Source: Diphasiastrum complanatum (taxonomy: Eukaryota; Streptophyta; Lycopodiopsida; Lycopodiales; Lycopodiaceae). Taken from it: 64,000 nt of DNA. Position 1 is the stretch's first letter, and the number at the start of each line of letters is the position of its first letter. The notes under the pieces are model-generated. The model did not search any database. It was not told the DNA's origin and worked only from the letters and a program-made list of their open reading frames with translations. The translations under genes were made by a program, and so were the position numbers. The stretch lies in contig CM055095.1 in NCBI GenBank assembly GCA_029204225.1, positions 49,298,841-49,362,840 of the forward strand, read 5' to 3'. Positions 1-64,000 of this stretch are shown in pieces.

Positions 1-498
1 GTGGAGATGAGTTGCAATATATATTGGCTGATTGTGGAGCCTTATGATCCCACATTATCTGAAGTTATTGTTTTATATTGTAAAAGTTTTCAATTTTTAT
101 ACATGTAAATGTGCTATAGTGCCTAAACTCATGTAAAGGCCTATTTGCACTTTGTAAAATCATTTTTTGGTTAGAACTTGTGACGTTTTGTGCAACATTC
201 TATAGAGACGCATTAGCGGATCTCAACCGACATCTGAACGGTTGGTAAATGACATTGAGGCCAGTGATCATTCCTTACATATCACATTCCATTTACCTTC
301 TTACATACACTTATTATACAAAAGAAGAGATTATTCTCTCTCTTGGGGAACTATCAAACATTTTATACTACTTATGATTTTGTGGAAATCTATAACGACT
401 AGGCCACCACATATTTTGGTGCAGTTGCCAGGGAGATGAATTTCACCATTTGTAATATTTTTGTTGTATTAAGTCTACGAATCTTTCTTATGTAACAC
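1..498. other. AT-rich leader before Ty3 gag; no gene seen
   Basis: No convincing coding region is visible. The stretch directly precedes the first gag codon of the Ty3 relic and may be its untranslated leader or the tail of a lost LTR, but I see neither a clear primer-binding site nor a TG/CA boundary. Confidence 0.4.
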
Positions 499-2643
499 AT
501 GCCAAGAACATACTTTCAAACAACTATTGAACAGAAACGTTTAGAGCGTGCACATCTATTAGAAGCATATAGAAAATCTAGAGATTTGTATCTGCAGAAT
601 TTGCAAAATTCACCAGTTAGATCAAGATTAACACCTTAACGCTACTACAACATTTGTAGATTCATTTGAGAAAAGGTCCATTAAAACACCAAGTTCTACA
701 ACTTCATTAGAATCTGATTCATCTGATTCCACTTCTGAGCCAAGTTCAAAATCAAAATCTTCTTCATTAGAACCATCATTTGAACGTAGTCTAGATCCTA
801 GTCCTCTTAGTTTACCACCTGATAATATGGCGAATCCAATGTCACCCACGTCTACAAAAATCGGATACGATTTTTTTAAGGGATCATCGTCCGAAGATGC
901 GGACAATTATTTGTCTCAGTTTGAATCTATTACTATAGCAAATAAAGAACATACAAACGAGGACAAAGTTAGAATTTTGCCAGGTCTTCTACGAAAGCAG
1001 ACTAGGATTTGGGACAGTCAATTAGTACCGAAAACGATTAATACTTGGAACGCTTTAAAAGTAGCATTTCTTAAGCAGTTTAGGGAGATAGGATACTCCA
1101 CTAGATTGTTGGCTCGGCTTAATTCTGTTGAAAAAAAACCAAAGGAATCACTTAGAAAGTATACTCATAGAGTTAAGAATTTAATAGAAAATTAGGAGCC
1201 CAGTATCCGGTTCATATGCAAAACGAATGGTTCTTGGGCAGTTTGCCGAAGAAAATGGATCGTTATTGTCGACAGGGATTGATGACCTCTTTAGAAGATG
1301 TCATTGCCTCTGCCGAAAATTACGAAACTTTTCGAATTTCTCATAGATGGAGGAATGAGAGAAAAAGTAGTAAAAAGCATAAATCAAAACTTACAGAAAA
1401 ATCTGAATCATCTACTAAGTCCGAATCGAAATCTGATTCAACATATGAGGAAGAGTCTTTAGAGTATTCATCTTATTCTTCTTCATCAGAAGAAGAATCT
1501 TCTTATAGGAAATCCAAGAGTAGGAATTCAGATAGAAAGATAAGAATGGAAAAATCCGAAAAGATGGATCCATTAAGGAAGAATGTTGAGATATTAGCAA
1601 AAGAAATGAGTGATTTAAAAGTCCAGATGTCTGACGTTAAAGCCAACCAGAAGAAATCGAAGCTTAACGCCAATGTTTGGTGTACCGCTTGTGGGAAGGA
1701 AGGTCATTCTAAGACTAACTGTCCCAGTTTACAAATTAACTATTTAGAAGAGAAATTATTCCTCTGTCCGATTAATAATCATGAGGAGATAGCTTATATT
1801 GCAACTCCTACTAACCGAAAGAACATTATACCAAAATTGTGTACTGGTCAATAGTACACTATTTTGGGTAGAGGAGGGACAAGAGATTCCACTCCTCCAC
1901 CCAGAGTAAGGGGTTCATGCTACAATTGCGGAGCCCCGGGTCACTGTTCGCCTGATTGTCCTAAACCCAGGAGGTCAGTAGGATATGTGCCGCTCTGTGC
2001 TAACTGTAAAGGCGAAGGGCATGTCACTGCTAAATGTCCTTAGCCACAATAGCCACGGTCTAAATCGAGGTTTTTAAACTCGCCTAGAGAAGATAACCTT
2101 CGGCCATCTAAAACTAACACTGACATGATAGTTCAAAGGATAGAAGTAGAGGCCGAATCACAAGATCAAGACCATCAATGGCCTAATTTAGATGTAGAGA
2201 TAAATAAACTAACTACTAGAAGTAGTAAAGATTCTTCAACTCTTAACGATAAGAAGAAAACTAAGAAGACGAAATCTACGAAAAATGCGACAAAAAAAGC
2301 GAAAGTCGCAGAACAGCCAGTAGAAATCTCTAATAGTAAAGAATTAGACCTTGATAGGCCTACTGAAAAATATTATGATGTTGATATTAGTTCGGAAGCT
2401 AAAAAGCTTTTAGACAAAGAAACTAAAAAATTTAAGAAAGTAACATTCTCAAATCCAGTTATAAGTAACGAGATACTTAGAAATCTATCGCCACTTAGAA
2501 CCCGTTCATATGATATAGTGGAAGACCTTGTCTCCAAAATGCTCAATATAAGTTTTAAACAGTTATTAGAGGATCATCAGTATTATAAGAAAGAAATGAA
2601 GAAATTTTTGCAAAGGAAAAGGAAAAGAAAAGCTGCGCCATAG
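499..2643 (+). pseudogene. Ty3/gypsy gag polyprotein relic with three CCHC zinc knuckles
   Basis: Gag would form the cytoplasmic virus-like particle of a Ty3-type retrotransposon. Reading starts at the ATG at 499 (MPRTYFQ), shifts frame near 638, continues through a retrotransposon gag-type helical domain (827-1195), shifts again at about 1193, and passes a Ser/Lys/Glu-rich linker (about 1370-1560). Three zinc knuckles follow: CTACGKEGHSKTNC near 1680-1722, CYNCGAPGHCSPDC near 1918-1960, and CANCKGEGHVTAKC near 1999-2040. Stop codons lie at 1852 and 2041. The last open part (2125-2643) is a basic, Lys-rich segment ending in LLEDHQYYKKEMKKF, like the region before protease in other Ty3 elements. 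Protease and most of RT, which should follow, are missing. Two frameshifts and two stops make this a dead copy. The family is clear from the knuckles and context; the exact lineage is not. Confidence 0.75.
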
Positions 2644-2689
2644 TTCAGGATTTCCTTCACTTAATACGGGCCTTCATTGGTAAACTTCA

Positions 2690-3078
2690 ATTTATTTGAA
2701 AGATGTCGCAAATATCAAATTTCTCTAAATCCAGAAAAATGCCAGGTATGGATTTCCCACGGTATTGTGCTTGGGCATGTGATATCAAGACATGGTATTG
2801 CCATCGATTATTCTAAGATCAAGGTTATTGTGGAATAGCTACCACCAACAACAATTCGTGGAGTTTATGCGTTTATAAGTCATGCGAACTACTATCAAAT
2901 TTTTATTATCTTCTTTGCAAATTTAGCACAACCTATATACAAACTGACTATTGTTCCTATTTGGATAATAGAGGCGTGAGAAGCCTTTAAAAAGTTTAAA
3001 AAAGCATTAACTTCAGCACCAATACGGCGTTCTCCAGAATGGACGATAGAATTTCATGTTCATACGGATGTCTCGTGC
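2690..3078 (+). pseudogene. Ty3 reverse transcriptase C-terminal fragment
   Basis: Translation gives the thumb and connection part of a Ty3 RT: a LNPEKCQVW-like motif (usually LN.KKC.F), then LGHVIS..GI, then the SPIR/FHVHTD-type segment that opens RNase H. In-frame stops occur (for example in VIVE*LPP). Fingers, palm and the YxDD active site are absent, so a deletion joins the end of gag to the RT tail. The reading breaks off near 3078, where an inverted segment begins. It is a relic with no activity expected. Confidence 0.75.
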
Positions 3079-3826
3079 TCGCTGGCAAACATCACATGTC
3101 TGAATAAAACGTTATGTGTCCTTATGAAGTGTAGGCCACCAACAACCTGATTGCAAAAGTTTGTGAATAGTAATATCTGTAGAGAAGTGTCCTCTGCCCA
3201 TGCCATCATGTGAAAACATGATTAAATCTAGGACTTCATGTGGTAAAACACATCTATGTAGAATACTGTTTGATCCACGACAAGACAATTGTCCTACAAT
3301 CAATTGATAAAGTTGAGCCTTATGAATCAATTGTCTCTTTTGTACTTCTATCAAGGAGTCATTTGGTTGTCCTAGCATCAGCTTCTCAACAATATTTGCT
3401 GCCCACTCAGGTTTTGCTTCGACATAGAACAATGCAGCATCTGGTAATTCATCATCCTCTTCAATGTTAATTGGTGCAGATTCGATTCGCGAAACATGAT
3501 CGGCGAGATAATATTGCTTCCCCTTTCGAACCACAATTCGAAAGTCAAATTCAGTCAATAACAATAACCATCTTGCAATACGTCCAGTATTGCATGTCTT
3601 GTTTACCAAGTAAAGTAACGGTTGGTGATCCGTATAAAATGCAAAGTGCATTTCCATGAGGTAGTGACAAAATTTTGGAACAGAAAAAATCATGGCTAAC
3701 GCCTCACGTTCTGTTGTTGAATAATTTTTCTCTGGATCTGTAAGTTGTCTGCTTGCAAATCGTATATGATAATCCTTCTTATAATCTCCTGGCTGCATCA
3801 AAACTGATCCAATGGCATATTACGAC
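3079..3826 (-). pseudogene. Ty3 RNase H and integrase zinc-finger segment, inverted
   Basis: An open frame at 3112-3801 on the minus strand encodes RNase H (ASRQLTDPEKNYSTTEREALA, then FYTDHQPL with the expected acidic residues). The integrase N-terminal HHCC region follows (HDGMGRGHF ... GCWWPTLHKD), and beyond one stop CDVCQRAR is still readable toward 3079. It lies between plus-strand RT (to 3078) and plus-strand integrase core (from 3827). Flipping this segment restores the normal RT-RNase H-integrase order, with reading continuous on both sides: HTD followed by a YAIGSVL-type run, and CQRAR followed by PTRQNYKPLHP. This is a clean internal inversion of about 750 bp in one element, not a second element. 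Confidence 0.8.
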
Positions 3827-4042
3827 CTACTCGACAAAACTATAAACCCTTGCATCCAGTTTTATCGCAAGCACCGTTTGAAAAATGGGGACTGGAATAT
3901 CTTGGTCCTATTCATCTTGCCGCACAAGGATCTCAGGCCCGATACATTATCGTAGCAACTGATTATATGACCAAGTGGGTTGAAGCCAAAGTTGTCAAAG
4001 TTGCTGATGCAAAATCTACGGCCAAGTTTCTGCACACTTGAT
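3827..4042 (+). pseudogene. Ty3 integrase catalytic core, N-terminal fragment
   Basis: Reads PLHPVLSQAPFEKWGLEYLGPI, then YIIVATDYMTKWVEA, the first half of a Ty3 integrase core (the D of VATDYMTKW is the first catalytic Asp region). It ends at a stop near 4042, where sequence passes into minus-strand copia DNA. It is the plus-strand continuation of the relic that starts at 499. Confidence 0.75.
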
Positions 4043-5823
4043 TTAATTTGCACCATTGAATTTGCCATGTCATATGTATTATGTGAATTTATCGAGTGCT
4101 TCAGATTTATTCTGAATAAAATACACTCTGGCAAATTTGCTATAATCATCAATGAAGGTTATATAATACTTTGAACCTCCTACTAAGATCACGTTGAATG
4201 GTCCGCAGATGTCAGATTGCACTAGCTCCAGAATCTTTGTCATTCTGTAGGAGTCTTTGATGAATGGAGTGTGCGACATCTTGCCCTTCAAACATGCATC
4301 ACAGGTGGTCGAACTTGTTGCATTCGAGATGATGACCCCTGTTATCGCTCCATGATGGCTTGCTTGGTAAAGTGCCATTGAGTTCATGTGGCAGAGTCTT
4401 CTGTGTCACAGAGTGTCTGGCAAGTCATCATGAGTCTGATGCACCTGATCTTCAGGTAGGCGTACCTTCAGATGATATAGGTTACCTTTCTTTCTGCCTT
4501 GAGCGATGAGAGTACTGGTACTGGCGTCAATCATGTTGTATGCTTCGTTAGAAAACGTCACATGCATCTCTGCATCTGCTATTCTTGTTACAGAGAGCAA
4601 GTCTTATTGCAGAGTAGGCATGTACAGAATGTCTTTGAGTCGTCTGTCTCTGTCGTTGTGAACTAATACCGTTCACTTGATGCTTAGATCCATCTCCAAG
4701 AATTATGAATCTTGAAGGATCTGCACTTCTGAAATCAGATTCGTCTTGATGTCACGAAGTGTGAGATGGCTCCTGAATATAGGATCACCTCATGTTTGTC
4801 AGATGTTGATGCTGCACACATATCTTCACAAATGTAGGCGGTCGAACAATTTTTGTTCATTCTTTCTTCGCCCATCTTAGAGCTCTCGGGCTCCTAGACA
4901 TAGGACGAACTATTGTTGTTCTCCTATCTGTTCTGTGTTGATTTGTTCCTTGGATTCTGGCGGCAATCCATGGCTGCATGACCCTTCTTGTGACAATAGA
5001 TACACTCAATCTTGGGATTGACCTAGCATGTATCAACTGTATGTCCGTCTCATGCAAGTCTTCTTGTCTGCACTTTGTTGTTTTGACCTCCCTTTGGTCT
5101 TCCAGTTGCCTTTGCTTGTTCCTTCTGCTTGTTAATCACGATCCTGCCTCTGCTTCGACTCCCTCTTAGGCTTAAATTATTTCTTGAATTTTTCTCTATT
5201 GTCGTAGAGGGCCTGGTCAGAACCAAAATGTGATCAAGGTGTTCTCTGGCCTCGACTTCCTCTCGAATCTCGACAATCGTCTTTTTGAGGTCCATGGTAG
5301 GATCTTTCGCGAGCAGGACCCTCGTTGTCTGGAATGATCTGGATAAGGCTCTCAATAGGTATGTGAGCTGCTTCTCAGCTGACACTGCATTCTCTGCTCC
5401 AAAGTTATGTAGTGATAGAAACAGATCCTTCATCTTTCTTACGAAAGAGGTGAGGCCCTTTCCATCCCATTGTAGATTGGTCAGCTGATCTTCCAACATC
5501 ATGATCTGATTTCTTGATTTCATCTGAAATTTGGTGAGCAATGCATCCCACATCTCCTTAGCTTGGGGGAGTGTAGCCAGGTCAAGTGTGAGACTATCTT
5601 CGATGGAATATGATAGCAAGGCTACTGGCTTGTCGTTTTTTTCCCTCCATTCGTGTAGCTCCTTGCCTATTGTCGTAGGCATTTGTTTTGTGCCATCCAC
5701 CTAGGGGAAGAGTCCTTCGCCCTTGAGTATCAGTGATGTCTTAACCTTCCAAGATAGAAAGTTAGATCCTGAAGAATCAAGTATTGTGCAGATCTTGCTC
5801 TGCATGCTGTTGATTGAAGCCAT
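4043..5823 (-). pseudogene. Ty1/copia gag-protease-integrase relic (element A)
   Basis: Minus-strand copia polyprotein. Gag starts at the ATG near 5822 (MASINSMQ), has a stop at about 5701, then runs through a UBN2-type gag domain (5700-5050) and a perfect CCHC knuckle (C-IY-C-HKKG-H-AAMD-C, about 5004-4965). The protease motif near 4800-4760 reads YSGAISHF where DSGATSHF is expected, so the catalytic Asp is replaced by Tyr. The GAG-pre-integrase region (GNLYHL ... HRRLCHMN) and the integrase start (CDACLKGK, SDICGP, FIDDYSKF) follow to about 4079. The remaining integrase, RT and RNase H are absent. Several stops and frameshifts are present. Its primer-binding site and 5' LTR follow at 5924-6996. 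It begins abruptly beside the Ty3 integrase at about 4042. Confidence 0.8.
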
Positions 5824-5923
5824 TGCTTCTTGAAGTCTGTTTCCTTGTTAATGGTTGATTGTCTGAATGCTTGGCCTCCTAGATCTAATAGCTTCTCGGC
5901 TATGTCAGACTATGACAAGATAA

Positions 5924-5940
5924 GGTAGGCTCTGATACCA
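5924..5940 (-). other. Primer-binding site of copia element A
   Basis: On the minus strand it reads TGGTATCAGAGCCTACC, the usual plant copia site complementary to initiator tRNA-Met. One spacer base separates it from the LTR end at 5942, and gag starts about 100 bp downstream. Confidence 0.85.
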
Positions 5941-5941
5941 C

Positions 5942-6996
5942 TGTAGAGAATCAATGTCATATGCTCTGATACCATTGAAGGAAATAAGAATGAGAATCAA
6001 TCGCAAAGCTTTTTGCGAAGCAACCACGATTCCCTCTTGAGATTCGGATGGAGTTCAGATGCGTTCACTGGACACTGCCAGCTGAATCACTCCTACAGTC
6101 CTCCAGAGTGTAGTCAGACACTATTGATCTACTTTTATAAAATTAATGCAGCATTCAACATGTTTTCAACCAAGGTGCAGAATTCAATGAACAAGAAAAA
6201 CTCAGACACACGATTAACAGCAGAAGCATTTGCATTCGAGATCATACAACACAAATTGACATGTGCGCAAAGGCTACAATATCGTCTATTGATTTCTTTT
6301 TCTGATTTTTCAAGCATTGCATGCATATCCACGCAGTGCGTTGGCGTGAGAGAGATATGCTTCTCTCATGGATTTTTGTCTCGCTTACTAGCGGACTCTT
6401 GGATCTCTATGGATCCTGATCACAGAGCTCGTCTCGGGTGCAGGCGGACTTACTATCTATATTTCGTCTTGATTGCTTACTAGCATCAGACTACTTCATT
6501 GCACTGTGTGTGTATTCTGTTGATCTATATGTCAAGTGTCATTTAGTAAGTATAGTCGCTCTATGTAAATCTAAGATTAGAGTGATTAAGCATCTACAAC
6601 TAATCAGGGAATTACAAGAGTGGCAGATTAGCCACGGCCTAGGGAGTATCTGCTGACGTCATGCCATCAGATCATATTTCTGTACTTCTGGGTACTTGCG
6701 CGATCTTTGCTGGTACTCTTTGGAGCATGAGGGAAAAACGGGTTTTGCGACATTTTTCGTGTCGCGTCGTTGGTTTCGTTTTGCTCGTCTGCCTTTCTCT
6801 CATACTGGACCACAAAAGATTCTCATTCGTGAATCTTTCATGTTCGCAAACCGTTCGTCTTCGTCTCCTTTGACTTTCGTGTTCGCAAAACTTTTCGTGT
6901 TTTGTGTCTCCTGACTTTCGAGTTCGGGAATGTTTTCGTCAGGCTGAAGGCTGAAAGCTAGCAAGGCTTTGTAAATAGAAATGTTTTGTTTCTTCA
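5942..6996 (-). repeat. 5' LTR of copia element A (1055 bp)
   Basis: On the minus strand it runs from TGAAGAAACAAAAC to GATTCTCTACA, with TG/CA termini. It abuts the tRNA-Met primer-binding site on the gag side and the 5-bp duplication CCATG (6997-7001) on the other. The portion 5942-6720 is closely repeated at 15501-16271, with small indels. The part at 6720-6990 is rich in TTCG/TTCGTG motifs. Confidence 0.8.
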
Positions 6997-7090
6997 CCAT
7001 GCATGGAAAATTTTCTTTCTAGACACACGAATTATTCTCATTCATTTTCTTTTTGAGCTAGACCTATCTTCTACACACCACTTTCCAACA
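6997..7090 (+). repeat. 3' end fragment of LTR C, bordered by two target-site duplications
   Basis: Positions 7002-7090 match the last ~95 bp of the LTR at 25496-26655 (TTTTCTTTCTAGACACAC ... CACCACTTTCC.ACA). The fragment is preceded by CCATG (6997-7001), identical to 15496-15500 next to the partner LTR of element A. It is followed by CTTCC (7091-7095), identical to 25491-25495 next to the 5' LTR of element C. It therefore looks like the distal end of the 3' LTR whose main part is at 14440-15500. Confidence 0.8.
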
Positions 7091-8150
7091 CTTCCAAATC
7101 ATACTTCGTAGCATAAGCGAGGAGTAGTTGGATGCTCGATATCTTGACCATTGGGGAGTATGTATTGAAGTAGTCGATGCCATACCTTTGCGTGTAGCCC
7201 TTAGCAACAAGTCAAGCTTTGTATCTTTCGACACTTCCATCTGGTCTCAGCTTCCTTTTTTAAACCCATTTGCAATCAACTTTTTTCTTTCCTTCGGGAA
7301 GTGGTTCAAGTGTTCATGCCTAATTTTTGCTTCATCGACTTGATCTCTTCGACATTGCTTGCTTCCAAAATTCTCCTTCTAGATTTTGGATTGCTTCTAG
7401 ATATGTCGTCGGTTCCTCAGTGGACCTACAGAATTCGACATCTATGTCCTCGCTCCTTTGAATATTTTTGATGAATCTGTCACGGAGTCTTCTTATTCTC
7501 GTTGATCTTCTTGGCTCGATTTGTGGTTGCTGGTGTGTTCACTCTTCAAATTCTTCGATAGGCTGGTCTTCCGTGTCTTGTTCTGGAGTGTGTGGTTCTA
7601 TATTTGGGATCAATGTGTGGCCTTGAACTCTCTCTTCAATTGGCAGTAGTGAGAAGATTTCATGGCCTCTTGATTCTTTTACTCTTGGAAATGTTGATTC
7701 ATTGAACTCCACGTCGCTACTCATTACCATCTTCTTTTAGGTTGGATTGTAGAGTTGATAGATATGTGAGTCGTTCGAATATCTGACCATCACCATCTGC
7801 ATCGACTTTTTGTTGAGTTTGCTTCTCTTTTCTTTTGGTATGTGCATGCATCCTGCACATCCAAACACTCGTACGTATGACAGATCGGGCTTCTCACCCG
7901 TCCACATTTAGTACCGTGTTTGGTTCACCAACGTTGTCATTGTCGACCTGTTCTGCAGGTGTACAACAGCTGCAATTGCTTCGGCCCAAAACTAACTTGG
8001 CAATTGTGCTTGAGCCATCATGCATTTAGCACCTTTCACAAGAGTTCTGTTCCATCTTTCTGCTACACCATTATATTGTGGTGTATAGGCAAGTGTGCAT
8101 TCTCAACGACTACTCGGATGAGGGTAGAGAGTTTATGATGTACATCAGTT
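7091..8150 (-). pseudogene. Copia integrase C-terminus and RT N-terminus relic (split by element C)
   Basis: Minus-strand reading gives integrase tail motifs (NGVAERWNRTLVKGA near 8050, FWAEAIAAV, VFGCAGCMHIPKEK), a proline/glutamate linker (7730-7539) and the start of RT ([20 protein letters not shown], then [10 protein letters not shown] at 7096). Frameshifts and stops are frequent. Reading halts exactly at the CTTCC duplication. The expected next residues (VHEIDVK) occur at 25490 on the same strand beside the matching CTTCC. Similar in sequence to the copia element at 49866-53840, so probably the same family. Confidence 0.75.
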
Positions 8151-8157
8151 GCTCGGG

Positions 8158-8836
8158 TGTTGGGACTGTCAAACAACTATCCCAACTTTATTGATTATCA
8201 GTAGTGACACGCTCGACTTCGAACAATCGAAGCCTTCTCATGCCCACTTCCTGTATTGTGCAACTACTTGGACAATGACAGCAACAGTCATGACCTACCT
8301 CAGATGGCGCAATGTCTCCATGCCATCTTCTTGTACATATATCTGCACAAATGTAAATTGTATATAGTTGATCATTTTAATCAATTCAACAGAGAGACAT
8401 ATCAATACAACCAGACGAGATAGGTTGACTTGATATACACTCAAGCGCTCATAGAAACCGAGACAACAACTTATCAGAGACAGACACAATAGATGCTTTC
8501 ATGCATTGATTCTTTCTTCATTTCAGACTGATTGTCGAAATAAGCTCATAGTTGTTATAGATCGTAGTTAGCTTTGTGAGCACGCGATTTTGTCCACTAT
8601 TGTGTTGTGCTCACCAACATCATCTGACTTGTATTTTTATACATTCAATCTAAATAAATTACTATCTAGTTTTGCATTTAAATTTTGTCACTGTTGTGTG
8701 CTTTCCACTTTGTCTGACTATCTTATTGCTTTGTTTGATTGTCTGCTCTTCCGCTTTCGCAAACAACTGCGCAATCTCCATTTGTGTTCACCTACTATTG
8801 TTGTAGTGCACGCACCAAGGGAATCAGTCGAGCACT
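8158..8836 (+). repeat. LTR fragment of family E
   Basis: Positions 8340-8836 align by eye with 62870-63345 and with the minus strand of 34755-35969. Shared blocks include GCATTGATTCTTTCTT, TTAGCTTTGTGA and TAGTGCACGCACC. The boundary at about 8158 (TGTTGGGACTGTC) is tentative. No coding region belongs to it. Confidence 0.55.
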
Positions 8837-9056
8837 GCCTTCGTGTGATAGTAGGATCATTCCGATCCAATTGTTCCACCCATCCATCACGGATTTCACT
8901 GACAGGTTGACCATGTTATTGTTGCTTTGCATAGATGTCAATTGGCCTTAAGGCTTGTGACAATTATTTGTAAAATGACTATACATGTTACAAATCACAC
9001 AATACATAATCCCATTTGAGCAATTCTTGGAATTATACTCATCTTACCTAGAATTT

Positions 9057-9437
9057 CTACATAGTCTTAATTAACCTAGAGGGTAAATCTTTTTGTGTTA
9101 TCAATGCATCTTCCTTTTTGGTATGTGTTCTTTTTTGTCCTTTTCTTTTTGTGTTTCTTTGACTTCGTATCCTCTTTGAAGATGAAGATGAGAAAGTGGA
9201 TTCCTTGGAGGAATTAGAGTCAAACAATAATTTAGAGTGAAAACCCAAATTTGAAGTGCTAGATCTTTTGTGCCATCGTCTATGGGTTTGGTATATCTTT
9301 TGGTTCTCCTCTTCTTCTAACTGTCTTGCTGCTTCCACAATGTGTTCTAACATTCTTCCATTCATAGAAATGGTTCCTCTTCTAAGTATTTTGTGCAGTC
9401 CATGTCTAGAATATATTACTCTTTTTAAATTAGACAA
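9057..9437 (-). other. Unrecognised 126-residue open frame, possibly a gag linker relic
   Basis: Starts MSNLKRVIYSRHGL and contains LEHIVEAARQLEEEENQ, which resembles the end of a retrotransposon gag helical domain, followed by a Ser/Lys/Arg-rich tail. I do not recognise it with certainty. There is no zinc knuckle and no neighbouring pol. A decayed gag fragment is the best guess; a chance open frame is possible. Confidence 0.25.
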
Positions 9438-10439
9438 GAGTTCCTATTATCTTTTTTCAAACTATAAACCTTCCGTTTTTGTTTGATTACTTGAAGCTTA
9501 TTAAAAAAAATTTCATCTCCACATATTTTTCAATATTTTCTCTTAAGTTCCTATCATGTGAGAAACTCACCCAACCCAAAGTGAGAAATACCATTGCAAA
9601 GCATCTGCTTTTTTACAAAGTTGTTGAAAACAACTCAATCTCTCAAATGTCTTCAATTTTCCAGTTTGCTTGACAAATAGCTAGAAATTGGTGTATATGC
9701 ATATTTGAGTCATTATATTTTTTTTTCCTTGAAACTTTGAAATGTAGCCACTCAGGTTAAGCGAATCTATGATGATGCTAATCCTTGATTATTTTTAGCC
9801 ATACTTGTCTAACTTGCATTGAAATGTTGGAGTTTAATCTTACTCCTACTCACCTGATTCAGTCTTCCAATGTATGATATCTACTGTAAATATTCACTTC
9901 TCATAACAATCTACAAAAATGAATTGTCATTCGGGAGATTCTACAGTCTTCCATGCATATTCGAATAGTATATAGAGATACATGCAAATTCGAGACAAAG
10001 CAAAGATCGACATGATTTGACCCCGATACTGAGTATTCGAGTTCAAGGTAGACAACTTTCATCGAATCCACATTGTCAACTATTACGTATCAACTAACTA
10101 TCGACTATCAACACCAACTTCGACTCGAACTATTGAATCGACCATTCTTATGGTACCAGTCAGAATGGAGTATCTCCTCTGCCAAATCTAATGTAGGCTA
10201 AAACACAATTCAATTATGTTATTGTATGCAGATAACCATCACTATTTGCCTATTGACTACAGTTCACGATGTAAAATGTACTGATCAGATTAGTCTCTTC
10301 TTGTAATCTCTACTTAGTTTTAAACACACTGTTTACAAGAACTAATTTGTAATGGCCAGATCTGGTAACAAATCCAGTCTTTCACCCATCTTGCAACTTA
10401 ATTCTTATCTGATGATATCATGTTCTAAGAAATATTTTA
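9438..10439. other. No recognisable feature
   Basis: AT-rich DNA without coding similarity, LTR boundary or RNA gene that I can identify. Confidence 0.5.
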
Positions 10440-10640
10440 GTGAAGTATTAAGTCATCCATCCTAGGTAATGGATATTTATACTTAATGGTCATTTTATTT
10501 AATCCCTTGTAATCCACACACATCCCAAAATCTCCATCCTTCTTTGATTTCAGAAGAATATGAACACGCCAAGGTGAATTACTGGGCTAGATATGTTTCA
10601 TCCTCAGATAGTTTTTAATCTGATTTGAAATCTCTATCTC
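10440..10640 (-). pseudogene. Ty3 reverse transcriptase fragment
   Basis: Minus-strand translation reads [16 protein letters not shown], then [25 protein letters not shown], the conserved Ty3 RT fingers region (normally SSPVLLVKKKDG...CVDYRALN). One stop lies upstream. No gag, protease or palm motif is attached. It is an isolated relic. Confidence 0.7.
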
Positions 10641-12689
10641 CCGTCATTTCAAGTACCAAAAGCCATACATATTAATTCCTTTGTAGGTAGTCTGGTTTGA
10701 AAGTTAGAAAGAGTTTCAAGAAGCTTTTGGCATGATCTCCGCTAGCATTTGTGCAAAATGAGTCGCTTTTAGGGCTTATATAGAGGAATTAGGACAGTCT
10801 ATTAAAAAAAGTACTATTTTGGCAAATGATTTTTGGAAAGAAAAAAAAATTCACAAGCCTTTTCAGTATTGTGAAACAAATTACCTAAAATCTATATGAA
10901 GGTTATGGACCAATCTGAAAGCTCTACGAGGATTTTGTTGGTGGTGTGAATGTTAAACCTTCACCAAATGACAACCCTCGCACATGTATGACATTTAATG
11001 ACTTTTCACATGGTATTAACCCTCTCCCAAGTTAACTTTGATGTTCTAATTTCATCTGTCAGGTCAGCAAAGGTTCATAATGACATCTTGATGTCCAAAT
11101 TTCCATATATTTAAATCCTCACAAATCACTACTTTCTAGTCTTTTGATGTAAATTAGCCTTTGCAAATTTCAGGGTAAGTAAAACATAGTTGTGAGCTAC
11201 ATTATCATCGAAGGCACATGATGTGTTGCTCACATTCATGATGTCATGTTGCAATCATCCACAACAGGTGCAATTGGAATTTGGTTTCACATAGAAAGAA
11301 GTCCCTCAATGAAGGAGTCTATGGAAAAAGATAGCACTTCTCCATGAATAGGCCTCCCGAAACATTTGATCTACGCTACAATGAATGAAAATCATCGTTG
11401 TCTATCTACTTTTGAATAACTTGGAATAGCTAGTCACCTAGGGTGTCAAATAAAAAATATCAATTATCTTGCACCTGTTCAGATCCTTCTCCACAGAGTT
11501 TTGGCACTTGATATGGCTGATGGAGAGCTTTCTTATGCCTATTGTTGCTGCCTACTCCAACTTGTCACGTGTAGGGTTTCATGAGATGCAAGATTTGTTT
11601 CTAATTGAGATCAAGATTTCTTCAGTGCCCCACCTCTAGTTTTGATTAAGTTTTGAACGACCTTCTATACTCTCAAAATTGATGTGCTCAGATATGGAAT
11701 ATTGTTGGTATGTGGAGAGTGCCTCTAGGGACCTGAAGTTGCACAAACACTAATTGAAAGTGCAAACTAATATATAAGGTAAACGATAAAGAATACAATA
11801 CAAAACTAAAAGCAAAACCAAGGACTAGGTTACCTAAACAAGAGTTACCAAGACAATATAAATTTTTTTGCCAAAGTTTAACATAATTAAAATTTCAATA
11901 ATATGGATACTCTTGGAAGAAGTGTGACATTCATAGTCTTATCCCAAAAAATGGGAAAGTACGGTTCCACAATTTCAAGACTTGAAAAAGCATAAACTAA
12001 AGCTCCACAAACAATGGATACATTGTGCTCGCATGAATAAGTGACCCTACAACAATGCTTAAGCAGTTCACAAGAGGTTTGAGAGTGACAAAAAGGTGAG
12101 GCACTATGATCAATATCTTTTCGTTTACTCCCTCATATTCTTCGCATGTGTTCACTAGTATCAAGCTGCATGCAAACGACAATTATCAACACAATACGTT
12201 TACCAAATTTTCAATACTATACCCTAACCCATTCATAGAACCACTGAAAGATTTGAAAAAATGACTCTAAAAGGTTGCATTCTCCAATATAATGAATGCT
12301 TGCATGTGTTGACCCACCTGATGGCTATCTTCCATTACCGCAAGGAAGTTTGTGTACAACTTTTCGTTGCTCTCCATGCATATGCAATGTCGGTTTACAT
12401 GAATGGCTGCTTGTGCCATGTTTCTGTACCTCCAAAGAGGTCGATGACTACATCCTCTTCCTCTGTCAGCATTTCTAGCATGAATCTGTGTAGAAGCCAT
12501 TTTGTTGAGGATTGGCGAAAAAATTGAACTTACCGGGAGACATATTTTAACCTATCTGATTTATGAAACATTGCTTTGTGTCAATGGATGAAGCATTGTC
12601 TATTACTAACACTTTGTACACCAATGTTTTAAGCTGGTTCATCTAAAAGTTAGTTACTACCTGCAAAAAGTGGGGGTTATCACATGCGA
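10641..12689. other. No recognisable gene
   Basis: AT-rich sequence. Short open frames (for example about 12261-12527 on both strands) show no family motifs. I see no LTR boundary or RNA gene here. Confidence 0.45.
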
Positions 12690-14432
12690 CACTTCCGAAG
12701 TCCTTCTAGGCTAAAGCTATTTCAACAACAACCTATATTCAGAACAGATGTTCTACTAAATGCCTATATTACCTAGAAGATCTTCAAGAACTAGCAAACC
12801 ACCTAACCGGTACATCGATGAGTCTGCAACTTATCTTATTCAGGAACTGACGTCTGTCCAAGAGGCTCTCAGTTAGCCTGATTCAAATCTCTGAAAAAAA
12901 AGTATAGATAAAGAGTATTCATCTCTTATCAAGAACCAGACATGGATGATTGTCGAATTACCTACCAACAGAAATGTAGTTGATTGCAAATGGATTTTCA
13001 AAGTCAAGTACAATGCAGATGAAAGCATTAATAGAAGAAAGACATGACTTGTAGCCAGAGGATTTTCTCAGGTATACAATGTCAAATACATTGAGACCTT
13101 CAGTCTAGTAGTCAGGCATTTTTCTATTTGACTTTTGCAATCATTTGCTGTTGCAGCAGATTTGGGAATATATCAAATCGATGTACAGACAACACATCTC
13201 AATGGAGTTATTGAAGAAGACATTTACATGGTACAACCCAAAGGTTATATTATCGAGGGTAAGCATAATCATGTTTGTAAACTCCATAAGGTACTTTATG
13301 GCTTGAAGCAATCTGCTCGAGCATGGTTTTAGAGGATAAACACTTTTTTTATTGATCATGGGTATACACGTAGCTCTTCAGATTCAAGTGTTTACTTCAG
13401 AGCAGTGCATTAGTCTTTTATTATTATCACTTTGTATGTGGATGATACATTGCTTTTTAACAATAGTATCGATTTGATAAAAGAAGCCAAGACAATGCTA
13501 TCTTTTGAATTCAACATGAACGATCTGGACGAAGCTCATTTCTGCCTTGGTATATAAATCCATAGAGACAGAAAACAGAAGTTGGTCTACATTACACAAC
13601 AGAGGTACATCTACAACATGTTAGTCAGATATAATCTGATGAATAACAAGTTAGCTCTCTCACCAATGGAACCAGGACTCAAATTGTCAAAGGACCAATG
13701 TCCCCAAACAATTCATGAGAAGCAGTAGATGTGTGAGTATCCTTACCATTCTATTATAGGATCTCTTATGTATGCCATGATATGTACTAGGCCAGACATA
13801 GCTTTTGCAGTAAGCTCTCTCAGTCAGTATATGACTAATCTTGGTATAACACATTGGAAGGCTCTTATTAGAGTCATGAGATATCTTCAAGCTACTATGG
13901 ACTTTTGCATTTGTTATGGAAGAGTCAGCAATGACAAACTCAATTTACTCAGTGGTTACACAGATGCGAGTTGGGCAGGAGATTAGACACTCGTAAATCT
14001 ACTTTTGGATTTACATTCTTCCTCAACAATGGTCCAATTTCCTAGAACAATCGTAAACGATCTTCGATAGCTCTATCTTCCACTGAATTAGAGTATATCG
14101 TAGCCTCTCAAGCTACAAAGGAAGCAATTTGGTTGAGAAACTTACTCTCAGATATCGGTATAAATCAATATGCTCCGACAACATTATTTTGTGATAATCA
14201 AAGTGCCATCGCTTTATCAGCCAACCCTAGATTTCATTCCAGGAGTAAGCACATTGAACTGAAGTATCATTTCATCAGAAGCAAAGTTCTGAACGAAGAG
14301 GTCAGATTACAGTACTGTAAAACGCAAGATATGACAGCAGATGTTTTTACTAAAGCATTAAGTTTGGAGTCACATAGAAGATTCTGTGTAGAACTAAGTT
14401 TGAAGGTCAACGCATTCAAGGATTCAGATTAA
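12690..14432 (+). pseudogene. Copia integrase tail, RT and RNase H relic (element C pol)
   Basis: Plus-strand copia pol. An integrase C-terminal scrap (AKAISTTTYIQNRCSTK, about 12700) is followed by a linker (SSRTSKPPNRYIDE) and RT with VDCKWIFKVKY, LVARGFSQ, QIDVQTTHLNG, YGLKQSARAWF and the active-site box LYVDDTLLF (about 13430). RNase H follows (GYTDASWAGD, SSTELEY, CDNQSAIALSANPRFHSRSKHIEL, then DVFTKAL). There are in-frame stops at several sites (for example about 13330, 13555 and 13727) and a frameshift near 13984, so it is dead. A polypurine tract and 3' LTR follow at once. The RT is clearly related to the one that ends the window at 63379-64000. Confidence 0.85.
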
Positions 14433-14439
14433 GGAGGAG
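14431..14439 (+). other. Polypurine tract of element C
   Basis: AAGGAGGAG directly before the 3' LTR start at 14440 and just after the pol stop codon, as expected for the plus-strand primer. Confidence 0.8.
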
Positions 14440-15500
14440 TATTGGATTATTCTCCTTCTTACCAATTGACTAATCGATTTTAATCTTCATCCACTGTTTA
14501 TCCAATTATGCGGATTTTTCTGTGTGTTTACACAGTCTATAGAATTACAAGTGTTTTTACACAGTCTACAGAATTACACGGAGTCTACGACAATGTCTCC
14601 TTTTACGCTTGTCAGAAATCCCGTTGAAAAATGCAACTTCTCTTTTTTCGCATTTTTTGCCTGACAGAAATCTCATGTAAAATCACAGTGTCGCAGATTT
14701 TGCTTTTTTCAAAGAGCCTCAAATGTTAAGGAAATGACTATGGCAAAGTGTGGGACAACCCTAAATGAGATTTTAGGGCACCTCCTTTTTCTCATTTTTT
14801 GGGAAAAACCCGACAGTGTCGCTTGTAGATGTTTTAGTTCATTTCTACAGAGCTACAGTTTTGGTTCATTTATGCAGACAGAACATTTACGACCAATTTT
14901 GTCGCTTATCAACAATCAATGACAAGGACCGATGGATGCCAACTGATCACAGCCAACTGGCGATCACAATTGACGACCTAATCTCTCAGTATAAATAGTT
15001 GTTCATATTCATACATTTTTATCATTCAAAAATCAAAATTATCAGAATTTTTTGAATAGTTAGCTCTCTCTCTCTCAAGCCTGCGAGCTTGAACACTCCT
15101 GAGCATTCTAGTTGGTTTAGAGATTGCTATTGCGCTACTGCTTATCAGCATTGTGCTTAATTTAGACTTTCATTTTAGCCGGTTAGAGATAGCATAGAGT
15201 ATGTGGCTTCGATCCGCAACTTATTGTACTCATTTACTTCTGTTTCATTTTGAATCAATACTATCCTTTATTGCGTTCAGCTTCATCTCAGAATGTATGC
15301 GTTTTCTGGAGTTCTTCGCAACTCATTATTTGTCTAATAATTTTTGAAGCTTAATTGTTTGGCTACGTAATCACTATAGTACTGGCGATCTCAAAGTTAG
15401 TTACTATAAGTTCAAACATGATTTCTATCACTATCGTCTTGTTTGAAATTGATAGACATAGTCATGCATTGGAAAGATGAAGATAGTTTATTCTGCCATG
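14440..15500 (+). repeat. 3' LTR of element C, main part
   Basis: Begins TATTGGATTATTCTCC, where the copy at 25496 has TGTTGG, and matches 25496-26560 at roughly 90% by eye. It stops at TTCTGCCATG (15491-15500), inside the LTR, where the LTR of element A (15501) begins. Its missing last ~95 bp are found at 7002-7090. The motif TCTCTCTCTCTCAAGCC near 15065 is a useful landmark shared with 26120 and the minus strand of 41970. Confidence 0.85.
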
Positions 15501-16271
15501 TGTAGAGAATCGATGTGATATGCTCTGATACCACTGAAGGGAATAAGAATGAGAATCAGTTGCAAAGCTTTTCGCGAAGCAACCACGATTCCCTCTTGAG
15601 ATTTGGATGGAGTTCAGATGCGTTCACTGGACACTGCCAACTGAATCACTCCTACAGTCCTCCAGAATGTAGTCAGACACTGTTGATCTACTTTTATAAA
15701 ATTAATGCAGCATTCAACATGGTTTCAACCAAGGTGCGAAATTCAAATGAACAAGAAAATCTCAGACACACGATTAACAGCAAAAGCATTTGCATTTGAG
15801 ATCATACAACACAAATTGACATGTGCGCAAAGGCTACAATATCGTCTATTGATTTCTTTCTCTGATTCTTCAAGCACTGCATGCATATCCATGTAGTGCG
15901 TTGGCGTGAGAGAGATACGCTTCTCTCACAGATGTATGTCTCGCTTACTAGTGGACTCTTGGATCTCTATGGATCCTGATCACAGAGCTCGTCTCACGTG
16001 CAGGCGGACTTACTGTCTGTATTTCGTCTTGATTGCTTACTAGCATCAGACTACTTCATTGCACTGTGTGTGTATTCTGTTGATCGTCATTTAGTAAGTA
16101 TAGTCGCTCTATGTAAATCTAAGATTAGAGTGATTAAGCATCTACAACTAATCAGGGAATTACAAGAGTGACATATTAGCCACGACCTAGGGAGTATCTG
16201 CTAACGTCATGCCATCAGATCAGATTTCTGTACTTTCGAATACTTGCGCGATCTTTGCTGGTACTCTTTGT
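15501..16271 (-). repeat. Second LTR of the element A family, truncated
   Basis: Starts TGTAGAGAATCGATG on the plus strand and matches 5942-6720, with a small deletion near 16084. It is truncated after GGTACTCTTTG, where Ty3 integrase sequence begins. It is flanked on the left by CCATG, the same five bases that follow the other LTR at 6997. It therefore represents the 3' LTR side of a minus-strand element inserted into LTR C. Confidence 0.8.
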
Positions 16272-17000
16272 GTACTAGAGGAGGATGAGCTCAAATGTAA
16301 GATTTTGTTTGAATGCCATGATATACCTTGTGCAAGACATTCCGGGATATATATATGACTCTTGACTTGGTCAGAAGACAGTTTTGAAGGCCAAAACTCA
16401 AATCATATGTTGAGTCGTATGTTATTAAATGCAAGCCTTATCAACTAGCTAAGGCTGAGCGCCTCAAAGTTGGTGGTTTGTTGCATCCATTGGATATCCA
16501 TGATTAGAGATGAGAGAATATATCGATAGACTTTGTTGGTGAACTCCTAAAGACCAAATGACAAAATGATTTTATTGGGGGGGACATGTTAACTAAGTTA
16601 GTTGTGTTCATACCAGTTAAGTCAACTATTAAGACATTCAAATTAGCCCATATATTTGTTGAACTGTTATTTTTGTTGTATGGACTGCCGAGTGACATTA
16701 ATAGTGTTAAATATCCAAAGTTCACAGATCATTTTTGGTCATTTACATTCCATAAACTAGAAACTTTTCTTAGTTTTAGTTCTACTAATCATCCTAAATC
16801 AAATGGCTAGACATAAATGTTGAGAACATATATGTGACACAAGCAATCTTGTTGGAAAGATTACATCCCTTTGATTGAGTTTGCATACCATAGTAGAAAG
16901 CGTTATGCTATAGGTTATAGTCCATTTATGCTTATGTACATTTTCAATCTAGATTTTCAGTTAATGTGGCCAAGGCTCCAATTTATGTCCTTTCTATCCA
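16272..17000 (+). pseudogene. Ty3 integrase relic
   Basis: Plus-strand reading shows the HHCC region (ECHDIPCARHSGIYMT ... VIKCKPYQ, the last Cys replaced by Tyr), then ISIDFVGELL, MLTKLVVFIPV, LYGLPSDI, SSTNHPKSNG and IEFAYHSRKRYAIGYSPF. At the second catalytic position NSVKYPKF replaces the usual SDRDPKF, and a stop sits where the final Glu should lie (NG*T). Multiple stops. Its family differs from the integrase at 3827. It begins abruptly at the end of the truncated LTR. Confidence 0.75.
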
Positions 17001-17409
17001 CATGGTAATTCTTGTCCTTCTAGAAAATATTCCTCTCTCATGTTATTTGTATTTTGATGTTTATTGCTATTTGATGATAATTGGATTTGCATTTGTTGCA
17101 TTCTTTATGAGAGAAAAGAGAGAGAGAGAGCAAAAATAAGTCTCATTTGTGGATTGATTAGGGTCAATGGCTGGTTAGTGGTTAGGGTTTCTTTTAAAGC
17201 TTGCATTACATCTTGAAAATAGGCATTCCTCCCTTGGGATTGAACTACGGAATGACAATAAAGGAGAAACTACTTTTCTATCATATTTGCATTGTTATTG
17301 TATGGATCTCGACGATAGGGTTTAAAGATAGGTGAGAAAATCGTTAGCACATTGAAATAATTAAGAGCAAACATCTCAAAAAAAAAAAATGTATCAAGAA
17401 ACTCATCCA
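17001..17409. other. No gene seen; short GA run
   Basis: AT-rich flank with a short GA tract near 17117-17135 and an A-run near 17380. No coding similarity. Confidence 0.5.
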
Positions 17410-17689
17410 AGTGGAATTTGATACTTTTGTGTATCACATCCTCGTCACCTATCTCCCTCTATGCTCTTCAAATGGCCTTTTGCACTCTATCAATTATGCC
17501 TCATATGCAACTTCAGTACATAAACTATGCCACACCATTTTTTCCATTACAACGTAGCCATTTGGCTTCCACTATGGAAAAACATTTGATTTTAAATGTC
17601 TCTCCCTTCACGTAGAGTCTACATTTTTGAATGCTAACAGTCCAAGGAATATTGAGACTCCATTTATAGGCTCTTGTGCAAGATTTGTA

Positions 17690-17880
17690 AAGAATGTGGG
17701 CCTTAGGGCCACGCACACACATGTACCCACACGAGCCACGTACTGGGATCCCAACCCCAGTCGCCTAGCCACCCACCATCCATCTAACCCCCAAAAGGGT
17801 TGGTACCAGGGGATAGAGAAGCCCCAACTTATATATGGGAGAGTTCAAAGCAAGCAGTTACTTATGGGATATTGAGAATT
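17690..17880. repeat. Dispersed repeat related to 61530-61690
   Basis: Shares GGGATCCCA, TAGCCACCC, CAAAAGGG, TACCA and CTTATAT-GG landmarks in the same order with 61545-61665. Function unknown. Confidence 0.5.
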
Positions 17881-18247
17881 CTCAAGGTCTTCACTTGGCG
17901 CTCAAGCCCACGACACTTTCCTGTGCGTCTGCAACAAGATTAAATCTATTTGGCTCCCAATGGCATCATTTTTTGGGTGACAACACTACAATATCAATTT
18001 AATAGTGGTTTCCTTCCACAATGGGTCAATTTCTAGCTAGAAAATTTGGTGGCTTTAACTTTGTAGTTACACTTTATCTTTCTCATATTAATTGAGGGCC
18101 ACCTCTAGGTATCCGAATTCAAACTATATGGTGGCTTAAATATGTTTGTACAAATTGTTGATATTCTAATAGTATGATGTTGTTTTTTCTTGAAAAAAGA
18201 CAAAGAATAACATTGGACCACAAATTGTTTCATGTAACAAGAAGTGA

Positions 18248-18351
18248 ATTTTGGTTTAGACCAATGAAGAGGACCGAGTATAGAAACCATGACCTCATGT
18301 TAAAAGTCAAGGGCCCTACCACTTGCCTGAGTACGATTGACATTCATATTA
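18248..18351 (-). mobile_element. tRNA-derived SINE with target-site duplication
   Basis: On the minus strand it holds a Pol III A box (CAGGCAAGTGGTAGGGC, 18330-18314), an anticodon-like stem-loop CTTGACTTTTAACA resembling tRNA-Lys(UUU), the TGAGGTCATGG segment, and a degraded B box (GGTTTCTATACTC, 18289-18277). It is flanked by ACAAGAAGTG (18238-18247) and ACAATAAGTG (18352-18361), a 10-bp duplication with one mismatch. The paralogous repeat near 43185-43215 lacks the insert, which gives an empty site. Confidence 0.7.
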
Positions 18352-19472
18352 CAATAAGTGGTTCAACTACCTTCACATAGGACTTTGTTGTAGGCCCCTA
18401 TGCCTAAAATCTACTTAGCATGCTTCTACAAAAGTTTGTACATAAAAGCAAAGAAAAACATGGGACAACAAACTTATTTCTAGCAATGAATTATACTAGC
18501 CTTGTTATATAATATATGCACACTTTACATAAGGGGGATGAGTACAAGGCTCCAAAAGTTTCTTCACAAAACATGCATGATTGGAGCACGTGCTCCCACG
18601 TGGACACATTTTTAACTCTTATTCAATAGTACTAATGGAAACAATAATACCACAAGCTGCTTAATATGAGAGAGTGATGGAGACACATCTGTATACAATG
18701 AGAAGGAAATGTTTGGGTTGTGATTGCTTGGGATCAATTCACTTCCAGTTAGTTTTCTATTGACATGATCACCTACCAACATCATTAATTATCACAAGGG
18801 CCTAGACAATGCTAGGAAAACCTAATATCTTGGAGAATGAAATTGACATTATTCTTCAAAAATCAGTTTAAAAAAGATTCAAGGATGTTGACTACCAAAA
18901 ACTCAACAATAACTTGTTTATGCTGGAGATAATTGCCACAAGATTTTGAATTTCAACTCTTGTAACTGGCAAAACTAATTGATCTCAATAAAATTATCAT
19001 CATTTGAAGTTTAGTTATTGTTACCACTTGAACCTAGTTATACAATGTGGATTTAAAACTCAACACAATGGCTAGGTAGTTCAAATTGTACACATAGTTG
19101 GAACTGCCCATGTAGGCACCTGTTCGGGATTGTGTGTACATCTAAAGTCCATGCAAAAGAAAAGTTGTCTATCTTGCTTGTACATAATTGAATCATGTAA
19201 AAATGTCATCATAGTCTGAAACAAGTGAGATAGGACTCACCTACATCTTCTAGGACATCATATTTTAGTGAGAATGAGAAACCAAGTCTCCAAAACTTGC
19301 AAAAGTATATCATAAGTGCTCACAAAAGAGCTTCACCTAACCTCTATCTTCAAAAAAAAATTTAGCCTCATCACAACAAATTGTGCCATGGAAAAAACTC
19401 TTCATAAATTGAAAAATCTGATCCACCATTGAAAGTGACCAATTGCATTAACAAAAAAACTTGTGCCAAATG

Positions 19473-20436
19473 TGTTGGAATCAGTGTGTGTCAATTTATC
19501 TAGACTGATTTTGTGATTCCTATGTACCCAGATAGAGTTCGATTCTGACAGGCGGCTACTGCTGCTAAACCAAATCTACAGTTTTCCAGAGTGTAGACAG
19601 ACACTGCTGATCTACGTTTGATTTATTAAACATTCAACAAGAGATAAGCCAATGTGCAGAATAAAGATTGACAGCTGAGAATGTGTACATACAACGATTA
19701 AACATTAAGCATACAAGATCACTCAACATAAATACAAGATATGCACGATAACAATTGTATTACATGAATAATCCTACTCTTTGAGCGCTGTTGACAAACC
19801 CACACAGCTCGTCGATGCAAGAGATTCTATGTCTCTTGTGAACTATATTTTTCTGGTCTCGCTTACTAGCAGACTCCTTTGCATCAGCTAGTAGTTCTGT
19901 GCCTAACTCACGCAACTAGTTTTCTAGAGTTCACTCCATTTTTGTATAGATACTGAGAAAACATGGTTTAATTAATCATGGATTACAAGAACATTGGGTT
20001 ATGCACGTTCAAACAGCACCTAGTTGTCCGTCAGCATCATTCGTGGAGTTGCTTCAGCCCTTGGTAATTTTCTTAATCTCCCCTATCCTTGGAGCGTGAA
20101 GATCCGCCGCTCTGGTGAGATCGTGGATGATCGCAGTCGCCTACATGCAGTTTTTCAGTTGTGAAGAATGGTCACGATACTCTCTTCACACGTTTCGTTG
20201 ATCAACCACAAGCCCATGGTTGCGGTGGTTTCAGCCTTTGGGTTCTTCGGCCTTCGGCCTTCACTGCCTTGACCTTGCGCTTTGCCATAGTGACTTCGTT
20301 GAAGTCGCAAGAAGGGAAGTTGCAGTCTGGAGTGGCTTCTGCCTATAAACAATTGTCGTATATTTCTTTAGAGGTAAAGATCAGCTGGTCTTTTACGTGT
20401 ATTTCTGCAGGCTTGAAATCAAAAGTTAAAGCTTTG
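19473..20436 (-). repeat. 3' LTR of a minus-strand copia element
   Basis: Ends on the minus strand with CTGATTCCAACA (plus TGTTGG at 19473) and starts next to a purine tract (GAGAGGGAG) following RNase H. Internal blocks (CCAGAGTGTAGACAGACACTGCTGATCTAC near 19597) resemble the LTR of element A (6098-6130). The exact start is uncertain by a few bases. Confidence 0.6.
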
Positions 20437-20800
20437 TAGCTCCCTCTCAAAGTGTCGTAGCTTTATGATTCCTAGACTCGTTCTCTGCTTCTCAAACATG
20501 GCCTTGTCTAAAGGCTTGGTGAAGATGTCGGCCACCATTTGCTTGGTTCGAATGAAAACAATTTTCAACTCGTTCCTATCAACGAGGTCCCTTATCAAAT
20601 GATACATTAAGGCAATGTGTTTCGTTCTTGAATGAAACACGGGATCCTTTGTTAGGTGTATTGCATATGTGTTATCCATATGTAGGACTAGTGGCTCATT
20701 GGTGGTCTCACCTACTCCATCAAGGAACTGTCTGAGCCATGTGATCTCGTTGGCCATCTTTGCCATGTGATTTCAAGGAAGACGAGGTCCTTGAGTAATT
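20419..20800 (-). pseudogene. Copia RNase H C-terminal fragment
   Basis: Minus-strand reading: MAKMANEITWLRQFLDGVG, then HMDNTYAIHLTKDPVFHSRTKHI, then DLVDRNELKIVFIRTKQMVADIFTKPLD, the end of copia RNase H. The coding sequence crosses the polypurine tract and stops just inside the LTR at 20419. Upstream of about 20800 the homology stops in unrelated DNA, so the rest of pol is lost. Confidence 0.8.
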
Positions 20801-22042
20801 TGCCTCATTGCCAACTTCATTGCCTGAATTGGCCTTTGTACTGCTCAATTGAAAATCGATATTGAAGGGCACTGTGGGGGAGTAGGCCATGGGGCCAATG
20901 GCAGTGCAACACATGGGGGAGCAACAAATGGGGGCAGGTACAAGGGCACTATGCTTCCAATTTTGAGGAATCAGCAACAGCTGACCATAACGTTGAAAGG
21001 ATGGAATCTTGAAAATACATGGCTTTCATGCATGGAATGATTGTTAAAATCTTGAACATTATGTCCAAGGTATTTTTTCAGACTTTAGTGAGGCACATTG
21101 TGTACTATAATAATGAGTTTTTGACATTGTGTACTATAATGAGTGTTTGTGCATGATGATAAGAATATAGAATAGCTAACCTTTTATTCAAGATGATAGT
21201 AAATGAGAATACTTGCCATTATATCCTTTAGATTTGATTCCAAACAATCATAATTCCCATCCTTACAAGCAGGTGAAAATGGAGTCTCCATCCTTACAAG
21301 TAGCAGGCGTCAATGGAAACTCCATGTGGTCTTTAGCATTTGATTTATTCACACAAAAAGCTTCCTGTCATCTTCACATTTGGTACAATTTCCTTTTCCT
21401 TGGCCTCGGTGCAAGATTGATTTCTGCAAGTCAGAAACTAGAAGCAAAAAGAGAGACGTTTTTCTCATGAAAAACGGGTATTGCGCGCCTACTTTTATGA
21501 CTGTTAGCGCTGCCAACATAACAAGAGGATGCGTTTCTCCATGAGTGTCAGATCAGGTCCTCTCCACGATTCTGGATTGCTCCAAAATAACTGTTGTGAT
21601 ACGGCTGTAGGTCACATTTTGGTCAGCATTGAATGTTCATCTTCCAAGCTGCTCCAGATCCATGCCATCATGCTGCTCAGAATACTTCATCTTGTTTTGA
21701 TTATTGTACCTGATTCTGCAGACTGTTGGCAGATTCAGGTTACCTTAATCACACACTCAATCTTCAATAGAGGACCTCATCTTTCACGTACATTATGCAA
21801 TCCAAACATTTAAAACAAGAAACAAAAAAGAGTGTCGCTCTTTTATTAATTCTAAGCACAAACGAAACTATCTACATGCTGAACTTTTCCAACGAAGCAA
21901 AAAAATCGAAGGAAATGTTAGCAAAATCTTCTCTCTTCTAAAATTGAACCTGCTGCATGATCCTAGCTGCCGTAAATCATAGCCTCCTCTCATACCATGT
22001 TAAATATAAAGCTCGTAGTATCCATTCAAGCCATAGAGAGCC

Positions 22043-22079
<37 letters not shown>

Positions 22080-22990
22080 CGCCGTGATATACAAAACGAG
22101 ATTCCCGTGTTTTCATTAGTTTTCTCAAAATTAAGGTTTTGACTTATTTTGACCATTGACTTATCTTGACCATAAGCATTGCTAATTATGTTTTGACTTA
22201 TTTTGACCATTGACTTATCTTGACCGTCGGTTTTGGCTAGGTGTCAATTGCATGCCTTCATGGCACATGCTCTTGAAACTTCTATTTCGAATTGTTGGAG
22301 AGATGTTTGGAATCAAAAGAGGTTTTTCAAGAGAATTTGTTAATATGAAATAGGTTTATGGTGGGAATTTAGGGCGACGACACAAAAACTGCAACGCAAA
22401 AATTGCAAAGAATGTCAATTGAGAGAGAGAGACAGAGAAAGAGAGAGAGAGAGAGAGTTAATTACATCATATATGCCACTATGGGGCCGTGCATCTTGGA
22501 GTCACTGCCATTTTGGCCCCAACTTAATCACAACCACATGTTTTTTTTAAATTTAAAAAATTAATTTTTTGTTTACAAAAACCTGCCCAAAGATTATGCC
22601 TAGGGTTTTGTGATTGACAGGTATTTCTTTATCCCATAAGATTTCTGCAGTTCTTCCAACTGCTAGATATATATTGAAAACTACACTTAAACTTTCAAAT
22701 TGTGTGCACTTACACATGGATATGCACTCAAAAATTTTGTTGGCTCGAGCTTCGGGCATCGCATATGCTGGCACGCATGCTTGCAGGCTCGCATGGTCTT
22801 TGGGCGTCGCGCGCGCGTGCGCACCCTTGAAACTAAAAAATTCAATTTTTTTTTGAAGGCCCACCAAAAATTTCAAATTATTGAACATTGAAAAATACCA
22901 TTTGGGTTGTATGCCAATGGTCAATATATATTCCAACTCCTTGTCCTTGATCTCAGATGTGTGGAATTTCAATGTCCATCTCCCTCGTAA
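20801..22990. other. No gene seen; repeats only
   Basis: AT-rich sequence. It contains a short tandem phrase at 21100-21140 (ACATTGTGTACTATAAT twice), GA tracts near 22045-22075 and 22420-22457, the TTGAC-rich duplication at 22135-22228 and an alternating CG run near 22807-22822. The open frames here show no family motifs. Confidence 0.5.
22135..22228. repeat. Tandem duplication packed with TTGAC (W-box core) motifs
   Basis: The phrase GACTTATTTTGACCATTGAC followed by TTATCTTGACC occurs twice with a period of about 56 bp, placing eight TTGAC cores in under 100 bp. TTGAC is the core recognised by plant WRKY factors. No gene is visible nearby, so a regulatory role is only a possibility. Confidence 0.6.
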
Positions 22991-22996
22991 TGACTC

Positions 22997-23262
22997 ATGG
23001 GGTGTTTCTTGATGAACTACTCGATATCTTCCTCATTGGAAATTGGTCTGTTTATGGAGGATACGATGATCGCCATTGAGTGTTCATCCTTCCTTATCCA
23101 TTCTGCTCTCATTGGGTCTTCCTCTGGAGGCTTTTGCTCTGTGAGATCGGTCGCTGACCATATCCCTTCGCCTTTTAGAAGTGTTTTGATTTTGAACTTC
23201 CACACGTGATAATTTGCACCATCAAGATTGATTGTAATCCTCGCTTGAATTGTAGTAGCTAT
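22997..23262 (-). pseudogene. Copia gag N-terminal fragment
   Basis: Reads IATTIQARITINLDGANYHVWKFKIKTLLKGEGIW, then WIRKDEHSMAIIVSSINRPI on the minus strand, like the gag start of the element at 49930. It is truncated at about 22997. A primer-binding site and LTR follow at 23281 and 23293. Confidence 0.75.
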
Positions 23263-23280
23263 ACTATATCTAATGAATCC

Positions 23281-23292
23281 GCTCTGATACCA
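23281..23292 (-). other. Primer-binding site (tRNA-Met type)
   Basis: Minus strand TGGTATCAGAGC, directly next to the LTR end ...CATTTCAAAACA and about 30 bp before gag. Confidence 0.8.
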
Positions 23293-23700
23293 TGTTTTGA
23301 AATGAGATTATGGTGTGCGCCTATCCTGTGCGGAAGTGTGCTACACAATACATTAGATTACTGGACCTAGATACACTACTACCAGTCGTAGACGATGCAA
23401 CAATCAATCACACAACATATGCAACACATAAACAACAATTGGAAGAATAAAATGTCTTTTGTCTTTTGTTTTCTTTTAGAGTGAGTCGGCAGAGCATCGC
23501 AACATGGCAGCCTAACGCTCCTCTTACAATTCTGTATATTGCTTCATACATTCTAGCATTCATGCTATTGATTTCTAATCTATACTTATGTCTCACTAGA
23601 TGGGATTACAAGACAGTTTAATTGATTGTTAGAAGAGAGAATTAGGCTAAACAATAAGTTAACTACACAACGTTTCTTTACGGTTGAGCATGACAGTTTG
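23293..23700 (-). repeat. 5' LTR of a minus-strand copia relic; far end uncertain
   Basis: The gag-proximal boundary is clear (plus TGTTTTGAAATG after the primer-binding site). The distal boundary is not visible; a length of about 400 bp is a guess. Confidence 0.4.
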
Positions 23701-24459
23701 AAGGTTCACGCCCGACGCGAGCTAGAGCCCGCATGAATGCCTAACAAATGGGGGTCTAAACCTGTTGGTTCTCATTACAAGCCTAAAGATATGATGGATT
23801 GCGTCTATTTTGAGCCATCATGCATCCAATTTTGATAGGTGAGCATTAGACACCATCATGTTGTAGTTTTGCTTATTGAAGGAGGCCAAAAATGCATTTT
23901 TTGCATGATTTGAGTTTATGATTGCTTGCTGGACCTGTTACAAGCTTCTATGCCTCTCTATTGAACCTTAGTAGAGTGCTTGCAACCTCGATTGGATGCT
24001 TATTGGACTGGAGTTGAATTTTTAATGATACCACCTACAAAAAGTGCGCCCTCCTACCTAATTTTCCTATCATTTACAGCTCGCACATGTGATGCCTAGG
24101 TGGCAAGATGATTTGGCAAGTGCCTTGTAGACCCATCTCCCTCCGTACTGTGCTTTACAACAACCAATTTGGTGTCTTGTAGAGAAAGTTATGGCTTTTG
24201 GAAATTTGGCAATTTTTGAGCTAAAATTTACAAAATTTTCGAAATGTTCTGATGCATGCATGCTTGTAACTCAGTGTAGTGATTGTCTGTTGATGAGAAT
24301 GTATGGATAGACCTGTATGCATGCTTAGAGCATGTTGCATGCGTAATCAGTAGATTGATCAGATGATTTCTTGCATGAAGCTATTTCTAGTAATTCTAGA
24401 TCAAAAAGCAGATTTCCTAGTGGCTAGGCTATTTGAGAAATTTTTTCATTTTTACAAAA

Positions 24460-24800
24460 AAGTCAGTGCATGTTAAGTTTGTTGCATGCAGATTGTTTGA
24501 AATGATATCGGTATGTGACAGTGCCTGTGAATTTGAAAGATCGATTTTTTTAATCGATTTTCACAGTTGGTCCATTTCGAACGGATTTCGAAAATCCTAA
24601 TGCTATTTTCTAGTTTCTTGGCAATTTACGTAGAAATTAATTAATTTATTGAAATCACTGCATGTCATGTCGAATGCGTGTTGGATGTTTCAAAATCCTT
24701 CAAATATGTGATGGTAACTGTGAAACTGTCAAGTCGATGTTTGATCGATTTTCATAGTTTAGGTCCATATTGAATGGAATTTGAAAATCCCAATTTACGT
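24460..24800. repeat. Diverged tandem repeat of about 190 bp, two copies
   Basis: Copy 1 (about 24460-24647) and copy 2 (about 24648-24800) share GTCA(G/C)TGCATGT, a gap, then TATGTGA.GGT/AGTG.CTGTGAA, GATCGATTTT, TCGATTTTCA.AGTT and GGTCCAT.T.GAA.GGA, ending GAAAATCC. No coding sequence. Confidence 0.6.
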
Positions 24801-25149
24801 AAAATTTGAAGAAACCATGGACGTTTTCGATTTGTTCAAATTCATTGGTTATTGATCAAATATAAATGACTTATAAAGTGAATGCTTGTGTACTATTTTT
24901 CAGCCTAAACTCTCCGGTTAATTAGGAGCAAATCTTCTAAGAGATTTTGGTGGGATGAGTTTTGTACCTTAGTTTCTGAAAAAAATCTAAGTGTATTTGT
25001 ACCAAGAAGAACTTATGACAGGTCTACAAGTAATTGTGGATAGTCTTAGACTATAATTGTTTTGGATCTTTAACTTTTGAATATTGATCTCTAATGTAAG
25101 GTGGGAACTCACCAAGTGATTCATGTAAATTGAGGTTAATGAAGGTTAT

Positions 25150-25490
25150 GTTATTAGATATCTAACTCTCCATTTCATTAATCAATGTCAGACAATTTCC
25201 TATCATTAGAGAGTCATCCACAAATATTGTCAAAATCACAAACTTCTTTTCTATTCTTTTGATGTAGACATTATAGTTAGGTTGTGTATAAGTGAAGCCT
25301 AGAGACTTCAGAAGACTGTCAAGCTTCATGTCCCAAGCTCGTCAGGCCTGCCTAAGACTGTAGATACATCGATGTAGCCGATAGGCGTAATCTCGATCGT
25401 TCAAGTCTTCATATCCTTCAGGCTGCTTCATGAAGATTTCTTCGTCTAGGTCTTCGTGGAGAAAGATTGTCTTCACATCAATCTCGTGCA
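25150..25490 (-). pseudogene. Copia RT middle fragment (split by element C)
   Basis: Minus-strand reading starts VHEIDVKTIFLHEDLDEEIFMKQPEG at 25490 and continues with CIYSLRQA, LDSLLKSLGFTYTQPNYNVYIK and the RT active-site region IFVDDSLMIGN (about 25205). The reading frame begins exactly at the CTTCC duplication (25491-25495) beside LTR C, and its natural N-terminal continuation is at 7096. Stops are present. Confidence 0.8.
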
Positions 25491-25495
25491 CTTCC

Positions 25496-26655
25496 TGTTG
25501 GATTATTCTCCTTCTTACCAATCGACTAATCGGTTTTAATCTTCATCCATTGTTTATCCAGTTCTACGGATTTTTCTGTGTGTTTACACAGTTTGCCGAA
25601 TTACAAGTGTTTTTACACAGTCTGCAGAATTACACAGAGTTTACGACAGTGTCTCCTTTTTCGCCTATCAGGAATCCCAATGAAAAATGCAGCTTCTCCT
25701 TTTTTGCATTTTTCACCTGACAGAATTCTCATGTAAAATCACAGTGTCGCATTTTTCGCTTTTTCCAAAGAGCATCAAATTTAAGGAAATGACTATGGCA
25801 AAGTGTGGGACAACCCTAAATGAGATTTAAGGGCACCTTCTCCTTTTTTTTTTCTTTTTCGTGAAAAACCTGATAGAATTGCATGTCGCTATTTTAGTTC
25901 ATTTCTGCAGAGCTACAATTTTGGTTCATTTATGCAGATAGAATGTTTATGGCCAATTTCACCGCTTATCAGTAATCAGTGACAAGGATCAGATGGATGC
26001 CGGCTGATCACCAGCCAACTAGCGATCGTAATTGACAACCTAATCTCTCAATATAAATAGCTGTTCATATTCATACATTTTTATCATCCGAAAATCAGAA
26101 TTAAAGGAAGTTTTTTGAATAGTTAGCTCTCTCTCTCTCAAGCCTGCGAGCTTGAACACCTAGCTCACTTCTTAAAGTTGTTTTAGAGATTGCTATTGCG
26201 CTACTACTTATCAGCATTGCGTTTAATTTAGACTTTCATTTTAGTCGCTCCGAGATAGCATAGAGTACACGGCTTTGATCTGCAACTTATTGTACTCATT
26301 TACTTCTGTTTTGTTTTGAATCAATAATATCCTATATTGTGTTCAGCTTCATCTCAGAATGTATGCGTTTTCTGGATTTCTTCGCAACTAATTATTTGTC
26401 TGATAATTTTCGATGCTTAATTGTTTGGCTTCGTAATCACTGTAGTACTGGCGATTTCAAAGTTAGTTACTATAAGTTCAAACGTGATTTCTATCACTAT
26501 TGTCTTGTTTAAAATTGATAGGCGTAGTCACGGATTGAAAATATGAAGATAGTTTATTCCGCCATTCACAAAAAGTTTTCTTTCTAGACACACAAATTAT
26601 TTTCATTCGTTTTCTTTTCGAACTAGACATGTCTTTTGCACACCACTTTCCGACA
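25496..26655 (+). repeat. 5' LTR of element C (1160 bp)
   Basis: TGTTGGATTATT ... CACTTTCCGACA with TG/CA ends, preceded by the CTTCC duplication and followed directly by the tRNA-Met primer-binding site. It matches 14440-15500 and 7002-7090 taken together. It is a plus-strand element; its internal part is cut off after about 26690. Confidence 0.9.
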
Positions 26656-26667
26656 TGGTATCAGAGC
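26656..26667 (+). other. Primer-binding site of element C
   Basis: TGGTATCAGAGC immediately after the LTR terminal CA. Confidence 0.9.
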
Positions 26668-26759
26668 AATTTCACTACTTTATCTGATTCCAATATGATA
26701 TCCGTTGTGTCGTCGGTGTAGCATAGGGGTCCGTCGTTGGTGCGGCAACCTCGCCTTCA

Positions 26760-26911
26760 CCTGCATAGCAAGAAGAGAGTGGGAGAGGAGAGAGAGGAGA
26801 AAGAGAGTGAAGAGAGGGAGAGAGAGAATTCCTAGGTTGAGAAAGGCTTTGGGGGCTCGAGCGCCTACCCAAAGCTATTCTATCCCAACGTAGGGAGAGA
26901 GGGAAAAAAGA

Positions 26912-26982
<71 letters not shown>
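26760..26982. repeat. GA-rich low-complexity tract with long (GA)n
   Basis: Purine-rich from about 26770, with an uninterrupted (GA)n run at roughly 26916-26981. The long Leu/Ser open frame on the minus strand is an artefact of this repeat. Confidence 0.85.
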
Positions 26983-26987
<5 letters not shown>

Positions 26988-27109
26988 TGGAGAAACCAAG
27001 AGAGTTTTACTAGAATGAGAATGGAAGATGATACAATACAAAGGAAATGGCTCTCTCTTATAGATTTTAGAGGTGAGTCTCCTTCACTCTCATTGGCCAC
27101 TTCATTGGG

Positions 27110-27366
27110 GCAAGGATTCTAATCCAAGCCTTTAAAATAAACACAACTTAAATCTATTGGTGCTAAGAAAGCACAAGGGCACTCACATGATTCATGTGAG
27201 TTTTAAGTTGGGCCCTTTTAGCTTTTTTATTTGCAACTTGACTTAGGGCCTCTAATGTCATTTTAGAGTTTTAAGCCCCTAGTCTCTTATTCCTAGGAAT
27301 TACAACTTGCTACTTGTGCTCATTGGTGGCTGGGCTTATACACACAAGACCCCAGTGCCTTGCACT
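27110..27366 (-). repeat. Fragment of the Ty3 LTR family seen at 40060-40720
   Basis: Its reverse complement shares AAGTGCAAGG-CACT, TCTTGTGTGTATAAG and CCAATGAGCA with 40127-40172, plus the near-palindrome CTCACATGATTCATGTGAG. Similarity resumes at 32354-32420 (GGGCCCAC), so element G sits inside it. Confidence 0.6.
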
Positions 27367-28051
27367 TGTGAAAAGTACAGTACTAAGGACCATAAATGGA
27401 TCTTTGAATGATCCACAAGGTGATTGTATGCTTGTCAAACAGTCTATCAGAAACTACTCATCAGAAAACAAGATCTAGTTTAGCAGCTTGATGGGAAACA
27501 AGTAGAGACAATCAAAGCATTGATCAATTAGTATAATCCAACTCCACACATGTGGAAATAAGGCTGTAGTACGGCCTGTAGACGGTGTTTACAAAGTGCC
27601 AAAGCTGGGTTCCATTGGAAATCAAGAGTAATCACAATACAATGAGAGGAAACTCGAGTTTCTCCTTGAGGCTCCAAAAAGTTTCTATCTTCTCACTATG
27701 GAGAATGGGAATACATAGTAAAACACACTTCCTTTGCAAAGTGAAATCCAGCATGTAATAAGAAAGTAGACTCCACTTTCTTGCCCTAATGTGAAAATCC
27801 TAGCCTAGATCCAAGAGTCATGCTTGGTAGGTGCATGGTAGGTACAAATCTCATCATAAATCATGGTCTAGATCCTACAAAGTAGGAATTACTACCAAAT
27901 GGACACAACCACTCCTCTTGACTCGTGGTAACCTACTTTAGGTGTGTATGTACAAGTGGCACTTTGGCCATTCAAGTAACCAATAAACAATATTGACAAA
28001 ATGTACAATATTCTACATGGCTAGATTTGCCAATGTAGGCAATTTTTCACA
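27367..28051 (-). repeat. 3' LTR of copia element G
   Basis: TGTGAAAAGT ... TTTTTCACA with perfect short terminal inversions. It is about 97% identical by eye to 31663-32353, with roughly 20 differences, mostly transitions, plus one short indel. On the minus strand it is preceded by a purine tract (GAGGAGGAG). Confidence 0.9.
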
Positions 28052-29872
28052 CTCCTCCTCAAATCTAGCCTTGGAGATAACAATGCTTTTATCAATAACT
28101 CCAATTGAAGATCTAATCTTGACAAATGAATCTTTAGGTAAAGGTTTAGTAAACAAATCATCCAAGCAACTTGATGATGGCACGTGTTGGAGCTTGATCT
28201 CTTTAGCTTGCACTTTTTCCCTCACGAAATGATGAGCAATTTCGATGTGTTTGCTCCTTGCATGGAATGTAGGATTAGTTGCAAGTGATTGGGCTAATTG
28301 GTTGTCACAATAGATGATAGGGATCTCCTCCTCCATGACATGAAGCTCTACCAATAGCCTTTTGAGCCACAAGACCTCCTTGCATGTTGATGTCAAGCCC
28401 TTGTATTCGGATTCTGTGGAAGATAGGGAGATGGTATTTTGCTTTTTGGAAAGCCATGATACTACTCCATCACATAGAAAGGTGGCAAAGGCACTTGTTG
28501 ATCTTCTATCCACCTTGTCACCTGCAAAATCCGAGTCACTATAGGCTCTTAGGCCATGATTAGTTCCTCTATACAAAATACCAAAATTCTTAGTGGATGA
28601 AATGTATCTAAGAACTCTTTTGGCCATCTTCCAATGTGAAACTAGAGGACTTTGCATGAATTGGCTTAACTTTCCAACACTATAACTAAGATCAGGTCTA
28701 GTTATAGTTAAATAGATCAAGGAGCCAATAAGCCTTCTGTATAATGTGATGTCCTCAAAGGATACTTCATCACAACCAATAGATGCTTTTACATGTTGCT
28801 CCATTGGTGTCTCAATGCCTTTACAATTCTTCATTCCAAATCTATCTAGGATGGATGTAGCATATTGAGATTGACAAATGAAGCTAAAATCACATCCTCT
28901 AATAACCTCTATTCCAAGAATGAAGCTCAATAGGCCGAGATCTACCATCTTAAACTCTTTTGCTAAAGCAATTTTTACATCTCTAATTCCATCTAGATCA
29001 TTACCACTCAAGATAATGTCATCTACATACAAAACAAGAATAATGATCATGCCATCATGAAAACTTATATACAATGATGGATCATAGGCACTCATTACAA
29101 AATTGATGGAAATGAGAAAAGAGTTTAGCCTAGAGTACCATGCTCTAGGTGCTTGCTTGAGCCCATAAAGGCTCTTCTTCAAAAAACACACCTTTCCTTC
29201 ATGCTTTGCCTTGATGAAGCCCTTGGGTTGCCTCATGTAGGTCTCTTCCTCCAAATAACCATTGAGGAATGCATTTGTGAAGTCAAGTTGGAATAGCTCC
29301 CAATTGAAGGTTGTAGCAAGACTAATGATCAACCTGATAGTAACAAGCTTAGCCACAGGAGCAAAAGTCTCATCATAATCAATGCCTTTGGTTTGTAAAA
29401 AACCTTTGGCAACAAGCCTAGCTTTATGCTTGCTAATTGATCCATCTTGATTATACTTCAATCTAAATACCCACTTGCAATCAAGAGGTTTCTTCCCTTG
29501 AGGAAGATCCACAAGATCCCAAGTATGATTCTCAATAAGAGCATCATACTCTACTTGCATAGCATCCATCCAACTTTTAGACTTACAAGCATCTTCATAG
29601 CATGTTGGCTCATCTAACATTGAAGTAAGAAAGGTGTAAGATGTGAAAGATGACGAGCCTTCCCTTTGATCACCTTGACCATCATAGGTGAGCCTCAATG
29701 GCTTGGATCTTGCCCTTGTAGATCTTCTTGGAGTTCTTGGAGTTCTTGCATCTTGAGGTGGATCCTCAAGTTCTTCTTCACTTGGAAGCTCCTCCTCCAT
29801 CCTAGCATGATCCTTGGCATCAAGATGATTAGTAGCATTATCATTCAAATCACAAGCATGTCCTTCGTACAT
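28013..29872 (-). CDS. Copia reverse transcriptase-RNase H, open but lacking integrase (element G)
   Basis: An uninterrupted 619-residue frame. In the element this part copies retrotransposon RNA into DNA and removes the RNA strand. Visible parts: an acidic/Arg-rich linker (residues 20-65), RT with LDCKWVFRLKYN, KARLVAKGF, TFAPVAKL, QLDFTNAFLNG, YGLKQAPRAWY and the active site LYVDDIILSG (about residue 280), and RNase H with AYSDSDFAGD, SSTESEYKGL, CDNQLAQSLATNPTFHARSKHIEI and DLFTKPLP. The last ~13 residues are encoded inside the 3' LTR. Protease and degenerate gag lie upstream on the same strand, but the entire integrase is missing, since reading jumps from the post-protease region to the linker. 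The element therefore could move only with help in trans. The start Met is simply the first in the open frame; natively it would be part of a polyprotein. Confidence 0.85.
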   Translation of the reverse strand: MYEGHACDLNDNATNHLDAKDHARMEEELPSEEELEDPPQDARTPRTPRRSTRARSKPLRLTYDGQGDQREGSSSFTSYTFLTSMLDEPTCYEDACKSKSWMDAMQVEYDALIENHTWDLVDLPQGKKPLDCKWVFRLKYNQDGSISKHKARLVAKGFLQTKGIDYDETFAPVAKLVTIRLIISLATTFNWELFQLDFTNAFLNGYLEEETYMRQPKGFIKAKHEGKVCFLKKSLYGLKQAPRAWYSRLNSFLISINFVMSAYDPSLYISFHDGMIIILVLYVDDIILSGNDLDGIRDVKIALAKEFKMVDLGLLSFILGIEVIRGCDFSFICQSQYATSILDRFGMKNCKGIETPMEQHVKASIGCDEVSFEDITLYRRLIGSLIYLTITRPDLSYSVGKLSQFMQSPLVSHWKMAKRVLRYISSTKNFGILYRGTNHGLRAYSDSDFAGDKVDRRSTSAFATFLCDGVVSWLSKKQNTISLSSTESEYKGLTSTCKEVLWLKRLLVELHVMEEEIPIIYCDNQLAQSLATNPTFHARSKHIEIAHHFVREKVQAKEIKLQHVPSSSCLDDLFTKPLPKDSFVKIRSSIGVIDKSIVISKARFEEECEKLPTLANLAM

Positions 29873-30173
29873 CTAGGCCATTATCCATTAACTGGCCAAC
29901 ACCAAGCATATTCTTGGTTAACTTAGGAACATAAAGAATCTTATCAAGATTCATCTTTTTGGATGATCCCACATACAAGGGAATTGTTCCTATTCCACTT
30001 ATCTTACATTCTTGACTACTTGCAGTATAGATTGATTTATTTAAATCATTGTAAGAAAGTAAAGTGGAGAATATGTCCTTTTGATATGTCATGTGAGAAC
30101 TTGCCCCACTATCAATCCACCAAGAATTATTGGTGTTGCTCTTGGATGATGGTGGTTTGTTGGAGACCATCAA
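29850..30173 (-). pseudogene. Copia protease region of element G
   Basis: Reads NTNNSWWIDSGASSHMT, the copia aspartic protease active site with Asp intact, then IPLYVGSSKKMNLDKILYVPKLTKNMLGVGQLMDNG. It ends in a stop at the point where GAG-pre-integrase and integrase should follow, so the deletion junction is at about 29855-29890. It overlaps the RT frame slightly in another reading frame. Confidence 0.8.
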
Positions 30174-31031
30174 AGATGACTCTTCATCCTCCTCCTCCTC
30201 CTGATGTGCAATGTTGTTTTGTTTGCTCTCTTGTGCCTTCTTCTTCTTGAGACATTCTGATGCAAAATGTCCTTTCTTTCCACAGATGTACTTGGACTTG
30301 TCTTTGATCTTACCCTTTGAGCTTGAAGCCTCATCCTCCTCCTTGGTCTCCTTGAAGTGCTTCTTCTTGCCATTGGTCTTCTTCTTGCTTTTGAATGAGA
30401 AATTAGCTTTCTTATCACCATCCTACAGAGAAATAGCATTCATTCTTGCATTGGTATGCAACATCCTACACTCTTCAGCTACTAATACACTGTGTAGCTT
30501 TTCTATAGTAGGCAAAGTGTCTTGAATTGCAAAACTTTGGACCAAATTTGTAAAGCCACTCCCTAGACCATTGAGGACAATCTGAACAAGCTCACTATCT
30601 TGAATCTTCTCTCCAATGGAAGCTAACTCCCTATTGAGAGACTTGATTCTTAGCACATAATCTTGTGCACTCTCATTACTCCTCTTCATGCTTTGTAGAA
30701 TCTGATTCCTAAGCATGAGAACTCTCGAAGTGTTACTAGACTCATAGATAGATTTTAAAGATTTTCAAGCCTCTTTAGCACTCTTACATGATGATACTTC
30801 CCTTAAAAGATCATTGCCTATATTCATCTTAATACAGTGAAGTGAAAGCCTAGACCTCTTCTTGTATCTCACTAATTCATGTGCACCTAGAGGTTCATCT
30901 TCATCATCTATTAGAAACTCATAAAGATCCTAGAGCACCATTAGTGACTCCATCCTCACTTTCCAAATAACATAATTGGTAGAATTTAACCTCTCACTAG
31001 CTTCTAGAAGGTAGGCTCCCACTGATCCCAT
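30174..31031 (-). pseudogene. Copia gag of element G, interrupted
   Basis: Starts at the ATG at 31031 (MGSVGAYLLEASERLN) and includes NQILQSMKRSNESAQDYVLRIKSLNREL and LVAEECRMLHTNARMNAISL. Stops occur near 30930, 30765 and 30424. The zinc knuckle reads KYICGKKGHFASEC: the first Cys of the usual CX2CX4HX4C is replaced by Lys. Downstream the frame stays open into protease (EEEEDEESS ... WWIDSG). Confidence 0.75.
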
Positions 31032-31650
31032 CTTACTAGCAAGATTCTACACACAAGATATAGTTTTGTTTGGACCTGAAACTCACAAAGGTTTCGAACT
31101 TGCAGTGTTTCACTCAAATGTTGACTTCTAATCCAACAAATGGATTTGTAATCACAGTTCTATCACTCCCTCACAAAGCTGGAATGAAGATAAGATGAAA
31201 TGAAAACTACTCTCAAGAAAATCTTGCCAATCTTGGCTATTCTTGGACAAAAACTGACTCTATCTCTCTCATTCACTTTGATGTACTTTCAAGACCTGGT
31301 TTACACTTTAAGAAGGTCTAAAATCAGCCTAGATTAATTAGTTTTCATAAAACAAACTCAAAACTAATCAATGGCAAGTGATCTTGGTAGCTTATCTAGG
31401 ATTTGCACCAAAAATTACATCAAACTGACACCAGATGAATTTTCTATGATCCAATGAATATGGGTTATTAAATGCTGGTTCAGAGATGCCCGCACGTGTG
31501 AACAGTATGGATTTTGATCCTGAAAAAGTTCGGGATCAAATTCTCTCACCAAAACCTGGATACCAGCTCGCCCTTCCAATACTAGCTTTTTGCACCAAAA
31601 CCTGCTAAAACTGGATTAGATTCAAACACAGATCAATGGCCTTGTACTTG

Positions 31651-31662
31651 GCTCTGATACCA
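31651..31662 (-). other. Primer-binding site of element G
   Basis: Minus strand TGGTATCAGAGC directly after LTR end ...CTTTTCACA; gag starts about 620 bp further on. Confidence 0.9.
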
Positions 31663-32353
31663 TGTGAAAAGTATAGTACTAAGGACCATAAATGGATCTT
31701 TGAATGATCCACAAGGTGATTGTATGCTTGTTAAACAATCTATCAGAAACTAGTCATCAGAAAACAAGATCTAGTTTAGCAGCTTGATAGAAAACAAGTA
31801 GAGACAATCAAAGCATTGATCAATTAGTATAATCCAACTCCACACGTGTGGAAATAAGGCTGTAGTACGGCCTGTAGACAGTGTTTACAAAGTGCCAAAG
31901 CTGGGTTTCATTGGAAATCAAGAGTAATCACCATACAATGAGAGGAAACTCGAGTTTCTCCTTGAGGCTCCAAAAAGTTTCTATCTTCTCACTATGGAGA
32001 ATGGGAATACATAGTAAAACACACTTCCTTTGCAAAGTTAGGTGAAAATCCAGCATTTAATAAGGAAGTAGACTCCACTTTCTTGCCCTAATGTGAAAAC
32101 CCTAGCCTAGATCCAAGAGTCATGCTTGGTAGGTGCATGGTAGGTACAAATCTCATCATAAATCATGGTCTAGATCCTACAAAGTAGGAATTACTACCAA
32201 ATGGACACAACCACTCCTCTTGACTCGTGGTAACCTACTTTAGGTGTATATGTACAAGTGGCACTTTGGCCATTCAAGTAAACAACAAACAATATTGACA
32301 AAATGTACAATATTCTACATGGCTAGATTTGCCAACGTAGGCAAATTTTCACA
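31663..32353 (-). repeat. 5' LTR of copia element G
   Basis: TGTGAAAAGT ... AATTTTCACA, the partner of 27367-28051. Flanking five-base groups (GCACT on the left of the element, ACACG on the right) do not match well, so a target-site duplication is not clear. Confidence 0.9.
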
Positions 32354-32920
32354 ACACGTATTATTCTACTGTATTGTGGCGGGGCCCACTAGGCAAGGCT
32401 TGGCCAACAATATTTTAAATGGTGGGACCCGCTTATTTATTTGTATACATGAAATACCCACAACAGGATCCACGGCCCAAAGTAGTGCCAATTCCTCGGC
32501 ACTAGGCTGCAACTGTCGTGAAGGGGCGCTGTTGTTGGTTCTTTTATTGCTGGGACAAGGGTGCTTTAGGAAAAGCATGGACAGAATTCACTTACGTAAA
32601 ACCTGAGGCTTTATTGATTGTTAATCAGCAAGAACCTGGACTTTCCAGATTTTCAAGACCCTTTCCAGATAACCTTGTGCATCAACAATTGGGTAGTTGA
32701 GGCATTCCATCAAAGTATCCCAAGATAAAACTGGATCCTCATAAATTGGCGCAACTGTCCCAACGTCATAGAATTTCCCAAATCATAATGTGGATATGAC
32801 ATGCTTGCTTGAATCTCGTCTGTCCAGGTATTCATGGTATGCCATAACCTGAAGACTTTACTCAGCAGTCAATATCAAAGATTTAGAACAAGGCTTTGTC
32901 ATTGTAGGTGATGGTGCTTG
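32354..32920. other. Continuation of the interrupted Ty3 LTR fragment, then anonymous DNA
   Basis: About 32354-32420 resumes similarity to the minus strand of 40060-40110 (AGTGGGCCCC). The remainder shows no family motif. Confidence 0.4.
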
Positions 32921-33163
32921 CTATACTGGAGGCCTATTTGGGCTTGGATTCTCTGGATTTGGCCTTTGAAGAATGGATATACTCGGATTTGGCGTTGGTT
33001 TGGGCTGCTGCATTATGGAACAATGAGACTTTGGCTGAATCTTGCTCGTTGAGGGACAATCATCAACTTTAGTCTTCCCTTGGTCATTGCACTTCCCCGT
33101 TGAAGGCTGCGTGATGGCACTTTTTCTTGGATCTTGTGCTGAATTGTCTTCAAGTTGCCCTGT
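32921..33163 (-). other. Unrecognised hydrophilic coding-like segment
   Basis: Minus-strand open frame reading GQLEDNSAQDPRKS ... CPSTSKIQPKSH, then a Pro/Asn-rich tail. Low complexity and not recognised. It could be the continuation of the minus-strand coding-like relic at 38549-38871, which is separated from it only by element F. Confidence 0.25.
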
Positions 33164-33485
33164 GTATTGTGGCATGTATTTATTTGTTGATTATTTAGTT
33201 AGCCGCAATATATTATTTCTATCCCCCTTTTGGGTGTTAAATAAGAATCTAGCTTAGTGAACTTGCTAGTTGGATAAGCCTTAGCAAGGATTTTATTGCT
33301 TGTTATCTTAGTTAGTTTTATTTCAGTTCTGGGCACTACTTGGGAAAGCCTTAGTACTCCCATCCTTGTTTATCTATTTCCGTTTGAAGCTTTTGGTAGG
33401 TTTTTAAAAGGTGGACGATCCTCTCTATACTATACCACACCGTGAGTAGATCTAGCCATCACATGAACTAGAAATACTTCTAACA
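33164..33485 (+). repeat. 5' LTR remnant of element F
   Basis: Matches 38227-38548 over 322 bp (ATTGTGGCATGTATTTATTTG ... AGAAATACTTC.AACA). About the first 495 bp present in the 3' LTR (37732-38226) are missing. Followed at 33486 by TTGGTGTCGTTGCCA, a TTGGCGCCGTTGCC-like primer-binding site typical of Ty3-type plant elements. Confidence 0.85.
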
Positions 33486-33542
33486 TTGGTGTCGTTGCCA
33501 CTTTTTAAGCTTTTTTCTACCTAGCAACCTTGGCTTTGATCT

Positions 33543-34319
33543 GACATACTTCACTGATCATCAGAATGAGAGTTTGATCCGAGTTGCCTGCTCAACTTAT
33601 TCGGACGAGTTCCAAACCTTTCGAATCACGTCTAAGGGCGGCAGTTCTACCGTCATCAACATCTCTCCAGAGCATTTACAAAGAATTGGATTTCCTAACC
33701 TGGGCGAGACGATCCATGGCAAGGGTACCAGTTATGATGCCAAGTATTTCACCAAGTTTCTAGAAAAACAATTGCCCAAACCAACGATGGGATCGCTATT
33801 TGCCTCATCACAGATCCTAAGCTTCGGGTAGCATCAAAAATCCTGGTGGCCATGGTCGAGGTCCACACCATGAAAATGGATTGCATTCCACCTAGCGATT
33901 TATTTTCATTAACCCTCACCATGGATGACCCCACTCATAAGTACAAGTGGGCCGAGAAAGTGTCAGACAAATTGTGTGGGACCCTAAAAGCTAGAAAACC
34001 CACCACCAAATGTGGATATATTCTCCACATGTTGGTCACCAAGCAACTCGGACATAGGACGGTCGCGGCTATCAAAGAGCTAGAAGACATCTATCCTAGC
34101 ACCAGGAAATGTGCCACCCCACAACTATTAGCCGAACCTGTTTCACCCGCACCAACAACCAAGATGCAAAAGGGTAAGGCAATCAGCACGGACGACACCA
34201 TCTCTCCTGATATCTTATCCAGTGATATAGGGATAGAGTATGCTAAATCCGGCGGGAGCTTGAAACCGTCTCAAGTCCCAAAGGAGATCCACGTGCAACA
34301 GGAGGCCTTAATCCAGTAG
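33543..34319 (+). pseudogene. Element F protein 1, unrecognised, with one frameshift
   Basis: Two overlapping frames (33574-33831 and 33846-34319) read as one protein broken near 33790. Its segments include SLIRVACSTYSDEFQTF, VINISPEHLQRIGFPNLGE, ITDPKLRVASKILVAMVEV, PPSDLFSLTLTMDDPTHKYKW, KCGYILHMLVTKQLGHRTV and a Lys/Ser-rich tail ending in a stop at 34317. I do not recognise the family. It occupies the gag position of an LTR element that lacks any visible protease, RT or integrase, so it may be a structural protein of a non-autonomous element. Confidence 0.5.
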
Positions 34320-34754
34320 GCCCAACAACACAGAGAAGCCGTAGCAACAACAGGCAGCTCATTGAATACAGACGCCTCAGGTTATGATTCAGTAAGTGTG
34401 ATTTTGTCCACTCAGCCAACTTCCACAGTTCTAGTTTCCTTACCTACTACCACAACTTCTCTTCCACCACTACCCCCACCATTTACCACTGCATCCACCC
34501 CCTCATTCATACTCAACACGGGCTTTGATTTCACAGTTCCACAAAAGTCCTCACCTGTACAATCTTCCACCCTACTTGACTCTGCAGTCAATGTAGATGA
34601 TTTTGCTTTGCAATTATTAACACAAACTCCATCCATCACGGTCACAACTAACCCACTCCATACATGTCCGCCACGAAGTCTCTCGCCACCACAGTCACCA
34701 CCTCTCATCCCTCAATCACCTCCTCTTGTTTTTTTTCAAAAATTCTCATCTCCC
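34320..34754 (+). pseudogene. Element F Pro/Thr/Ser-rich segment
   Basis: Open frame 34362-34775 rich in Thr, Pro and Ser (SLPTTTTSLPPLPPP and similar). It is a probable continuation of the element F protein, cut at 34754 by a solo LTR. Similar proline-rich sequence resumes after 35970. Confidence 0.4.
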
Positions 34755-35969
34755 TGTTGGGAAAGAGGGTTGTGAGAAACGAAAATAGCTCAAAAAGAAA
34801 CGAATACGAAAAGAAGTAAACTCGAAACTCGGAAAAGAAACGAACTCGAATGAAAAGTGTTCGTGCACAGTGGAATAAGCTATCGCACTCTTTTTTTAAG
34901 CATGACTATGTCTATCAGACTCGAACAGAATGTTAGTGATAGAAATCATGTTCGACCTAATTACATAGCCAAACATTAAGCAACAAAACATCAGAAAGAT
35001 CATTTGTCGCGAACAACTAGACAAATTATTAGTTGCGAATAATTTGCGAAGAGCTAGACTGAGCTCGACTGATAATCAGTCGCAAATTAGTCGCAAAATG
35101 CGAGACTAAATATTAGTCGCAAATAGCTAGACTAATAATAATTTGCTAAGAGCATACTACCAGATTAAGCAATAAGAAAGTCAGACAGAATGTAGAAGAG
35201 CATAGCAATATTGACACAAATCTGAACGTAGAACAAACAGAGCTGTAAAGATTAAGTATAGCAAAATATACAAGTCAATAATGCAGGTGACCACAAGACA
35301 ATAGCGGACGAAACCGCATGCTTCACAAAGCTAATCACACAATGTGTAAAAGGTGATAAACCTATTTTCGACAATACATCAGGAATGAAGAATTGATGGG
35401 CGAAAGCATCTACTTCGTCTATATCTGATAAGCTTCTGATGCTATTATGCTTGATGCTTGTTTCTCTCTTTTAGAATACACGATGGTATTCAGTATATAT
35501 ACATGATTTTACAGGTGTGCAGATGAGGAAAGTACAAAGTGAATGTGCTGTCTGTGGGTGTTGTCAAATCTGATTGCACAGTTGCATGGAATGAGCGTGA
35601 GAAGCCACGACATCAACCTTCGCGAAAAATAACGTTGGTGAAAATGCGAAAAATGCGACACTCTGACAAATGCCTTAAAAACTGATTTATAGGGTGTCTT
35701 CGCTTTTTCTATAAGGGCGCCTTTAGCATTTGCAGGGCAGCATCATCTTTTTTGCCTGTCACAAATCACGTGTAAAAACACAGTGGTGCATTTTTTGCCT
35801 TTTTCACCTCTGGATATTTACTTGTATTTATGCAGACAGTCGCTTTTATTCGACTATCTTATTTTATATGTAAATAAGCAGAATGTGCGACAACACAAGT
35901 AAAATACAACAGCATGAATGGAGGTAGATTAACATATGATTTAGGAGAGTAGAGGAGATAAATCCAACA
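34755..35969 (-). mobile_element. Solo LTR of family E nested in element F (1215 bp)
   Basis: On the minus strand TGTTGGATTTATCTCC ... CTCTTTCCCAACA. No internal region or primer-binding site accompanies it. It is flanked by CTCCC (34750-34754) and CTCCT (35970-35974), a probable 5-bp duplication with one mismatch. It belongs to the family at 62153-63378, with shared 5' block and central blocks. Solo LTRs arise by recombination between the two LTRs of a full element. Confidence 0.8.
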
Positions 35970-37717
35970 CTCCTCCCATTCTAGAGTTTCTCCCATTTAA
36001 TCCCATGCCATATCCCAACTATATCCGCACACTTCCCTTACCCCTGCAACCCAAAAAGTGGTATGGTTGGTGAATGAGCTCCAATATAACTTATTCGAAC
36101 CTTGGGGGGACAGTTTGATGATGGCGCTATGGCAGATCTTCAGAAGGAAAAAGCCAGGTTGGAGGCAAAAACCAAGCAAAAGCAGCAGCAGATTCAGGAC
36201 CTCACTGCTTGTAATCAACAACAACAGCCAGAACCAACTCCAACTAAAGATCTCCAACATGCAGATTATCATTGACAACCTTACAATAGAGTGGGACGAG
36301 GCCTTAATGGATGCACAAGCAGCACGTTCCGCTATGAAGGAACAACTGAAACTGGTGAATTTCAATAATTTTGCACCACCAGCTATTCCTGAGGGAGCTT
36401 TAATTCTAACGAGATCCTATCAAGCGCTGGCACAAAAGCTAAAAGAGTAGCACTCCTAAATGTAGCAAGCATATACGGCTTCCGTCGAGGTCTCAACCAG
36501 CGTATCGCCACCCTGGAAGAAAGAATAAAAGCAACTGCCCAGTCAACGCCTTCTGTCCATGTAGAGCATGCCCAATTTCATGACTATCGGCCTCACTTCG
36601 ATGGATCAGATGGTGGAGATGGAGCAAGATTCCAACAGCCTCCACCTGCTAATCAAGGCTCGTCATTCCAAGGCCAACCCTAAGAGCAAGGAACACAATC
36701 ACCAACCAATCCACAGGGCTCTGGTGGTACTGGCTCCCAACAGCATCTTTTCCATTCCTCCACTTCTAACCCCATTGACACCACTAACCTTCCATTCATC
36801 CAACGCCAATATTCTCCCGACTCCCAAAGAATGCTGCAGCTTGCCCTTCACCTCCTCTATCTCCTGAACCTGATCCACAAACTGAGCATGCCATTGCAGT
36901 TGAAGCACCAACCATCCGGCATAGAATCATGCCCACTAAACTGAGCAAGGAGTTACTTATGTCTCAAGAGTTTGCCAAGAAATATCCAACAAAAGAGTGC
37001 GGCAACTACATACTGCCATATTTGGAGTAATGCAAAACCCGTAAGGAAATGGTGAAGCTCCTAGATCCACAACCTCTCTGGCGCCATCAGCTCTTCCTAC
37101 AGAGCAAGAACTCCATGACACAGTATCTCGAGGCACCCTCTTACATGCGCACCAATCCATACTATTATCCGGTAGCGAGGCGAGAACCGTTTCATGTCAC
37201 CAAGATCAAGAATAAGATCTTCTGGCCCAAGCTCACAAGAGTGGATACCGACAACTTAGCTGGAAGACATGGTCACCAACTGCCGTGTATTCTACCAGAA
37301 GCACCATGGCAACCCTGATCGTGACATCAAATATTTTGCGGACAATTGTGGCTAGGTGGCATTCTTGGAAGAACTCAAGGGTTTTTGGGATCGAGGGCTA
37401 CCATCAATAGCCATTGATATCAGTAAACCACTGCGAACGCAAGATGACCACATCAATGTAGCAAGGCTTTACTATCATGCAGCCCTCACTTTGTCATTGC
37501 ACGTTGATATGGTGGAGCTATGGAAAAACCCATAATTTTCTACAGGGTATGCTCCATTACTACAAACCCCTACCCTTCCTTAACAAATTACGATGGCAGA
37601 TGATGGAGGGCATCGGCACGAAGATTTATCAATCCCGACAGCAACAATCTTGCCTCCAAGAAGCGCAAAAGATCCAGGAAGAAAAAGCTTCGATTGGTGT
37701 GGGATCACCAATCCAAT
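35970..37717 (+). pseudogene. Element F internal region, second coding-like part, unrecognised
   Basis: Broken open frames on the plus strand: a Gln/Lys-rich coiled-coil-like part (36120-36450, NNNSQNQLQLKISNMQIIIDNL ... AARSAMKEQLKLVNF), a Pro/Ser-rich part (36568-36880), and 36940-37320 with a compact domain including MSQEFAKKYPTKECGNYI, SKNSMTQYLEAPS and REPFHVTKIKNKIFWPKL. It ends with a Gln/Lys-rich stretch and stop just before the polypurine tract. No RT, integrase, protease or zinc-knuckle motif is visible. Confidence 0.45.
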
Positions 37718-37730
37718 AAGGAGGGGGGGA
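37718..37730 (+). other. Polypurine tract of element F
   Basis: AAGGAGGGGGGGA immediately before the LTR start TGTTAGCAAC at 37732. Confidence 0.8.
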
Positions 37731-37731
37731 C

Positions 37732-38548
37732 TGTTAGCAACTGTGCTAACATAGTAAAATAAAAAGAAAAAGAGAAATAAAAATCTGTGGCATGTGTTTT
37801 GTAAGCCCACGTATGAGTATTTGTCAATAAACTTCCACCATGGCATGTGTGTTGTAAGTCCATGAGCAGAAGCTTAAAATAATAAAATAACTTAAACTTA
37901 GGATTAGAACTTAGACTTAAGAAACTTAAGCTTAGAAATATTTGTCTTAAAGTTATCTTAAGTTTCAAGTTAGAAACTTTCAAAGTTCTAAGTCCTAAAT
38001 TAGAAGTTCTAGAATGGCTAATTTTAAATTAATCCCATAAGTTAGTGAATACTTATGGAAGACCCTCCTTGTTAGGTATTTGTCATGTACTCAACACTTT
38101 TGAGATTAAGCTATCTTGCTCTCTATTTTTGAGACTATCATTCTATTTCATTTGTGTTCCCTTTGGGAAGGCGCATAGCTTGAGGGAAGGTGCTCGGGCC
38201 TCCTCTTGCCTCCTTCTCATTGGTTCGTATTGTGGCATGTATTTATTTGCTGATTATTTAGTTAGCCGCAATATATTATTTCTATCTCCCTTTTGGGTGT
38301 TAAATTAGAATCTAGCTTAGTAAACTTGCTAGTTGGGTAAGCCTTAGCAAGGATTTTATTGCTTGTTATCTTAGTTAGTTTTAGTTAAGTTTCGAGCACT
38401 AGTTGGGAAAGCCTTAGTGCTCCCATCCTTGTTTATCTATTTCCATTTGAAGCTTTTGGTAGGTTTTTAAAAGGTGGACGATCCTCTCTATACTATACCA
38501 CACCATGAGTAGATCTAGCCATCACATGAACTAGAAATACTTCCAACA
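37732..38548 (+). repeat. 3' LTR of element F (817 bp)
   Basis: TGTTAGCAACTG ... CTTCCAACA. Its last 322 bp duplicate 33164-33485. Contains a CTTAGACTTAAG/CTTAAG-rich stretch at 37880-37960. Confidence 0.85.
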
Positions 38549-39611
38549 TCAGCTACATAGTCCAACATTTTTTTGCTTTTGGTTTTTCGTTGTTGATTTG
38601 TCTTCCTCATTTTCTGTTTTGATGCAGAGGCTTGTGGAACTAGAGGTTGCACAGTCTTTCCTTTGTGCCTAGCTTCCCACTCGCGATACAGCTCCTCCTC
38701 ACATGAATGCTTATCATCTTTTGGGTAGCCCAAGCCACCAGGGACACTTCCTGAGCTCTCATGCACTGATATCATAATCTTTCCACTCAAGAGGATACAT
38801 GGAAGATGACCATCTATGTGTACCCAATCTTTGACCTCTATTAGAAGACCTTTGATTATCTTGTCTTCCATCGGGAAAAGTAATCATCTACATGTGAGGG
38901 AGAATTTATTAACTTTTTACATGTTCAAAAATTACAAAAAACTATCAAATATCTGTAAGTCAACCTCCTAGCACTAAATTGGAGTAGTGGTTGCTTGTCG
39001 AGAGTGGCAAAATTCGTCATGTCTTTCTGCAGGTCTCCAAAAGCACGTTTGAAATGCAATTGTCTTTGTTTCCTAAAAAACACTTCCTACAATGTCGGCA
39101 AATGGTCAGGCCATCAATGATGGTGGTTGCTTCTAACACCATTTGCCACCAATATGTTTCTTTACCCATGTACTTGCGGAATATCTTGTTGTCCGAGGGC
39201 ATGCCCCAAGAATCCCTATGTTTTTGTCACTCACAAGGGTATGAAGTATCTCCTTCTTCCTACAAACATGACACAAAATCCAATTTAGTGCTTGGTAAGC
39301 AATGATCAAAAATAAAATGCTAATTATGATAGTGGAACAGTTTCAAGAGAAGCCAACTTGGTTGGCCTGACACTCGATGTTGCCAAAATTTGTAATTTGT
39401 CCTCTGTCACTACAAGTCCCTTTGTGTCCCATGCTAAATTGAATATCATTTGAAAAAAACCCTCTCCATTGGCTGGGTTTGCTATGGTTGCCAATCGCTT
39501 TCCCTTGTAGATGAGAGACATCTCAACAGCCTGAAAAGAAAGGATTTTTAAAATATTCATGTTGTCAACCTTACAACTACACAATTGTGCATTCACAGCT
39601 GTACGAAGCAA
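38549..39611 (-). other. Minus-strand coding-like relic, unrecognised
   Basis: Three open segments on the minus strand look more protein-like than noise: 39611-39324 (VEMSLIYKGKRLATIANPANGEGFF ... NLAWDTKGLVVTEDKLQILATS), 39202-39017 (KYMGKETYWWQMVLEATTIIDGLTICRHCRKCF, with a CxxCxxC cluster) and 38871-38549 (IIKGLLIEVKDWVHIDGHLPC, then a basic tail KQKMRKTNQQRKTKSKK). They could be exons of one gene or gene fragments carried by a transposon. I do not recognise a family. Element F ends exactly at 38548, inside the last segment. Confidence 0.3.
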
Positions 39612-40059
39612 GGTGTAAGATAATCTCGCCCAAGCTTGGTTTCACAAGAGAAGAGAAGATAGAAAGCTACTCAAAGGAACACACTACATTTAGATAGATT
39701 TGTCTACAAGTGCTTAGTAAGTAGTCAATTCTGGTACTATGTGAAGTTCAGATCCTTCAATGGCAATTTCAAACGGCCAATAATATTCTGGTACACCCTC
39801 TTGATGAAATATTCTGTTAAAATATGAGGCTTTGTGTGCAGTAAGCTCAAAAAATAAAGTTTCAAAGTTTGTAATTACAATGCACTAGAAGGTCGATAAA
39901 ATTGTAGTGGCTTAATGCCAAATAGTGGTATTGCATTGCACATCTTGGAGATAGTGGAAGTAGGTAGCTATTACATATATGTTATAGTGGGTGAAATTTC
40001 ATAATAGAAAAAGCTCGCTTCAGACATGAAAAAACTTGCCTTAGAAAGCTCGCCAAAAA
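39612..40059. other. No recognisable feature
   Basis: AT-rich sequence without coding motifs or LTR boundaries. Confidence 0.45.
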
Positions 40060-40720
40060 ATCACACCCCAACTAGGCTTACTAAGTGGGCCCCACGATAA
40101 TACATTGTATGATTAGGCTTTATAAGTGCAAGGGCACTAGCATCTTGTGTGTATAAGGCCCAACCCAATGAGCATGCTAATATGATTTGTAAAACTTGTA
40201 GAACTTAGTTTGGAGGAACTCGCATGATTCATGTGAGAACCCTCTCACTCCAAAAGGAACTCACATGATTCATGTGAAGTCCCTCTCATTTTGGAACAAT
40301 TGGACTTACCAATTAGAAACAACTAATCAAAGATTAGGGGCAGGGCCTTCCTCAAGAATAAAACAGCACCCATTGTCCTCATTTTTCATGTTCAACAGGA
40401 GGAGGAGATTATGTGGAATTAAAAACCAGAACATCCTTGCATTTCACTACTCTCACACACACTCTCTTTGCTTGTGTTTTACATTTACTTGTTATTTGCA
40501 TTTTAGCTCTATTTGCTTGTTCTTATTAATCTTTAGAGAGGTCAGAGAGGGTTGGGTGCAAGTTACCTCCACCATCTATTCTTACTACCTACTTGTGGTT
40601 AGCCTAGGAAGGGAGGTGTAGTAGGCATGGAAATCATAGTAGTTAGTTAAACTCACAAGAGAAAGCACTATTTCCTTGGGAGCGAACTATATGTGTGATA
40701 GGTACTCTGAGGCCACTACA
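40060..40720 (+). repeat. LTR (3' part) of a Ty3-type element
   Basis: Ends ...GAGGCCACTACA at 40720. It is followed, after a short T run, by TGGCACCAATGTCGG (40728-40742), a diverged TGGCGCCGTTGTCGG primer-binding site used by Tat/Ogre-like Ty3 elements. Its 40060-40290 part recurs in inverse orientation at 27110-27366 and 32354-32420. The 5' boundary is not resolved. The internal part is lost after about 40800. Confidence 0.6.
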
Positions 40721-40799
40721 ATTTTTTTGGCACCAATGTCGGAGACTAGATTAGCATTTTCCTTGTGTAGTTACCTCGATTATCTTCTTGCAGCAACAT

Positions 40800-41329
40800 A
40801 GTGATAGCTCTGATAAGAGCTAAATCTAAGTGTGTCATGATGATCATCACCCAGTTTTCATATGCAGATGGCAGGCTTGAAAGCAATGTCATAATTGTGT
40901 CTTGATCGATCCGATAGCAGCCATCTGTTGCAAGAAATTCTTAAACTGGTTAATGTGATTCTGAAGGGAATCATTATTCGGCATCTTGAGTGTGAAGAAT
41001 TTCCTTTGAAGATGTAGCTTGGTAGTTACGTCTCTCACATCATATAGTGAGCTCAAGATGTCCCAAACTTCTTTCAAAGTTTTAGCTTCAGCCATATGTC
41101 CAATTTGAGTATCTGATATATTGAATATAATAAGTGTGAAAGCTTTATTATCCTTCGATTTTCATTTCGAGTCGTCTTCATTGTCGTCTTTGAGCTTCAT
41201 CTCTGAACTTGTAACAACATTCCACAACTCGTTTGCTATTAGCAAGGTCTTCATCTTAAATTTCCATAAATGATAATTGGATCCATTCAGCTTGTCTAAG
41301 ATAAGACTGACTTTACTTTGAGAATCCAT
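40800..41329 (-). pseudogene. Copia gag relic
   Basis: Starts at the ATG at 41329 (MDSQSKVSLILDKLNGSNYHLWKFKMKTLL), has a stop, then IFNISDTQIGHMAEAKTLKEVWDILSSLYDVRDVTTKLHLQRKFF and HINQFKNFLQQMAAIGSI. After a frameshift near 40890 it reads MTLLSSLPSAYENWVM. This is a UBN2-type gag, closely similar to the one at 46759-47279. It is truncated at about 40800. Confidence 0.8.
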
Positions 41330-41477
41330 CTGGAACTATAGTCTGTCGACGTTAAGAGAGATATCGTGCTATAGAAATCAATTCTCTGAATCCAAAACAA
41401 AATGATTTGAACTGAAGAATTTGATATCGCGAAAGATATCAAGTATATAGTAATGTATTAGGCCCTAAAAAATCAAC

Positions 41478-41489
41478 GCTCTAATACCA
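41478..41489 (-). other. Primer-binding site (one mismatch)
   Basis: Minus strand TGGTATTAGAGC, between gag and the LTR end ...CTTTCCAACA. Confidence 0.8.
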
Positions 41490-42005
41490 TGTTGGAAAGA
41501 GATATGAAAAGATGGGTCGAATAGGATTCGAATAAAAAGAATTAAAATTTATCGTGTGTAGCGAAATAAACTATCTTCCTCTTTCTCTATGCATGACTAC
41601 GCCTATCAATTTTGAACAAAACAATAGTGATAGAAATCATGTTCGATCTTATAGTAACTAACTTTGAAATCATTAGTACTACAGTGATTATAGAGCCAAA
41701 CATTAAGCATTGAATTATCAGACAAATAATCAGTCGCGAAGACCTACAGTGATGCATACATTCTGATACAAACTTGAATGCAATAAGAAGATAGATTGAT
41801 TCAGTATGAAAACAGAACAAATGTAAATGAGTACAACAAGTTGTGGATTGAAGCCACGTACTCTAAGCTATTTCTGAACGACTAAATATAAGTCTGAATT
41901 AAGTGCAATAGCAATAATCTAATCAACTCAAAAAAAATGAGCTAGAATGTCCAAGACTGTCTAGGCTCGCAGGCTTGAGAGAGAACGCTAACTATTCCAT
42001 ACTTG
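41490..42005 (-). repeat. 5' LTR fragment related to LTR C
   Basis: Plus strand starts TGTTGGAAAGAG. The reverse complement of the LTR C end region is recognisable (AATAAACTATCTTC, GACTACGCCTATCAATTTT, CAATAGTGATAGAAATCA, and GCAGGCTTGAGAGAGA near 41970). Similarity fades at about 42005. Confidence 0.7.
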
Positions 42006-42489
42006 CATACTTCTTGCTTGAGGAAGAAGATTGTCACTTCTCATTCTTCTTCTTTACTAATGAAAACATCTCGCCAAACCAGTTTTTAGAAAAAATAGCA
42101 GCTACAAATCTTCGCCAGTTTGCTAGTAGCTACCTTTCAATGTTTTTCAGCTCTAAAAAGTTCGGTGAAGGTTAGTACTCTGAAAAAGTGGCCAACAAAG
42201 GTTTCTCCCATTCTACAAAGCTTCCAAGTCCAAAGAACCTTCGCAAATCCTTCCCAACCCTCGCCAACCCTCACCAAGCAATCAAGAATCTTCATCAACT
42301 TCAAAATAGTTGAAAATTATCATTCTTTAGTCTCAATGAAGCTGGCGCGTCAGTACACTGAGTAAGACCATGTGTGATGGTTCCAAGTGAAAAAAGAGTC
42401 AATTAGCATTATGAACCTTCACTGATACCAAAAATAGCAATAAGAACCTTTGCCGAAAAGTCAATTGGTTAATTAGTCTCAAAGAAAGC
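42006..42489. other. AT-rich flank, no gene
   Basis: Phrases such as CGGTGAAGGTTAG and AACCTTCGC recur loosely near 49100-49260, which suggests remnants of one LTR family, but no boundary can be set. Confidence 0.3.
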
Positions 42490-44060
<1,571 letters not shown>

Positions 44061-44640
44061 CCTCAAAGAGATAAGAGTTTGTCAACCACTTCAAAAATAA
44101 GCAGTTGAAAATCGGAGAAATCACAATTTCCAAACTCCTTACAATTTATCTCTTTCCAAATGTTTCCACAAAGTGACAATTATAATACTTTGCCCAAAGC
44201 AACTAACATACAAAAACAAATCATTTAACAACAAATCAAAGTGCCTGAATGTAGTAAATTTGATGGGCACAATGCCTAGTTGGCCCCACTGTACATTGTA
44301 GACTATTTTGTTGTTATAATCCAAAGAGTCAAAAATAGTTATTGTGAATATTTGTGTTTACCAAAATCCATGACAACAAGTTGCTGGATAATAAATATCT
44401 TCATGCTCAAGAGGTTGGTCTATCATTCTACTCCAAAAAACCGAGCACTCTCATTGACAAAGTACAACAACCATTTTCAACTAGCATTTTGTTTTTAAAA
44501 TGTCTAATTGTTTACCATCTATTATTTTGAGTCTTTGCCTTTTTTGAAGTCATTTAAGCATGGTTGACATTTATTAACCATAATTGTAGTTACAGTTTTG
44601 TAATTTGATTCAAAAGATTTTTGACAAGTGGACCACACTC
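44061..44640. other. No recognisable feature
   Basis: AT-rich sequence without coding motifs. Confidence 0.45.
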
Positions 44641-44662
44641 AACGGCGGCGTGGAACACTAAA

Positions 44663-45633
44663 CTAACGGGTGATTTTTGGTCTGATGCTTCGGGCGAAAC
44701 CAATTTTCATGCTGTGACGGGCGGTGTTGTGTACAGGGCCCGTCAAATTGAATACAAAAATTGGAATCTCATAGTGGAACTCTAGTGTATCCAGGGTTGA
44801 TTCCTCCTTGAGATATTTCTTGTACGAATTGCAGCATCTGAAATTTGTTAGAAGATTCATGTAAAAATCTTTATAGGAATCTTCTAACATGCCCCCAGTA
44901 GGAATTTGGTGATAGTCCCTTAGCTCATATGCTTTTCTTTGACATTGGTTGGCATGGCGATGTGATCCGAAATGTCGTAAGGAGGGAATGTGAATGGGGG
45001 GTGTGAGAAAGGATAGCATTTAGAAGTGGCGGTAAAATGAGAACAAAATTATTGGTGACAACATTCGTAGATAGGAGAGGAGAAACAAAAATTATGTATG
45101 AACAGAACTATTACAAATAATAAAAAATAAAGACGTAATTTAAAAACACTAGACTCGCAAAACTCACAGATGATTTACTCGCAAAATGCCAAACCCCTAC
45201 ATCGACTAAGACAACTTTATGGTCCTTTTTTATCTCCTTCTGGATAGAGGTCTCCATTCCATAATGCTCTTGTGCATTCTGTTTAGTCTCGCGGATGAAC
45301 TGCAACAATCTTGGATTCATTAGGGAGTGGGGGAAAGTATTGGACCTTGATCATTTTCACCTCTAGGCTGACCTTTGTCATGCTCATGGGCTGCCTCTTG
45401 GCTTGATCTCGAGCTTGGAATTCTATGGCCCATTCCTTCATGCATATAAAATTGCCTTGCTCAAATGTTTGATTGGGATATTCTCCAAGATATAAAAAAC
45501 TCGATGAGCCACTAGCAGGTCCTATAGTAGCAAATTTGGTTGGTTCCTTTCCTTGGCATTTTTTAGCTCTCATCTGGATGAACATCGACATTGTAGATGT
45601 TTCTGGAATTTCAACCACACTCATTAGATCCAA
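44663..45633 (-). other. Minus-strand coding-like relic, unrecognised
   Basis: Open segments in order on the minus strand: 45633-45283 (VEIPETSTMSMFIQMRAKKC, ICMKEWAIEFQARDQAKRQPMSMTKVSLEVKMIKVQYFPPLP), overlapping 45320-45111 (MNPRLLQFIRETKQNAQEHYGMETSIQKEIKKDHKVVLVDVG), then 45019-44663 (SLRHFGSHRHANQCQRKAYELRDYHQIPTGGMLEDSYKDFY). The composition looks like real protein. They may be exons or frameshifted pieces of one gene or a captured gene. No family recognised. Confidence 0.3.
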
Positions 45634-45799
45634 AACATGCTTAATGGATCAATAGGATCCAAAGGCAAATTTGGTTGTAAATCTCATTCATCAACAATGT
45701 AGAAAATCATGTATCTAACATACTAAAACAAATCAATATTTTACACATTAGAAATCAAAATTTCAAGAGGAGAAGAGCTAGAAGAAGAAAATAGCATAG

Positions 45800-46112
45800 A
45801 AGATTAATCTTCTCCAAGTAAAGAGAAAACTCTTGAATACATAATGCTCACTAGACCTACTATCTATAGCAAGAAATATGACATTTGGCCACTTGCCAAA
45901 AGTTACTTTAAATGGTGGTTTCTAGAAACTTCTCCAAAAATGTAGATATTTGTGACTAAATTCAATGTATGTAAATGAACCAATTAGAACAGGTCTAAAT
46001 GCAACCTTATCAATTTGCGTAGTTGCTAAAAATAGGAAAATCACTATTCTTAGGACTTGCATATTGGTCTCAAAATTGCCAAATAAACTTAACTAGTTGA
46101 AATTTTCACACT
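45800..46112 (-). repeat. Possible LTR end of a copia relic
   Basis: Plus-strand end ...GAAATTTTCACA at 46112 is followed by CTTCCTCTTCAACTAG. On the minus strand that is a purine tract (GAAGAGGAAG) joined to TGTGAAAATTTC, as at the 3' LTR of element G. Other boundaries are unknown. Confidence 0.35.
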
Positions 46113-46324
46113 TCCTCTTCAACTAGTTTTAGCCATCACTTGGTTACATTAAAAAACTCTTCAAGAAGTACATTTGTGAATGGTCATTTTATGTTGGTCG
46201 GTCAATGATGCTCTTGGCTGATGTATCTGTTGGTTGATGTGACCCTTGATTGCCGTGTCACTTGTGTGAACTTTGGTTGATTTGCTCTCGGTTGATTTGC
46301 TCTCGGATAATGCAGTGATCAGCG

Positions 46325-46445
46325 GTCATCTACGCCTACATTGGCAAATCTAGCCATGTAGAATATTGTACATTTTGTCAATACTGTTTGTTAGTTACTT
46401 GAATGGCCAAAGTGCCACTTGTAGATTCACACCTAAAGTAGGTGT
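46325..46445 (+). repeat. Fragment of LTR G
   Basis: Reverse complement of 32246-32345: TTGGCAAATCTAGCCATGTAG, then TACATTTTGTCAATA, then GAATGGCCAAAGTGCCACTTGTA. Confidence 0.8.
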
Positions 46446-46758
46446 TAGTACTGCTTCTTCTTCTCATTGTTATTTCAAAGTTTTGTAGTTCTCGATTTCA
46501 TGTCCAGTTTTCTTGCAGTATCTACAGAATAGTTTCTACTTTTGCTAGAAAGATGAAGGGTTCGAATTCGACCCTGAGTGAAAATTTGACCCTGAGCCAA
46601 AATTCAACCCTTGACTCTGGCTACATATTGCTATCTTTTTTGGATCTGAACTTTAGATTTTTTGAATATAGAGCTTGAGAATCCGACCCTAAGCCTAAGG
46701 AAGATGCAAATTTTCTGATTTCCTCTTGTAAAATTGCTCTTGATAGAGTAATTTGCTC

Positions 46759-47279
46759 CTAGGTCAAAATTATCATGACCCAATTTTCATAGGCTTCAGG
46801 GAGACTTGATAGTAGAGTCATAACAGCATCAAAATCTTCAATAATTGAGCCAATTGCAGCCACTTGCTCCATAAGATTTTTGAATGTGTTGATATGACTT
46901 GTAACACTTTTTACTTCATATATTTTCAGGTTGAAATTTTTTTTTCTCAAATGTAACTTGGAAGTAACACCCTTGATATCATGCAGGATTGCTAGGATGT
47001 CCCATGCATCCTTGGTTGTCTGGGCATTACGTATGTGAATTATCTGTGTATCTTTGATATTGAGAGTGATCACAGCAAATACCTTGCCATCGCATCACCT
47101 TCTGGCTTGACTTCTGTGTCGACGTCCCATACTTCCTTGGCTAATAGCATGACCTTCATTTTGAGCTTCCAGAGATGATAGTTCCTTCCATCGAGTCTCT
47201 TGATTAGAGAACACGGATCCGTTCTGGCTGAACGAAATCGTTGGTAGTAGCAACGATTTTGGAATACTGTTGGTTGCAT
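46759..47279 (-). pseudogene. Copia gag relic
   Basis: Two frames joined near 47073: LIKRLDGRNYHLWKLKMKVMLLAKEVWDV, then LNIKDTQIIHIRNAQTTKDAWDILAILHDIKGVTSKLHLRKK and LMEQVAAIGSIIEDFDAVMTLLSSLPEAYENWVM. UBN2-type gag of the same group as 40800-41329. Primer-binding site lies upstream at 47352. Truncated at 46759. Confidence 0.8.
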
Positions 47280-47351
47280 GCTTGCTAAAACATTGTCTTG
47301 ATAGAAACAAGACTAATAATCCGCAATAAAAAACAGATTACTGAAATGTCC

Positions 47352-47363
47352 GCTCTGATACCA
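47352..47363 (-). other. Primer-binding site with short LTR stub
   Basis: Minus strand TGGTATCAGAGC. It is preceded by LTR end ...CTGATTTCTGACA (plus TGTCAGAAATC from 47364), but only about 30-40 bp of LTR remain before Ty3 gag sequence. Confidence 0.75.
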
Positions 47364-47399
47364 TGTCAGAAATCAGTGGGAATGAGCAGAAGCTGATGA

Positions 47400-48727
47400 G
47401 CGACCTTGGTGTAGGATCGGAAGCGTCACAACATTCCCGACAATAGGGAGTAAAATTTCCTTTATTCGGACATTCAGCAATTTTGTGACTTTCTCCACAT
47501 CCAAAGCATCCAAGTGGTGCCCTAGCCCGCTGTCTAGACTGTTATTGTTGTGCAGCAGCATAGATAGTGTATTGCTCTGAAGAACCAATATCTTGTTCAG
47601 TATTGTAATTCCATTGGTCATTACCAACCGAAGATTCTAGTTCCATCATATTCACAAAAGGAACATTTTGTACTGCAGGAGCTGGCAACGCTAATCGTTC
47701 CGGAAATCCAAGGCCATGGGCCTTACCATCAGGTCCCTTTGGATTACATCTATATTGGAATTTAGCATATATTTGTTGAATAACCCAAGGATTAAACAAA
47801 CAAAAAGCTGTATCATGTCCAGAAGAATTGCATAGATGACAATAAGTATCCGTCATCATACGTCGTTTCATCATTGGACACTCATTTATGGTGTGATTTC
47901 CTGCACAGATCTCACACCAAACATTTTCTCTAATAGGAAATGTTTTAGCCATCTTATCAGTTGTTTTATTGCTCTTGGCTTGCTACTCTTCCAATGCTTT
48001 CAACTTTGCATCGAAATGTGACTGCATCTTTTCTAGCTACATCTGTTGTTTTTTACCAAGTTTCTCGAACCCATTCATCGTCAACTCGATTGTTGCATTG
48101 ATGTTTGTAGATGCAATAGTTGTGGATGTTGTAGACGTTTTTCCAGCTGTACATGGAAGCATGCCAATACATCATCTAAATTTTCATCCTCTTCGCGTAT
48201 TGCATTATCCATTGCAACGTATAAGTTGCTCGCCGTTTAAGTTCTCATCTGATCCTCTTAGGTAGACCTACTAAGAACCACATAATCATAGCATCATTAT
48301 TAATTAGTTCAGGATCACACTCTTATATGAGATTCTTGACCCGTTCAAGGTAATCTCGCACCCCTTCCCTCTTTCCCATTTTAATTTTACCTAAAAGTAG
48401 GAAAGGATCTTTCAAGAACTTCCTGGGTTTAGATCTTGTAATTCGAGCAGCTTTAACTACTTCTCAATCCATGCATTCAGTCTCATCTTGCTTGTAAAAC
48501 CAATCTTGTGCCACTCCAGTTAAGGACATAGGAAATAGCTTAAGTTTATCCTGTGGAAAAACTTCTCCATAGACCTCACACAATTCATCAAAGATTTTGA
48601 GAAATCTAACTGGATAAAATAACCCATTATACTTTGGCAACTCTAGTCGAGGTGTTCTTCTAACAACAACTTGTAGAGCAAGAAACGGAGGAATGGGTAG
48701 TTTAGGTTTATAATCTGAATCAACCAT
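47400..48727 (-). pseudogene. Ty3-type gag relic with three Cys/His knuckles
   Basis: The N-terminal part at 48727-48464 reads LELPKYNGLFYPVRFLKIFDEL ... MSLTGVAQDWFYK, a Ty3 gag signature. Downstream are knuckles CEICAGNHTINEC and CHLCNSSGHDTAFC (47915-47820) and CFGCGESHKIAEC (about 47490). The first and third have only three residues between the second Cys and His rather than four. The middle (48464-47960) is frameshifted. No protease or pol is attached. This gag differs from the Ty3 gag at 499. Confidence 0.7.
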
Positions 48728-49409
48728 TCTTCCAAATCTCTTCAGAAGAACAATAGGAATGAGATTGGATCTAGATTTTTCACCTAATCCTATCTTTGAT
48801 CAGATCTATAAAACTTTATCTCTTGACAATAATCAAGTTTGAAAAATATCTTGATCAAGTGATCAATACTCTAGAAATATGAATTTCTCAAAATCAATGA
48901 CAAATTGTAACAAAATCTTTCAAAATTTTGGCAATAGCTAGATCTGATAGATCAGAACCCAAAAATAGTACTTGCAAAGGTTGACTCGACAAGGATTCTT
49001 TCAACACTATTTTGGATAGAAAATCACTTATCTAGTTGTTTCTGACAAATCTGTAGGTATATCTAATAAGAATAATGCCAGGGTAGAACTAGCGAAGGTT
49101 CTTTTTTGGCAAACAATAATTTTTTGTAGCTTGGCGAGGATTAAAGTAGACTTTTTGGATAATCCAGATGGATATAACCTTCGTCGAACTCAAAAATGAT
49201 GGATTGCTATATTTGAAAACCTCAAACAAATCGACGAAGGTTCACGCGAAGGATCAAGAGTGATATTGTTATTTTTCCCAAAACAAACACTTTTCTGATA
49301 AAATAACTCAATATAACAACTAACCTTGACTTAACATTCACCCAACTTATTGATTACCAAAAATAGTATGAAGAACTGACTGTGACTCAGGCAAAGGTTC
49401 CTCTCAGAG
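48728..49409. other. Upstream region of the Ty3 gag relic; no gene
   Basis: Probably leader or LTR of the minus-strand Ty3 relic. Repeated phrases CGAAGGTTC occur at about 49095, 49225 and 49393. No clear LTR ends seen. Confidence 0.35.
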
Positions 49410-49865
49410 AACTAATATTCTTGTAGACTGAAAGAGTTAGCCATAACAGAAAATAACTAACTTTTTTATTAGCGTAGACTTGTCTTGTAATTCTCTGTTT
49501 AGTTGTCTTGTAAATCCACATAGTGGAGATATATACACAATTCTTGATCAACATGAAATTGATGATAGAAGATAAAGAGACAAAAAATAGAGAGAATAGT
49601 TGTGCATGAAAGTCTACCAACGAGCAGAGCATAGCGATTGAGTTGAGCGTCAGGCCACCAACAAGCAAGACACTGACCAACTCACTCGAATCTCAAAAAC
49701 AAATGATACAATTGCTCTCTTCTCCATCTCATTGCTCTCTTTATCTTAATTACTTGAATCGTTTATGTTCTATGATCTGTAGTCGCTTGCTTAGGATCTT
49801 GAAAGCTTCCACAAAAGAAAACCAAATGAACTCAAATAGAATCAGTTTGCGACAGATTCGCGACA
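49410..49865 (+). repeat. 5' LTR of copia element H
   Basis: Core 49429-49865 (TGAAAGAGTTAGCCATA ... ACAGATTCGCGACA) matches 53977-54398. Weaker similarity extends upstream to about 49410. It directly abuts the primer-binding site at 49866. The exact 5' end is uncertain. Confidence 0.85.
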
Positions 49866-49878
49866 TGGTATCAGAGCC
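49866..49878 (+). other. Primer-binding site of element H
   Basis: TGGTATCAGAGCC immediately after the LTR terminal CA. Confidence 0.9.
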
Positions 49879-49929
49879 CTGAGGTTATCTCTACTGATAT
49901 CTAAACAGTGATTCTCTAGGCAACACAAT

Positions 49930-50880
49930 ATGGTTACAATGATCTACACAAGAATAGCAATCAGTCTTGATGACGAAAACTACAGAATATGGAAATTAAA
50001 AATCAAAACACTTCTGGAGGGTGAAGGCATCTGGTCGATGACCGACAAAGGTGCAGCCTCCAGAGGGAGACTCGAGGAGAGTTAAGTGGATCAAAAAAGA
50101 TGAATGTGCAATGGCGATCATCGTTTCGTCCATCAATGAAGAGATACTCATGCAGATTGAAGACTGTGAAAGCAGCCATGAAGCATTGGAAAGACTAAAG
50201 CAGAAGTATGAAGTGAGGACTGCCGCTTCGGTGATGCATCTTCACAATCAGCTACAATCCATACGATGGGATGGCAACCAGTTGGATCAGCATGTTGAGA
50301 AGATCAGAATGATCTTCGCTCAACTCGCTGCGTCAGGGCAAGAACACCAGCTCCCAACACCACAACAGTTGATGTACTTCATGAAATCTTTTCCTGCGTC
50401 CTATCAGCCGTTGAGAATGCTCATAATGAGTCTACCAGATATGACATTCGACAGAGCAAGCAGTCTTGTCGCGAGATGAAGGAGAAGGAAGCAGTGATCA
50501 GGAAAAAGCTCTTTTCACGAAGGTAAGAAAGAAGAACAAGAACAAGCCCATATTCGACAGGACGAACACAAAGTCTTCGAGCAAAGGCAACGACAACCAA
50601 CAATCTTATTCATGTGATCACTGACACAAACCAAGACACACAGCCAATAGATGCTGGTTCAACCCAACAATACCTTGCATGCACTACAAGAAGAATGGGT
50701 ACTCTACATACGATTGTAGATTCAACCCGAAGAGAAAAAACAAAGCTAACAAAGCGAATGTTGCATAGTCATCCAAGGATGCAGACAAAGGTGACGAAGC
50801 TTTCACGATATTCGATGAAGCTTCAACAAGCTACACTGAACAAGACTACGATGTAGTCATTGATTCAGGAGCAACCTCGC
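49930..50880 (+). pseudogene. Element H gag and protease start, frameshifted
   Basis: Gag starts at the ATG at 49930 (MVTMIYTRIAISLDDENYRIWKLKIKTLLEGEGIW), shifts frame near 50050, then continues in 50051-50479 with CESSHEALERLKQKYEV and QLQSIRWDGNQLDQHVEKIRMIF, a UBN2-type gag. A degraded zinc-knuckle region (CDH*HKPRHTANRCW ... CMHYKKNGYSTYDC) lies at 50612-50715. The protease active site reads VIDSGATSHIT at about 50860, catalytic Asp intact. Stops and shifts make the whole inactive. Confidence 0.8.
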
Positions 50881-52330
50881 ACATCACCTACACTAAAAGA
50901 ATCTTGATCAACTTTAGAGAACTCGAGAATAACAGAGCTACTACAGCTACAAACATTGTCAGGTCAAGAAGAGCTGCCAAGAGCACTCTACATACCTTCA
51001 CTGAGAAGAGACCTGCTATCAGTCTCCAAGATGAGAGATCTTGAAATTCGAGTTCTATTCGATGGCAATACATGCCGAATGATCGAGAAAACAACGAACA
51101 AGTTGTTGACAGTTGGATGCAGAGAAGGTAATCTCTACCAAGCCAAGATAATCAACAATTCTGATAGCATACTAAATGCATCATAAAATTAAGATCAACT
51201 CTGGCACAGAAGAATGTATCATCTAAACAATAGGAGCCTGTACGACATGAGCAAGAAAGACATAGTCACAGGTTTGAAAATATCCAAACCCGATACTAAG
51301 TTCTGCAAAGCTTGTCAAAAAGGCAAACAGCATTGGAATCCATTCACACATGAGGGAAAAACAGCTAAAGAAGTTCTTAAGCGTGTCCACTCAGATGTCT
51401 GTGGACCGATGAAAGTCGATTCGCTCTTAGGATCGAGGTATTTTCTGACGTTCATTGATGACTACAGCCGGATGACAATAATCTATTATCTAAAGAAAAA
51501 ATCTGAAGTGTTTGACTCTTTCAAGAAGTTCGTGGCATTTGCAGAGAGACACACCTCAAAGAATATTCAGATCATTAGGTCTGATAATGGAGGTGAGAAA
51601 CAAGACGCTAGTCGAAGGAGCCAGATGGATGATCGCACAGGCTTGATTGCCAAGTCAATTTTGGGCTGAGGCAATAGCTACAACAATACACCTACAGAAT
51701 AGATCAACAACGACAGCCGTGAAAAACAAGACACCGTACAAAATATAGATAGGTAAAAAATATAATATATCAAATGTGCGTGTATTCGGATGTGCAGCAT
51801 ACAAGCACATACCAAAAGAAAAAGAAACAAACTCGATGAAAAATCAGAGTAGACAATCATGATCGGATACTCGAACGGATTACAAGTGTACAAACTCTAC
51901 AATCCAACCACGAAGAAAGTCGTGTCAAGTAGAGATGTGAAGTCTGACGAGTCCACATTTCCTGGATTGAATGACAAAAAAGGCCATGAGATCTTCACAC
52001 TACTGCCGATTCAAGAGGGAGATCGAGGACAAGTATCAAGTCAGAACATTGAGCCCTAGACTCCAGAGCAACAGGAAGTCGAAGATCAACCCGACAAAGA
52101 AAAAACATTCGAACAGTGACGAATCGAACCCAGAAGGTCGACAAAACAAAGAAGACCTCCAGATCGATACACTGACAATCTTCGGTGGAGCGAAGACACG
52201 GAGATCGAATACTGCAGCTTCATTGAAAAGCCAACTACATATCGAGAAGCTGTCTAGAGTCCAGAGGGAGAATTCTGGAAGCAGGCAATGTCAGAGAAAA
52301 TCGAATCAATGAGGCAAAACGAGGCATGGA
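50881..52330 (+). pseudogene. Element H GAG-pre-integrase and integrase, with internal deletion
   Basis: Reads ALYIPSLRRDLLSVSKM, EGNLYQAKI, then in 51214-51669 HHCC residues (YHLNNRSL, CKACQKGK), HSDVCGPM, FIDDYSRM and RSDNGGE (second catalytic Asp). Immediately after NGGE the sequence jumps to a shifted TLVEGARWMIAQA and FWAEAIATT. About 50 residues around the catalytic Glu (the usual NGVAER region) are therefore deleted. The C-terminal tail follows (VFGCAAYKHIPKEKE, MIGYSNGLQVYKLYNP, SSRDVKSDESTFPG). Confidence 0.8.
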
Positions 52331-53840
52331 CACTAGCCTGAAAATAAAAAGATCATCGACTGCAAGTGGGTATACAAAAGGAAAATCAAATTAGATGGCA
52401 CTGTTGGACACTACAAAGCAAGGCTTGTTTCAAGGGGCTATACACAAAGGTGCGGAGTCGATTATTTCAACACGTATTAGCCAATGGTCAAAATGACAAG
52501 CATTCAACTGCTCCTTGCATAAGCTACACAACACAATCTGGAAATTCACCAGATTGATGTAAAGACAGCCTTTCTCCACGGAGATCTAGAGGATGAAATC
52601 TTCATGAAGCAGCCTGAAGGATTCGAAGACCCTGACAGTCAACAATATGTTTGTCGGCTGCAGCGATGCATTTATGGTCTGAAGCAGGCATCACAAGCTT
52701 GTTACAAGAAGCTTGATAGTCTTCTGAAGTCTCTAGACTTCACTCCTATACAACCAGACTGCAATGTCTATATAAAAAAAGTAGGAAGAGATTTTGTGAT
52801 TCTGAGTATATTTGTGGATGACTCCCTAATGATAGAAAACTCTTTGATGTTAATCAAGGAAATGAAGAGTCAGATTTTTGAAAATTATGAAATCCCAGAT
52901 CTACGAGAAGCAACAAAATGCCTTGGGCTGGAGATCAAAAGAGATCGAATAAAAGAATAAATACATCTGAGTCAGTCAGAGTACGCCCGAAAGGTGTTGA
53001 AGCAGTATCGAATGATGGGCTGCAGTGAAAAGGCCACACCAATGATAGTTGGAGCCAGATTGACGAAGTAGGATTGCCCGAATGCAGAGGAGGAGAGACA
53101 GAAGATGGAAGGTATACCCTACCAAAACCTGATCGGTAGTCTGATGTACCTAACAATCTGTACCAGACCCGATTTGGCTTTCTTTGTCTATGCTTTAAGC
53201 CAATTCTCTTCGAATCTTGGCATTGGGCATTGGCAAATGGCAAAATGAATCCTGCAATATCTGAAGGGTACCCAAAATATGGGATTAACCTACAAAGCAA
53301 ACAATGAAGGCAAAGGATTCGAGCTGCACCACTATAGTGATGCAAGCTGGGCAAGCTGCAAAGACGATAGCAACTCCATGACAGGAGGACGTTCGATAGC
53401 ATGCGGAACAGCAATCAGCTGGATTTGCAAAAAGCAAATCTTGGTGGCTCAATCCTCATGCGAAGCTGAATATGTTGCAGCTTCAAAGATGGCGAACGAG
53501 GTAGTATGGTTGCAGATGATGCTGGAGGCAATTGGCATACCACAAAGAGAACCATGCACGTTAATGATGGATTCTCAAAGTGCCATATATCTGTCTGTTT
53601 TTCATTCAAAGACAAAACATATACCTCTGAAGTACCATCATATTTGAGACTTGATCTCAAAGGGAGAGCTCAAGGTTCAATACATAAAGTCTCAAGACAT
53701 GATTGCAGATCTGCTCACGAAGCCGCTCGACAAACCACTCTTCGCAAGGCAAAGAAAGACAATTGGAGTAAATATACAAAGCTGCAAGATTCAAGAGGGA
53801 GTGTCAAGAATTGTGAACTCCTGCAACTTTGTCACGAAGC
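52331..53840 (+). pseudogene. Element H RT and RNase H, several frameshifts
   Basis: RT begins near 52345 in a shifted frame (DCKWVYKRKI), with QIDVKTAFLHGDLEDEIFMKQPEG across a frame change at 52600, CIYGLKQASQACYKKL and the active-site box IFVDDSLMI (about 52815), then GLEIKRD. RNase H at 53100-53800 shows TRPDLAF, HYSDASWASCKDD, SSCEAEYVAASKMANEVVW, MDSQSAIYLS, HSKTKHIPLKYHHI and DLLTKPLDKPLFARQ. At least four frame changes and stops occur. It is a dead copy. Confidence 0.85.
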
Positions 53841-53951
53841 AAAATGAAACAAAACGAAGCGAAGGTCGAACATACCTCGAAGACCGAAAGACACGAAACG
53901 AAGACGAAGGAAAACAATTCGCACTGCCAATTGGCAGCTCGATAAGCGTGG

Positions 53952-54398
53952 TGTACTATTGTTCTTCACACTTAGCTGAAAGAGTTAGCCATAAAAGAGA
54001 ATAACTAACTCGTTGATTAGCGTAGACTTGTCTTGTAATTCTCTGTTTAGCTGTCTTGTAAACTCCACATAGTAGAAATATATATACACAATTTTTTATC
54101 AACACGAAATCGATGATAGAAGATAGAGAGATGAAAAATAGACGGAATCGCTATGCATGAAAGTCTTCCAACGAGCAGAACACAGCGATTGAGTTGAGCG
54201 TCAGGCCGCCAACGAGCGAGACACTGACCAACTCACTCAAATCTCAAAAACAGATAATACAATTGCTCTCCTTTCTATCTCATTGCTCTCGTCGTCTTGA
54301 TTGTTTGAATCTGTAGTCGCTTGCTTAGGATCCAAAAGCTTCCGCAAAAGAAAACCAGACGAACTCAAATAAAATCAGTTCGCCATAGATTCGCGACA
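53952..54398 (+). repeat. 3' LTR of copia element H
   Basis: Matches the 5' LTR at about 90% by eye; ends ATAGATTCGCGACA at 54398. A good polypurine tract is not visible before it, and flanking 5-mers of the element do not match. Confidence 0.85.
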
Positions 54399-55540
54399 CC
54401 CGGAAGAGATGATTATGCCAAGGTAGGTCAATACAAGAAGCTCATGAAAACAAATATTTGGATTTATGCCCCTTTGGGCAATTGTGGCCCGGGGGAAGGG
54501 TAAAATACAAAATTATGAGCACCAACCAATGCTTGCCAAAAACCTATAATCCCTAAAAATGTGCATGTAGGTTGAGCACTTAAATACATTCTTTGATTGG
54601 TCTGTAATAGAGTTTTAACAAAGTGCATGTCATTTTTCTTCATGTTAAATACAAAGATCATACAAGTATTTCTTAATAATTATTAAATTTTAATATATAT
54701 CAAAATGTATAAATTTGACATCATGATATTGATTATTGCATTATCATAATTTTTTGCATTTTCTAGTTGGTGTCAGTTCTTTTTTGCCTTTTGAATCCTA
54801 CATCTCAATTTGCTTGGCGGCAAAATATTTCAATTTTACATTAATAAATCATTTTGTTGACTTAATGAAGCTATGTAAACATAAGCTTTACATGGATCTA
54901 CCTACTTCACTACACGCAATTGTCGTTTGGCAGGTTTTAAGGCCTTTTTGGGCCCTATATTATTTTGTATAATATAGGGCCCGTTTTTTATCGTTCTTAA
55001 CCGAAATCAAAGAGAGGGAGAATGTCACCAAAGGTAGACAAAACGCGTTTAAAGAGTTTTCATTGGGCCACGTATGCCCTAAAACTTCAATTACGAACTT
55101 TAATGACGTGTATTTGATGGTGGCGGGCAGGTGACAGATATTGTTTCTAGAATCCTCGAGAAACAAAGAGTGATTTCTTTTTCTTGAATGTTCTAGAGAG
55201 AGAGAAAATGTGACTTGAAAGAGGAGAGAGTGAGAGAGACATGCGATGGCCGAGATATGTTTATTACTGCTACGCTCATTCCCTCTCACCAATCAACGAG
55301 TGTTGTTGTCAACAAACATCTTGGATTAACTTCCTCTGATCAATCAATGATGAATGGTAGAAGATTCTTTACTATATTGAAATCTGTATATTTGCATTGT
55401 GCACATATTGACAAACTCGGAATTGCGAAAGGAGGTAGGAAGCTAGGAAATTTTGGCTTGCGAGTAGAGAGAGGGTGGGAGAGAGCAGGAGCGAGCGAGC
55501 ATAGATGAAGTTGCTGCAGTGTAGCAGATTGCTCAATGCT
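54399..55540. other. Intergenic DNA with a perfect 14-bp-arm palindrome
   Basis: No gene recognised. Open frames at 55215-55508 (+) and 54960-55292 (-) lack any family motif. The hairpin at 54950-54982 is listed separately. Confidence 0.45.
54950..54982. repeat. Perfect inverted repeat, 14-bp arms, 5-nt loop
   Basis: Arm GGGCCCTATATTAT (54950-54963), loop TTTGT, arm ATAATATAGGGCCC (54969-54982). It could be a small foldback element or the joined ends of two inverted insertions. Confidence 0.9.
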
Positions 55541-55544
55541 TCTA

Positions 55545-55641
55545 TAATTCAAGAAAGCTTTGTTGCGTGGGCTTATGTAATTCAAGAAAACGTTGTTGTG
55601 TGGGCTTATGTAATTCAAGGAAAACGTTGTTGCGTGGGCTT
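55545..55641. repeat. Minisatellite, three units of about 33-36 bp
   Basis: Unit containing AATTCAAG.AAA.C.TTGTTG followed by GTGGGCTTA repeats at about 55546, 55580 and 55613. Confidence 0.85.
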
Positions 55642-55897
55642 ACAAATCGTTCAGGGGCGTATGTTAAGAACATGTCACTACCATAGCATGTGGAGAGACA
55701 AGAAGTGAAGAAGAAGAGGAAGGACGAATGGTGGGGTAAGGAGGAGGTACAGATTACAATCCAGGTGTTGGAGGGTGAGATGAGTGATGTGTCTGGATTT
55801 CAGATAAAAAGCATGCGGCTGGGATAGTTATGGTTCGTTCTATTTGCAGGTTGTGATAGGTGCCATCACAACTGCCAAGGATTCAAATCTGGATGGG

Positions 55898-55898
<1 letters not shown>

Positions 55899-55971
<73 letters not shown>
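55899..55971. repeat. Compound microsatellite (TG)n(AG)n
   Basis: About 23 TG units (55899-55944) followed by about 13 AG units (55945-55971). Confidence 0.95.
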
Positions 55972-55974
<3 letters not shown>

Positions 55975-56669
55975 TTAGAAAAAAAAAATCAACCGAATCG
56001 TCAATTACGTGAGGTAATGATCCATTGGTCGGACCACTACCACAAATAATCAGGTCCCCGGGTAGCTCGTGGCCTCACCACTCGCTGTCAGGTCCCAAAT
56101 TATTTATGGTAATGTCCCTCCCAATGGCCATTACCTACTACATAATCTTTTTTGCATTTTAAAACAATAAACCAAAAATATCATGCATTTCAAAAAAATT
56201 GTAGATTTTTTAAAAGTCAATTTATTGTAAGTTTTTTACAAAGTCAAATTTTGGAGAAAGATGCCAGTTCCAATCCTACACTTTGTCAGCTTTCCTGAAC
56301 ACTCACCCAAAGTTTGAATCAATTGAAATCCTAATGAAAAAAGATATATGCCTTATAAAGCTTTGTATAAAAATTTGATTTTTCTCCTTATAAACCAGTA
56401 GGTTTTTGGCTCATGAGTTGCTAGAAAGTCTACAGAATTTTTTATTAATAGGTTTCATGTTAGGTTGAAAAAAAAAATTCCACAAGCACTGGTGCCACCA
56501 ACATATCAAAGTTCATAAAACACTCCCAATATGTTCCTTTGTTATTTAGGGTGCGTTCCTGAAACATATTGCACTCTTAATATTTTTCCTTTGTTATTTA
56601 GGGTGTGAATGTGTGTGTGTATCTTACGATAATATAGGAAGGTAAAAATATTAAGAATATTTTTATGTC
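55972..56669. other. Upstream flank of the mannosylglycerate synthase gene
   Basis: AT-rich, no gene. The phrase TTCCTTTGTTATTTAGGGTG is directly duplicated at 56534 and 56588, with a period of about 54 bp. Confidence 0.5.
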
Positions 56670-56769
56670 AGGTGATGCATTCATTTGAGGGCGTTCCCAT
56701 TGAGCGAGGCCCCGTTTCCCTCAAGCTACGGGACTGAGGGAAACTAGCCCTTAAATGAATGCATCACCT
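56670..56769. repeat. 100-bp foldback (MITE-like or small-RNA-like hairpin)
   Basis: Outer arms AGGTGATGCATTCATTTGAG... (56670-56692) and its complement (56747-56769) pair over 23 bp with one mismatch. Inner arms GTTTCCCTCA (56714-56723) and TGAGGGAAAC (56735-56744) pair perfectly. It lies about 230 bp upstream of the putative TATA box of the synthase gene. Flanks ATGTC/ATCTC resemble a 5-bp duplication with one mismatch. Confidence 0.8.
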
Positions 56770-57001
56770 ATCTCATGGACACAGGAGGGTGTGCATTATC
56801 GCCAAGTGGAGGCGGTGGACAAACATCTCACATCATCCCGTGGGCCATGTGCCACTCTCTTATGGAGTTTCTGCCGCGTGTCACCGGGGCCAGGCCCCAC
56901 CCTCGTTCTCTGATTCCAGCAAGAATCCCGAGATACCTTTGGACAGCTATACTTGACAAAGAAAGCAAAGCAAATAGTAAACCAACCACGTTCATCTATT
57001 C

Positions 57002-57008
57002 TATAAAT
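57002..57008 (+). promoter_or_regulatory. Putative TATA box of the synthase gene
   Basis: TATAAAT, about 250 bp upstream of the start codon. It is followed by a pyrimidine-rich patch (CCTCTCTTCTTTCTCTCTCC near 57038-57057), typical of plant core promoters near the transcription start. From 57010 to 57255 there is no ATG, which fits a scanned leader. Confidence 0.55.
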
Positions 57009-57255
57009 GAAGCTCCTCCTCTCGTGAATCGCCAGCGCCTCTCTTCTTTCTCTCTCCCCTGTCTGCCTTGTTGCTCGCTGCTGGCGCAAGCTTTCGTCGC
57101 CCAGCTCTTGCACGGTGGCGCGGGCGAATTGGTTTTCTCATCGATCCTCGAGAATAGTAGCTTCAGTGAGCACTTGCACTCTGCTGGCTACAATCGCTTT
57201 CAAGAAGCAAAACTGTGTGTGAGAGGTCGAGAAGATTCACGATCTAGAAAGTAGC

Positions 57256-58551
57256 ATGTCTCTGGTGTGCTTTCCTTTCAAGGAAGAGGATGTATCTGTT
57301 GTGGTGAGAAACGTAGAGTGCGCAGCCTCCCATACTTCTGTTGCGGGCGTTTTGTGTGTGGGTTTTAGCAAAGGCGAGACATGGCATGCTATAGAGTCTG
57401 CTAAGCCTGCTATTGAGCATTCGACAGGAAAACCTGTCATTCTCCTTCAGCAGCGACGAATAGGAACTTCTTTGAGAGGAGGCAAGGGCGATGGCATGAA
57501 TACTGCTCTTATTTACCTTTTGGATAATACTGAATACAAAGGACTTCATTTCTATGATGCAGATATAGTGTCCTTCTCTGCGGAATGGATCAGCAAAGCT
57601 GAAAAGCAAGCTGATCTAGATTACGATGTGGTGAGACACTACTTTCCAAGATCAAGCACTGATGCTATGATAACCTGGCTTGTCACGAAGATTGGCTTCG
57701 CTCTCCTTTGGCCCAACTCGATTCTTCCTGTCATAGAGCAACCCTTGGGAGGGGAGCTTTATCTTTCCAAAAAAGCTGCCGAAATTCTCATTGCAGACCC
57801 GCGCGTGCGCGATCAAAGCGATTGGGGAATTGACACCCTATACACTTTTGTCATGGCCCAAAAGGGCCTTCGCATGGCAGAAGTTTACGTTCCTGAAGGG
57901 AAAGTGCATGCGCTCTATGGTGGACTGCAGGATCTCAGAAAGATGTTAGTGGAATGCTTTGCTGCCATTCAATCCCTGAGACATGAGGTGATTGTGGCCG
58001 AAAGCCGCCACAGGATCGAGAATCCGAGGCCTGTGCCAGAGACAGTGAAGCAGAAAATAGGCTACGACATAGAAAAAACTCTCAAGCTTCTCAAGAGCAA
58101 CTGGAGTCCTCGCCAGAAGGACTTGCTGCAACAATACTTCGATCCAGCGCTGGCGAAGGGGATGCTGCATTCAATGGAGTGGCCTTGCTGGAGCTTTGCA
58201 GATGAGGATGCATGGATATCTGCCTATCAGAAGCTTCTTGATCACTTCGAGAAAGGGGATTTTGACTGGGAGGAGCTTCTTTTCAAAATATGGGTTGCAA
58301 GAGTGCTGAATCACACCATGAAGAATGTGATTCGTGGATACGATGTCGCCTTGGGATCTCTAAGAGATTTTGTCTCAGAAACTCAGCACAAAGCAGCGAT
58401 TCAACTGAAAGCTTCTTCAGCGGCTGCTGCAAACATTGCAGCCCACCCAATTGCATCAGGCCACACGGCTATGGAGGGCCTCTCAAATGGACACCAGAGC
58501 CGCAGGAAAACAAACTGGTCCAACATCGGAGCTGCTAGCACTGTCCAATGA
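57256..58551 (+). CDS. MGS: Mannosylglycerate synthase (GT78), single exon
   Basis: 431 residues, no stop or intron. Catalyses GDP-mannose + D-glycerate to 2-O-alpha-mannosyl-D-glycerate + GDP, a one-step compatible-solute synthesis, presumably in the cytosol (no signal peptide or membrane segment seen). Recognised from the family pattern: MSLVCFPFK start, QQRRIGT and GGKGDGMNTAL (66-85), DXD metal motif HFYDADIVSF (DAD 101-103), VRHYFPRSSTDAMITW (126-141), EQPLGGEL (161-168), SDWGIDTLYTF (188-198), EGKVHALYGG with His218, and a C-terminal helical part ending WEELLFKIW (338-346). These sit within one residue of the Rhodothermus marinus enzyme, which is just under 400 residues. The extra Ala-rich tail (from about 385) is not conserved. 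The start is supported by homology beginning at residue 1, A at -3 and an ATG-free leader. The coding region looks richer in G+C than its flanks. Plant homologues are known from Selaginella and mosses, and some also make glucosylglycerate. Transfer from bacteria in an early land plant is possible. Confidence 0.93.
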   Translation: MSLVCFPFKEEDVSVVVRNVECAASHTSVAGVLCVGFSKGETWHAIESAKPAIEHSTGKPVILLQQRRIGTSLRGGKGDGMNTALIYLLDNTEYKGLHFYDADIVSFSAEWISKAEKQADLDYDVVRHYFPRSSTDAMITWLVTKIGFALLWPNSILPVIEQPLGGELYLSKKAAEILIADPRVRDQSDWGIDTLYTFVMAQKGLRMAEVYVPEGKVHALYGGLQDLRKMLVECFAAIQSLRHEVIVAESRHRIENPRPVPETVKQKIGYDIEKTLKLLKSNWSPRQKDLLQQYFDPALAKGMLHSMEWPCWSFADEDAWISAYQKLLDHFEKGDFDWEELLFKIWVARVLNHTMKNVIRGYDVALGSLRDFVSETQHKAAIQLKASSAAAANIAAHPIASGHTAMEGLSNGHQSRRKTNWSNIGAASTVQ

Positions 58552-58844
58552 TAAATGCATCAAATAGACGTAGATGATTTGCTGTGTGCTTAACAAGTAT
58601 TCCTCTGGTGGTAGCACCATAGAGTTTGTGTATTGTTGTGTGGAGTATGAGCAGAGTTGCATTACATAAAAAGTCTATACTTTGTTTAGTGCATACGTAA
58701 AGTACATATGTAACAAATTAGATCATGTCTAGACTCTGAACCTTGTTCAGGTTTATTACTTGGCCATTAGGTTAAGTTCCTCTCAATTAGCGAGTTCTTG
58801 AGGTTAATTTCTTCTCCAAACAAGTAGTGAGCGCAAGTTGGGAA
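58552..58844 (+). other. 3' untranslated region of the synthase gene
   Basis: TGT-rich stretch (TTTGTGTATTGTTGTGTGG near 58625) followed by ATAAAAAG near 58668 and TATGTAACAAAT near 58706 could serve as plant polyadenylation signals. No canonical AATAAA was seen. Confidence 0.35.
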
Positions 58845-59235
58845 GATACTTTTTTTGAGTGGTCATTTTGGAGGAGCTCATTAAAAAAGTTGCACCATTC
58901 TGATAGTTGGGTGAAAACTCATATTGCAAGTCAAAAACGGAGCTGGAGCTGGAAAGATGCATGCTTTGGATAGTCATTATGGAAGAACGCTCTTAGGAAG
59001 CTTTACGAATCTCAAGTCAAAAATGGAGCTGAAGCTGGAAAGATGCATGCTTTGTTTGGATAGTCATTATGGAAGAACGCTCTGAGGAAGCTGCATGAAC
59101 TCTGATTGTTGTTGGGTGAAAAGTCAAATTTTAAGTCTCAATTGGAGGTGAGGCTAGGAGGATCCATGATTGGAGCGGTCAATCTGGAGGAGCTCACTGT
59201 AACTTGTAAGCTGCACCACTCTGACGGTTGTTTGG
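58845..59235. repeat. Diverged tandem repeat just downstream of the synthase gene, about 4 units
   Basis: Units of roughly 85-120 bp share GGAAAGATGCATGCTTTG, ATAGTCATTATGGAAGAACGCTC, AAGCTGCA and GTTGGGTGAAAA.TCA, then AAGTCAAAAATGGAGCT.AAGCT. Units 2 and 3 (about 58960-59045 and 59036-59155) are the closest; the outer ones are strongly diverged. Confidence 0.75.
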
Positions 59236-59344
59236 CCTAAAATTATCTCGAGAGTACATATTTGTGATTATTGTATTGGGATTTCTCACTTATGTCATAA
59301 TTTGATGTGGATTATGCATTGTGCTCTCAATGAGGGCCAATTTG

Positions 59345-59640
59345 TTTTTTTTTTTTTTTTTGGGGGGGGGGGGAGGGGGGGAGGGCATTCCACCCAGAAG
59401 GTTGTCCGCCCGAGGGCAGATAAGCGAGGGCGGATGCCCTTCCCCGGGCGGAACACCCCCCTCGAAGGAGGCCTTCCTCGGTTTGAAATCCGTTTTTACA
59501 CCCCTTTTTTTTCTTTTTCTTTTTGGTTGTACATTTTTTTTACACCCACCTCCCAGGTTGAAAGGTGCATGTAAAAAAAAGGTTAAAAAATTTTACTTGC
59601 ACCTTACAGCAACCGGAAGGTGCATGTGAAAAAAATTTGT
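59345..59640. repeat. T17-G12 homopolymer junction and GC-rich foldback sequence
   Basis: T17 (59345-59361), then G12-A-G7-A-G3 (59362-59385). A GC-rich patch follows (59405-59480) with an imperfect inverted repeat CCGCCCGAGGGCA / TGCCCTTCCCCGGGCGG. Beyond it inverted ACATTTTTTTTACACC / GGTGCATGTAAAAAAAA copies appear, with GGTGCATGT repeated near 59564 and 59618. No coding sequence; frames crossing it are artefacts. Confidence 0.8.
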
Positions 59641-60630
59641 CACAAAAAGCTTTGCCCCACAGATTCCGTTTTGTGAGGCTCTACCATTCTCTTCAATAAA
59701 ATGTCAAAAATGATTTAAAGATGGACATCTATTGACTTCGAAAATGAAACATAAGATCTTTTCCTGGTAGCAACCCTCTAAAAGCTTGTGGAAAGTATCT
59801 AAAACCTTTCCATTGATTCATTAACATTATAATTCATAAACAAATATTACATTTGTGGGTATATGTGACTCTTTTTTGAAATAGGACACATGGGGTCCAC
59901 TTGGAGTTGATGAATTAACTATAATTGACTTATAGTTAACCCACACAACGGATTCAATTAGCACCGACTTGAACTAGTTCATTTTGTGGCGTTACTATTA
60001 AACAACTTTCTGAAGTTAACTTGTGCTATAGTTAGTGTTTAATCCAACTGCCACAAACAGTTGTTTGCTATATTTGCCTCCTGGCGCTGCACCTCTCTTC
60101 TCCTCCATAGGTGCTCTTCTATCCAACTTGTAAATGGCTAATTGGGGGTAGCACCTCAATTACTAGTGAGGAACATGTGTAATGGGTGGACTAATAAATG
60201 TAGGACACATGGTTGTTGCAAATTTTGTGCAACGAGCAATAATGTGCGATGCCCGCCAAATATTTTAAAATATTGGCAATTTTTAGGCTTTTCCATAGGC
60301 CTACCCACCAGCCACACTTATGCACACACAAACAATAGCATTAGGGCTTTTTTCATATATAAAAAGGAGATGTCGAAAGTGTACATTGATTATGGGACAA
60401 AACCATATATGTAAACATACAATGGCAGGTATCGAGCAATTGGGCAAGGTGGGCAAACAATCAAAATGCTCTGAAAACATGTGGCGCCAAGGCAACTCCT
60501 TCGCTAGTTATCGGTATCGTGCTATAGCAAGAGACAAGGCTCGGTTATAGCAAACGTAACTGAGACGGGCAGCAAAAATGCCATTTAATTAACTATCACA
60601 AGTGAGTAGCAACATAATTATGCCATTAGC
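59641..60630. other. No gene recognised
   Basis: AT-rich sequence with only short, motif-free open frames. Confidence 0.45.
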
Positions 60631-60639
60631 TTACTTATA

Positions 60640-60775
60640 TCCAACGGGGTTGGTTCAGCTGGTTAGCTTGGCATCCGAAGTTTCTTTGGTCCCAAGTTCG
60701 AGCCTCCCCTTGGAAACCAAGAAGCATTAGCTAACTTGTAGCCGGGCAAGCCCCTAAGCACCTCACAACACCAAA
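60640..60775 (+). mobile_element. tRNA-derived SINE head
   Basis: Pol III A box TGGTTCAGCTGGTTAG (60651-60666) and B box AGTTCGAGCCT (60695-60705) at tRNA-like spacing, followed by unrelated sequence (GAAGCATTAGCTAACTTG ... CACCTCACAACACCAAAAC). It is not a functional tRNA, since no convincing acceptor or anticodon stem is seen. The 3' end and target-site duplication are unresolved. Confidence 0.55.
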
Positions 60776-61529
60776 ACTTATGAAAGAGAATGAATTGCTA
60801 GAGACAGACAGAGACAAAGATAGAGAGACATGAGGGTGTGGGTACTCCAAGTCCTCTATGAGGCAAGCACCTCATGTACATGCATGGAATGTATAGGTGG
60901 CAACCATATGATTAAGCTAGCTGGCCAAGTGAGCCACTTGCAATAATTTAGTTAAGTTACAAATAGTGGGGCCCATGTATTTACAACTAAGATGTTCCAT
61001 GATTAATGTACAACTTACAATCAAATTAGTAAGTTAGCCAAAGGTAAACAAGGCATACTCTTCAACCCTGTCTCCATGGCATTTTCAATTTAAGCTAACA
61101 CTTAACAATGTTATGAACTTCTCAAACTTATCTTTACTATGTGGTTTAATAAAGTCACTCAACAATCTGATTACTGGTGTCACGATACGATAGCTCAATC
61201 TCACCACTATGTATCGCTCTCATATAAAGTGTTGGTCCAACTCTATATGTTTTATACATGCATGGTAGACTATATTATTTGCAAACTGAATGCAAATTTG
61301 GTCATCACAGTGTTCAAATGTAGTTCCTACTAGACCAATCTGCATATCATCAAGTAGGATTGGCTTGATTTCTTGCATATCAAATTTCTTTCATATTTTG
61401 TGTTCATACTTTCCCTGAGAGATAAAAAGACGACACTTCTCCTTCCAAACCTATGAGTAATGTACAACTTACTGTTAGAGTTTGTCAACACCAAAAAGCA
61501 ACATGATTCGGGTCTAGTAGACAATATTG
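60776..61529. other. No gene recognised
   Basis: Includes AGACAGACAGAGACAAAGA purine-rich DNA near 60800 and otherwise AT-rich sequence. No supported feature. Confidence 0.4.
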
Positions 61530-61690
61530 AGCACAATGAGCACTTGTGGGCTGTGCATGGGATCCCATCTCCACCACGTAGCCACCCGCCCTTCCCTTTG
61601 ATCCCAAAAGGGCTAATACCAAGGGACAAGGGAATGTTGTCTAGTCTGAGCTTATATGGAGGTGATTCTCCAAGTCCCAATTGATTATTG
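61530..61690. repeat. Dispersed repeat related to 17690-17880
   Basis: Shares the ordered landmarks ATGGGATCCCA, GTAGCCACCCGCC, CCCAAAAGGGCTAATACCA and GCTTATATGG with the earlier copy. The open frame across it on the minus strand has no family motif. Confidence 0.5.
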
Positions 61691-62152
61691 TTGGACCCTT
61701 TCTGTGCCTCCATAATCGTCGCAATTAAGAGGGCAAAGTCGGGGTTTGGATCTCCAACCGGATGAGTTGTCGTATACATAGTACGGGCTTTGATCCAATG
61801 GGGAGGGGGTTAAGTTACGGATCTAAACGAGATCTAAGCCTACCAAGGGTATCAATCTTGGCATTAGATCTAAATGTGGAATGGCTTAGATGAGGGGTGA
61901 GGTTCTTGACTATTTCCTTGGCTCTTTTTGGGTTTTGGTTTTGAGATGATCATCTTCTTAGATCTTGGCTTTCTTGGATAATCTAGGCTTCTTGAGCTCT
62001 AGATCTTCTCCTCTTGAGGCTTATGTTCTCAAGGGAAGGGAGCAATGAAAGTAAACCTATCTAATGGATCTTATTGATCACTCCAATGGGTTTTTCTAAC
62101 ACCTATTTTGCAAATGTGTGATGTTGTGGAATGATGGATGAAAGCATTTATT
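61691..62152. other. No gene recognised
   Basis: Contains a run of related phrases AGATCTTGGCTTTCTTGG / AGATCTTCTCCTCTTG near 61955-62020, otherwise nothing recognisable. Confidence 0.4.
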
Positions 62153-63378
62153 TGTTGGATTTATTTCTTCTACTCTCCTAAATCCTATGTTAATCTGCCT
62201 CCATTCATGCTGCTGTATTTTACTTGTGTTGTCCCACAGTCTGCATATTTACACGTAAAATAAGATAGGCGAAAAAGGCGACGATTGCAGCAGTCTACAT
62301 TTTTACTCACTATTTATGACAGGCGAAAAATGCGACAGTTGCACAGCTTACGTATTTACAAGTAAACCTAAACAGGCGAAAAATGCAAAAAATACGACTG
62401 CATTTTTACATGCATTTTATGACAGGCAAAAAATGCGACACTGCATTTTTACACGTATTTTATGACAGGCGAAAAATGTGAAAAATGCGACACTGCATTT
62501 TTACACGCATTTTATGACAGGCGACACTTGCCTAAAATGCGACACTGCATTTCTACATGCACTTTATGACAGACGAAAAACTGTATTTTTACACGCAATT
62601 TATGACACGCAACACTTGCCTCTAAAAAAAAATGCGACACTTGCTTTTAAACGGGCGCAGGTTGCCTTTAGGTAAGGTCAAGGCCAAAGGCCAAAGGGCG
62701 TCACAATTTTGCATTTTCACCAACGTTATTTTTTGCAAAGCCTGACGTCACAGCCTCTTCACACCCGTTCTATGCACTGTGCGATCAGATTTGACAAGCA
62801 GCCACCTCAGTTAAAAACCTTTCACTGCACGTACTCCCTAGAGCTGATAAAGATCATGATTACTTTTGTACCTTCTTCATCTGCACACTTGTAAAACTTA
62901 TGTATATAGTGAATACCATCTCGGTATTCAGTAAGCGATAATATCAGTAAGCTTGATTTTTGTATTTGAGTGACAGACATTGTAGATGCCTTCGCGCATT
63001 GATTCTTTCTTTCTTTCAGACAGATTGTCAGTAATAGGTTCATAACCTTTACATTTTGTGAATTAGCTTTGTGAAGCATGCAGTTACGTCCGCAATTGTT
63101 TTGTGCTCACCTGTATTATTGACTTGTATATTTTGTTATACTTAATTTGATTACAACTCCGTCTAGTTCTACGTTTGGATTTGTGTCAATACTGCAATGC
63201 TTTTCTACATTCTGTCTGGCTGTCTATTTGATTTGTCTGGTTGTCTGCTCTTTGCTTCTGCTACGACCACGCATTTAAACCTTTAAAATTATCATATTCT
63301 TGTGTTCGCCTACTAAGTCACCAGTAGTGCACGCACCGAGAAGAGAAATCGAGATCCAATTTTTTTTTTCTTCCGACA
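62153..63378 (+). repeat. 5' LTR of family E with internal minisatellite (1226 bp)
   Basis: TGTTGGATTTATTTC ... TTTCTTCCGACA, the same family as 34755-35969 (minus) and 8340-8836. Shared blocks: CTACTCTCCTAAATC, CCTCCATTCATGCTG, CTTCATCTGCACACTTGTAAAA, TTAGCTTTGTGAAGCATGC and TTGACTTGTATATTTTG. After 63378 the sequence reads TGGTAGCC, so the primer-binding site is cut and RT follows directly. Confidence 0.75.
62240..62660 (+). repeat. Minisatellite inside the LTR, about 7-9 units of 40-60 bp
   Basis: Repeated unit around TGCGACACTGCATTTTTACACGC, followed by ATTTTATGACAGGCGAAAAA. In the solo LTR at 34755-35969 and in LTR C only one or two degenerate units are seen. Confidence 0.9.
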
Positions 63379-64000
63379 TGGTAGCCAATGGAGTGATTGA
63401 TCGGAGGAAGGCAAGACTAGTAGCACGAGGATTCACTCAGATCCCCAACATTGACTACAATAAGACTTTCAATCTCGTAGTAAAGCATTCATCGATTTGA
63501 GCTCTCCTATCGTATGATGCGACAGCCGATCTTGAAGTGCATCAACTTGATGTACAAACAGCTTATCTGAACAGAGTTATATAAGAAGACATCTACATGA
63601 TCCAGCCCGAAGGACATATTCTAGAAGGTATAAAAAATCATGTCTGTAAACTCTATAAGGCACTTTACGGCTTGAAACAGTTTGCCAGAGCTTGGTTTCA
63701 GAGGATCAACACATTCCTCATCCAACAAGGTTTTCAACCAAGCACTTCTGATTGCAACGTCTATTCCAAGTCGGTGCAGCAATCCTTCATTATCATCACC
63801 TTATACGTGGATGATACGTTGCTTTTCAACAACAATACCATTTTGGTTGAAGATGCTAAACAGATGTTGTTTTCTGAGTTCGACATGACTGACCTGGGTG
63901 AAGCTCACTTCTGTCTGGGCATTCAAATCCACCGAGACAAAGCGAGAAGACTGATTTATATCACTCAACAAAGGTATCTTCACAATGTCCTTAATAGATA
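63379..64000 (+). pseudogene. Copia RT relic, continuing past the window
   Basis: Starts abruptly after the LTR with VIDRRKARLVARGFTQIPNIDYNKTFN, then stops, LEVHQLDVQTAYLNRVI, EDIYMIQPEGHILEG, LYKALYGLKQFARAWFQRIN, the active-site box IITLYVDDTLLFNN (about 63800-63840), and DLGEAHFCLGIQIHRDKARRLIYITQQRYLHNVL at the window end. Stops occur near 63500 and 63583. Close to the RT at 12990-13640. Gag, protease and integrase are deleted between LTR and RT. Confidence 0.85.

What the first reader, a model, noticed from the sequence alone, without database searches (positions are those of the whole stretch)
57256..58551. Intact mannosylglycerate synthase gene in a plant genome
The sequence shows an uninterrupted 431-residue frame with the GT78 pattern: DXD at 101-103, WGIDTLY with Asp193, EGKVHALYGG with His218, STDAMITW and EQPLGGEL. 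Family knowledge: GT78 enzymes make the compatible solute mannosylglycerate in thermophilic bacteria and red algae, with plant members known mainly from Selaginella and mosses. It is the only gene in the window with a likely cellular role, sits in a retrotransposon desert, and is intronless, which fits an ancient transfer or retroposition. If the host is a fern or homosporous lycophyte, it would extend the known range of this pathway.
Basis: partly seen in the sequence, partly recalled or inferred. Interest (0 to 1): 0.85.

Follow-up and report, generated by a model that had tools for sequence, protein, structure and literature searches.

The report
Mannosylglycerate synthase gene in a clubmoss
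A plant genome, most likely that of a clubmoss, carries intact genes for an enzyme known from heat-loving bacteria that makes a protective sugar-acid, and probably also genes for the enzyme that breaks it down; this extends a pathway already reported in a spikemoss and a moss to another plant lineage and is not a new kind of system.

Summary
57256-58551 is a clean 431-codon frame matching both Pfam domains of GT78 mannosylglycerate synthase, 54% identical to the Rhodothermus marinus enzyme, with the same predicted fold (TM 0.97-0.98 on the target) and conserved catalytic positions. It is nuclear: the window lies in a 78.7 Mb contig with three intact intronless copies; a frameshifted copy lies on another. 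No bacterial relative found exceeds 57% over full length. Copies A and B show dN/dS 0.13, so the protein has been kept. Chalcone synthases place the host near Lycopodiaceae; Diphasiastrum is inferred. Two mannosylglycerate-hydrolase-like genes are present; no GT55 synthase was found. GT78 was already reported from Selaginella, Physcomitrella and Coleochaete, so this is a new member of a known kind. Retroposition is unsupported: no intron-bearing parent was found. Extra: pieces of this gene are scattered through the genome, some inside a repeat family, apparently unselected. Activity, expression and solute are untested.

The parts
57256..58551 (+). Intact intronless CDS of a GT78 mannosylglycerate synthase homologue (copy A), 431 aa plus stop
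57259..57975 (+). GT-A catalytic domain, Pfam PF21969 MGS_GT (aa 2-240)
   Evidence: profile 1-239 of 239, 457 bits
57556..57564 (+). DXD motif D101-A-D103, equal to D100/D102 of R. marinus MGS; both Asp in 43 of 43 bacterial rows
   Evidence: metal/donor role recalled
57832..57834 (+). Asp193 (R. marinus D192), conserved in 43 of 43 bacterial rows
   Evidence: catalytic role recalled
57907..57909 (+). His218 (R. marinus H217), conserved in 43 of 43 bacterial rows; the next residue is Ala where R. marinus has Arg218
   Evidence: metal-ligand role recalled
58045..58374 (+). C-terminal domain, Pfam PF21967 MGS_C (aa 264-373)
   Evidence: profile 1-110 of 110, 182 bits
58405..58548 (+). C-terminal tail of the plant copies (aa 384-431), predicted disordered from aa 396; dN/dS between A and B 0.58 against 0.10 in the core
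57002..57007 (+). TATAAA, 254 bases before the ATG; candidate TATA box
   Evidence: no expression data
57202..58937 (+). Stretch homologous to copy B (C4:49.118 Mb), 81% identity over 1781 columns

Best explanation
Copy A is a working nuclear gene for a one-step mannosylglycerate synthase (GT78), one of three intact copies in a homosporous lycophyte near or in Lycopodiaceae. The enzyme would move mannose (perhaps also glucose) from a GDP-sugar onto D-glycerate with retention of configuration, using the DXD-bound metal. The product, mannosylglycerate, would act as a compatible solute in drying, cold or salt, and GH63-type hydrolases encoded elsewhere in the genome would recycle it. Shown: family, predicted fold, intact frame, conserved active-site residues, purifying selection between copies, a copy family in chromosome-size contigs, hydrolase-like genes. 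Inferred: activity, donor choice, expression, solute role, host species.
For: Pfam MGS_GT and MGS_C over full profile length. AlphaFold model, pLDDT 88.9, from a 34-row alignment (3 plant rows and 31 of 47 bacterial loci), matches the R. marinus structures at TM 0.97-0.98 on the target, rmsd 1.0-1.2 A. Equivalents of K76, D78, D100, D102, D135, T139, Q161, G164, D192, K215, H217, Y220 and M229 are identical in copies A and B and in 43 of 43 bacterial rows; R131 in 42 of 43. A against B: dS 0.445, dN 0.058, w 0.131. Two PF22422 hydrolase-like genes, each with one exon tested and hitting Thermus 2z07/4wva best. No GT55 match in the genome. S. moellendorffii MgH is cited as biochemically characterized in PMC6608630 (passages).
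Against: No transcript, enzyme or metabolite data. A219 replaces the residue at R. marinus R218 (K or R in 35 of 43 bacterial rows, A in 7, G in 1), so kinetics or donor choice could differ. Copy D is frameshifted and also has Met where 43 of 43 bacterial rows have Gln66, so family members do decay. The hydrolase annotation rests on exon pieces, not whole proteins; several PF22422 matches contain in-frame stops, at least partly because they run into introns; and PF22422 is a broad family that also rang in 7 of 14 control genomes.
Confidence: 0.85

Rival explanations
1. The enzyme is a GT78 member but in this plant mainly makes glucosylglycerate or another glycerate-type glycoside, and serves development or signalling rather than osmoprotection.
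For: Loop residue A219 differs from R. marinus R218. The hydrolase-like exons resemble both mannosyl- and glucosylglycerate hydrolases.
Against: M229, Y220, H217 and the other listed active-site positions are unchanged; the Thermus enzyme is the better match in both hydrolase tests (119.5 and 123.5 bits against about 80 and 75 for the mycobacterial enzyme).
Confidence: 0.25
2. Processed retrogene: an intron-bearing plant MGS was reverse-transcribed and re-inserted.
For: No introns in the coding frame; detected homology between copies A and B is confined mainly to 54 bases before the ATG to 386 bases after the stop, a transcript-like unit.
Against: The four long copies found are intronless in the coding frame and no intron-bearing copy was found, though only the best candidates were scored; the short pieces examined are scattered fragments, not exon series. 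No poly(A) tract at the end of the homology (by eye). Target-site duplication not tested.
Confidence: 0.07
3. Bacterial contamination or very recent bacterial transfer.
For: The closest foreign sequences on hand are bacterial (no other plant genomes were available to search) and there are no introns in the frame.
Against: The window lies at 49.3 Mb of a 78.7 Mb contig with retroelement ORFs; two diverged types of intact copy plus a decayed one and dispersed fragments; best bacterial match 59% on a partial row, 57% or less on full ones; plant copies form one 100/100 clade on a 0.77 branch.
Confidence: 0.01

Closest known systems
Mannosylglycerate synthase of Rhodothermus marinus (GT78; PDB 2bo4, 2y4k)
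   Same: 54% identity, same two domains, same fold by prediction, same catalytic positions
   Different: One-residue insertion near aa 72, A219 for R218, an extra C-terminal tail that is predicted disordered; encoded in a plant nuclear genome
GT78 members of Selaginella moellendorffii, Physcomitrella patens and Coleochaete orbicularis
   Same: Plant/charophyte members of the same family, reported in PMC3342304 (passages); a moss EST is listed in PMC1079823 (passage)
   Different: Different lineage (near Lycopodiaceae, inferred); their sequences were not on hand, so not compared
Mannosylglycerate hydrolases of GH63 (Thermus thermophilus 4wva; S. moellendorffii MgH)
   Same: Two genes in this genome match PF22422 and one exon of each hits 2z07/4wva best; the S. 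moellendorffii enzyme is cited as characterized in PMC6608630 (passage)
   Different: The plant matches are split into pieces 118 to 7092 bases apart, read as introns; whole proteins were not assembled

Membership tests
GT78 mannosylglycerate synthase | Catalytic GT-A domain of the family (Pfam MGS_GT) | tested here: met
   457 bits, cut-off 27, profile 1-239 of 239
GT78 mannosylglycerate synthase | C-terminal domain (Pfam MGS_C) | tested here: met
   182 bits, cut-off 27, profile 1-110 of 110
GT78 mannosylglycerate synthase | Fold of 2bo4/2y4k | tested here: met
   predicted model, TM 0.97-0.98 on target, rmsd 1.0-1.2 A
GT78 mannosylglycerate synthase | DXD, D192, H217, Y220, R131, M229 (roles recalled) | tested here: met
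   all present in copies A and B
GT78 mannosylglycerate synthase | Transfer from GDP-mannose/GDP-glucose to D-glycerate, retaining | not testable with these tools
   needs enzyme assay
Plant GT78 clade (Selaginella, moss, Coleochaete) | Groups with those sequences in a tree | not testable with these tools
   no such sequences in the collections used; the tree has only own-genome and bacterial rows
Processed retrogene | Intron-bearing parent copy; poly(A) tract; target-site duplication | tested here: not met
   no intron-bearing copy found (best candidates only); no poly(A) tract by eye; target-site duplication not tested
GT55 two-step mannosyl-3-phosphoglycerate synthase pathway | PF09488 match in the genome | tested here: not met
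   0 matches in the genome; control hit in 1 of 14, Thermus composti
GH63 mannosylglycerate hydrolase (partner genes) | PF22422 match and nearest solved structure a mannosylglycerate hydrolase | tested here: inconclusive
   ordered PF22422 pieces at two loci and best PDB hit 2z07/4wva for one exon each, but whole proteins not assembled, some pieces with in-frame stops

The most novel reading that the evidence does not exclude
A complete one-step mannosylglycerate make-and-recycle module (three intact GT78 synthases, two GH63-type hydrolases) has been kept in homosporous lycophytes since before vascular plants, as a stress solute system lost or replaced in seed plants; its synthase gene is also a repeated source of gene pieces captured by mobile repeats.
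Probability: 0.5. Interest if true: 0.45.

Novelty: new member of a known kind. Interest (0 to 1): 0.35.

Why it matters
It gives chromosome-scale evidence, with a sign of purifying selection, for a bacterial-type solute enzyme in what appears to be a homosporous lycophyte, and pairs it with a likely hydrolase. With a tree that includes moss, Selaginella and algal members it could help date when plants gained the pathway and where they lost it. Metabolite extracts of Lycopodiaceae would test it directly.

Tried and rejected
Looked for an intron-bearing parent copy. Of 38 DNA matches, 5 are long (A, B, C, D and D's repeat on contig C1416) and 33 are short; of 37 protein matches, 7 belong to those copies and 30 are short. 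The short ones are scattered pieces (aa 1-43, 29-69, 207-235, 285-383, 371-431), not exon series. Only the best candidates are scored, so these counts are lower bounds; and of the copies compared base by base several small contigs repeat chromosomal places (99.7-100% identical), so they are not independent. Of the loci behind the short matches, flank comparison covered those fetched, not all.

Thought the captured pieces might be a domesticated chimeric gene: among three aligned repeat copies (of seven places) dN is about equal to dS (0.029-0.039 against 0.020-0.059, few changes), so passenger sequence is likelier. Viral contigs: 66 pattern matches, 0 relatives. The first bacterial scan with the single protein gave 0 relatives of 31 stretches; the alignment scan gave 47 of 119. 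Four of 47 bacterial rows (L083, L091, L092, L093) were dropped from the tree and the residue counts as partial or broken. RuBisCO large-subunit search to place the host gave only 3 short matches, not followed. NCBIfam gave no hit at E up to 1. A bacterial-type promoter scan of the upstream region is uninformative for a plant gene.

Paper searches joining mannosylglycerate with moss, Physcomitrella, lycophyte, Selaginella, GT78, horizontal gene transfer and glucosylglycerate listed no paper whose title or shown abstract concerns Lycopodiaceae; I did not read the full texts of all listed papers, and the library lacks most subscription papers, including the 2013 Selaginella enzyme paper, known to me only as a citation and from recall. 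Searches for the Diphasiastrum genome gave no paper that I used for its size or chromosome number; passages of PMC10419180 and PMC8490865 were read without effect on the verdict.

Full report
What is there. 57256-58551 on the + strand is an unbroken frame of 431 codons. It matches Pfam MGS_GT (457 bits, profile 1-239 of 239) and MGS_C (182 bits, 1-110 of 110) and the solved R. marinus mannosylglycerate synthase at 463 bits, 54% identity in the alignment.

Structure. A2 aligns P0001 with copy B, the 5' part of copy D and 31 of the 47 bacterial loci. The AlphaFold model has mean pLDDT 88.9 and pTM 0.85, with residues 396-431 below 50. Its eight best matches in the PDB are chains of the R. marinus enzyme (TM 0.97-0.98 on the target, rmsd 1.0-1.2 A), followed far behind by glucosyl- and mannosyl-3-phosphoglycerate synthases. 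In an alignment with 43 of 47 bacterial rows, the equivalents of K76, D78, D100, D102, D135, T139, Q161, G164, D192, K215, H217, Y220 and M229 are the same in copies A and B and in 43 of 43 bacteria; R131 in 42 of 43. At R218 copies A and B have Ala (bacteria: K 33, A 7, R 2, G 1) and copy D has Lys; copy D has Met at Q66, where 43 of 43 bacteria have Gln. Residue roles are recalled from the R. marinus structural papers, which I did not read.

Genome setting. The window is G000:C4:49298841-49362840 of a 1.745 Gb assembly in 5176 contigs; C4 is 78.7 Mb. Full-length intact copies are at C4:49.356 Mb (the window, A), 49.118 Mb (B) and 48.155 Mb (C); copy D at C5:44.337 Mb is frameshifted near residue 243 and is repeated on contig C1416. 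B and C differ by 1 nonsynonymous and 0 synonymous changes; A against B has dS 0.445, dN 0.058, dN/dS 0.131, with 0.104 in the core and 0.575 in the 48-codon tail. Copy D's two parts give dN/dS 0.075-0.178 against A and B, which suggests it decayed late. GC of the gene is 0.483, of the window 0.389. Of 10 other ORFs of at least 150 aa in the window, 4 carry retroelement domains over cut-off.

Host. Large-exon pieces of two chalcone synthase genes (two of the eight loci fetched) both hit 3awj/3awk best in the PDB (679 and 644 bits) ahead of 6dx8 (569 and 555 bits). PMC5954354 names 3awk as the Huperzia serrata enzyme (passage); that 6dx8 is from Selaginella is recalled. This is a ranking by similarity, not a tree, but it places the host in or near Lycopodiaceae. 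Among contigs seen, sizes fall from 101.6 Mb (C1) to 44.8 Mb (C22), and C369 is only 98 kb, which fits a chromosome-scale assembly; that Diphasiastrum complanatum has n=23 and about 1.7 Gb is recalled. The species is therefore an inference.

Origin. A scan of genome contigs with alignment A1 found 47 bacterial loci, in Bipolaricaulota/Acetothermia, Acidimicrobiia, Rhodothermus, Gemmatimonadota, Thermodesulfobacteriota and others. A tree of 3 plant rows, R. marinus and 43 of 47 bacterial rows puts the plant copies in one clade (100/100) on a branch of 0.77, with its neighbours unresolved. No bacterium found is a near copy, which speaks against contamination and recent transfer. An old gain is likely, but its date and number cannot be judged without moss, Selaginella and algal sequences.

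Pathway. PF22422 (MGH1-like GH) matches in ordered pieces at C20:12.09 Mb and C22:41.48 Mb, each repeated on a small contig; several pieces hold in-frame stops, at least partly because they run into introns; the family is broad and also rang in 7 of 14 control genomes. The gaps between pieces run from 118 to 7092 bases. One exon of each was compared with the PDB: best hit 2z07/4wva (119.5 and 123.5 bits), then the mycobacterial hydrolase (about 80 and 75 bits). 4wva is named as T. thermophilus MgH, and an S. moellendorffii MgH as characterized, in PMC6608630 (passages). The GT55 family PF09488 has 0 matches in the genome, with a positive control in Thermus composti. So the genome carries the synthase and a likely hydrolase, and of the two known routes only the one-step enzyme was found; other bifunctional synthases were not searched for apart from that family.

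What is known. PMC3342304 (passages) reports GT78 members in S. moellendorffii, P. patens and Coleochaete orbicularis; PMC1079823 (passage) lists a moss EST; PMC3390603 (passages) repeats the Selaginella report. The searches listed nothing about Lycopodiaceae by title or shown abstract. The finding is a new member of a known kind.

Extra. A repeat family carries a captured piece (117-298 bases) of this gene, within aa 286-382, at seven chromosomal places (C19, C5, C4 twice, C9, C17, C2); aligned stretches between copies, piece included, run up to about 1.4 kb at 82-98% identity, but the C2 copy aligns only over the piece. Other pieces are aa 371-431, 29-69, 1-43 and a 71-base piece at C5:1.04 Mb (repeated on contig C364) that is identical to copy A with 9 mismatches to B, so probably captured recently from A. 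Among three repeat copies dN is about equal to dS, on few changes.

Noticed in passing
L016, L018, L020, L026, L027, L032, L023 (own genome C19, C5, C4, C4, C9, C17, C2): Dispersed repeat family carrying a captured 117-298 base piece of the mannosylglycerate synthase frame (within aa 286-382); the ORFs of L018 were listed but not scanned for transposase, and no clear terminal inverted repeats were seen in L018.
   Followed up: partly
L105:1492-1562 (G000:C5:1.04 Mb): 71 bases identical to window 57880-57950 with flanks unlike the gene; 9 mismatches to copy B, so probably a recent capture from copy A.
   Followed up: partly
window 56135-56378: Upstream stretch 82-84% identical to sequence upstream of copy D, not found beside B; more alike than the coding regions of A and D (77%), so probably a mobile repeat inserted at both.
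   Followed up: no
window 28016-29872 (-), 3115-3801 (-), 5053-5700 (-), 51214-51666 (+): Retroelement pieces: reverse transcriptase RVT_2 (258 bits), RNase H, gag and integrase domains.
   Followed up: no
own genome C8:48.963, 48.972, 49.050, 49.059 Mb: Four chalcone-synthase matches with equal scores in two inverted pairs about 87 kb apart, suggesting a recent segmental duplication or an assembly duplicate.
   Followed up: no
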